DNA from: Gloeopeniophorella convolvens
Lineage: Eukaryota > Basidiomycota > Agaricomycetes > Russulales
Assembly: GCA_022496205.1 (NCBI GenBank)
Contig: WTXD01000023.1
Location: 358,831-422,830, forward strand
Direction of reading: 5' to 3'
DNA: 64,000 bases
The notes under the pieces were generated by a model, which was not told where the DNA came from, made no database searches, and saw nothing but the letters and a program-made list of their open reading frames with translations. The position numbers were made by a program, and so were the translations under genes. Shown here one piece after another: positions 1 through 64,000 of this stretch (positions are counted from its first letter, which is position 1; every line of letters starts with the position of its first letter).

Positions 1-1
1 A

Positions 2-1925
2 AAGACCGACAGCGTCACCGGTGTGGGGAGCTCAGGACCTCCTTCTCAAATATCTACGGCGTCGTCTGTTTCGGCCTCTGCGCTGGCCACTTATCGCGCA
101 CGACAGGATGCATGTATGTGTTGATAGATTTCGCGTGAGACGTGGATGCTGAAGAGTTCCTTCTCTAGGGAAAGGCGGCCCCATGTCGGCTCCTCCACGC
201 GCATCGGGGTCAGTATCGCGCGCAGCTAGCCGCACCAACAGCAGCTCAGGCGCCAGCGCCGCATCCCGGTCATCCAGCTCAGTAGCACCCAACACGCCCC
301 CAAGTATCGCCACCCCACCTGGCCTGGACGTCCAGCAGCTCACAAGGCAGCTCGGCACGTATCAGCACTTCGATTGGAGCGAAGACGTCGACCGATTTGA
401 AGAGGACGCGCTGGATACCCGAACAGAGAGCGACAGTGTCGAGATCTACCTCGGCCCCGACGGGCTCAACACCCCGCCTGTGCGTGGGCCACCGATCGTG
501 GATCAAGGATACGAGTCGGACGAGTATGGTGACGAAGACGTGCCGCGCACCACCGCAAAAGCCATGGCTGCCTTCTCGGTCTCAGCGTCGTCCTCCGCAT
601 CTGTATTCGGCGAACACCCGGACGAGGAGGCACCGGCGGCGGAGGCGGTCGATGCCGCGAACCTCTGGGAGGACTACGCCGCTCCGCGCAAGGACGGACC
701 GACGCGCGTGCGCATAATCAAGAAAAACCAAGAGGACGAGACCTGGGACTGCCCCGAGCACGGCCCAATGTGCCGCCCGGGCATTTGCAAAGCGCGTGCG
801 ACCGTTGAGCGCGAGCGGCGCTTCGAGGCGGAGCGCAAGGAGCGAGCTGAAGAGCGCGCGCGGTGGGAGGAGCGCCGGCGCCGCAAGGAAGACAAGGAGC
901 GCCGCCGCGCGGAGGCGGAGCTCGCGCGCATCAGTGAAGATGGCGACAGCGACGACAGCGACAGCAGGAGCGGCCGCAGCAGCAGGAGCGGCAGCCCGGG
1001 TCCGCGGTCCGGCACGGCGAGCCCAGGACCGGACCAGGGACCTGTGGTCGACGGCGAGGACTGGACGAACCCCGCGCCGCTGTGGGACGACGCTGGGGAC
1101 GACGCGCGCTCGACGGTCAGCTCGGCGCGGCGCGCGTGGTCTATTGCATCGTCCGAGCACGGCGGCGACGGCGACGACGCGCGTAGCGTCGTCAGCGCGC
1201 ACAGCGTCGCCAGCGCGCGCAGTGTTGCTAGTGCACGCAGCGTTGCCAGTGCGCGCAGCGCCGCCAGTGCGCGCACGACGACGACTGTCTCGAAGGCGTG
1301 GACGAACACCTCGACCCCGTGGGACCCACCGAAGAAGGGCGCGGCCGCGCAGGCGAAGACGCCGCCGTCTCAGGCATGGGAGACGCGCAGCAACGCGAGC
1401 GAGGCACGCTCGGCCGCGTCGAATGCGTGGACCAACTCCTCAACGCCATGGGACCCGCCCAAGCAGGGCGCTTCCAGCACGCCCGCCCAGCAGCGACCCG
1501 CCCAGACGTGGGACACGCGCAGCAACGCGAGCGACGCCCGCTCGGCCGTCTCGAATGCGTGGACGAACTCTTCCACCCCGTGGGATCCGCCCAAGACGAC
1601 CGCGCCTGCGCCTGCGCAGCAGTCCGCGTCCTCTGCGCGCGGCAATGGCAACGCGGCAGCTTCGAGCCCGAACTCGCGCGGTACGTGGCCGGCGCCCGGC
1701 GCTGCGCAGCAGACGGGTGGCTCTGGACGCGGGCGCGGTGGAGTGCGGGGCAGGGGCAGGGGTGGATGGGGCGCCGCACCCGCTGCACCGGCGGCGAAGT
1801 GGACGAACGCACAACGGGGTGGGAAGGATGGATGGGCCGCTGGGGGCGCACAGCCACAGGCACCGCCGGCGCCGACTGCCAGCGCGAGCGCAGCAACGTG
1901 GGGAGACGAGGATGTAGTGTGGTGA
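2..1925 (+). CDS. Disordered Ser/Arg-rich protein with RGG C-terminus, 5' partial
   Basis: I do not recognise a family with a known role. The last exon is 169-1925. An upstream coding exon (2-113) joins in phase across a 55-nt intron (gtatgt...tctctag), giving ...RQDAWKGGPMSAPP..., so the ATG at 182 is internal and the gene begins before the window. The protein is low-complexity. It has a Ser/Ala-rich N-terminal part, an acidic segment, one short conserved-looking Cys/His patch (WDCPEHGPMCRPGICKA), then a Glu/Arg-rich stretch likely to be a long charged helix. After serial ARSVAS repeats there are three copies of a unit centred on WTNSSTPWDPPK, and an RGG-type tail (GRGRGGVRGRGRGGWG) ending in a short acidic Trp motif. 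RGG tails usually bind RNA, so an RNA-associated role is an inference only. Confidence 0.75.
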
Positions 1926-2167
1926 AGTCCGTTACGCTTGGCCGGTCGTTCTTGCTGGTTGCAGCCTTCGACGCAGAGTGATACAATTTCGTAGTGTCAA
2001 TTCGAATACTCCTTTGTATGTTAGCGTGCCCGATCCCTTATATATACTAAAAATGGAACTTGCTCGATGAGCAGTTTTTAGTCCGTCGGGAGGGTATAAC
2101 ACAGGTGCCATTATAGGGACAGATAGAATACAGCGGGGCGTCGTGCGGTCGGCTCCAAGCACCATCA

Positions 2168-3136
2168 TCAGCCAAAGTACTTCCATATCAGATAGAAGCA
2201 GAAAAATGTGAATGCCGCGCCGGCCCAGAATATGTACATGTCCTGGGTGCTGTGCATAGCCCCATCAGCAGCCGTACAGGGCGAGGCAACACATAGCCGG
2301 GACGCACCTCCGCCGCTCTATCCACCCGATGACATCGCGGCTAAGCCCGAGTGTGTTCGCGGCGTCCAGCAAGCGCCGCTGCGTGCCCTTGAGCACGTTG
2401 CGTTGGTCGACGAGGCTGTCAAGCACCTCGCGGCCCTGCGCGAGGAAGTCGTCGAGCGCCGTCTCGGTGCTCTGCACGAAACTGTGTTCGCGCAGGGCGT
2501 GCTCCTCCCGGCTCGCGGCCATGAACGCGGACGGGGGATTCGCGCGGAACGGGTTCTCGGACGCGGTGTCGCCTGTGTCGAACGCGGAGCTCGAGGCGAA
2601 GCGCCGGCGCGCATCCGAGGCGCCAGGGGTGAGCGGGGTGCCCGTACTCGTGGAGAAGAGCTCGGTGCGCTGTGTGGCCGCGCGCTGGAGTACGAAGCAA
2701 GGTGAGCACCACGCGTGTGGTGCCTACGGCGGAGCAGGGCGTACCTCTTCCTTGATGCGTTCGAGCTCTTTCCGGAACTCTGAGTAGTCACTCCGGAACT
2801 TCTGTACCCGCCTGGGGAAGGGGAACGAGGTCGGTGCCTTGGGGCGGGGACGGGGGCGACCGCGAGAGATGCGACACGTACGAGGAGGCCTTCTCCTGCT
2901 TGGCCTTGATGATCTCTCTCCGTGCCATGGAGTCATAGTCGTCGATTGTCCGACTCATGCCTGCTAGTGACGCAGATATCTGCCCTGACAGGGGATACAG
3001 GTCAGCGGTTTCCGGGGCGTTTCAGAGAGATGAAATGACCTAGGAGGGAGGCCGAGGTGTCACCATTACGAAGACGCTCGAGATCAGCCTGTATTGAACT
3101 CGTTTGGCGTACGCCGAGAGTGTAGAGGGAGTTCAT
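2168..3136 (-). CDS. BOS1: Bos1/membrin-type Qb-SNARE of ER-Golgi transport
   Basis: Five exons with in-phase short introns give a Golgi SNARE. The N-terminus is MNSLYTLGVRQTSSIQADLE. Then comes a helical segment ending KFRSDYSEFRKELERIKEE, a Ser/Thr-rich linker, and the Qb SNARE helix (FVQSTETALDDFLAQGREVL, then LVDQRNVLKGTQRRLLDAAN). The last exon adds a C-terminal membrane anchor, YIFWAGAAFTFFCFYLIWKYFG. The final join uses the acceptor before CACCCAGGACATG, giving IERRSTQDMYIFW, which fits the family's conserved ERR..QD before the anchor. In yeast, Bos1 pairs with Sed5, Bet1 and Sec22 for fusion of ER-derived vesicles. The protein is about 230 residues, close to the usual family size. It is complete, with no broken exon. 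Confidence 0.88.
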
Positions 3137-3850
3137 CGCAGAGAGCAGCTGAGCCGCAGCGTTGAATGATGCAGCCGCGTTTGGGCCATGCGCGTGCCTG
3201 GCCGTGGGAGGCGTGGGAAAGGCCACGTTTGGTAATGAGCAGACTTTCCATTATTCGATCATTTTGGGCGGACAATAGCAGCGACGGTCTGCCTCTGTCC
3301 CTCGCCCGTATACTTATACCGGCGTCCCCCAGACAATACCACGCTTTCCCTCTCGCACAAACCACCATTTTCCTTGCGGATTCATCACTGCCTGTCTGTC
3401 CGACGTTCTGATTAAAACCCGGCACCGGTCAGACTTTTCCATGTGACCCGAGCGCACACACTTAGCTGAGTAGCAATTTGTTTTCATACAGTAATGACTT
3501 CGAAGCAGACACGTAAAACTCTCATCCACTCGATCTGCCTCGCATACCACACATAAAACTGGCCCCCGAGTCGCCGCTGCGGGGGGCCTCTTACTCCCTC
3601 AGCTCCGCGCTTTGCTCGCCTCTGGCGCTAACCTCAGCGCGCGGACACCGCCGGCCCACGCTCCATTGATTGATCAGAGCCCACTTGCTGTGAGTCTACT
3701 GTCCTTGGCTCCGCACCACTAGGACTACCCCTGGGTGTATTCTTCCATGGCTTATATGCACCACCCTTAGGCTCTCCTACTGTCCCAAAACTCTCCCGCC
3801 GTCCCAGCGTTAGGCTACAGGTACGTACCTGCGTCCAGCCCGCAACAGCC
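3137..3850. other. Intergenic region between divergent genes
   Basis: About 710 bp separates the SNARE start (- strand) from the F-box gene (+ strand). It must hold both promoters. The open frames here on either strand lack coding character, and I see no repeat or RNA gene. Confidence 0.5.
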
Positions 3851-5143
3851 ATGCGTTCCGCTTCGGAGCTCGTGTTGTTCGGCATATATGCGTATATGCT
3901 AACTCGCCCGATAGACACGATGCACACCATCCTCCCGATCGAACTCGTGGACATGGTGTTCACATGGGCCAGGTTCATTCCCCAGAAGGACGTTGCGGAC
4001 TTCAGAACACTCGCCGCATGTTCTCGCGTGTGTAAGGATTGGAGAGCGCCAGCCCAGGCACTCCTGTTCCGCGACATTCCCATCTCATTATGTCACCACA
4101 AGCGCTCCCTGTTCATTCGCTCGCTTTCTGGACGACCTTCGCTGGGACGGCACATACGTTCGTTCGGGATAGAGATTTCAAGCCCTCCAGTACCATGGGG
4201 TCGCGACCCTCCCAAGCTATCTCCGAAACGCTTTCGCAACGCCGTCGCTGATTTTATCAACATCCTCACGCACGCCCCCAATATCACGCGCCTGGCCATA
4301 GACATAGACGGCGAACTCGAGGCCGAGGACGTCACAAAGCTTGAGGCCATCGACCTCCGGCACATGGACGTCCTCAACTGGGAAGGCCGCCCAACATCCT
4401 CTGTTCTGTACCAGCTTCTCGCATTGTGGCCTTCTATCCGTTATCTCCGCATCGATCACATCTACTTCGACCCGCTCCCCGACGACGCGCGCCTTCGTGC
4501 GTTGCGCGGCCTCTGCGTGCGCGACGAGCTCTCTGAGGGTGCCATGACCTGGCTCCTCCCGCCCGCCGCTGCCGCGCAAGCTCCGCTCCGCGAGCTCCAG
4601 TTCGAGAGCGGCCTGCCCTCGTGCTGGGCGCTCAAGGACGTCGAGGCACACGCGCCTGCACTGCACGTGCTTGCGGTCGACAGGATCCCTCCCCAGGGTT
4701 TCCTCGACTCGCTCACCGCGCTGCGCGAGCTCGCGTTCTGCGAGCTGCCCTGTGCGCCCCTGCGCCTCCCGCGCGGCGTTCGTTGTGTCCGGCTGCATGC
4801 CAAGTACCAGCGCCGGCCACATCAGGGCCCGGGGCCGGGTTCTAAAGTAGATGCACCGTCAAGCGAGATTCGGGAAGAAGGACGCAGTGACAGAGGCTCG
4901 GGATCAGACGAGGTGGGCTACCTAACCAGGGCCCTTGCGGAGCTCCCCGAGTTGGAGCTCGTCTGTGCGACACGCCAGACACCTGAGGGCGTGCTCGCCT
5001 CTCTCGAGGGGCTCTGCCGCGAGGCGCGTGTCGAGTTCGTTGTCTACGATCGTAGCGCAATTTTCTCTGTGAGGTCACGTCGCACTTCTTCCCAATGCAA
5101 TGCTGACTGCACTATGCTCCAGCGATGGCGCAGCCTCATCTGA
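3851..5143 (+). CDS. F-box protein, single exon
   Basis: A 430-residue single-exon protein. The F-box lies near the N-terminus (LPIELVDMVFTWARFI, then LAACSRVCKDWRAPAQALLF), the usual basidiomycete form in which the motif is followed by C..W. The rest is leucine-rich and LRR-like (IRYLRIDHIYFDPLPDDARL, LTALRELAFCELPCAPLRLP), with a charged Gly/Ser insert at about residues 325-360. F-box proteins bind Skp1 and present substrates to SCF ubiquitin ligases; the substrate here is unknown. The ATG at 3920 (MHTILPIELV) sits just before the F-box and is an equally good start, because residues 1-23 add nothing recognisable. Confidence 0.8.
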   Translation: MRSASELVLFGIYAYMLTRPIDTMHTILPIELVDMVFTWARFIPQKDVADFRTLAACSRVCKDWRAPAQALLFRDIPISLCHHKRSLFIRSLSGRPSLGRHIRSFGIEISSPPVPWGRDPPKLSPKRFRNAVADFINILTHAPNITRLAIDIDGELEAEDVTKLEAIDLRHMDVLNWEGRPTSSVLYQLLALWPSIRYLRIDHIYFDPLPDDARLRALRGLCVRDELSEGAMTWLLPPAAAAQAPLRELQFESGLPSCWALKDVEAHAPALHVLAVDRIPPQGFLDSLTALRELAFCELPCAPLRLPRGVRCVRLHAKYQRRPHQGPGPGSKVDAPSSEIREEGRSDRGSGSDEVGYLTRALAELPELELVCATRQTPEGVLASLEGLCREARVEFVVYDRSAIFSVRSRRTSSQCNADCTMLQRWRSLI

Positions 5144-5923
5144 CCAATCGAGTAGGCCTTGTACTTCTCGTAACGGGGTCTTCCGCTCGCTAACGCCCAA
5201 ATTCCAGCCCAGTTTTCTTTCGCGACGGCTGTGGCTTTTCCCATTCGGCTCAAGTGTTTATTTCTTGTCTCTTATCACCCTCATCATCATCTCCACAACA
5301 AGGAAGTTCGTCGGCAATAGTTCGTGTGGCAGACACACGTCGGGACTTGTAATTTGTATGGACTACCGGCTCCTATCTCCTCTCGGAACCCTAGATCAAT
5401 CGCGACTTTTATTTACGCAAGCTTTCATGTCTGCTTCCAGCTTTGGTGGTTCTGGACGACCACGACAAACCACATATACTTACCTGGTGCGTGAAACTCG
5501 TGACGCGTCAGACCTGACTTGGTGGATTTCCTTTTCCGGAAATGGCATGCCCAATTTGGGAACTGATGTTTCCTCTTTGCTGTGCATGGTCCACATATTC
5601 GGATTGTCCTTGACTAATCGCAGAACCACATATTCCACATCTCCCCCTCGCCACTAAATGCACCCCGAATCCTCTGTGCCGTCACACTCGGACACGCGCA
5701 GCCTTGTTCCCTGTGTCCTGCAACAGTGTCCGCAGAAGACTCATTCTCATCAGAAGGTTCGAGCGCAGCCGGCCGGCGACGGAGCTGCCTGTCACGCGTT
5801 CCGTTCAACAGAGGAGGCCCTTATAATCCGCAGACCTTCACTAGGGAGGTCATTGCTAACCCCCACTCCCTTGCTACCCACCCACCCGCTACCCCCACTC
5901 ACCTGACTTACCTTCCCGCAAAC
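5144..5923. other. Intergenic region
   Basis: About 780 bp. A long open frame (5100-5657, +) overlaps the end of the F-box gene but has no recognisable domain and is probably chance. The last 100 bp are C-rich (ccacccacccgctaccccc), as in a fungal pyrimidine-rich promoter or leader. Confidence 0.45.
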
Positions 5924-6820
5924 ATGGAGCTCGTCCAAGAACCCGAGATCAAGTTCACCTTCACTGAGGACTTCAACCGACTCGTTTGGTTTGTCAAGCG
6001 CTACAACAACTCCTACATCGAATACATCCGCGTTGCGCGCATGTATCTCTTTGGCACGCCCATTCGGCGCCTGGATTGCGGCTTCCAGCGCGCGACGCCT
6101 ATGTGCGGTTCTCTCACTCCGTCATGAATGTGCTTACACAACTCCACTGCGCTGGAATCTAGGTGCATCCGCGTGAGACTCTACTCGAGCCAGCAAAAGA
6201 AACGCGAGGTGGCGTTCATCGACGATGAGGTCGACTTTCCCCTCGAGCCGAATGGTGGCCTCAACTTGCGCCGCGTCAAGCTCTACTGGGGCATCAACCT
6301 CTCCGCGGTGAGTTTCTATCACCGACCAGCTCGTTCTGTGCGCGGTCTGAACGCGCGATGCCACGTATGTAGCCACTTGAGCCCTACAGTTGGAAGCTTT
6401 TTAAGCCCTGCAAACACGACCAGCTTTCCGGCGTCGCGGTGCACAATCTTTCCGATGGCAGGCGCAACCTGATCGAACTGCTCTGTACGCACCGTCCCTA
6501 CCCATTGCTCGCCACCCAAACTTACCTTGCGCCATACAGTCAATCCTATTGAATCCGATGAATACAAGCGCGAGGAGCTTGGCACGTGGCGTCGCGAGCT
6601 GAAGTGGCGACGCCGCGTGCTCGCGGACGACCCGGTCTGGTACATGAATCGTCTCGTCGCGCTCTGCTTCCTCTGGTGGCTTCTATCGCTCATCCCGGAG
6701 GCTCTCGGTGCGGCGTGGTCTGCGGCTGTCGCGCTCCTTGTTACAGCATCATTGGCCGTACAGTGGGCGCGCTCGCTCATGCTCTCCGTCCCATCGCGGG
6801 CGCGCACACAGTCGTTCTAG
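5924..6820 (+). CDS. Small membrane-associated protein of unknown function
   Basis: I do not recognise this family. Four exons join in phase: 5924-6102, 6163-6307, 6373-6493 and 6540-6820, giving about 241 residues. Introns are 60, 65 and 46 nt with normal GT..AG ends. The N-terminal three quarters look globular and charged (MELVQEPEIKFTFTEDFNRL; KREVAFIDDEVDFPLEP; KLFKPCKHDQLSGVAVHNLS). The C-terminus has a basic segment (RRELKWRRRVLADD) and then two hydrophobic stretches (MNRLVALCFLWWLLSLIP; AAWSAAVALLVTASLAVQWA), probably a membrane hairpin. A continuous reading through all four exons, with every phase fitting, supports a real gene. It converges with eIF3b. Confidence 0.72.
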
Positions 6821-7178
6821 CGCTGTTGATGACTCAGCAAAAGCCGCTCTGTGTATGGTTGTCGTTGTTGGTTATTGACGTGCGTCGTCCTTGTTTGTTA
6901 TCATTAAGCCCCCGCCTACGCGCGGGTCGCTCTTATGCTCCCTTGTTCTTTGACATTATGCTCTCCTCCACTATATGCCCCATGCCTAACCATACCTACT
7001 ATGTCTGCCCTTGTTTTCTCTCCGGTCGTGTTTGTTGTAATGCCTGTTGTAATGTCTGTTGTACATAGCTTTCCGTCCCGTTGCCAATACAAAACTCTCA
7101 GAACAGACGTACACACAAGAGCATCGAATTGCGCGTGACTTGAATGGTCATACAGGCGGCCACCGGCGCACGAGTACA
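6821..7178. other. Convergent 3' region
   Basis: About 360 bp between the stop codons of the membrane-protein gene (+) and eIF3b (-). It is T-rich and repetitive (ctgttgtaatgcctgttgtaatg) and presumably holds both 3' UTRs. No gene is seen. Confidence 0.5.
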
Positions 7179-9787
7179 TCACTCCACAACCTCCTCAACC
7201 TGCTCGACGACTTCGTCGATCCAGACCTCGATCTCCTCCTTGGCTTCCTCCTGCTTGCGCGCTGGCTCGATGCGCTTTCCACGCTGGCGCTTCGCGTCCG
7301 CCGCGTCCTCCGCCGCGCGCAGGCGCCACGCGTTCCACTCGTCTACCGCGCGCTTGCGCTGCGCGACGAGTTCTGCGCTCACCGTCGTCTCCTCCGCTGC
7401 ATCCGCCTCGTCGAACGCGCGTGCATACTCGCGAAGGTTCCTTCGCACGGCGAGCTTCTGTTCCTTCGTGAGCAGCGACGGCGGGCGCGGCCGCCACAGG
7501 AACTGCTTGAACCGGTCCAACAACAGCTTTTCGATCTCCTGTCCGCGGAAGTCCCAGATCGCGTAGCCGTTTTCAATCTGTTTTGCGCCGCGTCAGCCGG
7601 GTTTGGGGGGGATGTGGGATGGCACGCACCGTGTGAGTCCAGGCGCTCGCGGCGGTGGCGAGGTAGCGCCCGCTCGGGTCCCACTCGACATCGGTCACCC
7701 CGTAGTGGTCCGCAATGCCGAGCTGCTGGATACCCGTGCCCCATTCCTCCTTTGACACCTCCTTCTTAACCGTTTCATCCGAGTTGAAGTCGAGGTCCCA
7801 GAACTCGAGCTCGGACTTGGACATCGAGCCGACGGTGGCGAGCACGACATGCCGCCCGCGTGGTGACCACCGAATCGTGTTCGTCGTGCGATTTGCAAGT
7901 GTGCCTGTGGCTGTCTAGTTAGTTTTGTGGGGAATGATGGGGGAACTTGACGATTCGCACGCAGGAGCTTGAAGTCATTCTTGCTGCGGTCCAGCTGATA
8001 GAAGCTGATATCTGTCTTGATGGTGACGCCAGGTCCTGGGTTGCCGAGGTTTGGGTCGCTACTCGCCACGATGGCAAAACGTTCGCCCTTTGGTTCCCAA
8101 GAAAAGTCCGTGACGGTATCTATATCCCACTGTCATCTACATGAAACTTGAAGCCCATACCCAACGTACCTTTGAGCTCGACAACTTCCACGGGGTAATC
8201 CTTCTCACGGACACGGAAAATCTCGAGGTTGCAGAATATCGATTTCTTTGTCTTAGTATGGCGGTCGACGCGTACGCAGAGGAAGTCGCCTTGGTTTTGC
8301 CAGTACAATCGGCACTTCAAGGGAGGTCAGCCCGGTCATTCCGATTAGGACGAGAGTTTGGACAGATACCTCCGAGACGTTGAACAAATTCTTCTGGCGA
8401 AGGACTGCCCGACCAGGGAAATTGAGTAGTGTGACGCGGGCGGGCTGGTTGGTAACTTCAGGTGTCCAGTATGCAAGCATGCTCTCGACGGGCTTTTTCG
8501 TAGTCTTTGTGGAATCTTCCCTATCATTTTCACCGTGGGGACACCACTCAAAGTCGACCACGCCGTCAATCTTGAGACTCTTCTTGCCCTGCAACCCCAT
8601 ACCTGGCAGCTCATACACGCTGATTTGCTGGCCGGGCGTGAGCCGTGCGGTGTATTTGTCATCTGCGCTCCACTTGAGCGCAGGCCAGGCCATCTGCTTC
8701 TTCGTACCTTCGCCTTCGGGGAGGATCGAGGGAAAGGTGCGCAGGAGATGGCCGGTCTTGATATCCCATACAGCGATGTTGTTGCCCTCATCTTCTGCTG
8801 AGAAGAAGCGGGGACCTTGTGGCATGTCTTCCGAAACGACAATAGGTTCATGCGACCAGGTAACGAGGTACTGCTCGCAAGGCGAGAAATCGATCAATCG
8901 GACGAGAGGGTGGAAGAAGCGCGCTTGGAGCTGGAAAGAAGGGCCACCGTATAGGCGGACACCCTGTCGGTGGAGGGTGGCGATGTAGGTGCCAAGAGGA
9001 GACCATGAGACGTATAGCTCTGTCCGTAGGTTATTCTGGCGGATGGTGAGCGACAATTCCTTCTGATATTTGCGAGACGCACAGTATCCTCGTATGCAGT
9101 CTCACACTGTGAAGGTCGTCCATGCCACCGTATTGAGACCTCGTCTCCACGATACGTCACATACTGATCGCGGCCTTGAGGATCGGCCAGCCAGGCGCGG
9201 AGGTGCTCCTGCGACACATAAGTAAGGTAGGTAAAGTGTGGTGTGATGTGAGATTAATGACGCGCCTTTGGTTGATACTCCTCACGATGCGGCTCTACGT
9301 AGGTTTCGTCCAGGTCGGCGAACTTTTCGATATCCGTGAAGCGATTGACGAGGAATGTGTGTTTGGCGTCGAACGGATGGCCATTGAGCTCGTTGAGTGC
9401 ATAGGTAGCTGCATCCGCGTTGCGGAATTCAATGAATGCATATCTAAATTCTTATGAATTACCCTACCCAGAGACACAGTAAAGAGGCGTACCCGTGGCT
9501 CTTTCCGGTCTTGTCGTTCCATGGCATGGAAACGTCATCGGGCTTGATTGCTGCGCCTTTGCGGGTAAATTCCTTCGCGATCTTTGCCAGTAGCTTCTCG
9601 AGTTTTGACTTGTCGATAACGGGGATGCCGTCGATGACTAGGATGTTATCGAAGCCCTCCTCGAGACGGACCCTGTACCTAGGTGAAACTTTTCAGCTGA
9701 TGCCTCGGTGACACGAGCGCAGCGCACTCACTTTTCTTCGATATCCGAGTAGTCGATACCATCGTCAATATCACTGGTAACTGACAT
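7179..9787 (-). CDS. PRT1: Translation initiation factor eIF3 subunit b
   Basis: A multi-exon gene. Exon 1 (9732-9787) encodes the acidic start [19 protein letters not shown]. An RRM follows ([19 protein letters not shown] ... [20 protein letters not shown]); in yeast this domain contacts other eIF3 subunits. The eIF3b hallmark [20 protein letters not shown] and the beta-propeller come next ([59 protein letters not shown]). The C-terminal helix binds eIF3i/g in the family ([20 protein letters not shown], then [20 protein letters not shown]). Length is near the usual 700-750 residues. eIF3b is an essential scaffold of the 43S pre-initiation complex. Introns are short and the one at about 9051 is only 47 nt. 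No damage seen. Confidence 0.93.
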
Positions 9788-9955
9788 GGCGTCACTCGGC
9801 AATGTGTCGACTGACTTTTAGAGGTACGAGCAAGCAACTTGAGAAATTATCAATCTCGAGTCCGTCGACCCGCGGGCGATAGACCGGTAAATGCCGAGGC
9901 GCGGGGTACCTACAAGGAGCGTCGTTCCCACGGCTCCGTAATATCCGGATCGTCA

Positions 9956-10290
9956 TCAGGACGACGGTCCCAACCGCACTTCCAGCCACGCCGCACGGCG
10001 AGGACAATATAGCATGGGTCCACTTCTAGGCAGCCGTATGCCCACCGATTCCAACTCAGTGAGCTCTCCCTTCCTCGCCTCGCTCTTCTGTTTCCCCCCA
10101 TCGGGCTGCTGGAACAGGCTGTTGGTGACTTCAAGTCCGCCCATATACTCACATCCTCTCGTGCGGCACTGGCCTGTCCGAGCGTGTGTTTGGAGCACTT
10201 CGCAAACGTTACAATGCTGGGTCTCAATGACAAAGAGCCAGGAAGACGTCTTAAAAGAGCCTCGTCGTCCTTTGTACTTACAGACTTCAT
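9956..10290 (-). CDS. Small Cys-rich protein, possible zinc binder
   Basis: Not a family I recognise. One intron with a strong donor (gtaagt) splits an early ATG codon block (MKS) from the main exon. Acceptors at two nearby AGs both keep the frame, giving about 90 residues. The start reads (TQ)HCNVCEVLQ and is followed by GQCRTRGCEYMGG, so four Cys in two pairs (CxxC and Cx4C) could bind one zinc. The remainder is polar, with a single late CPRR. The start lies about 420 bp from the divergent SDR gene, and the stop is only 170 bp from the eIF3b start on the same strand. Chance is possible because the frame is short. Confidence 0.5.
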
Positions 10291-10712
10291 GTTCACCTCA
10301 GTTGCCGGCCCCGGAGGATGATCAATGACACCTAGGAGCTCAATGCCTCAAACCGCCCTGACCAGCGTGACAAACCTATCAAAGAGGCCTCGCATAGTCA
10401 GATTACCTCGGCGACTGCCCGAAGCCGACTTTTTTGATATTCATGACATGGAAGTCCAACATAGGGATAACGCAGCATGACTCAAACACCGACGAACAGC
10501 GCATAATACCGTGGGGTTCTATAGATTCTTCTTGGTCGAACGCCGTTGCATTAGCACGGTGTGGGTCTCTGGGCTACTGATGCTGACGGACATGACCTTC
10601 GATAATTATGCTCCTGAGACTTGCTGGCGGCAAGTTTACCTACACCATGCAGCGAGACGCATAAATAGTGACCTTGCCTTCTCGTCGACTTCTAACATCC
10701 AGCTCGATCCAG
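10291..10712. other. Divergent promoter region
   Basis: About 420 bp between the small Cys-rich gene (-) and the SDR gene (+). A TATA-like cataaatag lies about 55 bp before the SDR start. No coding sequence seen. Confidence 0.45.
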
Positions 10713-12004
10713 ATGGCTGACAACGTACTGAAAGGTCTTTCCGCAGAGAAATTATTCAACTTGCACGGTCTCACCGCCGTTGTCACCGGTGGTGGAACAG
10801 TATGCGCCTTTGCCGTCGTTCTGACCTCGAAATTGACCTCAAACTCTAGGGCATTGGCCTCATGATTGCGACGACGCTCATCGCTAACGGCGCCAACGTA
10901 TACATCACTGGACGCAGGCTGGAGGTTATAGAGAAGTTCGTGTCCGATTTCCACACATATCCCACCACACTGATTCCCTTTGGTCTCATAGAACGTCTAG
11001 AAACTACAACGACGCATCCCAGGCCAAACCGGGGAGAGGAAGGCTCATTCCTATCCAGGGCGATATCAGCATCAAGGTTTGCTGTCCCATTTGTACCAAA
11101 GGACCATGGCTTACTTCAATCAGTCCGAAGCAGCTCGCCTCGCTGCCGAGATCGGAAGACGTGAACCGAACGGGGTCGCAGTCCTCTTCAATAATGCGGG
11201 GGTTGCTACAGCATTTGTCGGGGCCCCATCGGAAACAACAGCCGCTGCGTACCAGGCCACTTTCTTCGACAGTGTCACAGAGAACGATTTCATCAAGACG
11301 TATTCGACAAACGCCGTTGGCCCGTACTGGCTTACATTCGCATTCCTCCCTCTATTCGAAAAGTGGAAGGCAAATTACCTGTCGCAGACGTACCCACCTC
11401 AGGTTATCAACATAGGGAGCGTTGTAGGATGGCTGAAGGTAGGGTACGCTCGCATCTAATAGGACACCTGACTCAACGGTGCGTGGTTCCACAGGACTTG
11501 ACCCCGGTATATCATTCTTTCCCGTACAAGTTCTCCAAGTCCGCCATCGGACAAGCGACTGCCGCCTTGGCCACCGAACTTCTACCACTTGGAGTTCGGG
11601 TGAATGCCATCGCGCCGGGTTTGTTTCCGTCAGAGGTGAGAAATTGTTCAACTTCTGTACTCGCAGGCTTAGGTTTTGTGGAGATGTCCCTCCCAAATGT
11701 AGAGCGTAACGAACTCGGACAAGTACTCGAAACTCCTCAGTTCCAAGATGTACCAGCCACCCCGGCTGGGGGTAGCGCGCGTGACGTTGGAACCGTCTCT
11801 CTTGCTTTGATCTCCAATTGGTTCATCAATGGTGCGTTCGGGCATCTCGGTAAAATTACCAATTGACTTGACAGGCTAACTATCGTCTTCGCAGGCGAGA
11901 CCGTACTTGTTGACGGTGGTGTACGTCATAGCGCTTTCGAGCGCCCCGCATTTCGTTGACCACATACTACACAGTCGCACCTCAAGCTCGCGGGCTCGTG
12001 GTAA
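10713..12004 (+). CDS. Short-chain dehydrogenase/reductase
   Basis: Eight exons (10713-10799, 10850-10935, 11001-11076, 11124-11438, 11495-11635, 11684-11831, 11895-11920, 11975-12004) join in phase to 302 residues. The Rossmann cofactor loop TGGGTGIG spans residues 25-32. NNAG follows (LFNNAGVAT), then the active-site Ser strand (VINIGSVVGW) and the catalytic YKFSK (YxxxK). The C-terminal strand is GETVLVDGGS. This is the classical SDR layout, using NAD(P)H to reduce or oxidise an unknown carbonyl or alcohol. GRR after the second strand (YITGRRLEV) suggests a preference for NADP(H), which is an inference. Two exons are very short (26 and 30 nt). No signal peptide, so cytosolic. Confidence 0.88.
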
Positions 12005-12527
12005 GCCATCTGTTGGGGTTTGTTGGCGGGAGGTCATACACGTAGCGTATGGAAAGCCTGGGGCTGTCAGTAGAACGGAGACCGCAATACAGCTCGGCTT
12101 GGGAACCTTTTGAGATGCCGACCTGCCCTGACTTGCGAACTACGCCAAGCATCACACAATATCAGGGGGCTGCCCTTGCGCTCACGATCAGTGGGTGCCA
12201 GCGCCGCCCAGCGACCGCTGCTACTCACTCGGGCCAACCGCGCGTGTTCGTCGCCAACGGTGTGCTGGCAAGTATGTAGCACGTCGACGAGAAGTGTGAG
12301 AGGTTCTATATATCTGGCGTGTTGGCGTAGCTACACAGCATACACGATGTGGGACTTCCTACGCCTTCAGTATGGTAGAACACGACTTGGTGAACTTATC
12401 GATCGCACAACCCGTTTTCAGCGATGCATCCGCCGCCACGATATCTCAAACACAAGCTCAGAATCACCCGAAAGGTACGCATATCCTCAATTAGTGACAA
12501 GACAATCCCTTCTGGGTTTCGTCCATT
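12005..12527. other. Convergent intergenic region
   Basis: About 520 bp between the stop codons of the SDR (+) and the S28 peptidase (-). The frames here look like chance and I see no repeat. Confidence 0.45.
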
Positions 12528-14676
12528 CTAGTGCTGAGGTTTCTTGAAGTCTTTGAGCCACGCCTGAACAAAAGCGACCTCCTCAGAGTGGATGACCTGG
12601 ATTTCCGGGGGCTCCTGGGAGGGGTCCGCAAGGCCACTTTCATCCCAATGATGCACGGCACCTACGAGACATTATGAATCAGTGGTGGAGCCAACCGCAC
12701 CTGGGCGCATAGCTCACCGGGGATCAGCTTGAAGGGCCGCAACGTGGTATCCCTGCGGGGCGGATTGGCACCGTATTGACTGTGTGCGGTATCAGGCCGC
12801 CAAGGGTCCCCTGCGGCGTTATTTATGAGCTCTCAGGTCTCAGCATTGTACCTGCAGTACGCACTTTCACCGTCGACGAAAGCAAGCCGGTCAGCGGTAA
12901 TGCTGAATCCACCATACGCATTGACGACCGCTGTGTTTGGCAGCGGGGGAACGGAGAAGACCTTTCCGGGTGGGAACGCCTGCCCGGGGCACAAGAGAGA
13001 TGAGAGACGTGATTTGGAGCTAAGAAGAAAGGGCGGACCAATTCGCAGATCTTGTGACCATACTGTAGATCCTGGTTTCGCAGATAGACAGATGGAACAT
13101 TCGGGGGTGGTGCCGTCTGCAGAAATTCATTCAGTACATGGAAAGAGTAAGACCAGTAGGCCAAGGTTGCGTACAAGGTAGAAGCCCCACTCGATACATG
13201 TCTGGAAAGTCCACGGACGCCAGTTTTGAGAGAGATCGTCGACTTGATACGACGCTGCATCCACCGTCCCGAAGCACTCATTTGCCTGACCGGCTGGGCA
13301 TCTCGAGACAACATTCTGGAGAAAATCATGGGTTGGGAAAGCCTGCATCGTCTCGCCAACGCACTTTGATTATATACTTCGCGTAGTTGGGGAGCGCGAT
13401 ATTGACAGTGAGATTGCCAACCGTAACGTTTTTGTTCACATCTGCCAAAGTCGACGTATTGACATTGAGCTGAGCACAGAAATCATCAACGCCCGTGTTA
13501 TTGTCTTGTGAGTTCCAGCCAATGTCTTGCCAGTCGGGCAATGGACCCTATCGTATCCCTATCAGCGCGCTGAGACAAGCCGCATGGACACGCCGAATAC
13601 GCACAACAAGAAGAGAGCCGAAGTCTTGGTCCAAAGAAAGGTCCGTGAGGTTGAACAGGGCTTTGATAGCATCGTGCTGCGCAGAGTTGTCCAATGCTGC
13701 GTCGATAACTTCAACCGAACGGACGAGGTTGGCAGAGCATATATCATCCATATATGTCCGAATGACGTCAAGGTACTCCCAGTCACTGGCATCAGCATGC
13801 ACAACACCTGGGCAATGGAGCGAATGTTGATTCGTCAGCATCGCGAATCATGTACAACATGACATACCGCTCGACGCAATAGCCCCGTACACAATATCAG
13901 GATATGCCACCTTCATAAGAGCTGAACGGGCCCCAGCGTACGAGCCCTATGGTGTGTTAACCTGCGGTACTTCCCGCAAGTGGAGCTTACTATGTACTCC
14001 GTAGTAGATCCAGGGCGTCTTCGGCGCAGTCAGATCCTCGTCGATGCCCTGGAACTTGACGTTCCGCATGAAGTTCGCCGAGTCCTCCAGCGACTGCTTG
14101 GTTGTCAGCCAGCTACGTTATTCGATGAGACAAGAAATCAAAGCTTGCGCGGAATGCAGAACCAGAATTCTGCGAACTTACCGGAGCGAATCTGTAGAGA
14201 AGTCCGGCGTGCCAATCGACTCGCCTATTGTGGACCCGCGACTTGATAAGTCGCTAGAGCTCCGTCATGGCTGACCACGCACCATAGTAGCGGTGCTCGA
14301 GCACTACACCAAGGCCGCCCGTCGCGCGCGCCAGAATGTCGACGATGCCCGTGTCCATAAATGACAGGCGACCCTCCCCGCTCGTTTCGCCACTGTCAAG
14401 TACGATGACTGGCGCGGCCGTACCGGGCTTGTAATGCCGCGTGCTGACCCAGTAGCGCTGATTGAATGTAGCATTGGTCGAGTGGTCGAAGTGGTCGAGC
14501 GGCTGCTTGAACGTGTACACGGGAAAGTCGGTGTCCCGCCGTCCGATGGTGGCCAACTGTTTTCCACCCCGAAGGCGCCAGAGGTTGACGCTTTGGGCAC
14601 TGGGTGCAACGAGGCCGGCATTGGAGGGAACGCCGAGGAGCGCGACGGCGAGAGATATGGCGGCGAAGCCCAACAT
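12528..14676 (-). CDS. Secreted serine carboxypeptidase, family S28
   Basis: A multi-exon gene with an N-terminal signal peptide (MLGFAAISLAVALLGVPSNA). The S28 core follows: FKQPLDHFDHSTNATFNQRY, then LEHRYYG joined across an intron to ESIGTPDFSTDSLRWL. The nucleophile motif GGSYAGARSALMK is formed by splicing GGA to GGCTCG. AIASSGVVHADASDWEYL and the late GDPWRPDTAHSQ carry the catalytic Asp, and AVHHWDESG the catalytic His. S28 enzymes (lysosomal Pro-X carboxypeptidase, DPP2, fungal acid prolyl peptidases) cut after proline. In wood- and litter-decay fungi the secreted forms help digest external protein. Several N-glycosylation sequons fit secretion (NATFN, NTSTL, NKNVT). It looks complete and intact. 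Confidence 0.9.
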
Positions 14677-16880
14677 CTCTCAGACGAGTGAGACACCTAG
14701 TGTGCCTTTAACTGGTAGTTTACCGCCAGAGTGAGTTCATATTTATACAGTCTGATAACCAAGGATCACGAGGCTACTGCTACACGCGATAGCCCCTGGG
14801 GAAGCAAACGCACTTCGAACTTGCTAAGAATCCAAGGCCGAAGAAGCAGTAGGCTGCAGGCTTGGACTTTTAAGCCTCAACTTACTGAGGATGTTGGCGG
14901 GCTTTGACATATAGGCTGCCATGAACTCCGTTTTGATCGTCCACAGACACACCAGCTCGGAGAGGTGCACCGCAATGGTGATTGAGCGCGCTACCTGGGA
15001 CGGCAAGTGCTACCCGAACTGAGTCGCGCTGTCACAATGATGGTTGGTCACTAACGGAAGCTGCGCTGATTCGTGGCACACACCCATTGAATGAATATTG
15101 AAATATTGAAGTACGGCAGCTAGAGCCTTCTTGCAATGAAGCGCGGCTGACCGAGCTGAGTCGCTGTAAAATAGAACGGCTGCATGCTGCTGCATGTGAC
15201 ATATGAACCGGGTGTTCCCACGCCCCTTAATCAAGCACCAGCTCAAACCTCCGCCGCCGCGGCCGCAGCGCTCGCAATGCTGGCAAGTAATGACTCGGTC
15301 TCTGTGGGACCAAGTAACTTATGTATCTTGGGGGATCAGAACCACGGCGACAGCTAGAGCCTGGGGTCCGGACTCCGAAGAGTCGCCGAAGGTGTCTAAG
15401 CTGATTCCACGTTGCTCAACTCCGTTGACTTTACCAGCTGCGAGTCTGTGATACAGTCTAATCACTCTCCGTGGGTCACTCACTCTGCGTGGGTCACTTT
15501 CCTAATCTGGCCCCAGATTACCATTTCTGGTAGCTCAGTCTCACGCCTGACACCTGTGGACAGCTGCTGTACGGGGCGAGAAAGACATCGCCAGAGGGTC
15601 TAGCTCAAGTCTGACTCTTCTGAAATCTTAACACACCCGACATCACATCATAAAATCTATATCCATGTATTTGCAGATACTGTGGGACGACTACTAGACT
15701 ATGTGCCATTCTCAAGTCGACAGAGGCCAAGCGTGAGACTGATTATCAGATTAGGCAGGTGACCCACGCAGAGTGAGTGACCCACGGAGAGTGATTAGAC
15801 TGTAACCAAGTGATAACTATCCGATATCAATTTGGGCCATCACGCCGATAGTTCAGAACAAGTTTGGAATCGAAGATTGGTTCCAACATTCGTACTTTGA
15901 ATGCATTTTGTTCAGCGCGCTTCTTGGACCGTCCTGACGACGATTAAACCCTTTTCCCCCATCCGATCCTCTGTAGCGTCGGTTACTCGGACATCCATTC
16001 CATGTTGGCTATCGATAACTCAATGCTTCTGCATGCGCATCTCAGGGGGGGTATCGACTCTCAGATCTTCAGAAGCCGTTATATGTCAACGGACAGCCAC
16101 ATTTTGCTGAAGCATGACCGCACAAGTTCAGAACTGCTCGGCCCTCCGTCACTCGCGGCTGGTTTAATTTGGGGGACCGCACTGCGCAGTAAGGCCGTTG
16201 TATTGTCACCGCCTGGCAGATGCAGCACAGCTGGCGCTCCGACGGCGATGCTAGGACGCAAACGGAGCAGAAGGGCACCTGTAGCATGTGGTTGAGCTGT
16301 ATATACTTATACATACATATGCCATCGTCGAAGGAGGATTAAATTAACGCAGCAAAACAGAGTAGTTTTTCTCATGCCCGTTTCATTGTGTCATATACAT
16401 ATGTCGCAAATGCCGCCGCGGCGGACCACGTGAACCGCGTTCTTGCACCTGGGCTGTCCTGGGCTGTCGCGGCCGCGCGGCGTTTCACTCGTCCTGCGAC
16501 GCGTCCGTTTACACATCTACCCACATCCTTATTCCAGTGTGGCCCGCACCGCAGATACTGTGCGAAGCAGCACAGAGTCATCTATCTCCATGATCTGCAC
16601 GCCAATCTGCAGCTATCCGCAGTCGCGAAGCCGGCTCGCTACAAGGAACGCACATCTTTGATGGGAGATAAAGAAGCCACCATGGCCCCGCTGCATTTCC
16701 GCATGGACATATGGACGTGTCATCTACATGCCTAGGAACGTGGCCATCCGCATCCGCTCCCCCGGTATGTACGACCCCGGTTCCTTGGAATCCCCCGCTT
16801 CACGTTCGTCCGTCGAACATGTATGACATAAATACACCTCCTCCTGCGACCATCCGAAGTGTGTGCTCGCCCCCATCAGA
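14677..16880. other. Long intergenic region containing a MITE
   Basis: About 2.2 kb between divergent genes (S28 peptidase, -, and metallophosphoesterase, +). Apart from the transposon at 15454-15802 I find no gene. The longest frame, on + at 16388-16735, opens without an ATG and has no domain. A TATA-like cataaatac at about 16826 precedes the next gene. Confidence 0.5.
15454..15802. mobile_element. Tc1/mariner-type MITE with TA target duplication
   Basis: A 349-bp element bounded by inverted repeats beginning CAGTCTAATCAC. The first 44 bp of each end are identical and the match extends to 56 bp with two differences. TA lies on both sides (15452-15453 and 15803-15804), the target duplication of the Tc1/mariner superfamily. 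Each terminal repeat contains two adjacent 18-bp units (TCACTCTCCGTGGGTCAC and TCACTCTGCGTGGGTCAC, one base apart), possibly paired transposase sites. There is no coding capacity, so movement would need a transposase from elsewhere. Confidence 0.85.
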
Positions 16881-19506
16881 ATGCTTCACGTCCTTACTCT
16901 CGCGCTCGCGGCACTGTCCGCCACCGCATGCCCCGATGGCCCGGAACACACACACGAACACGCGCGGCGCGCGCCGCCTTCGGTACCGCTCGCACCGCCG
17001 TCGCGCCCACTTGTGTGGGGCGACGTGAACATTATTCATACGACCGACAGCCATGGCTGGTTACTTGGGCACCAGAAGACATCGTTCCCTGAACCCAACT
17101 ATAGGTGTGCTTGGCGCTTCCCAATACACGACGGATGCTAAGGACTGCGGTGTAGTGGCGATTTTGGTGATTTTGCGTCGTTCGTAGCACATATGAAGGA
17201 AATTGCCTTGGTGTGTTTATTGTGGAACTTGATGGGGGAGGAGCAGCTCTGACGCGCGTCGATCCACTGGTCAGGAAAAGGACGTGGACTTGTTGCTTGT
17301 GGATTCGGGTGACCTCCATGATGGTACGTGCGCGCCTCCTTTAGTTTCTATTCTTGCTGACGCTTGGAAAGGCACTGGTCTCACGGATGGCTTCAATCCT
17401 GGTGGCGTTGACGCGCACGATGTTAGCGCGTTTCTTGGTCCCGATATTCACAGTGGCTCACCTCATACAGGCCAACAAATTTTTCGATCAATTGCCCTAC
17501 GACGTGCTTGCTATAGGAAAGTAAGAAGCATTGCATCTTCCCAAGCTACTCTAATGCCAACGTGTCCTCGTCAGTCACGAGCTCTATGTATATGCGAATA
17601 CGTTGGACATGCACCAGAATTTTGCACCGAAGTTCCCTGGTCGCTACCTTTCTTCCAACGTGAACATCACAATCGCTGGCCCTGACGGCAGTCCCGTCAG
17701 TGTACCCGTCGGAAGTCCGTACTCTTGGTACCATATATGTGTCTTCACGTTGAATGTACGCACGCCAACAGGTCGCTCTGCGAAGTTCAAGACGCGAAAG
17801 TAAGCTGAACAGTATCAAGTATACCATTCCTTCGCTAACTATAGCCTAGAGGCCGCAAAGTTACCTCTCTCGGCGTCCTCTTTGACTTTACTGGGAATGA
17901 TCGCAACACCACTGTGCAAAAGGTGGAGGACATGGTGAAGGAACAGTGGGTAAGAACAACCTGAACTGCAACCACGCCCCGTCTATTAAAGCATGCACCT
18001 AGTTTGCAGAGGCAATCAAAGAAGAACCTGACTTTTTCCTTCTTGTCGGGTAAGTGTCACTCTTGTGTGCGTAAGTACACGCCTCAACATCGGAGACCGC
18101 AGCCACATGCCCGTTGCGAGGGATAATTGTAAGCGTCCGACAGTTGGTCAGACGTACTATACTGACTCGTCTGCAGGGCCCACTGTCTTTAGCGCCGTCC
18201 GCGCTGTGCATGCCACGACGCCCATCCTGATCCTTGGAGGGCACACGCACATCCGTGACTGCCGTAAGTATCAGATCTTCATAGGGCGCTATATTGCTGA
18301 TGCCATGGCAGTGCAATTCGACGGACGCTCAATGGCTCTCGAGAGCGGTCGGTACATGGAAACTGTCGGTGAGTGAGCTTATAAGCCTCCTCGTGCCCCT
18401 TGCTGAGGCAATACGTGTCTGTAGGATTCTTGAGTACGTATAGTACCGCCAGTCTAGCATATTAGTGCTCATAGATGCTCAGGCGTCGATCTTGACCACC
18501 GTGGAAGCAACAAGAACCTGACGATCAACCGTCGCTATCTTGACCCCAACCGAGTTACCTATGAGGTGTGCCACCTTGCTTGGGTGTAGGAATATGTCTA
18601 ATGCGTACCCAGTTCCACACACACCGCCAGAATTCATCTTTTGACACCGCCCTTGGTAAAGAAATCACCAAGGGCCTGAATGGCCTAGCGTCGCAGTTCG
18701 ACCTGAGCTTCCTGTTTGGCATGGCACCACAGGATTACACGCTGTCGCGGGACCCAATCACTTCAAACAACTCACTTCTGGCACTGTTCAGCGAGCAGGT
18801 GCTGCCGACGGCACTCGCGATCAACAACACGCGGGCGGACATTCCAAATATCATCATCGTGAACTCCGGCGAGTTGCGGTTCGACGTGTATTCGGGGCCG
18901 TTCACGAAGAACGACCAGCTGACGGCATCGCCTTTCGATGACGCGTTCCTGTACATTCCGGAGATTCCGCTCAGCGTGGCAAGCGCTGTGCTGCCGGCGC
19001 TGAACGGGGAAGGCGCAAACGAGAAACGCGGGCTGGAGGTGGTGGAGAAGCGTGCAGCGGAGCGCTATGCGCGCGGAGACGTGGACGAGCGGTACAGGCG
19101 CTGGCTCGCGGAGATGGACGCCCGCGCGGGGCCGGAGCGGCGCGCGGCGCAAAACCTGACGCTGGGATACGTGACGAAGGATGTGAGTTCCCACGGTCCG
19201 CGTCTTGGGACGTGCTAGCGTGCTGATCCTTGATGGTGGCAGGGGTGCCCTGGTGTTGGGGACGACACGGTGCACACGCCGCTGCCGTTCTTCGACTCGC
19301 CCGACTTTGTCAGCTCTGTGCCGCCGGCGCTGAGCAACGACACGGCGATCGACCTCGTGTTTATCAACTTTATCGAGGACCAGCTACTGGATGTGCTGAA
19401 CGGACTGCAGAGCACAAAGAAGTACACGAGCGCGGACGTATTGTCGTATACGCCGGTGCTGGCGGACGCGGTGTTTGGGCTGTTTGCGCAAGCAAAATGG
19501 AACTAG
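16881..19506 (+). CDS. Secreted metallophosphoesterase / 5'-nucleotidase family
   Basis: A multi-exon gene with a signal peptide ([18 protein letters not shown]). The metal-binding blocks of calcineurin-like phosphoesterases follow in order: [14 protein letters not shown] (Asp and His of site I), [14 protein letters not shown] (bridging Asp), [12 protein letters not shown] split by an intron (GNHE), and [11 protein letters not shown] (GHTH). A 5'-nucleotidase-like C-terminal region completes it ([19 protein letters not shown] and [14 protein letters not shown]). It resembles the fungal family of yeast YHR202W, whose substrate is uncertain; hydrolysis of nucleotide phosphates outside the cell or in the vacuole is likely. 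Introns are frequent (about ten). The upstream ATG and the signal peptide decide the start. Confidence 0.87.
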
Positions 19507-19917
19507 GACGGATAATACAGTATATAGTGAATAAATATTGAGAAAGGGAACAATAGAGCTGGGTCCGTGCGCGTGTTGGTTGTACATGTTTGGCTGCGCG
19601 AGAAAATTGGGCAATCGTGGGCGGCCGAGGGCGGGCAGCGTCGCGTCCAAGTTTGTTCACTGTCTGCTGTTTTCTTCCGTTGCCCGTCTGCGCCGTTTCT
19701 TGACGCGCAGCCTTTCCGCTTTATCTATCTATAAAGTACACTGCACATCCTCTCTTTTTTTCGTGCGTGTCTTTTTCTCCTGCCAACTCCCCACACTCCT
19801 TAGTCCTCCATCAACGCTCCCCGCATACCCGACCCTCCCACCTTCTCTGACTTTCTTTTTTCTATCTCTCCCTTACCCTGCGCCCTCTTCCTGCTCTCCG
19901 CTTTCTCCTACCACACA

Positions 19918-22172
19918 ATGGATGACTCCCAGACCGCATTTGCAACACAGTACCCTCCGTACGGCTTTGATCTCGACATGATGAAGGTCTGCCTTCGCCT
20001 CCCATAATATCTCCGATTTTCCTCCTTACCCATCCTTCCAGCGTCCTATGGATACCGTCGGTGGTCCCGACGCAAAAAAGGCCCGCTGGTCCCCAAATTC
20101 GTTTGGCGCGCCCACCGCCAATGGCCTTGTCACCCCCACCACCCGCGATGCCTTTGCAAACTACGGCTACGGTTCACAGGCAAACCTCCCTCAAGGCTTC
20201 TCCAATGGCTCTCCCACTTCTGGCTTTGCCGGGCCCCTCTACTCTACTGCCATTGCCAACCCGGGCGCCACCATGCCTGGTCAGATGAGCCCCAACACTG
20301 CAAATGCGTTTGCGCAGCAGCAAGCCCAGCAACAGGCCCAGCAACAGCAACAGCAGCAGGCTCACCAAGTTCAGCAACAGCAGCAACAGCAGCAGCAGTT
20401 GAACGGTGGTGCCGGCTACGGCTTTGGCGGTTATAATATGCTCGGAATGGGTCTCCCCGGTGTCGGTATGCTCGGTGGCTTCCCCTACGGGAACCAGATG
20501 GCAGGCTTTGCCGGGGTGGGTGCTCTTGTTGCTTGTGCCTTGTCCCGAAACGCTTACTCATATGGAAACAATAACAGGGCTTCAATCCCTCTCGCACCCC
20601 TTCTCTGGGTCTCGCGTCCCCTGGTGGCTACTCCGGCGCCGCCCTCACTGCCGCCTTGACCGCCTCGAACAACGTGACTGGCCGTACCGTCTACGTTGGC
20701 AATCTCCCCGCAACCGCGTCTGTAGATGAACTCCTCAACCTCGTCCACTTTGGTCCCCTCGAGTCCATTCGCGTCCTCCCCGAAAAGTCATGTGTTTTCC
20801 TCTCCTTCCTCGACGGAGCCACCGCAGCGGCGTTTCACGCCGACGCCACAATCAAGAAGCTGTCGCTTCACGGCCAGGAGCTCAAGATCGGTTGGGGCAA
20901 GCCTTCGCCCGTCCCGAGTCAGGTTGCGCTTGCGATCAGTCAAAGCAACGCGAGCCGCAATGTCTACCTTGGCGGTCTCGACGAGGGCACGACCGAGGAG
21001 CAGCTCCGCGACGACCTCAGCCGCTTTGGTCTTATTGATCAGGTAAAGATCGTACGCGACAAGAATATCGGCTTTGTGCACTTCCTCAGCATATCGGTAG
21101 CCACCAAGGTACAGAAGAATTCTGCATATATGCGCTTCCAAGTTCTGATATAACTCGCCCAAGGTTGTCAACACGCTCCCGACGGAGCCCGCTTGGGCTG
21201 GCAAGCGCGTGAATTATGGCAAGGACCGCTGTGCATACATTCCCAAGTCACAGCAGGCTGCCGCTCAGGCTGCTCAAGCTGTCGCAGCCCAGTCACTCGT
21301 TGCGCAGTCTGCCGCTGCATCGCTCAGCCCGATCAATACCAACGTCGGTGGCTTTGGCGCATTCGCACCCTACTCCCCGTTCACGTCCGATGGATTTGGC
21401 GTTGCGCCGAGCACGAACCGGACCGTCTACCTCGGTAATATCCACCCGGAAACGACGACCGAGGATCTGTGCAACTCGATCCGTGGCGGCGTGCTCCAGA
21501 GCATCCGTTATATGCAGGACAAGCACATTGCCGTGAGCACGAAGTCAAATTTCCCATGAACTTGATCTCTGATGAGCCATGCAGTTCGTGACGTTCATCG
21601 ATCCCGCGGCGGCCCTCACGTTCTTCCACGCGGCGTCTTACAGTGGTCTGACCCTCAATAACCGGCGGCTTAAGCTCGGTTGGGGCAAGAACGCGGGCCC
21701 TCTTGCCCCTGCTCTCGCCCTTGCGGTGCATTCGGGTGCGACTCGCAACGTGTACATTGGCAATATCGAGGACTTCGATACCTTCTCTGAGGATAAGCTC
21801 AAGCGCGACTTTGGCGAGTACGGCGAAATCGAGCTAGTCAACTTCCTCAAGGAGAAGAACTGCGCGTTTGTCAACTTCACAAACATTGCCAACGCCATCA
21901 AGGCCATCGAGGGTGTCAAGGGCAAGCCCGACTACGCGAACCTCCGCATCGCCCACGGAAAGGACCGCTGCGCGAATCCGCCTCGTTCCGGACCCCAGGG
22001 CGGTGGCGCGGCACGGCGTTCTGCGTCTGGCAATGGCCCCGTTTCCGCGGGGCCCGTGCCACCAGAGGATCAAGAGTTTTTCGTAGCTGTCGACAGCGCC
22101 GTGGCGGCAGGCGAGGCTGAGCATCTCGCAGACGCCAATGTGGAGCTTGTCGACGCACCTGCTGACGTGTAG
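19918..22172 (+). CDS. Four-RRM RNA-binding protein, Nrd1/Mrn1 type
   Basis: Exon 1 (19918-19986) gives MDDSQTAFATQYPPYGFDLD and joins in phase to 20042. A Gln-rich stretch (AQQQAQQQAQQQQQQQAHQV) and a Gly/Met-rich segment precede two pairs of RRMs. RRM1 starts GRTVYVGNLPATASVDELL, RRM2 SRNVYLGGLDEGTTEEQLRD, RRM3 NRTVYLGNIHPETTTEDLC and RRM4 TRNVYIGNIEDFDTFSEDKL. RRM1 and RRM3 both end in KLGWGK/KIGWGK. RRM2 and RRM4 both end in the Nrd1-like GKDRCA motif. S. pombe Nrd1 represses sexual differentiation and binds mRNAs of cytokinesis genes; S. cerevisiae Mrn1 is the relative. Five exons are visible. The promoter has a long pyrimidine tract (19755-19910). Confidence 0.9.
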
Positions 22173-23014
22173 GAGCGCGCAATCGTTGACCCGGATCAAG
22201 CCTTGAAGTTATACCCCTCCCTGTCTTTGTTTGTCTGTTCTATCTCTGTGTCTATCCGTCTCGAACGTTGTGGATGGGTTAGCGGTGCGAGGGAGCCGCC
22301 TGCGCCCCGCGAACGGGGCGTGGGCTCTGCAGTTGGTTTGGGGCCGTTGGAGAGTTGTCCTGCTACTATCAAAGTATCGTTATTTCCCTTGCCCTTCGCG
22401 ACTGTCCCCTTGCTTCCCTTCCTTTACTCTTCACCCCTTTCTTCCGTTGCTCTTCCATCAAATGACTATCGTGTGTGAAGTATGCCCCTCTTTTTCTTCT
22501 CTATATCCCCCGCCCGTGTTCTGCACGGAAGAAACAGTGCCCCGCCGACAGCTCCCCGCTAGCGTACCATATCTTACCGTATCGTATCGTACTATACACA
22601 ATACGCATCCTCTCTCTCTCGCTCTCTTCACCCGGTACGGGTCTCGTGACGTTTTATGAGTCGCCAATCCAACCTCGCCCTAGCGCTACCCCCGATCTCT
22701 CGTATTGTTCAATTATAACAGAGATTGGCAATGCACCACATTGTGCATTTCAAGGCATACTTTCGCCGCCGGCGTTGCGTCCAACTTCAAACACACTGCA
22801 CACCCGACACTCCTCCGTGCACCCCTACGCCGTGCTAAGTAGCATGCATCCCTTCTCCCCGCCCACACAAAGTGGGGGTTGGTGGTAGAGGGCGCACGAG
22901 CGCAGGGAGACTCGTTCCGCAAAACTGCATGATGTTCAATTCGAAAGCAGTACAGAGGTTTGATGTAAGAGCGCAGAAAGCCTGAGAGCACCTCGCCTTC
23001 GCTGTTCAAAAATC
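22173..23014. other. Convergent 3' region
   Basis: About 840 bp between convergent stop codons (RRM gene and first aldo-keto reductase). It has pyrimidine-rich runs and the short repeat atcttaccgtatcgtatcgt near 22573. No gene or transposon is seen. Confidence 0.45.
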
Positions 23015-24466
23015 TCAATCCTTGGACGGCCTCACAGCCTGCTGAAGTGGCACACGGTCGGTGTGCGCAGCCGCCCTAATCATAAATGGCTCCTCCAAAC
23101 CGGTTCCCTGCGTGTCGTTTCAGAGACAGTCGGAAGAAAAAAAAAACAGTGAATAGCCTACGAAGAAGTTGAAAGGGAAACCAATGTCGAACTTCGTCGC
23201 GTTCTCGATCTTTTGAATGTGCTCGGGTGTGAAAGAAATGTCGAGTGCCTGCAAGTTCTCCCTCAATTGCTCAACCTTGCGGCCGCCAATAATAGGGAAG
23301 ACGTAAGGTGTCTTGGTCAGGTGGTATGCGATAGCCACTGGCATTTGGCAAGTGGTCAGCGGGGCGGGCCCAAATAGTTCAATGAACCTGGACGCACCGG
23401 CAGTGATACTCTCCGTCCCAACCTCCTTTGCAACTTCCTCAAGGATAAGGCACATTTTCCGTTCCTCCTCGGTGCGCTCCCATTTGGGATCCAGGACCGA
23501 CATGCGACCCCCTTCTCCACTCTCGCGGCGCCGCGCCTCCTCCGCATCCGTGCGGAGTTTCCCGGCCGCGAGTACACCCCACGGTGCGAGCGCGAGACCC
23601 TCCGAGCGCGCCATCGGCAGGATTTCGCGCTCAAATGAACGCTCAAACACGTTCCACTGACCCTGGTACACTGAGAACGGGGTCTTCCCGTGGTCCTTGG
23701 CATACTGGTTTGCTTTGGACACAACCCAGGCGGGCGCATCCGAAATTCCCTGCGCGATGGGACATAAATAAGTAGGCCTAGAGTGCGGATGCGGATGTGG
23801 GTATACCAGATAGAGAACTTTACCCTGGAGGACAAGATTATGGAGAGAGTTCATGACCTCTTCGACGGACGTGCCGTAGTCCCACCAGTGCACATACAGG
23901 ATGTCGATGTAAGTTGTGCGGAGTTTCTTGAGTGATGCCTCCACCGAAACATGCAGCGATTTGGTATGGTTGCCTGTGAAGTTCACATGATGGGTAACGT
24001 TGTCTTGGCCGCGTTTGTAGTTTGTTGTATATTTCGTGGCGATAACGAGCTGGTCGCGGATCCCGCGCTTCTCGGCCCACTCGCCGATGAATTCCTCAGA
24101 TGTCTCATCCTGGCTAGTGTTGCAAAGCGCCTGGTTACTTCGGTATCCCATTGCAGAGGTCAGACAGAATACGCACTAATTGTTGGCGGTGTCGATAAAG
24201 TTTCCCTGGAAGTCATTGGAAGTCAAGCGGAAGTGAGCTGCGGGGTGAAACTCAAGACATACGCCCAGATCAAAGTACGCATCGAGAAGCTTGAATGAGC
24301 TATCTTTGTTCATGGAACCCATGCCGTAATCGTGCCATTTGTCGCCGATACTCATGGCACCGAGGCATAGCGGCGATACACGTAAGCCTGCAAGAGGAGA
24401 GAGAGTACGGTAACGCGCAAGCTTCGAGACGGGAGGGGGCGGGATGACCCAGAGAGATTTCGACAT
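23015..24466 (-). CDS. Aldo-keto reductase, aryl-alcohol dehydrogenase type (copy 1)
   Basis: Several exons join to an AAD/AKR9-type reductase. The N-terminus is [20 protein letters not shown], then [20 protein letters not shown] and [10 protein letters not shown] (catalytic Asp and Tyr region). [14 protein letters not shown] carries the catalytic Lys, and [14 protein letters not shown] the active-site His. [20 protein letters not shown] and [20 protein letters not shown] bind NADPH. The frame runs on to a stop near 23120, but splicing at gtaggc restores the tail [20 protein letters not shown]..., matching copy 2 and ending at 23015. Fungal AADs reduce aromatic aldehydes, for example from lignin breakdown. 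It is a tandem paralogue of the gene at 26206-27705. Confidence 0.9.
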
Positions 24467-24538
24467 ATTATGACGAGGCGCCAAAGGGAATTGAGAGGAT
24501 GAAGCGGGTTGACTGAGGACAGTGAAGCCCAGGCAGCA

Positions 24539-24545
24539 TTTTATA
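24539..24545 (-). promoter_or_regulatory. TATA box of aldo-keto reductase copy 1
   Basis: TATAAAA on the minus strand, 73 bp upstream of the start codon at 24466. Copy 2 has a TATA at the equivalent distance. Confidence 0.5.
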
Positions 24546-25186
24546 CGCCGCCAGTATCCGGTATCGACAACCTTGCCCGCGCGTTCCATGGGACAGACAT
24601 CTCCACGATAGGGCTGATTGGGGAAATCGGCCCTGGTGCTCGCACCCGAGCTAGTCACGGTTGCACACGCGGTATGACGACTCAGACAGAGTCCTGGTCT
24701 CTTTTGCTGATCAGCGCGCCGATGACCGTGACGTTCAATCCGAGTTCGGGCTCGTCGGATGGCCCCGGCCCGGCCTTTCCTCCTTCCTTTTACAGTAATA
24801 TCGCCTCATACACCCGTGACCTAGACTGGTGACCGAGTCTCTACACGACGCTGACGATGGATCCGATCGCAACAGTGTATTATCCTTCACGGGAAATTCG
24901 TGTGCGTAGTGTGCAGGGATAACGCAGGCCAGTAAACACAGCGCTAGGGTGCAAGGGGGTCTCACAGCTGCTAGTGCTGTCAGATTGACAACATCGCGGC
25001 ATGGTGATGCAAGTGATGCGACGCACCGACCTGGCCCCGGCGGCCGTGACTACACGTACGGGGCGCGGCGCACGATGGCCCGCACCAGCGCTATACCAGC
25101 GCTCAGTGCAAGAGCGCCGCGTCGGGTTGCAGGGATGTCCCCCCTTGCGGGAAGCCACGGTGCTCCTTGATGACGTTGCGCACTAC

Positions 25187-25380
25187 AGTCAAACATGTCA
25201 TAACCCATACCACCTTTTCGAACGCTGGAGCCGCGGGCCATTACAGGTCATGAGTTATTGCAGGATATAAATTCTGAGGGGCACCAGTGCGCCCAATCCC
25301 GTGTCTCTGTGGACCGGAAGCCCTGTGGATTATGGCGGAAAATGTGCTTTTATGGGTATGGGTTATGACAGGTTTGACTG
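25187..25380. repeat. Imperfect inverted repeat
   Basis: CAGTCAAACATGTCATAACC on the left pairs with GGTTATGACAGGTTTGACTG on the right; the arms differ at one or two positions over about 25 bp and are about 140 bp apart. No target duplication is apparent. It may be the ends of a decayed short element. Confidence 0.45.
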
Positions 25381-26205
25381 CCATGTACCTCGATCTTCGG
25401 CTTCAGCGCGTCGGTACAGGGGTACAGGCGGCACTCAGACTGGTAACCGAGTCTCTTACTCCGCCGACGATGGCAAGCATGACCCGCGGATCCGTTAGGC
25501 GGCACTGCCACCCATCCCCGGGCCTGACATGTCGTCCGCTGCATACCCCGCAGCGCACATAATCTCGACAGACGAGAGCCCCATCTCTGTGTCGGGCCCA
25601 TAGGACTTGTTGAGGCTTTGCTGTCCAGTGGCCGGCTGAGAGGATTGGGTGCAATGCGTTATCTATGGGCGGGAGGAGCACATTGTGTGGGATCTCGCAT
25701 GAATGAACATGGCCGAAGTGGACATCTTAAATGCCCAAAACGGTGGGGAGACTGGGGGAGGGGCTGGCGAGGCGAGCGGGAGCGGGGCAGGCAGCGTATT
25801 GCCTGGCATAGAGATGCGTGTCCGACAAGTGGGTGACGGGGGCAACGCGATGTACAAGTATGTAGAGTACTAGCGGCGTTGAAAAAGAGAAGCGGCCGTC
25901 AATGGAAATGCGCTAATCAGTTGCAACGGGCAGCAGCACTTCTTCGAACGTGTTCATCGTTATGACGTATTTCGACCGACATGAAGGACCATGTCCCACT
26001 TGACTCCGCTCACATCAGGTTCGGGTGCGGCGCGGCGTATTGTGTGAACGCAAATTTAAAGCCGAGCGCGACGAGCAAAGCACGTGTTCGAACAAACTTC
26101 AACGGCTTCGAATCCCATTCAGACAGTGATCTACGACAAGTTGGCAGCACAAAGAGCGAGAGGTGCAAGCGAGACTGCACTGCGACGAGCTGTCGGATCC
26201 AGTAT

Positions 26206-27705
26206 TTAATCCTTTACCGGCCTGACGGCCTGCTGCAGTGGCACACGGTCAATGTGCGCGACCGTCTTGAGAGGCCAGCTGTCTCCTTCGTCGGTTCCCT
26301 GAGGGCTGATTTAGAATCGGATCGAGTTCGAACGGGGCGAAGCAACTTACAAACAAGGTGAATGGGAAGCCGAGATCGAATTTTGTTGCGCTCTCGATTC
26401 TCTGAATCTGCTCGGAGGTGAGGGAAATGTCGAGCGCTTGTAGATTTTCCCGCAGCTGCTCAACCTTACGTCCACCGATGATCGGAAAGACGTAAGGGGT
26501 CTTGAGCAAGTGGTATGCAATGGCCACTGACAGTCACCGTAAACCTCAGCCCCCTCGCACTCAACAAATGGAGACGAGACTCCGTACCTGCGGTGATGCT
26601 CTGCGTGCCAACCTCCTTTGCGATATCCTCGAGAACGAGGCACATCTTCCGTTCCTCCTCGGTGCGCTCCCATTTCGGGTCCAAGACCATGCGTCCCTTT
26701 TCGCCACTCTCTCGACGCCGCGCCTCCTCCGCATCCGTGCGGATCTTCCCACCTGCGAGCACACCCCACGGTGCGAGCGCGAGGCCCTCCGAGCGTGCCA
26801 TCGGCAGGATGTCGCGCTCAAATGAACGCTCAAACACGTTCCACTGACCCTGGTACACTGAGAACGGGGTCTTCCCGCGGTCCTTGGCATACTGGTTTGC
26901 TTTGGACACAATCCAGGCGGGCGTGTCCGAAATTCCCTGTGGGGTAGGATGTAAGTGAATAGGCCCGGAGCTTGCGGATGCAGATGCAGGTATACCAGAT
27001 AGAGAACTTTGCCCTGAAGGACAAGAGCATGAAGAGAGTTTATGACCTCTTCGACGGACGAGCCGTAGTCCCACCAGTGTACATACAGAACATCAATGTA
27101 CGTGGTGCGCAACTTCTTGAGGGAGGCTTCGACCGACACATGCAGCGACTTTGTATGGTTGCCGGTGTAGTTCACCTTGTGGGAGATCTCGTCCTTTCCG
27201 CGCTTGTAGTTGGTCGTGTACTGGAAAAGTCGTAAGACGAAAGGCTAGGCGATAATGAGGGAGAGCTGTACCTTTGTCGCAATGACGAGCTGGTCGCGGA
27301 TGCCACGTTTCTCTGCCCATTCACCAATGAATTCTTCAGAAGTTTCGTCTTGGCTATTCAAGAGGGTGGATCTCTATCAGTGCTCCGCGTTGCAAGGCCA
27401 CAACAGAACGCACTAATTACTCGCAGTATCAATGAAATTACCCTAACAGCCAGTGTCAGGGACCATTATGCATGGGAAACCAGACAAATCAAGCAACGTA
27501 CACCCAAGTCAAAGAACGCGTCAAGAAGTTTGAAGGAGCTCTCCTTGTCCATCGACCCCATGCCATAGTCGTGCCACTTATCCCCAATGTTCATGGCTCC
27601 CAGACACAGAGGTGACACCCGCACACCTGCGAGGGGAGAGAGTGTACGGTAGCGCGCGAGCTTGGAGACCGGCGGCGGTGGAAAAGACCAGAGTTGCTTG
27701 GACAT
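26206..27705 (-). CDS. Aldo-keto reductase, aryl-alcohol dehydrogenase type (copy 2)
   Basis: Paralogue of the gene at 23015-24466 with the same intron positions. The start is [20 protein letters not shown], then [20 protein letters not shown]. The catalytic segments are retained ([54 protein letters not shown]). A C-terminal intron (gtaagt...cctcag) joins GFPFTLF to [20 protein letters not shown], ending ...QQAVRPVKD. The stretch from NFIDTASN to the Lys strand has an extra short intron near 27220-27270. The two copies are very alike in exons but differ in introns and flanks, so the duplication is not very recent. The likely role is NADPH-dependent reduction of aromatic aldehydes or ketones. 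Confidence 0.9.
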
Positions 27706-27786
27706 TGCTCTTTTGCTTGTATGATAGAGAGGTGCGAAGGTGCAAGGGTGCGGTGGTGCAGAGAAACAGACCGTGAAGGGACGCGT

Positions 27787-27793
27787 CCTTATA
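27787..27793 (-). promoter_or_regulatory. TATA box of aldo-keto reductase copy 2
   Basis: TATAAGG on the minus strand, 82 bp before the start at 27705, in the same relative place as in copy 1. Confidence 0.45.
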
Positions 27794-29354
27794 TCATGCG
27801 CGATGAGCGCGGAGACCTGGACAGAGAAGCCTGAGCCGCTCTGCGCGCCTCGAAGCTTGAGCTTGAGGCTTGGAGCTTGAAGAACTGATTTCTATGGGGT
27901 TCCATTCGTACAACGGCTTGCGGTACCAATTACGATGGTACAGTGCGCGGCGTGTACGTGAGTCCCACTCTACTCCGCGTTCAGCCAGCGTAAGCGCCGC
28001 TGCGGCAATGGCCGCGCCGCCACATGCCGCGACGCGTCGTCGCGACATGTGAACGTTTGAACCTTACGTCAGCAACATGACCGGAACTCCGGGCGTTCAC
28101 GAACACCCAGAGTCGTGCACGCCGTCGACTTGGTCTCTCGGAGGGCATGTCATGGGCCCTATTGTGTGTGAACTTTGTCTCGTTTGTCGTGCCAAAGCGT
28201 CTCTCCTTGACCCACTTGTCGTATGGATGTTTGCCTTCTGAGGCGGCCGAGACTCTACGTAGTCGTGTACCATAGGGCATTGACACCGCACATTGACCGC
28301 ACGTCGGTGACTCCGAGCAGGCCTGGGCCTGGTGCACGATGCCGATGATCGATGGCATGCCCTGCATGGGGGACAGAAGGCGCCTGCGAGGCGCCTTTTC
28401 ACCGGCGCAGCGCTAGTGATCTCAACGACTTTCGACTTTGTACTTGCGTTGAGTTTGAGAATTCACACCCTCAGGCGTACGTATCGATAACCCTAGGTTG
28501 ACATCCGCGTGAGCGCCAGCCAGCCCATCCAGAGCCCATCGCAGTCATCAGCTGCGGCCGCGCTCCAGTGAGTGGGGTTATACAGCGCAAAGCAGCACCG
28601 CGTTACCGGACCCATCTCGTGGATTTGGCAGACGGTTTCGCTTAGCGGCTTGCATATCTCTGCCAGTGTCGCCTTCTTGCTTGGATTCCAAACTCGCCAC
28701 CGGCATTCTTCACTGATTGGTCAGAGCGGTACGTGCATGGACCTATTCTGTGACTGAGATTGCGCTCTGGGATCGAATCGCATCTTTCTTTCCGAATTCA
28801 GCGGTAGGGAGGCGGTGTACCTGCTGCAAGTGGCACTCTGGGCCGAACATGGTAGGAGTCCAACCCAGGTGTTTCTTCGAGGAATGGGAAAATGGCAAAG
28901 GAGACGGGCTGCATTCAAAAAAGGATGGGAATTCATACTCCCTCCTTGTTGGTCGCCATTCACCGTGCTTCCTTTCGGGTTTTGATACCATGTCGATGGT
29001 CCAGGACTACTCGCGGGTGGATGCTAACTCGGGCTCTTTTGTCTATACACTTTCTCCTGGCATTGCTTTGCTACGCTGGCCTTGCTCTCTGGTAGAAATG
29101 GATTGCTCTCTTTCGGAATACGGACTGGCTTGACTTTTCTCCACTCATGGCTCCAACGGTATCGGCCAGTTTGGTTAAGGTGTTGGAGAATGCGGACAAA
29201 ACATCTGCGCGGGTGTCTTCTCCTGGAATACAAAAACCCTTTCAGCTATCTTCCTATCATGGAAGCATTCGACCAGCCTCTGTTGGCGGCCATCCATCGG
29301 TATGACTTAAACAGCAGCACAGAATCGGGAATAGGAATGTAAACGCTGAGTGCG

Positions 29355-29360
29355 TATAAG
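29355..29360 (+). promoter_or_regulatory. TATA box of the hydrophobin gene
   Basis: TATAAG, about 86 bp before the ATG, in an otherwise non-coding stretch; hydrophobins are usually strongly expressed from TATA promoters. Confidence 0.45.
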
Positions 29361-29445
29361 TAGAGGACTGGTGACGGCCTCAGTTCTGCAGTGCCCAGCG
29401 GTTCTCCAGCGTCGGTCCCCTTCACAGTCCTATAAGCTTTTCATC

Positions 29446-30018
29446 ATGCTTTCGCGTTTCTCTGCTCTGTTCATCTACGCCGTTGCCGGTCTGGCCATCT
29501 CCGTGGCAGCGACGCCTGTAGCAGCACCCCCTTGCGATGGACCGGGACCGCCGCCGCCTCCCCCGCCTCAGAACGGCCCTCCTCCCCCGCCTCCCCCTCC
29601 GCCGCCGCCGCCTCCTCCGCCGCCTCCCCCTGTCAGGCCGACCAATGAGCTTGGCCAGTGTTCCATTCAGAACCAGCAATGCTGCAACCAGGTTACCACG
29701 GTAATTGCAGAGTCACATCTACAATGTATTGGTCTCTGACACACCGGGAACTTGTAGGCGAACGATGCCCAGGCCTCTGGGCTCCTGGCCTTATTGGGTA
29801 TCCTTGGACTGCCAGGAGATGAGACAGTCGGCATGCAGTGCAATCCCATGCTGGGCGCAGCTGGTGGCAGTGGCGCTTCTTGCACCAATACTCCCGTTTG
29901 CTGCGAGAGGAACGACTTCGTAAGTGACAAATACTGCTCTACTGCTCACTATGGTTAATCGGCGGCGCAGAACGGGCTCATTGCGATCGGTTGCTCTCCC
30001 ATCAACCTCGCGCTCTAG
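29446..30018 (+). CDS. Class I hydrophobin with polyproline insert
   Basis: Three exons (29446-29700, 29758-29919, 29971-30018) give 154 residues. A signal peptide (MLSRFSALFIYAVAGLAISV) precedes a proline-rich segment with runs of 7 and 18 Pro. The hydrophobin domain follows with the eight-Cys pattern: C...CC (CSIQNQQCCN), C (GMQCNPM), C...CC (SCTNTPVCC) and C (IGCSPINLAL). Spacing and the Asn after the CC pairs fit basidiomycete class I. One more Cys (residue 30, PPCDGP) lies before the proline run. Class I hydrophobins self-assemble into amphipathic rodlet films on aerial hyphae and fruit bodies. The proline insert between signal and domain is unusual and might act as a spacer. Confidence 0.92.
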
Positions 30019-30322
30019 AGGCTCTTCTCGCCTTTATTAGCTACAGTCCCACACGGAATGGGGTTCATGCGGACATTTTCTATACACCGCCACTCTTTTG
30101 TACGCGCACAAGTACCTCTGTGCCGCGAATGCCTATTACCATACTATTTCAATCCATTTAATCTCCAGAATGATCGATGGGGTAACCGGCAAGTTATTCC
30201 ACGTGTAAGGCCATATAAAGTATGAGTGAGGAATAGGTCATTTATAATTACAACGGATGTCAACTTTACAACACTGGATTACTTGTCCAAACAAGGGTGC
30301 AGAGCTCCTCCTCCTCCCTCAT
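30019..30322. other. Convergent 3' region
   Basis: About 300 bp of A/T-rich sequence between the hydrophobin stop (+) and the stop of the large disordered gene (-). No gene seen. Confidence 0.4.
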
Positions 30323-32998
30323 TTATGCGGCATTACGAGATGAAGCCAGAGAGTGTCTGATTCCCTCGATCTCTGCGCGCGCTTGGGCAAGCCGGGCTTT
30401 GTTATACTCGTGGGCGGCTGCCTGCTCGGGAGAAGCAACAACTCGCTGCGCTGTCTGGCGCATGCGGACACGGTACTTCTGCTCAGTTCTGATGTGGTGA
30501 GCGAGCTACGTGGTGCGTATATGAGCTGCCCATTGAAGGAGATACACAGGATGAAGGAAGCGTGGCATACCTTGAGACGTAGAGCGATGTCCTCAAATTT
30601 GGCGGCGAATTGAGATATACGCTGGAGGGCGCTACCCCTGTATGCGACTTCCGGGTCTTCCCCGACGCGCTGCGCAAGAAGCGCCAGACGAGTCAAGTTC
30701 CTAGGAGACCGCGATCAAATGGCACATGAGCTGTGTATTCAATCGGGAACCAATGAGGAGTCGCACCGTTGAAGGGAGACGGTGAATTCGTGCTGCTTCA
30801 AGAACCATTTTCTCTCCGTATCGTTCATGTCTTGCAGCGGGGGCTCCGTCGTGGGTACACGCTGCCCACCGTTCGTGTTGATGGAGAGGTGTCGTGTGGG
30901 TGGCCACGTGAGCGCAACGATAGGTGCGAGGTTGCTCAGAGTATGGTACACTGCTGCGCATTCGTTTTCGACATCGCCTAGTGCAACGCCATCAGGCATC
31001 ATGCTGATTCCCTGCCACTCATGTGACAGTGTGCAAAGAACCTTGAGATAAATGAGTTGGGGTACAGTGGCGGGGAGAGACAGCGCACGTACATCTTGGA
31101 TAAGGTTGATGTCACGCTCACCTTGCTTGAGCTGCATTAGGACGGGCTCGCTGTCGAGTGAGCCTGGGAGTTTGGACATTGCGATCTCTTGGGGGGTAAT
31201 CGTGCGTAGGGGTGGCTGTGCTGACCGTTCAAACGGCCCGAAGGAGACGCCAGTGCCAGTGCGCTTGGTGGGAGTGTACAGGATCTCCGAGATCGGCGTC
31301 AGCGGGAGATCGCTCAGAGGTGGCGCAGTAGATGGGCAACTTCCGAAGGTTATGACGGATTGAGAGGAGTTGCTGGCAACGTCACAGCGGCAGTCGTGGT
31401 CACGCTCTACTTCAACTGCAGGTTGCAGTACGATGGGTCGGGCGGTGGAGAGCGGTGGGGACACGGGACGACCTTCTGGTTGACTGCGGGGCATGAATAT
31501 GGAACAGTTGCGTGCTCCGAGACCGTCGAGCGAGAGGTTAAGGTTGAGCTCGAGCTGGTCCCCACGCATGTTCGCGACCCACTTTCCCTTTATACCACCT
31601 GACCGTCCCTCGGAACCAGGTTCCTATGACGGATAGAGTAAGATGTCAGCTCGGGGTAGTAGACGTGCACAAGTAGGCACGTACGGATGAGGCAGGAGCT
31701 GGAAGTACCGGATCTGGATCTGAAGCCCCGAACAAGTTATAGCGCAGTTCCGGACCATCCTGCTCTATCCTCGCTACAGGCATAGGTGGGTCTGGGATGC
31801 GATCTGTATACAGATCTGAGGCAGACGAAACGTCTTCCTCTTGGACCAGCGCGTATTCCATAGGTGCAGGGGACATAGCGGTAGCAGGACCCATGGTATC
31901 TCCCACGGGAGGTGCATCTGCACTTTGGGAAATGGCGCCCATAGCATCAGCCTCTTCGAAGTGCGCCTCGAAGACTTGGTCCGTATGTGCGTGAGGTACT
32001 ACAGTTCTGGTGCTCATCTCTGTGCTAGACGGAGAAGGCAGAGTAGGAAGTGAACCGGCCTCGCTTGGCCTCGAAATTCCAGAGAATACACTCATTGTGG
32101 TGGGTGATTGGACGAGAGGCGTGTTGAACCCGAGGTCGAAATGAGACCAGTGCTCGGATATTGCCTGGAGTTCCGGTGCTCGAGAGTTGGAGTAGATAGT
32201 CTGCGGCGGTTCCGCGATAGGTGCTAGCATTGAGAGATTAGGACGTGTTGAAGCAGTGATAAATGCGGCATTACTATTACATGATTCTTGCGAAGGGCCT
32301 CGTACGAACTCGGGAGTTGGCGTGAGTGGGCTCCTTAAAGGAGTAGCAGGCGTCCCAAGAACTTGCGCTTGAGGCTGATGCGGGGTCGCTGCTGGGGGAG
32401 GTGTATGTGGAACAAGTGCATGGGCACCCATGACGGACGTGGAGGTGAAGATCGGTGCAGGCCTTCGATAGTGAGGATCGCCAGGAGACGATGCAACTGA
32501 TCTCGAGAGGGGGTGTGGAGAGCCCTGTTGAGCACCAGGTTGAGATACCCCGAGCATTGGGAGCTTGTGGTGGGGGGAAATGGGGTGGTCACAGCTGCAG
32601 GCATGTACATCCCGGACGTCACCATGAGCGGTAATTGCCCGCCCTGAGAGAATCGGCGTTCCTGACCCAGGATCGAGACCAACATCTAAGGACATACAAA
32701 CCCCCGTCGCATCCTTCATTAGGATGGACGCGCCACCGGGGGCCGGGAGCTGAAAATTGGAAGGGATGGATCCCTGTTCACTGCGTCGATGGGTGTCACC
32801 CTGGCCGTCGCCGGCTGATTCCTGCTGTGTGTGTGGTGCAGAATTGAGATTCACGATTGGCGTGCTGCTCTGGGAGTCAGCGGATGTGAGAGGGTCCACG
32901 CGAAAGATGTCGAGAGGCTTGAGAAGAGTAGAGGTAGCGGGTTGGTCATGGAACATCGTGTCAGCCAGAATTAGTCCTATAGCGTAGCACACTGCCAT
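30323..32998 (-). CDS. Large disordered Pro/Ser-rich protein of unknown function
   Basis: Not recognised. Exon 1 runs from the ATG at 32998 to about 31680 and is Ser/Pro/Thr-rich. A 62-nt intron joins it in phase to a second exon (...ASSEPGSEGRSGGIKGKWV...). A third exon starts NLTRLALLAQRVGEDPEVAY after a 68-nt intron. A fourth starts QKYRVRMRQTAQRVVASPEQ and ends ...SLASSRNAA. About 820 residues. Only the C-terminal 250 residues look folded: helical, with Leu/Gln patterning (LIQDVRALSLPATVPQLIYL; LQRISQFAAKFEDIALRLK), possibly coiled coil. A 5'-UTR intron (gtgagt...tcacag) may lie just upstream of the ATG. It shares a 740-bp divergent promoter region with the gene at 33736. Confidence 0.72.
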
Positions 32999-33735
32999 AA
33001 TCCTGTGAATCAAACGGAACAGTAGAGCATGTATGATACTCACATTTAAGGGATTGTACTTATTCGTTAGATTATAGAACGAGTAGAGAATGTGAATCAA
33101 AGTGTAGACTCAGGTGGGTCGGTCAACGACGCCACAAACCAGGGAACACAGCAGAGGAATGCCGGGACCGAGAACGTTGTAGCCCCGATACTTATACAGG
33201 CCGCGATTGTCCACTAGCGCTACTGAGTACCAACTGCTCAAATGGAGAACAATAAAGCTTTACAGCCCCAAGCGCAGAACAACAAACCCGAATGATCGAA
33301 GGCGTCTTCAGACGGCAGGATATCTGGCCAATTACGTAGAGGGACAAGCGACGTTTCCATCCATGATCCAACGGACGGGACGTGTACGTGTATGGGTCCC
33401 TATGTATGATTCTGTTGTTCGCGAAAACAATAGTAAGTCGATGTCATCCAAAGGAAAGGGTGGTTGACAGAGAATACAAGGGCGGCGTGGTGGCTCCGTC
33501 ACCGCTTCGGGCTGACGCTCGCCGTCATGGCATGACTATGGCATGGGTGACCGGTGCCGGTGAGGCTTGATCGATCGATCTTGAGGGCCACGTGCATGGC
33601 CAGTCGCAGCGCGCCTCTGTTTGGTGGAACCAAACAAGTTGACTTTCGCGGTGCGAGCGCGTCACTTGAATCCAATACAATAACGACACCATCCCCTTCC
33701 CGCTACCTTCGTCTCGTTCGTGCACAGGATACAAC
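32999..33735. other. Divergent promoter region
   Basis: About 740 bp between two head-to-head genes. A likely 5'-UTR intron of the minus-strand gene ends at 33001. A run of GATC (gatcgatcgatc) lies at about 33569. No further gene is seen. Confidence 0.45.
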
Positions 33736-36700
33736 ATGCTTCCGTTCTTTTTCGCCTTAGTCCTCGCCGTGGGCCTCCCCTTCCTACCTTCCAGCGTCTA
33801 CAGAGTCCTTCACCTTCCAACGCTGAAGTTCAATATATTATCGGCGTCGCGCGCACCTGAGCAAGGTTTCGTCTCTTCTGAGGAGACCTCTCTCATAGCC
33901 CCTGTATCTTCTCATCCCGGCTATCCTATTGGCGAATCCTCCCATTACCTGGTCTTCCCCTCCGCAGAGTCTCTGCCTGATGCATCGGGGGACGCCCTCA
34001 ATTCTTCATCCCTATCTTTGCCTTTTGAACGTGTCGACAACATTGAACCCTCTATCTGGGACATCCTACACCCTCAACTCGTATACCGGCTTGCTGAGGC
34101 CATGTTTGTCATAGCTGTCTCGTTCATCGTCGGCTCTCAGTTCCTCTCGCATCACCATCTCAACACTCTTATGGAAAGGCTCTGCACTGCTTTCTTCATT
34201 CTTTGGCACCATAATCCGAAAGTAACGCTGTCAGCTTTCCTACAAGACGTTCTTCTCGGTTTGCACAAGTACTGGATGGACGACGCCATTGTCAGTGATC
34301 GTAAAGTCGATACGGCTACCGGTGCCATCTTATCAACAGCTATGGGCGCCTCTTTCAATGTTCAGTCGCAGATGGACCCAGCGACGGATTCCTCCAAGCT
34401 CTTCAATCTCGTAGCCACAAAGATTCCCGCTGCTGTCTCTGCCTCGGGATCACGCGCCGCCTTGTCTAACGAGCCTCATTTGATGACCTTACCCGCCATA
34501 GTGGTTCGCTTGCCTCCCAAGACCCCTTCGACGAATGTCCCATCCCGCGATACAGACCAACTTGAATCTTCGCAGCTCTCTTACCTACTCCCTAAACGAT
34601 CTGAGTCTGTTCAAATCGACGCTGCACCTAGGTTTATCACTCAGCCTACCCGATCATCGTCCTTACGGTCTTCTTCGCCTATACCTCCCCATCACGTCAA
34701 GCGTTTTGAGCGTGATCAGGCTCATGACATCCTTGGCTCTCGCCTGCATTCCCCATCCTCTCGCTCTAGACAACCGACCTCATCTAGGAATTCCACGCTG
34801 CTAGATGCGGCTTTGTCCTCTTTTACGAAACCACTGGTGCCCGGGCACCCTGGTATGGAACCACGCGGCGGTGAATCTCCTCCGCTTAACCCGTTTCAAG
34901 GTCCTGGTCCCGCCCCGTCGTTCCGCTCAATCTCCATAGAGGACCTCTACAAGTCTTCGAACGGTCCTGACGGGGACTCAAAGGCTTCTCTGTCTCACCC
35001 AAGCGAACCTTATCCCTTCCTCGTCACTGACGGATCCCCACAACAAGCCTCCTATACATGTGACAGTGGACCACATCTCAAGTCAGCCTCCACACTGTCC
35101 AACGGTGGTCGTCGGCGGTTCAAATCAGACGGCATCCAAGTTCGAGCAGCGCGTTGCCACCTTGGGGGTCCTGCTGCGCTCCTAGATCCAGCAAAAGTCG
35201 ATGTAACTTGCGCGTTCTGGACTAGCTCTCTGCAACGTGAAGATGAACGGGTCTCAGCGCTCGAGGAGGAAGCGTTAGCTCCAGGGTTTCTCTCTACTAG
35301 TCTGGAAGCTGCGCGCATCATCAGGAAGAGGCCAGAGCAGGCTTCGATGGATGGTGGTTTCAGTCCCGCTGACGCAGCGCTCGCTGGCATCGTTGCTGCA
35401 CCAGATGGCGGGTTGGTTGTACCCGCGAGTCAGAGGCCAGACGGAAGGTGCTTAATCTATTTCTCTCCTTCATATCCACGCGACTCACAATGTACCCTCC
35501 ATAGTATGCGGAAGGAGATCAGAGTTCGCCCAAACAATCTTCTGTCCACCCCCCTCACTGAAAAATACCGACCGCCAGGCGTACGAGCGAGGACGTCAAC
35601 ATGGGATTCGTACTCTCGAGGTTACCCCGAGTCGCCTCCCTCCTCCCCATGTACGCGCGGTTCTATGTTTCCTTTCACGCCAAAGAGCTCGCACCCGCGA
35701 CTCTCCCATTATCAGGATGAGTCCTCTCGTGCAAGCCTATCATGTAATTGGCGCAATACAAATGCAGTTGGAACGCCGCAGTCTACGGAGAAGGCAACTC
35801 TCACTTCGCCTATAGTCAAGATTTCTTCCGCGCAGAACGTCACCAGAGATAATGATCGCCACTCAGAGGCCATGGGACAAGGGTTTCCGGTTTCACCTCC
35901 AGCAGAAATGACCATCTCAGCGGCAGCTGCAGTTACGTCATTCACTCAACGGTGTTCAGAGCCTGGGAGTGCAGTTTCAGACCGCCCAGCGAAGGAGGAC
36001 TCACCACGCCATTCTACGACCGAGATCAATGAGGGTCAGCCAGGACGCGTCTGCCGTCCAGTATCCTCACCCATCTCCCTCGTGGTAGAGCAAGATCAAG
36101 GCACGAAAAGCGCGATGGTTGCTCCTGGAAACTCCGAAACTCAGCTCAATCAGCAATCGGTGATGCCGGAAAGGCTCATCTCGGATTTGGTGTCGGACCA
36201 GGGGGTCCGTTCTCCTCTATGGGATGCTGCGGCTATTCTATCTAGCTCCCCAACTTCTTCTAACCGCCACGCCGCCATCTCCACCACAGAGCCAGTGACA
36301 GGCTCAACGAAAGAGGTCCCCTTAATGCTACCAACTCTAACCATGAATGGGCCGCGAACTCCGAGGGTCGCTACGGCGGAGGATACTGGTAAGCTCCAAC
36401 GGCATGTTGTCCTCCTATCGAGTTCGCCGCGCAAGCGGAAGCCGTCTGCCGAACCTGGAAGCGCAAAGCTACCCGAACTCTCTGAACATCGGTCTTCACG
36501 TCCTCGTCCCCGACCGCGCCTCTCGGCCCCGCATCTCGGGAAGAACGGGACCAAATCGTCGACAAAGGCTCAGCGCACGCCACAGACTCCCGAAAGTTCG
36601 AAGCGACGGCGGGTGCGGACCGCGAGCGCACAGGGCGTGGAGAACAGCCCGGCGGCGGCGATCGACCGGAGCGGGCAGATCGTGCTTCCCTCCGGGACGG

Positions 36701-36777
36701 GATGGAAGGGTCGTTCGCTGACACCAGGGCGTCCGCCGCAGAGACAGAGGCAGCCTACAGCGGCAGTGGCAGCATAG
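33736..36777 (+). CDS. Long single-exon disordered protein with N-terminal membrane segments
   Basis: A 1013-residue open frame without introns; I do not recognise a family. It starts with a hydrophobic leader (MLPFFFALVLAVGLPFLPSS) and has a second hydrophobic helix at about residues 118-138 (LAEAMFVIAVSFIVGSQFL). The rest is Ser/Pro-rich and predicted disordered. The C-terminus is strongly basic with nuclear-signal-like patches (PRKRKPS; SSKRRRVRTAS), which sits oddly with an N-terminal leader. The start is the first ATG after a C/T-rich stretch. A frame this long with little bias toward any domain, placed head-to-head with another disordered-protein gene, is typical of fast-evolving basidiomycete proteins. 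Confidence 0.75.
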   Translation: MLPFFFALVLAVGLPFLPSSVYRVLHLPTLKFNILSASRAPEQGFVSSEETSLIAPVSSHPGYPIGESSHYLVFPSAESLPDASGDALNSSSLSLPFERVDNIEPSIWDILHPQLVYRLAEAMFVIAVSFIVGSQFLSHHHLNTLMERLCTAFFILWHHNPKVTLSAFLQDVLLGLHKYWMDDAIVSDRKVDTATGAILSTAMGASFNVQSQMDPATDSSKLFNLVATKIPAAVSASGSRAALSNEPHLMTLPAIVVRLPPKTPSTNVPSRDTDQLESSQLSYLLPKRSESVQIDAAPRFITQPTRSSSLRSSSPIPPHHVKRFERDQAHDILGSRLHSPSSRSRQPTSSRNSTLLDAALSSFTKPLVPGHPGMEPRGGESPPLNPFQGPGPAPSFRSISIEDLYKSSNGPDGDSKASLSHPSEPYPFLVTDGSPQQASYTCDSGPHLKSASTLSNGGRRRFKSDGIQVRAARCHLGGPAALLDPAKVDVTCAFWTSSLQREDERVSALEEEALAPGFLSTSLEAARIIRKRPEQASMDGGFSPADAALAGIVAAPDGGLVVPASQRPDGRCLIYFSPSYPRDSQCTLHSMRKEIRVRPNNLLSTPLTEKYRPPGVRARTSTWDSYSRGYPESPPSSPCTRGSMFPFTPKSSHPRLSHYQDESSRASLSCNWRNTNAVGTPQSTEKATLTSPIVKISSAQNVTRDNDRHSEAMGQGFPVSPPAEMTISAAAAVTSFTQRCSEPGSAVSDRPAKEDSPRHSTTEINEGQPGRVCRPVSSPISLVVEQDQGTKSAMVAPGNSETQLNQQSVMPERLISDLVSDQGVRSPLWDAAAILSSSPTSSNRHAAISTTEPVTGSTKEVPLMLPTLTMNGPRTPRVATAEDTGKLQRHVVLLSSSPRKRKPSAEPGSAKLPELSEHRSSRPRPRPRLSAPHLGKNGTKSSTKAQRTPQTPESSKRRRVRTASAQGVENSPAAAIDRSGQIVLPSGTGWKGRSLTPGRPPQRQRQPTAAVAA

Positions 36778-37030
36778 TATGACCGACATGCTACTAGCAG
36801 TATAATCGATTTGTAGCCTACTTTGGAATGTCAGTTTTGCGGTATGTTCTTTGTGTATTCTAAAGGACCCATCAAGATAACTACAACCTATAGAACAGTA
36901 TCATCTTCACAAGAGGCTCGCGCGTGGTATATATAGGTATGCGGACGAGGACGGAAAGATCCTGAGTACATGTGAGGTGTGTGTATAACAGATATGATGA
37001 CATATGCGACAACATCATCTCACTCGAAAC

Positions 37031-38776
37031 TCAATTGAGATACTCTTCGAGCAACCCACGCATCCGGCCGGGAAATTTTGGTGCTGCCCATTTCTCAGCA
37101 GGAAGGCCAAATTCGACCGATTCCACGAGCGACATCACTTCGGGAAGAAACACCTTCTCGCATTCCACGTCTGAACACGAGATGGCTGTGATCGGTATGC
37201 CTATGTCAACACGATGCTTTAGAAACCGGAAGACTTCTCCCACGTCGCCCTTGGGTAGACGGAAGAGGTCCAGGGTTTCTAGCTTGGGAAGGTATGGCAG
37301 TGACGTATCGTCAGCGCCCCCGACGGCTGTGATAATCTCTGCCGGCCTGGAGACGCGCAAGCGCAGCGCTTTGACTGTTGGGAGGCAACGGAGGAACTGA
37401 TCCCAGGAAGCCCGGAAGAACCGGCCCCAAAGAAAGGTAAGGGCGCTTGTAAGGGTGAGTTGCGTCACGTGAGAGAGGCTGACGAATACGGAGGAAGTAA
37501 GGAAGATGCCACCGGGGGCGCAGAGCGATTCCAAGGAACTCCTATTCACGCGGACACTGGCTAGCGTCTCGCGATTGCGAAGGCAGTGGAAAAGGACATT
37601 GTTGCGGGCCGCCCTGCTCGGGTCGTAGTGAATCGCCTCCAAATGGAGCTCGGTAGGCGTCTCGAGAAGGGATGTGAACCGGGTGCAGGGCGCGTATAAG
37701 TCAAGGCCAGAATGCCTCGCTGGATCCAGCAGGAGCGCGAATTCGACTACCTCCAGAGTTGGGAAAGTAACGCTCTCAAAGAGCTTGACCGTTCCAAGGA
37801 CGTTGTCGAAGACTTGCCCCTGAAAATAATACAGCTCTTTCAGCTTGCTCAGCGTCACCGCCGCACAGCTCGCGGTCTGTTCGAATGTATGTGGGACGGC
37901 ATCGAGTAAAGAAAGGTATTCCAAGTTGGGAGAAGCCTCCAGGTACCCAAGGAGCACAGCAAGGTCAACAACCCTGTCCGCCAGGGTAAACGACCTGATG
38001 GACTGTGAGAAATGGGCTTGAGGTGGCAAAGCCCCTCTGAACGACAACGCAAGGAGAGTATTCGATTCGCCGGTGAGATGGTCTAGTGGAAAGTGTTCAT
38101 CACGGGTATCGTCCGGGAACCCCAACTCGACCATCCTGATCGAGAGGTGTTCCAGCCTCCGCAGCACGAAGTCACACGCTGCCAGCGAGCGATAGAAATC
38201 GGCAACGTGATCGCCGTAGATGGACAGGTCAAGGCGCCGCACTTGCGATGAATATGGTGCTATCGTGTAGTAGAACCTCTTGAAGCCATCTTCCCGCATA
38301 TGGATACGGAAGGCCACATCGAGCATCGCGCCTTGAGACCTCCGCATGAGGCACAGTGCAACGCGGGGTTCATCATCTTCGCGGATGACGCTCCAGAGCG
38401 ATGGAGTATTCAAGGCAACACCCCTCCATCTCTGGCAAACTTGTGATACGGGAATAACGAGGGCGGCGGATTCGAACAAGCCAAAGATATGAGCAAGAAT
38501 TTCGGGTGGGAGGTGATTGATAGGTCGCATATAATTTCCAAGTGCGCTGATTTCTCGTAAACTCACTGAGAGCAGAGTTTGCACCTCAGCAATCTGGAGG
38601 GTCATTCTTTATGAGTTAAAAGCCAATGTCAGATCGAGATGACAGACTTCGTCTCGCAAGGTTGCATTTGAGAATGAGTGTGTGCAGACGTCTCTCGTAC
38701 TTTGGAGCTCGGATGCCAACTCGCGCGCTACCCTCAAGACCGATAGTTGTGGAAGAAAAATAGGCGGTTGCGACAT
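37031..38776 (-). CDS. F-box protein with N-terminal coiled coil
   Basis: The single large open frame starts at 38605, but splicing a 54-nt intron (38594-38647, gtctgt...ctccag) joins it in phase to an upstream exon (38648-38776, [20 protein letters not shown]...). The full product is 563 residues. This removes an in-frame TAA and gives the usual architecture: a coiled coil (RDE|IAEVQTLLSVSLREISALG), then the F-box (INHLPPEILAHIFGLFESAA ... VSQVCQRWRGVALNTPSLWS). A long leucine-rich C-terminal region follows (LRRLEHLSIRMVELGFP; LPKLETLDLFRLPKGDVGEV). This is the large family of Agaricomycete F-box-like proteins. It probably links Skp1-Cul1 to an unknown target. Confidence 0.85.
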
Positions 38777-39915
38777 TGCGCCTTAATAGCCTGAAAGGAA
38801 AACAAATAAGATCGTATTCTGGAATTAAGGACACTCGGATTCACCTTCGCTAGCACGACTCTGGCAATATCACCGAGTAGAAAGCAACAGACCTGAGCAG
38901 TGCTTTTGGGGGCTAGCGAATGGTCGTGTGATGAACCAAAAGAATATATGAAACACTGGTTCCGAGGCTGCGGCGATGTGCAAAGCGAAGGCGAGCACAA
39001 TGATGTACTGTAGCGCGGCGGCCCGAGAGCAACTCCGTGGAGTGTCCCCTTGTCGCTGTCTGGCACGTGATTGGGGCCGACTTGCGACGGTCGCCCACTA
39101 GTAGTGCTATCTGCGCTTAGCCTACTGCCCGAAGAAGACATCTTCTCGCTCGCTCTCTGAGATAGTTACGGATAATTGCGCATTGATGAAAGTAGAATAC
39201 TACTGGTAGTCGGAATCTGACGTAGACCTGCTATGCGGTACGGAGGGCGGCCTCTTCGGGATTCTCGGACCGGGCCCCATGAGTGCTTTCCGCGCCCAGG
39301 CCCTGCTCAAGCCCGCTGGTGCGGCGGCCACTGGATTGAATGTGCGGTCGGCTCGCCCGCCATGCACACTTGGCAGGCAGACTGTGCCTTCGGCGCCGAG
39401 GAGACTCATCAGAGACGTGATGCTAGTACTGGCTATAGACTCGCAGTGACTGGTGATAATCCGAGTACTTACAAGCAATGCCACGGTCCAGAGGATGCAA
39501 TGTCCCTCGAGCTGACAATCAAGTCGTTAAACGCCCCTCGCGCATACGTGGCTGCATGGCCTGTGTATCCCACTGAAGTGCGTCACTAGGGTCCAGAAAT
39601 ACCCCAGCTGAGGTTAAGGAACTCAGGAAAGGTGCCGATCATGAAACTTCCCGGGGGCTGGTAGTGTCATAACTGACACTGCTCTGTTTCTTCGTGGTAA
39701 CGCAATGTCGATTATACTGTCAATGTAACGTATGCATATCACCGCCAGCCGGTCGTCCCAATTGTAGAACACCGCAACTTTCTGCAACGCTGCGAACTTT
39801 TACTGCTTCCGAGCTGGCGACCATTCTCGCAACTGGGAAGTACCAGGAAATCGCTGGTGGCATCATGTAAGCAACTCGGAGCGCATTGCCGGAGGAAACA
39901 CACCTACAAAGGTGG
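38777..39915. other. Intergenic region with a possible short gene
   Basis: About 1.1 kb. On the minus strand, 39200-39484 reads ...SITSLMSLLGAEGTVCLPSV and ends ...SRSTSDSDYQ. A consensus donor (gtaagt) lies upstream near 39475, and an open segment (HAATYARGAFNDLIVSSRDI) precedes it. I could not find splice sites that join them in phase, so this is at most a possible gene. No transposon is visible. Confidence 0.35.
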
Positions 39916-40585
39916 TTATGATGGAGCAACATCTGAGGTGCCACCCCCGGATCCCCCAGTGGCGGTAATTGACATACGCGCGATCTGACCATCGGCATCC
40001 TGAATCTCCACTTGGACATCCGCCGCACTCTCAGTCGCTAAAGAGTTGTCTTCTACGCTGCCCACGTCATCCAGACGCATCACTTCGACCATCCACTTCG
40101 ATCCCTCCTCCCAAGCTGCGAGTTCTGCCTCACCGAGGGGCGATCGGCCAGACGCATTTTTGATGTCGATAAGATCTACCCCGGGACCGCCAGGAAAGTT
40201 GACAAGAGCGCGTGCTGTATGAAGTTGACAGTTTAGCGCAGCCCAATGTAGGGCTGTCGAGCCAGCGCTGTTCTGTGCTGATAGTAATGATGGGGAGACG
40301 AGAGGAAGTAGCAGATCAAGTAGCTCTGCGGCGCTCTTCCGAGAATCAGCGTGTGTTCCGCAGAGTACGATAAAGCGCGGGCATCTCACCTGTGTGCCCG
40401 TTCGCGGATGCCATGTGCAAAGCCGTGTTTTCGTTTTCATCGCGCGCGCTATCGACTGCAGCAGCGCCGAAGCGGTCGATAAACAGTTTTACATCGCCAA
40501 GATCGCCGTAACGACAGGATAGAAGAAGTTCTTCGACCTCGTCAAAAGACGGAGTGTCATAGTGTTGAACCTGGTCTGTATCCAT
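39916..40585 (-). CDS. YAR1: Yar1-like ankyrin-repeat protein
   Basis: Two exons joined by a 64-nt intron give a small acidic ankyrin protein of about 200 residues. It starts MDTDQVQHYDTPSFDEVEEL, followed by LLLSCRYGDLGDVKLFIDRF. Ankyrin repeats follow: NENTALHMASANGHTELLDL and AGSTALHWAALNCQLHTARA, then IKNASGRSPLGEAELAAWEE. An acidic tail follows (SVEDNSLATESAADVQVEIQ). Size and acidic C-terminus match yeast Yar1, a dedicated chaperone for ribosomal protein Rps3 in 40S assembly. I assign it on layout and these motifs, without a full alignment. Confidence 0.75.
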
Positions 40586-41273
40586 GATGATTGAAAGTGG
40601 TGGGACGGGAGAGGACGGGGCACGCCAATGGTTGGAGAGATCACAGGAGCTCGCAGCAGAAAATTTAGACCACAGCCCTTCGTGCTCTCCACAAAAGAGG
40701 CAAGTGAAGCCTTTTGGGGGTAGCAATAGCCGTCGGGATCTCCGGGGCTGGAGTCGCCGGTTGATTGCCGGGGCCACGAAAGGACATGTGCCACGTACGC
40801 CGATCATATAGCAACAAGTTCGCTCAGGGCCGGTTCGCTCCAAGTTCGCTCCACCGACCCCTCATGTTCAGCTCAGCGAGATTCGCACACCACCAACGGG
40901 TGAGAAAGTTCTGGCATGCTGTTGTTCTCGAAGCTGTGCGGTTGAGGCGGCACTCTGATTGACTGCCGCCGCATTCGAGTTTCGGGACCTCGGACACGCA
41001 CTCATGGGAACATTTCTAGCCAACGATCTATCAAAGTACTCGTGGCAGTGGCAGGCTGCTTGCGTGCCTGGCCCACGTGAACTTACGAGATCTTCTCCAG
41101 TGGTGCCCGAAACCAGATCCAGAAGTGACCATGTGGTCCAGTGATGGAAGGGGAAACACATAGCTATGGGCCGTTTATAATGATTGCCTTCCCCTTGCAC
41201 GGTTCCGTTCGTTCTCTCTGGCGCGATCCGAGCCACTTTTCTTCCACCCCATTCCCGCCGTCAGGAGGCGACC
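40586..41273. other. Divergent intergenic region
   Basis: About 690 bp between the Yar1-like gene (-) and the seven-helix gene (+). A TATA-like ttataatg lies at about 41175, nearly 100 bp before the next ATG. The frames on both strands look like chance. Confidence 0.4.
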
Positions 41274-43323
41274 ATGTCTCATACCACCCCTGCCACCTAT
41301 CTCGTATGGTCTATAGTTTCCAGCCTGGTGAGTACGACGGTCCCGGCTCTTTTGCACAGGCTTAACGCACATCTTGCACAGTTGGGCATATTCTTAGTGT
41401 ATCATCTTTGGTGCTTTGATCGCTTCAAATGTCTGCGGTGAGTGCGACTCGTGTCGACCAGTGACTTGCCATTCTCACTGCGTGACACTGGCCGCTAGGT
41501 GGAACCAAGGTTCACAGGGAACCTTCAAGCGTGTTATGACAGTGCGTGACCATTGTTCGGACCGCTCTGACTGGGCTCACAGCTGCCCGGCTAGTACACA
41601 TATCTACTAAGCGTACCGTTGATCATAACGTATTCAGTGGGGTTCTGCATCATCAAGTATTCTGAGGGGTACCAAGCCTTCCCTGGAATCGGAAGTGAGC
41701 CGCCCACCGAGTACATGATGCCTTCCTTCTTGCTGATGCAGTGCAGTCACCCCTACCCCGCATCAGTTGTGGACCCACTCTCACTCAAAAGCCATTTTGC
41801 CATTATACCTTTGTCTCTCCGTCGCGTGGGGGTTAGAGATGTGAGTCGCAGGGCCCCTGGCGTAGATTTGGCTCACTCAGACCCTTGTATGTAGGGTGAC
41901 GCATCTCGAGGGTAGGCCCCGCTCCTGCAGATCTGCGTTTTAGCTTCTGCCAGCTGACGCAAGCATCACAGAACTGTGCTTCTGGCTGTTCGTCGTCAAC
42001 GCAGGTTCTGTACAAACCGACTGGTTCCGGAGCTTGTACTACAAAACTTGGATCGTCGGATCCTCCATCGCGGTCCTGTACATGCCTCTCGTAACCATCT
42101 TTACTCGTTCTGATCCCCTCAAGGTGTGCCGACTTGTACTCGGGGATTCGAAGGCACCCTGCTGACTCAGACATCGATACAGTGCGAGGCTTACACCTTC
42201 CTCGCAGGAAGTCTTGGAAGCCTCTCACTTACCTTGTGGTTCATGCCTGTTCTGTAAGGCGCTGTACCCGCGAGCCCAGGTCCGCTCTCACCCCTTTTAT
42301 TCTTCCAGCCATCTCTTCCGACCCTTCCTAAATGGGTTGGTGAGTCGAACACCGATTCTGAATCGATTTCATGGGACTGACTTCCATCAGCGGAGGGAAG
42401 GTGTCGATATGAATACTATCATTCGCCTCACCAAGTTTCACGAGCTCAATGTGAGTTTCGCCAGCCGGGCGAGCTGGGTTGTTCTCGCCTAACCGTGATC
42501 CGTTTTCAGACTATTCGCGTCTTATTCCGCCTGCTGTTCGCCTTACCCCTTCTCATTCTGGCGATCGACGGCATCCGTCCTCATCAGCACGTGAACGATG
42601 TCATGTATGCATGATTTCCCTGTTCCGACTCCTTTAAAGACCGCTAACTTCTCTTCCTAGGTTCTGGACAGGTATGCTGTGCAAATATCGTGGGGAAACT
42701 CGGGAACTGACATCGATACCATAGACATACTCACGATGGCCGCTGGGTTCGGAGTAGTCGTATCCTCGGGGCTTACGCTGGTGGTGCGTCTTCCATCTTT
42801 ACTGCAAACGATCGCACATTAATCTTTCCTCGAAGATCTTCTTCCCCCGCTCCATTGAGGGCGAGATCACAGCTCGCTCTACGGGCTTGCGGAGCCGCGG
42901 TCTATTCAGCTCGCGGCATCATCTGACATTCGCGTCTCAAGAGCAGGAACTGTACGGCACATACGAGGTTGATGCGCCTCAAGAGGATGGCAAGGTCGCT
43001 TCCATGTATAATGGGTCGACGCCGGTCCCGCCCTCTAGGGCCGGGCGAGAGGGGCACCCACCAACAGCGCCCACATCTCAGGTGCAGGAGTTATCTCTTG
43101 TACCTAACCGCCGTCAACCCGATCAGGATATCGAGATGCGCAATCCTGCTCCGACGAAGCTCACCGCGGACAACTTGCGTCATTTGGACAATCCTGTCGC
43201 ACGGGTCTCGAATTTCGTGCATAACTTCCGCTCACCGATAGGTGCGTCTCGGTCCCTGCTCACATATTCCTTGTTGATGGTAGGTTCGCAGATTTCCGCG
43301 GTGGCTTCACACGATCACGATGA
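41274..43323 (+). CDS. Seven-helix membrane protein of unknown function
   Basis: About twelve small exons, pieced together by splice sites and phase. Seven hydrophobic stretches are visible in order: YLVWSIVSS|LLGIFLVYHLW; YLLSVPLIITYSVGFCII; ILPLYLCLSVAWGLEM; KTWIVGSSIAVLYMPLVTIF; TFLAGSLGSLSLTLWFMPVL; VLFRLLFALPLLILAI; and MAAGFGVVVSSGLTLVIFF. Short loops carry charged patches (HLWCFDRFKCLRWNQGSQGT, RREGVDMNTIIRLTKFHELN). A disordered cytoplasmic-type tail ends near SPIDFRGGFTRSR. This is a basidiomycete-conserved membrane family that I cannot tie to a function. The count and spacing suggest a GPCR-like fold, which is an inference. The stop at 43321-43323 depends on the last acceptor (aggttcgcag). 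Confidence 0.72.
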
Positions 43324-44515
43324 CAACCGCGATGGCCAAGAGGGCGGTTTCCCCTACATCCTCTCATATCATTATTCTTCCGCGGCTGCACGGGCCGGTA
43401 CCAACCATGCGAACCCTAATCGCGAGCAGCCCCCAACAAGGCCATGGGGGAATCGAAACACTACTTGGACGTGGAATGAGCCGCACATTGTACGATGTAC
43501 TATGTACAACACCTCCGACCATTATGATTCGCGTCATTCGACACCACAACTTTTCTCTGCCACCCCCTTCCCCTTGAAGTGCCTATTCATGGCGGATTGT
43601 ACCATACCCTATAATTGCAATGTCTCGTGAAAAATGTCTCAATTGCATGTCTGTATATTCTCCTGAAGAAGTCTTCTACGGACATCTTTCCATCCTCCTA
43701 AACCTCGATCTCCGAACCATCAGCTGTTTGCGATCAGCAGTCTGCAATCAGATCGGGGCCGGGTTTGTGCGGACTCGTGCATCGATGACGTCAATTTACC
43801 CCCGCAACACACGTTGAACGTTGATGTGTCGTCAAGGCACGGCCTTTGGCAGCGATTTCAAGCTTTTTCTTAATCCCGTGCACATGTATCCGACAAGCAT
43901 TAGATCGTAAGTTCGCGGGCTCCGCTATGTACATGCCACGGCGGGACCTGGGGATACCGATGAATCAGACGTATCTACACAATGCATACTACTGTGCAGC
44001 CGTCCATGGCGCCCAAGCTTATTCTAACCAACTGCATCTTTGGATACAGGGCTGATCAGGGGGCTCGGGGACGTGATAGCTGTGGAGATGGTTTGCCATG
44101 CCTCTATACACTGACCCTGAATCTCTGAATCCGAGGCTCGGTCCGCTGATCAAATGTGCTAAGTACATACGGAGCAGTGGGGGAAGTGGTGCGACCCTCT
44201 AGCCAGTGAAACTTGATGACAGCTGCCACATACTTAATTATGGGGATGCATGACAACTAGGGCTGTCATACAGCTGGTGACTTCGAGGCATGGAGGCCGC
44301 GGGAGGACTCTGGCCCCGAAGTAGGCGCGCGCTTTCGATTGGCAGTGGGCGCCTGCTGGCAAGAGTTGCGATGCGCGACGCCGGTGGCGGCAGGTGCCGC
44401 TCAGCCTGTGCATCCGACACCGACCTTGAAACGCATCCAGCCTCGATCTTCGCGTAGGAACACAACGGAGCAGCACATACAACTAACCGCCTAGACCTCT
44501 TGAACCTGGAGCCTA
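43324..44515. other. Intergenic region
   Basis: About 1.2 kb. No convincing gene, repeat or RNA gene. The short frames here lack coding bias. Confidence 0.45.
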
Positions 44516-45831
44516 ATGCCGAGAAACATCATACATTCTGATGTCTCTATGGACCCTGAGAGCGAGTCAGAGGTACTCTCGGTTGCCCCCGAGGAAGACC
44601 CAGAAGTAGAGGTGGAGGTGGAGGAGGAAGATGAGGCTGGCGGCGAGGGTGAGGAGGAAGGCGAAGGCGAAGAAGATGACGGAGGAGAAGAGGAGGGTGA
44701 CGAAGAGCCAGAGGAAGAGCAAGACGAAGAGGAGCCCGTCGATGATGCCGACGTAGATGTCGGGCAGGAGGTGAGTATCCCCATACCTTCTCATAAATTC
44801 GAGGACTCAGATCGTGACAGTCTGATTTGGATGAACTGTCTTCGCCTTCGGCATCCCCACCACCCACGCAGACCACACCTTCTCGCTCTTCTCGCCTCAA
44901 GATCACGCTCAAGCTCCCATCACAGAAGCCTACTCGTTCTCGTCGTGGTACGCATAAGGGCAGGGATATCGAGAGTGACCTTGAGTCAGAGGACGACGAT
45001 GATGAGCAGCCACGAGCAGGCGATACTAAACGGCCGTTGACTACACGTCAAGCCGTCCTTGCGAGCGTGGTTGGCTCGACGCATGTCTCGCTAGGTGAGC
45101 TGCTTTCGTGCATGTGCCGCCTCGACTGTGAACGAGCTTTCTACACAGACGAGACGTCACGCAAGAAGAAGCAACTCAATGAGGCAGAAATCGCTCTCAG
45201 ACGTGAGGAGACCGCGCGGAAGCGTAAACACCTTTCCGAGAAGAAGCTTGAAGACGAAAAGGTAGGTGTTGGATGCACATATTGTTCACCGTTCGCTTTA
45301 GTTATGCCCATTCAACGTACTACTTTTCATCCATAGGCCGAAACTATCAATCGTCTTCTCAAGAAAAAATCGGGCACCCGGAACAAGCGCAACGCGCTCG
45401 CCAGTGCGGAAGACCGGACGCCAGCCACTCTCACAGGTGCTGGCACTCCTGTGGAGGGTGACGCCGAGGAAGGTGAAGAGGCCGACGCGTCGGCACCCCC
45501 AGTCGCAGCTGTTCCGACCTTGTATCGTTGGGTCTCAACCACACGGCCCACCCCAGATGCGCCGCTCGGCGAGAAGATGACCCTGTCATTTTCCATTCCA
45601 GAATCGTTACTACCAGTGCCGCCTCTATCTGGTCCTGATGCGGATGGAGATGTCGAGATGGAGTCGCAGGAGATACTACACGCACTGCCACCGTCGGCGC
45701 CACCTATCTGTAACATCGAAGGTTGTACGGCCAAGAGGAAGTATCGACTGGTGCGCGACTGGGAGTACGGTGCCTGTGGGATGGAGCATCTGCATCTGCT
45801 GGAAAAGCAGGTCCAGCCAGTTACGAGTTGA
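44516..45831 (+). CDS. IES2: INO80 complex subunit B (Ies2)
   Basis: Four exons, all joins in phase. The N-terminus is a long acidic tract (EVEVEVEEEDEAGGEGEEEG). The central part has the Ies2/PAPA-1 block: RLKITLKLPSQKPTRSRRGT, LTTRQAVLASVVGSTHVSL, then DETSRKKKQLNEAEIALRRE and HLSEKKLEDEKAETINRLLK. The C-terminus has a short zinc-finger-HIT-like motif (ICNIEGCTAKRKYRLVRDWE, YGACGMEHLHLLEKQ). Family members stimulate the ATPase of the INO80 nucleosome remodeller. The exon 1/2 join reads DVGQE|SDLDELSSPSA. All three introns have canonical ends. Confidence 0.88.
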
Positions 45832-47399
45832 CGCCGCTCGGATTGATGACCATGTGCCTCTGTGAGTCTTCCACTTGTCCAAACGGCCATGACTGACGCT
45901 CCCGGTAGGTATTGTGCTTTGCATTTCTTCGATCGATGAATCCGCTACGGCTTCGTACACGCTCTCCTCCACCGGCCGCTTTGCTGTCACTACCCTCTTC
46001 CTGTGCACAATCACAATATCCGCACCGATTCTGACTATGCATGGGCGGTGGCGAAGAGTAAGCGGATAGTTCGGAGTCCGAGTACGTCTGCACTGAGTAA
46101 GATTACTATATACCTAGCAGCATGCGCTTTCTGCGCAGTGGGTACTATGGGATTGAGAGTTCGCATACTTGAGTACATATCTTCTGCGTCGGCGTGACAC
46201 TCAGCCTCCCACTGCTGGAATACTTAGCGGGTAGCACAGCTGGCCCTGTACATAAACGTCGACTTGAGCCCGCAGTATTGAAAGCGACGATGCTACTGTC
46301 ACACGATCTGGCAGCGCGCGGCGGCCAGCTTGGCCCTTGGGGCGCGCAGCTGCAGTGCCTCAGACTGGCTTGGTAGCTGAGATCGCGAACGCGGGTGCTT
46401 GAGCTTGAGCTAAAGCCAGTGCTGCCAGCGATAAGCTAATGACCGAGACGCTGGCGATGACAAGCATATACCATCCTGCATGCCACTCAGGCTACCGGAC
46501 GCGCACTGGACTTCGTGCGAAAGTTCCGGGCCGGAACTGTGACTGAAAGCCCAAAATACAGCACAATTCAGGAATCTATATATCCGTCCGCTGTCAATCG
46601 CCTGAATCATGACGGATAGGTTCCTAAATGGCCACAAAACAGCGTCATTTAGAGCGCTTCCTGGCCATCACTTGTCAAACAGTGCGACCGGCCCGGGGCT
46701 TCTGTCTGATCCTGGCCCTCCTCGTCCCTCCCTCGCACCATCTGCCTCGTAGCACGCGCAAATGTGGACGAAATGCTGAAATTCCAAAACAACTACATAA
46801 CAGAACACCCTCTGTATGTACTGTAGCTATCCTATGTCCAATGAAAGGGTAGTGCGGTACCAGTGCAACCATTATTGAAGACACCATCGAAGACCTTGTG
46901 CGCGCGCCGCGCAGAAAATCCCTGCGCGCAGCTACTATTCTCTGCGCTATTGAATGAGCTGCTGGAGGAAAAGAAGGAGAGCATCAATGACGCACCTGAG
47001 CTACCGATTCCGAGCCAGCTGCCCTGGCCCCAACTGTGGAAGCAGTGTCACATGCCATACAGTATACCCCACCTAGTGACACTCGTCAGGAGCCCCCCAA
47101 GTGTCCACGCACCAACGAAACAACTGAATCTTATCAGTCAGGTGAGTATCCGTGTCTGCGAAGAGCACGCGGCCACTCACACATTCCGCGTAGGGGTACG
47201 CCCTTCCTGAATCCCGACCATGGCCGCTCCGCAGTGTTGCTCTTCCCTGGCAGCGGGCTCATGCCCTTCTGCAGTTCATGTTAGCAGGCTTGAATGTCCA
47301 TATACGCAGCCCTGCGACTTACTTGTGCTTTGCACGCCACAGATCAGTGCTACGCCCACGCCCAGCTTCGAGCGGTAGCACGGTATGAGCCCATTGGCC
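45832..47399. other. Gene-poor region
   Basis: About 1.6 kb. A + strand frame at 46863-47210 contains LLNELLEEKKESINDAPELP, which looks protein-like but has no splice context I can complete. It may be remnant coding sequence. Nothing else is seen. Confidence 0.4.
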
Positions 47400-48270
47400 T
47401 GCTTGTATGGCCTGTTGCAGTTCGGCTTGGGCAGCAGAATGACTTGGAAATCAGGAGGGTGCGGGGGCATCGATTGTACTCACGTGCAGAGTGGATGTGG
47501 GCGAGGGTATGGTGGACAACGACGCGGATGGCGAGGTGAACGCCTGGGCAGACAGCAGGGTGGTAGGATGCCTGCACCTGAGCCTGTGCAGCCACAGGGA
47601 ATACCACACGCGCGGGGGTGGGCTGTTTCCACCTCGCCTCAAGTTCTTGCGGACGAATGCGAGCGACTTGTACAGCACCTATAGTGGCAATCCGCGCGTC
47701 TGTTGAGGGTTCCTCCTTGCGTGCGCCATGCGCCATGGCGGTGAGAATCTCGTCTGCGTGCATGTGTAGCACGTCTGGATCCTGACATAGGCCGGAAGAG
47801 AAGCAATGATCAGGCATAGCTATGGCAGCGGGCAGACACAACGCAAAGGCGCACGAGAGCCTCGCAGATAGAGCCAATCGTACTGAGTGTGGACCGACGG
47901 AGTGGCACGCTGGTGCCCGAGTTGACGAAGCGGAGGAGGACTTCAATGAGATCGGGCCACTGGCCCTGCAGGAACTCGACTGTCGCGATCGCCTGTGCGG
48001 CGATAGTGCAGATGAGGACGGTCCGCTGAGGGCGGACTCCTTGATCTCACTGCGGATCTTCACCGGCGTGCTGCATACTTAGACTGGTGCGCAGCATCCT
48101 GGAGGGCAAAGGGCGGGTGTAAGCAAAGGGAGCACCGGGGGCTGTGCTTGTGGCAGTTCAGAGATAAAGGACAGGGGCAGAAGCAGGACATACGCAGGCG
48201 GTGAGGGCGCTCTTGACTCTTGAGTGTGAGGCCAGCGTCGTTGCACATGAAGACAGCGCTACTGTGTTCG
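47400..48270 (-). pseudogene. Importin subunit beta-1 (karyopherin beta) pseudogene
   Basis: Reading the minus strand from 48270, segments of a Kap95-like protein appear in the right order but in shifting frames. NDAGLTLKSQERPHRL resembles the conserved AGLALKN block. After a likely intron, DAAHQSKYAARR and VKIRSEIKESAL follow. A frameshift leads to IAAQAIATVEFLQGQWPDLI, EVLLRFVNSG and STLSTIGSICEAL. A plausible intron joins to DPDVLHMHADEILTAMAHGA and RKEEPSTDARIATI. Another frame change leads to LYKSLAFVRKNLRRGGN, and then similarity fades. I see at least two frameshifts, an in-frame stop and lost blocks, and the rest of the approximately 860-residue HEAT-repeat protein is missing, so this is a decayed fragment. 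The intact parent should be elsewhere in the genome. Confidence 0.75.
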
Positions 48271-49083
48271 CAGAGAGGGGTTCCTGTGCCCCAGTGATGA
48301 AGATAAGAGTGCAGGGCCCCGACTCCGATAGTTACTGTAAAAAAAATTGAGCTCTCCAAATAGTATCAGTCCGTGCTCACCTTGCTAGGTGGGTCATCCT
48401 CGTGGATCACGAACGCGTCGGCAGCGCCCTTGTATGCGTGCCCGTTTCGGCAGTGGAGCATCCTCAAATGGCGGGAGTTGAAGATCCGGAAATGGGGCAT
48501 GTATGGGGGCGCGAGCGCGCAGTGCGTCGCTACGCTGCGTGTGCCGTGCTCTGCGTAGGCCAGGGCATTTTGCGTGTCGGCTTCCTCTTCTCTGTGGTGA
48601 TGCGCCGTCCTTCACGGTTGCGGGATTGGGGGATTGAAGTGAGGGAATTGTGGACGGGGGCGGACGATGAGTTTTGTGGACATGGAGGAGGAGGGGATGG
48701 ATGTATGCACTCAGGGGCTCCAGCCAAAACGCGACTTAGCAGATTCTGTCGGTCACGGACCCCCCGGGCCACCAGAGCCGGACTTTGCGCAACGTGTTCC
48801 CGCAACGTGCTGGGATAATGTGCATAAAACAGGCAGGAATTACATATGTACACATGTGTCCCGGAATTTTGCTTGAATTCCAACAATTCGGTCACATTCC
48901 TACGCCGGAACTTTCGCTCGAAGTCCAGTGGCGTCGCGACCATTGCTAATTACATATATGCACTATGTGAGTATGTGCCAGGTTTGGAAGCCCTGCCACT
49001 ATCCCTTCCGACTTGCCACGGTGTTCTCTCGACAGTCTTTGGACGTTCCCTCATTATAGGGTTCCACACACTGTGCGCGTGAG
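48271..49083. other. Region upstream of the CHY gene
   Basis: About 800 bp. Minus-strand frames (for example LHCRNGHAYKGAADAFVIHE near 48400) are open with splice-like borders (gtgagc ... tttttttacag at about 48335-48380). I could not build an intact gene. Part may extend the importin pseudogene; the last few hundred bp must hold the CHY gene's promoter. Confidence 0.35.
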
Positions 49084-49657
49084 ATGTGGTAAGCTTTTTG
49101 TCTCAACCACTATCACCAGCGTGTCTACTTACCTGGCGGTTCCCCTGGTTGTCTCCATCTCTGATGCGTCACTGACTCTTCCACGAAAGTAAGCATATCC
49201 TCAACGCACAAGTCTCCATCCGCGCTCCCTGTTGCCAGCAATGGTTCGATTGCCCCGAATGTCACGCCGAAACCCAGACACATCCCCTGAAGCGCACCCT
49301 GGAGATGATCTTCATTTGTAAGAAGTGCAAGAAGGCTTTCCGAAAGGACATGTCGGTGTATGAGGAGAGTGACGAGTACTGCCCACACTGCGATAATCAT
49401 TATGTCAGTACACCACCCCTTTTTCTGTCACATTTCAGCGAAGTTCGACGCCCCCAGGTTATCGATGCAAAAACACCCCAGGCTGCCATCGGAATTGAAG
49501 GGGAGGATGCACGCGTAGACTCTAGGTACGCTCCGTTTCCCTCGCGTATATGTTACCGCCTGATTCTCTTCCGCCTAGGTTGATAAAGGACGAAAGGGCG
49601 AAGTCGGATCCTTCTCGATCTCTGTTCGTTCAAGATGGTTCTGATCGTCTTGGGTAG
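49084..49657 (+). CDS. CHY-type zinc protein with a 5-nt first exon
   Basis: Four exons give 121 residues: 49084-49088, 49190-49403, 49458-49525 and 49579-49657. Exon 1 is just ATGTG. Spliced at gtaagc to an exon starting T AAG CAT, it yields MCKHILNAQVSIRAPCCQQW, the expected N-terminus of this family. FDCPECHAETQTHPLKRTLE, FICKKCKKAFRKDM and DEYCPHCDNHYVIDAKTPQA follow. Cys and His are arranged as C2, H4, C15-C16, CxxC, CxxC and CxxC, fitting a CHY-type zinc fold. The C-terminus is SLFVQDGSDRLG. Relatives are short zinc proteins of fungi, similar to the zinc-binding region of Hot13. The molecular role is not established here. The stop is in an ordinary context and all phases close exactly. 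Confidence 0.85.
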
Positions 49658-50164
49658 GCTGTTGAGTAGATACCCCACCCTGGCCCTTTTCCTCTGCATA
49701 TGACACTTCGCCCATTTCCTCATTATCTAAACAGGCAAGCCTGGCACAATTCATTCACATCGAGGCGAACCACTGCAGGGCCATGCCTCAGCTTCATTGG
49801 ACCCAAATAACTTGCAGTTTACCTCCGAGCTCGAAAGGGACATCTGTACCTCGTAGACGCGATTTTGTAGGCGTTCGCGGCGGGTCTTGCACATACCCAT
49901 GGATTTACCTGCACTGCAACGTTGCAAGATGTGATGAAAGTACGCCTGACGTCTCAGAAGCTGCCTTTGGACGAAAGTCATCGAGGCATGGCGCTTCTCA
50001 AGGCTCTGGATCTATGTGTACTGGCATACGAGAAACTTTCCAGCGGTAGCGCAGCCTTCCGCATAGCTGTACTCGCTACTCTGCCAGGGTGGTGATTTCC
50101 GGTTCCCCCAATGTCGCACCTGTTGGAATCGTCGTAGTAAATAAGAGAATCGTTGTACTATACG

Positions 50165-50390
50165 TCTCGCTCCGGAGTCCGCTCGGACTCTCTACGCTCG
50201 CTTACATAATCTCGAATACCGAACTCGCGCTGTCCGCGTTCCACTTCCCTCAGTCGTTCTCTACGTTCCGACTGAGGGTAAGCCATAATCACTCACTCTA
50301 TAATCACCCCCATCTAACTCTACCTTAATTCCCATCTCACGGGTAGATATCTAATAGAGTCATTCTCTACGTTCCGACTGAGGTTCCCAT
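50165..50390. repeat. Hairpin-rich short repeats
   Basis: GAGTCCGCTCGGACTC at about 50177 is a perfect 7-bp inverted repeat. CCTCAGTCG...CGACTGAGG (50249-50277) has 9-bp arms. TTCTCTACGTTCCGACTGAGG occurs directly repeated at 50257-50277 and 50363-50383. These may be the remains of a small inverted-repeat element. Confidence 0.5.
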
Positions 50391-51327
50391 CTCACAGCAC
50401 CCAGGAAGGGTTCGAATCTTGAATTTGAGGACAGGCTTCTGTGTGTATCTCAATTTCACTTGCCGTTCTGGCTTACTCACCACTCGTTCAGAGCGTTCGT
50501 GTGCGTCTAGCGCCTTGCACAGTAATCTACGGTCCGATCGTTTCGATGAAAACTTTGGCTTTCCGGGCATTCACTACACGCCGCTCCTGAGCCTCCCGAA
50601 GATGTCCTCCCTATTCGTCTCACCGCCCATAGGAGAATTCGCGCGCAGATGTCACGTTGTACGCGAGACGCTGAACAGGTAAGGTCTTCGGATCGCACCT
50701 CTCGCGAAGCAGCATGTAAGTCATTAGAGTATTACCTCGACAGCGGGCGGCTTTGGGGACCCTACTTGTGCGCCCTGCGTCTTACATTCTCAGGTATTGC
50801 CGGCTTCTGCCTCCCGATTGGCCTTCCCTCTGAAGATCTTCTAACTTCGTATTTAATTGCTTGCCATAGTGCGGTAAGTGTATAATGAGGGTACCGGCAC
50901 TTTGGAAGGTGTGTTGTTAAGCTTACCTAACCCCATCTCGATACCGGACGTTTTCTAAAGAGCGACCCTAGGGGATGCAGGATACCCACGGACACCGGCA
51001 GCTTGTCCGAATCCGCCTCTGGCACGTTCCATATTGTGGGGCTTCCGACCTTAGACGGCACACGGCCGTCCCCAGCACGGTGGCTCCCATGCAAAGGTTG
51101 GGGAGTATGCAAGCTTTATCGCTATGATAATTGTGTTCCGAATCCCTATATTACTCTTATCGTGACTCTAGGCCCCAGGTTGGGCCCCATCGGTAGTCAT
51201 TCTACGCTCTCTACTAAGTACCTTCAGCTCGTGACGCGCATGCTGACGCGGCGTGACGTAAAACCGTAGGTCCTGATGGATCCCTGCGCATCATAGGGTG
51301 TGGTGCGAGGTCGGGCCCCCCGAGGTG

Positions 51328-51334
51328 TATATAG
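51328..51334 (+). promoter_or_regulatory. TATA box of the opsin-related gene
   Basis: TATATAG, 74 bp upstream of the ATG at 51402, followed by a pyrimidine-rich leader. Confidence 0.45.
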
Positions 51335-51401
51335 ATGCGCTCAGGCAGTCAGTCGGTTCCGTGTCGAAGCGCCTCATCTCTCCCCTAGCTCAGTACACAC
51401 C

Positions 51402-52385
51402 ATGACGAACCCCGTGCATGTTAACCCGTCCTCAGCCGCGCGCCACCTCACCGTGGGTGCGTCCGACTGGCTTTGGGTCGTGACCGTGATCATGGGTATC
51501 TCCATGTTGCTCACACTTGTGTGGTCCAAATTTGTACGCCTTTTTTCGTATTGTCTTCAACTTGCTCTTATATAAAATTCATCGATAGCAACCACGCGGC
51601 ACAAGAGCGTTCCATCATTTGGCCGTAGCAATCCTCACTGTGTCTACCATAGCATACTTTGCAATGGCGTCCAACTTAGGGCAAACACCCGTCAGGGTGG
51701 AGTTCAGAAGGGGACCTGATCGCAGCATCTTCGTATGTTGCATAGATTCGTAGCTTCCAACACAACTGATACTGAATGTAGTGGGTCCGATATATTCAAT
51801 GGTTCATCAACGCACCTTTGATCCTGCTCATGCTGCTCTTGACCACCGGCTTTCCTCTCTCCGATATTTTCCTTACGATATTCATGATCATCGTCACGGT
51901 CGTATCTGGACTCGTGGGCGCACTGACGCCGACCTCATACAAGTGGGGTTTCTTCGTCTTTGGCACTTTGGCTCTAATCTTCGTCGTGTACGTATCGCCT
52001 GTTTCTGACCTCGTCGATACGCTCAAACCTTGTGGACCGCAGCTACACCCTTCTGGCTGGAGGTCTCCGCTCTCGCCTTCTCGCCTCTAGGAGCATGTAC
52101 GCTCGTGGCGGCGGTCATATTGCCTTAATCTGGATGCTTTATCCAGTTTGCTGGGCTCTCTCCGAGGGTGGCAACATTCTCAACGTGCCCCATGAAATGA
52201 TCTTCTATTCCATCCTAGATCTATTCGCAGGCCCCATATTTCTTTTCATGCATCTCGCCGCCATGCGCAGCATCGAGTACAACAGCCTTGGGTTGCAGTC
52301 GGGCAAAGCGTCTGACTACATTGGTCCCGGCGGCGCAGCTCCTCTCGCCACCGAAAAGCGTTCTAACCCCGTCAGCAATGTCTGA
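51402..52385 (+). CDS. Opsin-related protein lacking the retinal lysine
   Basis: Four exons (51402-51533, 51589-51732, 51782-51987, 52043-52385) give 274 residues with seven hydrophobic helices. Helix C has the microbial rhodopsin signature RYIQWFINAPLILLMLLLTT: R95, Y96, W99 and P104 align with R82, Y83, W86 and P91 of bacteriorhodopsin. The proton acceptor D85 is Gln98 and the donor D96 is Met109. Helix F has WMLYPVCWALSEG. In helix G, Asp220 matches D212, but the Schiff-base Lys216 is Gly224 (LDLFAGPIF). Without that Lys it cannot bind retinal covalently. This is the fungal ORP/Yro2/Mrh1/Hsp30 class, plasma-membrane proteins linked to stress, not light pumps. The C-terminal tail is short. 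Confidence 0.88.
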
Positions 52386-52968
52386 GATGAGCACCGATCA
52401 CTTTGCTCCTTTGTACATTCTAGTATAATCTACGATTCCGCAAGCTCCCTCTGCGTCCTAGCGTACGATGTCTCTTGGTTACCCTTTTTGGCACTCACAA
52501 TTACACTTGCTGTGTTATCATGTGATGTCTACTATACACGATTCGCTGTCTCTTAGTGGCTCGTTCACGTATCGAGGAGAAGTACACACATACTACGGGT
52601 GTTAGGTTTAGGCTTTAAATACATAATAGCATTTGAGTATTGATGACGGGCTTGAAATTTCTATCAAGCACCAGAAAATGCAAGCGTTGGACAGTTAGAA
52701 ATTCAGGCTAGCGGCCACGCTGTCTATCGCCGATACCAGACATTGCCTGCGGGGAAATTGCCACGGATCATCTACTTACGAGTGTGACGAGCTGGGATGC
52801 TTCGGCGAACATCGAGAGCCTGAGAGATTGATTGCCATATTTGGATATACGCTTTCGTTCACTTCTGCAACCACCACATCCCACATTATCCAAGTCTAGG
52901 ACGGTGCGATATCTCTTCGGCTCCGCATACATTCACAGAACCAGTCCTCCTGGTAGGATATACGGACA
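52386..52968. other. Intergenic region
   Basis: About 580 bp, A/T-rich, between the opsin-related gene and coatomer zeta, both on +. It holds the 3' UTR and the next promoter. No gene seen. Confidence 0.45.
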
Positions 52969-53640
52969 ATGAACTTGACGCTGTACACCGTCAATGCCTT
53001 CATCATCCTCGATACTGATGGGCACCGCGTCCTCGCGAAGTACTACCCGTCGAAAGGGCAGTCACACTTAGGCGTTGCAGACCCGAATAAGAGTCTGCAG
53101 ACGCTGAAAGAGCAAAGAGCATTCGAAAAGGGGTTGTTTGCTAAGACAAAAAAGCCAGGCGGTGCGTCGCGTCGTTTCTCCACGTCTGGTATTTCTCAAA
53201 ACTTTAGCGTACAGGCGACATCATCCTCTACGACGGACATCTGGCAGTGTATAGGCACTCGTTGGACCTCATATTCTACATGCTTGGGGGGCCTTCGGAG
53301 AACGAGCTCATGCTCCACTCGGCGCTTTCTGCATTTTCGGATGCCATGAGCCTGCTACTGCGGAACCAGGTGGAGAAACGGGCCGTTATCGAGAACTTGG
53401 ACTGCGTTATCCTCTGTCTTGACGAGACGATAGATGACGGGTACGTGTTCCCCTTGTAAGCATAATCAACGGTATTTATTTATGTGCAGGATCATTGTTG
53501 AGACTGACCCAACCACTATTGCGTCACGCGTGAGCCGCCCGCGAGCAGACACCACAGAGATAGTCATCAACGAACAGACGATCATGAGCGCGTACCAGAC
53601 GGTGAAGGAGAAGATGCAACAAAGGATTGGACAGTTCTAG
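52969..53640 (+). CDS. RET3: Coatomer subunit zeta
   Basis: Three exons (52969-53161, 53215-53440, 53490-53640) give 189 residues, the usual length. The longin-like fold begins MNLTLYTVNAFIILDTDGHR, VLAKYYPSKGQ and continues after the first join with GDIILYDGHLAVYRHSLDLI, FYMLGGPSENELMLHSALSA and VIENLDCVILCLDETIDDG. The last exon gives IIVETDPTTIASRVSRPR and a helical C-terminus. Zeta pairs with gamma in the adaptor-like part of the COPI coat that carries cargo from Golgi to ER. It is a housekeeping gene and appears intact. Together with the Bos1 gene this window holds two parts of the early secretory pathway, but they are 50 kb apart. Confidence 0.93.
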
Positions 53641-54129
53641 TTATCTAGGCTGCTTGCATGTTAGATTCCTTCTTTTCTTAACGAGTGGTGTTTTCTGTGT
53701 GGCGGTGCTCTCGACATTTACTTCATCTGTGCCGAAAGAGATGCAGACCCTGAAGCTTGCCGCATTGATGGCCGGCCGGGGGTCACCAAGGGGTCACGGT
53801 AGCGAGAGGCATCCCGCGGGTCGGGTTTGTGCCACCTTGTGCACGTGCTTACGCATGCTGATCACGCGCGCTGTATAACGCGCTGCTAGTGGACGCGTTT
53901 TGGGCACGTTCGTCGATTCCGAACCTGAGCTACATTGTATCGTGGCCGTGCAGTCCCCGGGAGTCTCTGAGCGAACTCAGCGCCCTTCGGCGGTTTCGTT
54001 TCGGCTGATCAGCGGGAATAATGAATGATGGAGGGAGAGGCTGACATAATGCAATGCGCGGAGCTTGCCGAAGAGGAGCCAACCAAGCGCGGCGACTCTT
54101 GCTGTGTGCTCATCCCAATCCCATCAGCC
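53641..54129. other. Intergenic region
   Basis: About 490 bp between two + strand genes. An in-frame ATG at 54025 would lengthen the next protein by 35 residues of no recognisable character. No other feature seen. Confidence 0.4.
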
Positions 54130-56774
54130 ATGTCTGCGCGGCGCCAGGCATCCACTACCTCCCTCTCAAAATATGCTAGAGCAGGCTCCCCCGATCCAGG
54201 CGCTCGCTCACTCGACTTTTGCAATGCCTTTTGGGGTTCTTCCGATGCCGGTGTTGACGTCTTATTCGCGAGGATGCGAGGCGCTGCTAGGACGATGGAA
54301 GAGCTTCGTAATTTCTGGAAGGAGAGGTATGTCTTCTTGCCGGTATATTGCGCTCGTTGCCAAGCATCTCCAGAGCGGCAATTGAGGAAGAGTATGCTAA
54401 AAGACTCACCAAGCTGGCCAAGTTGACCATGGGAAGGGATGAGATAGGGTGCGTCATCCTGCACTATCTCATGTCGCGCTCTAGCTGATGTCGCGCAGCG
54501 AGTTCCGCAACTCGCTAGACACCCTTCGACAGGAAACGGACAAACAATCTGGTTTCCACATCCAGCTTGCGCAGCAAATCCGGAACGAGCTCGAAAATCC
54601 CGCTGCAGCCTTCGTAGCTCGGCAGGCACAGCACCGCAAAGTGTACCAAGCTGCGATCGAGAAGCAGTTCAAGATGAAGCAGGCTCAGGAGGTTCACGTT
54701 AACAAGGCCCGCGAGAAGTACGAGCAGGATTGTCTCCGCATCAATGCCTACACTGCGCAGAGCACGCTCGTTCAGGGAAAGGATCTCGAACGGATCGCCG
54801 TCAAGCTCGAGCGCGCGCAGCAGACGGTGCACACCAACGAACGGGAGTTCGCGAACTTCGCGCGCGCTCTCCAGGATACGGTCGCAAAATGGGAGCAGGA
54901 GTGGAAGCAATTCTGTGATAGTTGCCAAGATCTCGAAGAAGAGCGCATGGAGTTCACCAAAGACAACGTCTGGGCGTATGCTAATGCTGTCTCCATTGTC
55001 TGCGTCTCTGATGACGAGGTATGCGTAGAAGCTCCTTGTCCACATCTGGTATTGATCCGGTTGGCGATGGTTTCTAGTCTTGTGAACGCTTGCGTCTGGC
55101 TTTGGAGTCTTTCGAACCAGAGAAGGACCAGGAGAACTTTGTTCGTGATTATGGCACAGGAAACGCTATGCCCGATCCCCCACAATTTGTCAACTACTCA
55201 TCTGAGGGTGCTCCCCTGACGTCCTCGGCATCCAAGGCCACTAGTCGTCCGGCTCAGTTCAACCGTTCGACGCAACGCATGAACAGGCTACCCGCCTCCG
55301 CGCCGCAGCCCGACGACGAACCTCTCGTCAATACGGCAGGTGTTGGAGCAGGTAATCGTAGTTCCACGACCCTCAATGACCCCGTACCTGCTCGCGTCAC
55401 CAGCTTGTCGAGATCCAGCACGCGTCGCAATCCTCCCCAGACCAATGGTCACAGCGGTCTCAACGGCAGCGCCAACGGCTTCTCCCCCGGCTCTTCCCCA
55501 CCAGCCAACCTGTCCCGTGCTGCCACGAATTTCGCTGCGCCACAGCCCACTCAGATGATCAATCCAACGCAGCACGAGCTTGTCGTGGGCGGTAACACGT
55601 ACAAGGTTGACCTGTCTAAGGAGCAGCAAAATGGCTCTCGCCCCGCTGCTGCTTCCTCGAGAGTGGGCGACGAGACGGACCCGATGGTACAAGCCATGGC
55701 CAATTTGCGTACTGCTGCCGACTCTAGTGTTGGACGCAGCGGTACTACGCGCAAGATGACTGGAGATGTCTCAGGCGCTGGTGGCCCCTCATCTACCTCT
55801 CCCTCTAAGGCCCTCACCCCTCCTACCAGCGTCTCTCCCACTGGAAGGAATCTTGACTATCGCAACTCGGCGGAGCTTGTCGTTGGCATTCATCCGGCGG
55901 CTCAGGCTCCTCGCTCTCGATCCACGTCACCGGCACCCCCGACTGCCAGCTTCATGCAGCCACCGTCTCAAGCGCCCGCGCCAGTGGTTGATGCTGTCAT
56001 TGATTCATACCATCAAAGCTTCCCTGGCGAGCGCCGGAGCCGGTCCAACAGCCGCCGCGAGAGTTACAACGGGCCCTCGGCAGCTGTGACGCCGCCTCAG
56101 GGTCAGGGGCATGGGCAGGGCAACCACCTTGATCGTCCCCCCAGCCGCGATGGCCACGCAGGCATCGGTGCCAATGGCCGCTCTCGTAGCCCATCCTTAC
56201 ATCACCCTGGTTCCCGTAGCGTCTCCCCAGCTCCTCCTGGGCCGGCCCGTGGAGGCAGTGTCAACTATGGGGACCAAGGCCAAGGGCAGTATCGCGCTAC
56301 GACACCGAATAGCGTGGGTATCGCCCTCGACCCACACGGTAACGTCGCGATGGACTCGATGGCGGACGTATACCGCCATCAGCAGCAGCAGCAGCAGCAG
56401 CAGCAACAGCAACAAGTCCAGGCTCGACAAGTCCAACAGACTCAGGCGCCACCGCCCATGCAACCACCACCGCCCGCCCCGGTGCAGTATCAGCAGCCAC
56501 CCCAACTACAGCAGCAACTCCAGGCACCAGGCGGCACCGGCGCGCGGCCTGTCCAACGCCAGCCTAGCATCAGCAACATACCTTATGGTGCGCCTTCCCA
56601 ATGGCAGTCTCAGGCTGCGCCGCCTCCACAACAGCAGTATGTCCCGCCGCCACCAGCACAGCAACAAGTGCCGCAACACTCTCCAGCATATGCGCAGACG
56701 CCGCATCCATACGCCAACGCTCCTCCCTCCCAGGTTTACCACGCGCCACAGGTCAATTATGGCATGCAGCAACC

Positions 56775-56819
<45 letters not shown>

Positions 56820-57332
56820 GCGTCAGCAGACCGTGCAGCGCGGAGGATCGAGCTCGGGCAGCGGAGATTACTATGGGCAGCAGCACCAGGGATATGCGCC
56901 GCCTCCACAGCAACCACAGTATCAACAGCAGCAAGTTGGCTACGGCGGAGGCAGCTATAGGGCGGTCAGCCCAGGTCCCGGTCCCATGAACAGGACACCG
57001 TCGCCTCAGCCGATGGCGCTGACACAACCCCAGGTCCAGCCTGTTTCAGAACCGCCAACGCGGCAGTATACTGAAGATGGGCGCGGTGTTCTGTTCTACG
57101 GTATGCAGACCACCTCCGCGCCCAGATCCAATGAGCCTAACCTCCTTGTGCAGTCCGCGCTCTGTACGATTATACAGCGACGATACCTGAGGAATTCGAT
57201 TTCCAAGCGAACGATATCATCGCTGTCACAGCCACCCCCGAGGACGGTTGGTGGTCCGGCGAGCTGCTTGACGAGAAGCGCCGCGTCCCGGGGCGGCACA
57301 TCTTCCCGAGCAACTTTGTACATCTATTCTGA
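54130..57332 (+). CDS. F-BAR and SH3 domain protein, Cdc15/Imp2/Hof1 type
   Basis: Five exons. The F-BAR domain starts SLDFCNAFWGSSDAGVDVLF, then RMRGAARTMEELRNFWKER. An intron joins AAIEEEYAKRLTKLAKLTMG and another EFRNSLDTLRQETDKQSGFH. The helical domain continues through WEQEWKQFCDSCQDLEEERM to SCERLRLALESFEPEKDQEN. A long disordered Ser/Pro/Gln-rich linker follows, with two CAG tracts. After a last intron comes the SH3 domain: VRALYDYTATIPEEFDFQAN, then DGWWSGELLDEKRRVPGRHI and FPSNFVHLF at the end. In yeasts, proteins of this layout scaffold the contractile ring and septum in cytokinesis. I chose the ATG at 54130 (gccATGtct) because it has the better context and is next to the domain; 54025 is an in-frame alternative. 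Confidence 0.9.
56380..56415 (+). repeat. CAG/CAA tract encoding 12 Gln
   Basis: Twelve Gln codons, mostly CAG, in the linker of the F-BAR/SH3 gene; a microsatellite likely to vary in length between strains. Confidence 0.85.
56776..56817 (+). repeat. Pure CAG microsatellite encoding 14 Gln
   Basis: Fourteen uninterrupted CAG codons in the linker of the F-BAR/SH3 gene. Uninterrupted repeats are the least stable kind. Confidence 0.9.
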
Positions 57333-57984
57333 TTCTGCATCGCGCGTGGTCTACGTATTTATTCGTCATGCTCTGTATGTTAGTACATGTATTGGTGGAG
57401 ACATGGTGGAGTATGCCGGATGGAACTCATACGCGATTGTTGGGTTTGTCAGCGTGTCGGGGTATATAATGATACTTTCATCCATTGGTCAATATGTTTG
57501 TACTGCTTCTGTTTAAATGCTACCTTAATTGTTTATGGCTGTAAAGGTGCAGCCCCAGTCAGAATCCCGGGGGACAAATCTGCATAGAATTGTATCAAAT
57601 TGCTTCTATATGATTTTGTATGAGAAAATATAGATTACACTCTTTAATACATTCAGTTTGTGACCTACATATGTCAATATGCATGAATCAGATTGTTTCT
57701 CACCATACTGTATAGTATCTCGCCCGAATCTGTTCATACTGGATTGCACCGGTCTGCCAAATCACATTGTATACAATTAGATCAATTTGCATTACAATCT
57801 ACATTTTCTATCTACACATTTTAATATGTTCTAATGCTACACATCCATTTTGTCCCATCTAATACAATTCAGTCCATTCCGATTCCTATATGATTGTATA
57901 CAATTGAATTACGATGCTGCCAAGATGTTGATACAGACTGATTTTGTGGACTCTGTACCATATTAAGTAGTTTGCTTATGTTAG
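57333..57984. other. AT-rich spacer before the transposon block
   Basis: About 650 bp of strongly A/T-rich sequence with recurring tgtatacaatt-like words, unlike the rest of the window. No open frame of interest. It marks the change from genic to transposon-rich DNA and may itself be old element sequence. Confidence 0.45.
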
Positions 57985-58904
57985 TGTTGAAGCGCAGCAA
58001 AGGGTGGAGTGACAACTGAAGGACACAGAGTGATGCTCAGTCAGAGAAGGTCAAAAGACTGTGATTACAACAATACCTGAAGGACACAGAGTGACGCTAC
58101 AAGGTAAGGTAAGTATAAGGTAGAAGTGAAAGGAGTGGTAGTGTACTTGCCTCAGTCAGAGAAGGTCAAAAGACTGAGGCTACAAAGGCGAAGAAAGAGG
58201 TCCTTATATACAGTAAGGAGCGACAGATAGCATGTGATAAACACTGCTTAGAAAGCCTAGGAGACCCACATGAAACGGAGTAAGAGTGGGTACCGGAGTA
58301 CAAGGTGGGTCATGGAATGCCCTAGAATAGTCCAGAACATGAAAACGAATGTGGGGCTGAGCACAGCCTTAAGTCTAGAACATTATGTACACAAGATAAG
58401 ATAGTCCTTGATCATTAGTGTTGAAGCGCAGCAGAGGGTGGAGTGACAACTGAAGGACACAGAGTGACGCTCAGTCAGAGAAGGTCAAAAGACTAATACA
58501 TTAGTGCAATACCTGAAGGACACAGAGTGACGCTACAAGGTAAGGTAAGCATAAGGTAGAAGTGAAAGGAGTGTAAGTGTACTTGCCTCAGTCAGAGAAG
58601 GTCAAAAGACTAAGGCTACAAAGGCGAGTAAAGAGGTCCTTATATACAGTAAGGAACGACAGATAGCATGTGATAAACACTGCTTAGAAAGCCTAAGAGA
58701 CCCACATGAAACGGAGTAAGAGTGGGTACCGGAGTACAAGGTGGGTCATGGAATGCCCTAGAATAGTCCAGAATCATGGAAATGAATGTGGGGCTGAACA
58801 CAGCCTTAAGTCTAGAACATTATGTACACTAGATAAGATAGTCCTTGATCATTAGGTCCATATCTAATCTAATCAGAGCCGCCAGGACACTGTCCGTCTC
58901 AACA
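57985..58904 (-). mobile_element. Tandem composite of one full and one partial LTR (family A)
   Basis: On the minus strand a full LTR (58904 down to 58419, 486 bp, TGTTGAGACGG...TGCGCTTCAACA) is followed directly by a second copy (58418 down to 57985) that lacks the first 49 bp. GTTAG flanks the whole unit at 57980-57984 and again at 58905-58909, the 5-bp duplication expected from one insertion. The two units are near-identical. This looks like an LTR pair collapsed by recombination, or a tandem LTR, rather than two insertions. It is the same family as 59477-59961 in opposite orientation. Confidence 0.8.
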
Positions 58905-59476
58905 GTTAGTTGGGCGGGGCACCACCCAGCTTATATAATCTGGATGGGGCACCATCCTGCTTAAGTAATCAGAACTTGTACATACTTAGGTATGTTTTCT
59001 TGCCAACTGCATACAGTCATTTGTGCTTACCTTTGCTTACACATTCCTTCTCACACCTTCTGTACCCACCTTGCTCTGCTTCTATGTGGGTCAGTATTAT
59101 CACATGACACTGATGTTTATCACATGTGTTTCACACTCCTTCAGGTATATAAGGACTGTACTGTACGCATTTACTCCCCAGTCATTTGACCTTCTCTAAC
59201 TGGGGTAAGTGTCACAGCCTGAGCTAGCATGTGCTGAGCAGGCGAGGGCTGAGACATGCGAGGTTTAATAAGTCAGTCTCGATGTGAGCCAAATTAGGGT
59301 TTAGAACGACGCAAGACACAGAGGAGGAGCTGCGAGGAGCAGAGCAACGAGCAGCGACAATGAATATGTTAAGCGGAGTGTGTACCAGATGAACTGGGTA
59401 TCCCTCAGAGAAGGATAAGGGATACCCCCCCAGTTTCGCAAGTGCTTTTCAACACCGGCTGCTAAGGTTACTTCAG
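58905..59476. other. Diverged LTR-like fragments between family A copies
   Basis: This 570-bp spacer holds old element pieces. 59145-59207 (gtatataaggactgtac ... tttgaccttctctaactgggg) resembles the TATA and following block of the family A LTR. 59210-59290 (TGTCACAGCCTGAGC ... gtctcgatgtgagcc) resembles the first 80 bp of the family B LTR at 60341. At 58911-58970 a 29-bp unit (ggggcacca...) is tandemly repeated. No coding capacity. Confidence 0.6.
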
Positions 59477-59961
59477 TGTTGAGACGGACAGTGTCCTGGC
59501 GGCTCTGATTAGATTAGATATGGACCTAATGATCAAGGACTATCTTATCTTGTGTACATAATGTTCTAGACTTAAGGCTGTGCTCAGCCCCACATTCATT
59601 TCCATGTTCCGGACTCTTCTAGGGCATTCCATGACCCACTCTGTACTCCGGTACCCACCTATTCTCCATTTCATGTGGGTCTCCTAGGCTTTCTAAGCAT
59701 TGTTTATCACATGCTATTGTCGCTCCTTACTTGTATAAAAGGACCTCCTCTTTCGCCTTTGTAGCCTCAGTCTTTTGACCTTCTCTGACTGAGGCAAGTA
59801 CACTACCGCTCCCTTCACTTCTACCTTATGCTTACCTTACCTTATAGTGTCACTCTGTGTCCTTCAGGTATTGCACTAATGTATAAGTCTTTTGACCTTC
59901 TCTGACTGAGCGTCACTCTGTGTCCTTCAGTTGTCACTCCACCCTCTGCTGCGCTTCAACA
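59477..59961 (+). mobile_element. Solo LTR, family A, with 5-bp target duplication
   Basis: 485 bp beginning TGTTGAGACGGACAG and ending GCTGCGCTTCAACA, so the ends form the short inverted repeat TGTTGA/TCAACA. TTCAG flanks it on both sides (59472-59476 and 59962-59966). An internal promoter-like tgtataaaagg sits at about 59732. No internal retrotransposon sequence remains, as after LTR-LTR recombination. Confidence 0.88.
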
Positions 59962-59966
59962 TTCAG

Positions 59967-60340
59967 CATATCCCACAGCCCCGAAGGGGCCATGGGCAAT
60001 GTGACAGTAAGCGATCCTGACTTACCAGAGTGATGGCCGTAAGCCAGGTTAACGACAAGACCCACATCCTTCCAGTGTGGAGGCCTGAATGATGTCAGAA
60101 AGAACAATCTAGAATAAGACCCACCTTGCACCACACAGGCTGAGACAAGCCTGGAATGGAATGACATTAGTATGATGTAGGTGATGACGATATATCGGTA
60201 CATCAAGGGACTGGAGCGGGTGTTTCCGAAGTCTATAAGTGTGAATGTGTATGAGTTTAAACATCTATTGAAAGGTATCACACTCAGCCAGGCCCCGGCA
60301 GGGGCTTCCCAAAACAGGTCACCAGGATGCTAATCATTAT
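59967..60340. other. Spacer between LTR elements
   Basis: About 370 bp. The words gccccgaaggggcc and gccccggcaggggc near each end are small palindromes. No gene or known element recognised. Confidence 0.4.
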
Positions 60341-60658
60341 TGTCATGGCCTGAGCCAGCACAAGCAAGGCTGGCGAGGGCTGAGATGAGCGAGGTTCAGT
60401 AAGTCGGTCTCGGTGTGAGCCGGTCCTCGACGGTGCACACGAATGTGCACATGATTTTGAATAAGACGTGATGTCTTCAAGTGGAGGCAATCGGCCTCCG
60501 GTATGTAGAGTTCAAGAGCTGGAAACCTTGTAATACTTGGGCAGACAAGTCCCTCATGCAGAATCCCTGGTAACCTCGTTGTCACGAACACTAAGGCCTC
60601 AAGGAGGTCGAACTGCTCAGAACACTAGAGCAAATCCAGCCCTACCAGTAAATACCCT

Positions 60659-60683
60659 ACGCGTCGCTCACAATGCGACGCGT
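60659..60683 (+). repeat. Perfect hairpin inside the LTR
   Basis: ACGCGTCGC, a 7-nt loop, then GCGACGCGT: a perfect 9-bp inverted repeat in the U3 part of the putative LTR, containing MluI-type ACGCGT boxes. It could be a factor-binding site. Confidence 0.6.
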
Positions 60684-61029
60684 ACCACTCACATTGCGAC
60701 TACAAGTCGAAATGCATCACGTGACCCTTCACCCCCATTCCTCGCCCTACTCCCTAATGGCCAATTAACCCTGGAATACCCCCAAGATCCCGGACTAGGG
60801 ATCTCTCAGAATGGCCATATTACCCGTCCCAAAGTAACCAGAACCTTGATCAAGGTGAAACACTTCATGCGTCCTCTTTGGGACTCTGATCATCAAGAAC
60901 TCCATGGGGCCTCAAGCCCCACTCTGCGATGGAATCCAAGAAGTGTATCAGAGAGGAGAGGTTATGGGGAATCCCCTCTGGAATCCCCATCAGTAATTAG
61001 ACCAGATTCGTCTGGAGGGTCTCCAGTAG

Positions 61030-61037
61030 TATATAAG
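61030..61037 (+). promoter_or_regulatory. LTR TATA box
   Basis: TATATAAG, about 200 bp before the LTR 3' end. Transcription would start roughly at 61055-61070, just after the last ATG of the element (61044-61046), so that ATG would be left out of the RNA. Confidence 0.55.
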
Positions 61038-61234
61038 ACCCCCATGTATCGCCCAGTGGTCCTCAGACTGTCCATCTGTGGCACTCTCATCTGTACCTAG
61101 CACTGCAATAGCACTGTTAGTGTGTTCCCCTTCGTATCTGCAATACTCGCAGCTCATCTTCTGTTCCCCCCTGTGACGCTCTCCAAACCCTCTGCTATCC
61201 TCTCTGCGCGCACCCGCGAGTGAGTCCTGACATT

Positions 61235-61249
61235 TGGACAGTCTCTTAC
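61235..61249 (+). other. Putative primer-binding site
   Basis: TGGACAGTCTCTTAC, starting 2 nt after the LTR. A TGG start pairs with the CCA end of a tRNA. The primer tRNA would end ...GTAAGAGACTGTCCA; I cannot name it without the host tRNA set. Confidence 0.5.
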
Positions 61250-61258
61250 ATCCTCTGA

Positions 61259-62800
61259 TCAGCTGCGACTCTAGTGTCTTACTCTGGAATCACCGCACCT
61301 CAGACCGCGCTCCTTTCGGACCGTGCTCAACCCCAGGCGCTGATTCGACCCCTGTCTTACTCTGATCTTGACGCTCCCCCTCGTGGACCGCCAACCATCC
61401 TTGAATACGGCACTCCCACTCGTGGACTGTCACCTGAACTACAGTATCCTCCCCTTGCCTCTACTCCTCGACCTCCACCCACACCTCGCTCTCCATCGTA
61501 TCATCCTCGCTCCCCATCTCCTGTCGACATTGAACCAGGACAGATCCTCGACGTCCTCACTGTACCACCTCGCTCTCCCTCTCCGCATCACTCAGCCTTC
61601 GACTTCCTAGTCCGTCTCAGAGCCCAACAGGTGCAAGAACGCTTTGCAGAAATCCTACGCACCTCAGCTATCCCACAGTCTCCTATCCCTGGCCCCTCTA
61701 CTGGTGAACAAGCTCCCAGCCCCTTGGTCGAGCCTACTCCAGCCTCCCCTTTCTTATCCACTCCCCAGCCTCGCTCTTCGCGTCCTTCACCTCCTTACTC
61801 CCCTTCGCATCTGTCTGTCCTTGCCCCTTCTCCTCATCCTGCATCGCCGGCGCATACTCCTGCGCTCCCTCCTACTCGCACTCCTACTCCTCATCCTGTA
61901 TCAACTCCCATACCCTCGCGAGCAGCGACGGTATCCCCTTTGATTTTCGCTCCCAACCTTGTCCCAGCACCTGCTCTTGAGATCCTCGTCGACGTCGCCG
62001 TCGAGCAATTCCCTGACCAAGCACCTCCCCCATATCATCGCGCTCGCTCCCCCTCTGAGCTCACAAACGATAGTGACCTCACTGACTACGTCGACTTCCA
62101 TTTTGACGCTCCACCACTCCAACCCATCCCTGCTTGCCCCCGTGTACTCCACCGACCTCACGAGCGAGTTGCAGCACAACTTGCAGGTCGCCCTCAACGC
62201 TTCGACGCTTCCCAACTCCTTTGGCACATCCCTCGCATCAAATCCGCTCGATTCTACCTCGAAAATATCAATAACTACTTCCCTGAGCTCCGCCCCTTCC
62301 GCTCCCACCTGGAGGAATACCACTACTTCATTCTTGAAGCCACCCGTCCAAACGAAGGCAACCGACGCCTACCTGAACATCCATACCACCCTCGCTACAT
62401 CTGCGCCTTCACCGTCTACACTCCCCCATCGCGTGAACTACCCCTTGGAGCTATACGCTACGAGTTCACCTATCACCTTGTCGACAACCTCCTCTCCCTT
62501 GAATTTGGCACCCAAAGGTGCTTTGAAGGCGCCAGAGTCCCACTCCGCCACATCGACTTCCTAGACGGCCGATTTCTGAGTACCTACGGCTTTCTCCACT
62601 TTGATCACGGCCGCATCATCTCCATCCGCAATCGCTACTCGGAACTCAACGACTCCTGCCTCCTATACCCGCAACTCCGACTCTTCACCGGCCTCCGGCG
62701 CGTCCCTGACAACATCAGAGAAGTAGGAGACACACCTTTCCTTCGCCACGATCACAACCTCCTCGCCCTCATCCACGTGCCAAGGGGAGAACTTGAATAA
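61259..62800 (+). CDS. ATG-less open frame 1 of the LTR element
   Basis: The frame is open from just after TGA 61256-61258 to TAA 62798-62800, more than 500 codons, and contains no Met codon at all. A GTG at 61274 is one possible start. The first 280 residues are Pro/Ser-rich and disordered. From about residue 310 it looks folded: ARFYLENINNYFPELRPF, SHLEEYHYFILEATRPNEGN, YICAFTVYTPPSRELPLGAI, HIDFLDGRFLSTYGFLHFDH, LRLFTGLRRVPDN. Lys is also almost absent (one residue). I recognise no family. It sits where gag would be. Expression would need a non-AUG start or splicing to an upstream AUG. Confidence 0.6.
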   Translation, partial: SAATLVSYSGITAPQTALLSDRAQPQALIRPLSYSDLDAPPRGPPTILEYGTPTRGLSPELQYPPLASTPRPPPTPRSPSYHPRSPSPVDIEPGQILDVLTVPPRSPSPHHSAFDFLVRLRAQQVQERFAEILRTSAIPQSPIPGPSTGEQAPSPLVEPTPASPFLSTPQPRSSRPSPPYSPSHLSVLAPSPHPASPAHTPALPPTRTPTPHPVSTPIPSRAATVSPLIFAPNLVPAPALEILVDVAVEQFPDQAPPPYHRARSPSELTNDSDLTDYVDFHFDAPPLQPIPACPRVLHRPHERVAAQLAGRPQRFDASQLLWHIPRIKSARFYLENINNYFPELRPFRSHLEEYHYFILEATRPNEGNRRLPEHPYHPRYICAFTVYTPPSRELPLGAIRYEFTYHLVDNLLSLEFGTQRCFEGARVPLRHIDFLDGRFLSTYGFLHFDHGRIISIRNRYSELNDSCLLYPQLRLFTGLRRVPDNIREVGDTPFLRHDHNLLALIHVPRGELE

Positions 62801-62893
62801 ACCTAGCAAATCAGTCGAATACTTGTACCTGTAAATAGTATCTGCCCAATAACTTTCTAGAGTGCGTAGCACCTCTGTGGGAGATACTATTGA

Positions 62894-63819
62894 CTCAGAC
62901 TCGACTCAGTGGAAGCACCACCCCAAGTATTGCTTGAAGGACTCCATCTGATCCCTTATAACGACGACAATCGCCTAACCTTTGACCAAGCCTACCGACG
63001 CTTCTTCGACAAATATTATCAAGTCCTTCATCGCATTATCCGACTCCAGTTCTACGACCCTCGTGCTCGCGTCCACGACTTTTCTACCGACACTCTAGTC
63101 CGCTCTGACTCTTGGCTTACCCCGGTTTAACAAGACTTCGGCGATCTCTCCCATTCGGACAACTCTTTGACAACGATCTACACCTCAGTCACTGGTTCAA
63201 CGCTGAAAGGAACATTGTCCAAAGTGCTGTAGAAGAACAGCACCTCTTCTGGTTCCTTCAACGACCTAGCGGTGTACGCTGGGAACCCATCCAAACCACC
63301 AACCTCTGGCTCGAACTCGAGCTCTTCTGGTGGAACATCGTCCAAGTCCACAAAGAACATCTCATCGAGAAAATCCTTACCGGCCATTGAATCTACTATC
63401 TTGAACGTTTCATCACTACTCCATACCAGACTCGTCTCCACTTCGCTCAACTTGTCCTACTTCAAGAAAACCCTCTATTACCTCTCTACTCTATCCGCTC
63501 CGGCCCTTTCTGCAACTATACCTTGCACCTGCAAGACGCACACTGGATCATAAGTAATCCTCTCGACCTCGACCTTGTCCAATCAAACAACGACTTCCTG
63601 TATCCTGTACCTCGACGACCTCCTCTTATTCCTCCCGCAACCCCTGAATCAGACATTGAAGAAAACAGTTGGAACAACGCTCCAAGCATCGTCAGCAACT
63701 TCAGCCTCGACGAAGAACAAGAAGCAACAGACACCGACGTCCCCAGCATCCACACTATCAGCGACCTCGACCTACAAGACACCAGCGACCTTACCGACAC
63801 CCAGTATTTAGAGATCTAG
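62894..63819 (+). pseudogene. ATG-less, broken open frame 2 of the LTR element
   Basis: Starts in the same frame as the first open frame (EAPPQVLLEGLHLIPYND, RLTFDQAYRRFFDKYYQVLH) and reaches TAA at 63127-63129. The coding sense continues in the next frame from about 63112 (LTRLRRSLPFGQLFDNDLHL, VEEQHLFWFLQRPSGVRWEP) to a TGA at 63388-63390. Beyond that, the same frame goes on (YLERFITTPYQTRLHFAQLV) and ends with an acidic tail (DTSDLTDTQYLEI) at 63819. So one frameshift and one stop break it in this copy. No Met codon occurs in it either. Family unknown. Confidence 0.55.
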
Positions 63820-64000
63820 TCAGATCCTCCTGTACCCTGTATTTTAGACTATCAGAGTCTTTCTGTCGCAATCCTGGCATCCAGACCTAATCGTCGACGG
63901 TCTCCCAGACACCGTCCTCCGACACCTCTACCGCAAGTAGCATTACCACCAGTACAACGTACGCCAACCCCTGAAGATCCAAGAAACCTCAGCAGAACCA

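Follow-up and report, generated by a model that had tools for sequence, protein, structure and literature searches.

The window, the whole 64,000 nt of Gloeopeniophorella convolvens DNA that was analysed, carries at its right-hand end the 5′ part of a mobile element on the + strand, which by its sequence is a Ty3/gypsy chromovirus of roughly 10 kb; the rest is cut off by the end of the contig. The 5′ LTR (60580..61232) is 653 b long, with ends (TGTCA...TGACA) that were set from the sequence, and matches the 3′ LTRs of two other copies in the genome, L012 (oriented positions 9109-9764, 97.3%) and L010 (9053-9728, 95.7%). Both of these have LTRs at both ends, the second lying about 9 kb on. The motif TATATAAG (61030..61037, + strand) is a likely TATA box, judging from the sequence and from comparison of copies, and would place the transcription start some 25-35 nt downstream. 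It occurs seven times in the window, against 0.47 expected. A promoter scan of the LTR was empty, the scan model being bacterial and not meaningful for an LTR of this element. The position directly after the LTR points to a putative primer-binding site (61233..61252, + strand). Pfam matches in L012 give the pol order protease, RT, RNase H, integrase, with a C-terminal chromodomain (gag-asp_proteas 1e-06, RT_RNaseH 4.2e-38, rve 6.4e-14, Chromo 4.6e-14); RVT_1 is matched in two parts (1.7e-14 and 6.3e-14), the RT of L012 being split by a frame break. The gag product gave two weak matches under the curated cut-off (Ty3_capsid, E 0.0019; Retrotrans_gag, E 0.0015), and a search of viral_contigs with gag and the RNase H-integrase part of pol found no relatives. 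Sequence found inside copies L015 and L018 also makes up the 240 b immediately upstream of the 5′ LTR (60341-60579), and the window copy has therefore probably inserted in another repeat. A repeat of ~490 b at 59476-59962, also found in copies L017 and L022, is perhaps a solo LTR of another family.

From position 61047 to the window end at 64000, the + strand contains no ATG, while CAT occurs 52 times, TTG 39, CTG 63, GTG 24 and ACG 43 times. This bears out the preliminary description, which had reported the lack of ATG as specific to one strand and one triplet. Elsewhere in the window no ATG gap exceeds 454 b; for CAT, the longest gap in the window is 662 b. Among 1000 dinucleotide-preserving shuffles of the tract, the mean number of ATG was 22.8 (sd 4.0) and the minimum 10. 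Triplet counts revealed no depletion of near-cognate codons (observed/expected: CTG 63/60, ACG 43/41, GTG 24/19, TTG 39/24), and both ACG and ATA occur at normal frequency. The leader is C-rich and its sense strand is G-poor (481 of 2954 nt).

Further copies were sought in the same genome (36.7 Mb in 404 contigs), where at least 57 matching stretches of 72-100% identity were found, 40 of 164 candidates having been scored. The loci fetched from among these as copies numbered 33 (L010-L042) in addition to the window copy (W), and 24 copies were aligned. Incomplete or rearranged loci were left out of the alignment (L029, L030, L034, L035 and L037-L042, with raw counts of 0 to 35 ATG), as was L043, an old copy with 20 ATG in 3.7 kb that apparently carries another insertion.

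The borders of the ATG-free tract fit those of a transcript, in that the tract runs approximately from the expected transcription start to the first AUG of gag. The last ATG before it (61044..61046, + strand) begins 14 nt downstream of the first base of TATATAAG, which by sequence and copy comparison would put it just upstream of the transcription start. Both the motif and this ATG are unchanged in six of the seven other copies examined; the seventh, L006, gave no match to the anchor pattern. Upstream of the TATA box, ATG is normal and conserved in U3, and the 480 b before 61048 hold 9-10 ATG, including that at 61044, in the six loci with enough sequence (the window among them). The other end of the tract is invisible within the window because the window ends with contig C146. 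In other copies, the tract continues to the gag AUG, 3330-3349 nt from window position 61047/61048. In L012 (oriented so that position 1 is window 61048), the first ATG, at 3330, is the start of the gag frame (AUG1). The next, at 4137, is in frame, 269 codons on and just before the capsid-like region (AUG2); the following 4961 b contain 66 ATG, with 60.3 expected.

The context of AUG1 is weak (TTT-ATG-A, with T at -3) in 11 of 11 copies, these having been chosen for the AUG1 motif. By exact pattern, the AUG2 context AAG-ATG-T was found in eight of 13 copies, in six of them in frame 807 nt on; it has A at -3, which is described as strong context in the excerpted text of PMC3542737. A weak AUG1 followed by an AUG2 with A at -3 fits leaky scanning to a shorter Gag. 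The absence of ATG extends to the second AUG in L010, L012, L013, L024 and L026, where the interval has no ATG and 15-16 CAT. The AUG1 motif was missing from three of the 13 copies; besides these five, the remainder comprise L020, L023 and L027, with one ATG each between the two start codons, and L011 and L019, with 10 and 8 ATG, respectively, in an interval enlarged by insertions.

Three long reading frames, here called uORF1 to uORF3, occupy the leader. The first (61259..62800, + strand) is open for 513 codons from stop to stop and has no ATG in any frame; candidate start codons, picked by context, are ATC at 61289 and CTG at 61340 and 61427. The second (62895..63819, + strand, limits set by homology) is disrupted in the window copy by a stop codon in its frame (TGA, 63388-63390) and by a break of the frame at about 63.1 kb. 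A single TAG (63817..63819) parts it from uORF3, which shares its frame; the 15 b context of this stop codon, GATCTAGTCAGATCC, is unchanged in 31 of 35 sequences searched (window copy included) and sits in a slowly changing part. The first 60 of the 189 codons of uORF3 lie in the window (63820..64000, + strand). This frame has a strong-context CTG at 63874-63876 (ATC CTG G, with A at -3 and G at +4), the context being identical in 19 of the 24 aligned copies. No conserved near-cognate codon with a purine at -3 and G at +4 was found near the starts of uORF1 or uORF2 in the same alignment, and their start candidates are, by sequence, weaker than the CTG of uORF3.

The frames differ in how often they are whole. 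For uORF1 (509-513 codons) this is the case in W, L019, L022, L031 and L038, only the first four of which are among the 24 aligned copies, and L029 is open up to its contig end. The 308 codons of uORF2 are uninterrupted only in L019 and L011, while uORF3 is whole in L010, L012, L013, L019, L020, L024, L026 and L028 and open in further sequences from the search. Both uORF3 and gag are whole in more copies than uORF1 and uORF2. In the remaining fetched copies one or other of the latter two is broken or incomplete; the 1 b indels responsible probably reflect sequencing error or decay, but uORF1 and uORF2 could also be dispensable. No fetched copy was found to combine intact frames throughout with a lack of ATG; L019 has all three uORFs, but also three ATG and an interrupted gag.

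Pairwise comparisons support purifying selection on all three ATG-free frames, in line with the preliminary description, which had seen long protein-like frames in this leader. For uORF1, dN/dS is 0.11-0.21 within a class of copies and 0.33-0.39 between classes. The value for uORF2 is 0.15 between L011 and L019, with 0.47 and 0.53 in comparisons with L025, whose frame ends differently. For uORF3, pairs with L026 or L028 give 0.17-0.41; among near-identical copies, synonymous changes are 0 and nonsynonymous changes 0-3, so that dN/dS is undefined. As a control, gag gives 0.16-0.17 in pairs with L017. Across 19 pairwise comparisons, the changes cluster at third positions of the named frame (for example, 24/11/92 at codon positions 1/2/3 of uORF1 between L031 and L038), the exceptions being three uORF3 pairs with few changes: L024-L023 with nine (6/0/3), L019-L026 with one and L024-L028 with three. 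Codon-preserving shuffles gave expectations of 5.1 ATG for uORF1 and 3.9 for uORF2, with none observed in either (3 and 9 of 2000 shuffles as low, respectively), which rules out protein composition alone as the cause in these two frames. They do so weakly for uORF3 (0 against 2.2; 136/2000) and the N-terminal part of gag (codons 2-269, 0 against 2.7; 61/2000). In the remainder of gag (codons 270-628, 12/9.5 observed/expected) and in pol (36/34.4) ATG is normal. The uORF products had no match in Pfam, and a PDB sequence search with uORF1 found none. With shallow alignments, hhalign detected no homology of uORF1 with uORF2, uORF2 with uORF3, uORF1 with uORF3, or uORF3 with the N-terminus of gag. 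AlphaFold models of uORF1 and uORF2 (mean pLDDT 29.8 and 35.6) were unusable.

If the absence of AUG is maintained by selection, copies under constraint should lack ATG and decaying copies should regain it. The leader has no ATG in six of the 24 aligned copies, one in two, two in two, three in three and 4-27 in the other 11; counts for W, L031, L033, L014, L017, L022, L028 and L036 cover 2.6-3.2 kb and not the full leader. Four of the copies with none (L010, L012, L020 and L024) are clean up to AUG1, and the other two, W and L031, stop at contig ends. Copies on longer terminal branches have more ATG (Spearman 0.82 across the 24 copies), and normal frequencies were seen only in decayed copies. 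No alignment column has an ATG in 12 or more of the 24 copies (the largest number is seven), while 58 columns hold CAT in at least 12. Among mutations unique to one copy, the seven high-ATG copies have 24 ATG gains against 19.6 expected from the mirror-image CAT rate, and the 13 low-ATG copies have none against 4.0 expected, a figure based on only four CAT gains; four copies belong to neither group. Six pairs of class A and class B copies differ by 387-427 substitutions each, and the ATG count (shared/only A/only B) is 0/0/0 in five of them and 0/1/0 in L013-L024. In these pairs CAT turns over, with 28-38 differing sites (36/16/14 in W-L031, 49/12/16 in L010-L024). Together, the class pairs, the gains in decayed copies and the selection on the frames support the proposal of the preliminary description that the RNA of this element is selected to contain no AUG, here within a leader that appears to code for proteins. 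In the seven high-ATG copies, 17 of the 24 unique gains are C-to-T changes at ACG; regained ATGs also hit the same columns in distant copies, which with these changes corresponds to CpG decay.

The explanation considered best, at a probability of about 0.75, is a polycistronic RNA that is scanned by ribosomes, with the uORFs started at near-cognate codons and gag reached by leaky scanning. Non-AUG initiation, with a leader kept free of AUG up to a distant gag start, was among the options listed in the preliminary description, and copy comparison makes it the best reading. The stretch would be R/U5 and the leader of this message, which would be scanned linearly from the cap. In whatever frame it lay, an AUG between the transcription start and gag would intercept ribosomes, and selection would purge it for that reason. 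With no AUG inside the uORFs, nor any before them in the predicted transcript, near-cognate starts would be needed; uORF1, uORF2 and uORF3 would each begin at such codons with low efficiency, most ribosomes passing them to arrive at AUG1 and make a long Gag. Some would leak past AUG1 to the in-frame AUG2 just before the capsid region, giving a short Gag. In this full form, with a linear scan of ~4.1 kb of a single RNA, three AUG-free genes with near-cognate starts and two leaky-scanned Gag forms, the model is reasonably likely.

Against scanning, the distance of 3.3-4.1 kb far exceeds the 900 nt that have been described, and the leader is C-rich; C-rich UCC/ACCAC motifs are inhibitory in yeast according to PMC12415969. 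The same paper reports little cost in yeast reporters from leaders that are unstructured and 50-500 nt long. Lower RNA structure was considered for the leader and gave no clear difference; in the one copy folded, it was only slightly less folded than the rest (-0.169 against -0.182 kcal/mol/nt).

Such a length might instead be bypassed, with gag reached by internal ribosome entry or shunting, the uORFs translated from near-cognates and the absence of AUG serving only part of the leader. In RTBV, ribosomes arrive at the AUG-free stretch by shunting (PMC5902531), but a bypassed region would tolerate AUG, and the ban covers everything from the TATA region to gag. RTBV-type 5′ shunting uses a short uORF begun by AUG together with a stem-loop, and no leader AUG follows 61046, hence the uORF on which the known kind of shunt depends is missing; we regard this route as quite unlikely. 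The same reasoning applies to an AUG supplied by splicing, trans-splicing or RNA editing (for example of ACG or AUA), by which the leader ORFs would start normally. Normal frequencies of ACG and ATA would suit editing, but in a leader spliced out of the gag message an AUG would be harmless and would not be removed by selection. Such fungi are not known to trans-splice in this manner, and the proposal appears very improbable. Linear scanning is favoured because a leader that is spliced out, shunted or internally bypassed would tolerate AUG.

The uORFs could also be made as parts of fusion proteins, uORF2 and uORF3 being joined by readthrough of the TAG and other joins arising by frameshifting. 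The shared frame, the single stop codon and its conserved 15 b context point in this direction; against it, uORF3 has its own strong-context CUG, the TAG lies within a slowly changing part, and a non-AUG start would still be required upstream. Fusion is unlikely, and it supplements the scanning model without excluding it. A further alternative is that the tract is untranslated and lacks ATG by chance, through its base composition or through a motif bias at the DNA level. The G-poor sense strand, which lowers the expectation for ATG, would help this reading, but the dinucleotide shuffles, which never fell below 10, rule out chance and composition. The normal frequency of CAT on the same DNA, the free gain of ATG in decayed copies, the fit of the tract to the transcript and the codon selection in the frames are likewise against it, and its probability is practically negligible.

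Members of the Caulimoviridae are not known to have LTRs or an integrase, and the element, having both, is not a caulimovirid, although its leader may function as that of RTBV does. According to PMC5902531 and PMC3542737, RTBV keeps about 895-900 nt free of AUG for leaky scanning, and badnaviruses keep ORF I and II AUG-free, so that, as here, consecutive ORFs without internal AUG precede the main polyprotein. In RTBV, the first ORF begins at a non-AUG codon, an AUG in poor context comes next and the main polyprotein is last (the same papers), an order proposed here likewise. The present element has upstream ORFs that are AUG-free in all frames and a weak-context AUG followed by a stronger one. 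It differs in the length involved (3.3 kb to AUG1 and 4.1 kb to AUG2, against about 895-900 nt in those texts), in having three leader ORFs without any AUG, and in being an LTR element with integrase and chromodomain. The TGB/p42 messenger of shallot virus X (Allexivirus) is similar in its tetracistronic leaky scanning, with a region where the start codons are the only AUGs, a non-AUG start for TGB3, and a suboptimal and then an optimal AUG; it differs in being a subgenomic RNA of a plant RNA virus (PMC12389679).

With Ty3/gypsy chromoviruses (Metaviridae), the element shares the LTRs, protease, RT, RNase H, integrase, chromodomain and a weak capsid match; unlike them, it carries some 3.1 kb ahead of gag in which three additional ORFs match no known Pfam family, and it has the ban on AUG. 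An LTR retrotransposon here seems to use the same kind of solution as RTBV, three to four times longer and with three AUG-free genes, and three leader proteins are probably made from non-standard start codons while ribosomes travel to the main genes. The preliminary description had known of no such element. For LTR retrotransposons this holds as far as searches of titles and abstract openings went, and the present case would be the first, while AUG-free leaky scanning is already known from plant viruses in the papers cited above. If the model is true, the source organism's ribosomes are able to scan through several kilobases that code for protein, and a mobile element has adapted three genes and more than 3 kb of its sequence to such scanning. 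The natural copies supply a test of selection, several being without ATG and decayed ones regaining it, and scanning distance and graded near-cognate initiation become directly testable. All three genes would escape gene finders that insist on ATG, and similar genes in other fungal elements may therefore be unannotated.

A second chromovirus family of this genome, represented by L044 and L045, is related to the element (47% amino-acid identity over RNase H-integrase). It has 754 b without ATG, followed by an AUG that is in frame, has G at both -3 and +4 and stands where the capsid region begins. No uORF1-3 were seen in it; an upstream open frame is present, with changes at codon positions of 5/5/19. 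Only 3.2 ATG are expected in this tract, and pol of L044 contains a further ATG gap of 566 b; as a shorter related case it is suggestive only.

Indels between close copies (27 in L024-L026, 18 in L010-W and 20 in L012-L013, alignment-end gaps counted) almost always involve a single base, their lengths are never multiples of 3, and apart from alignment ends they lie within the first 2.85 kb. They look like errors of sequencing or assembly (perhaps unpolished long reads) or decay. Between L012 and L024, oriented positions of about 1001-1800 (window about 62060-62870) have 60-77 mismatches per 200 b (bins shifted by one for pairs beginning with an unpaired base), while the two are nearly identical from about 1800 into gag. 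Such strong local divergence of the classes on a shared backbone suggests two versions of the C-terminal part of uORF1.
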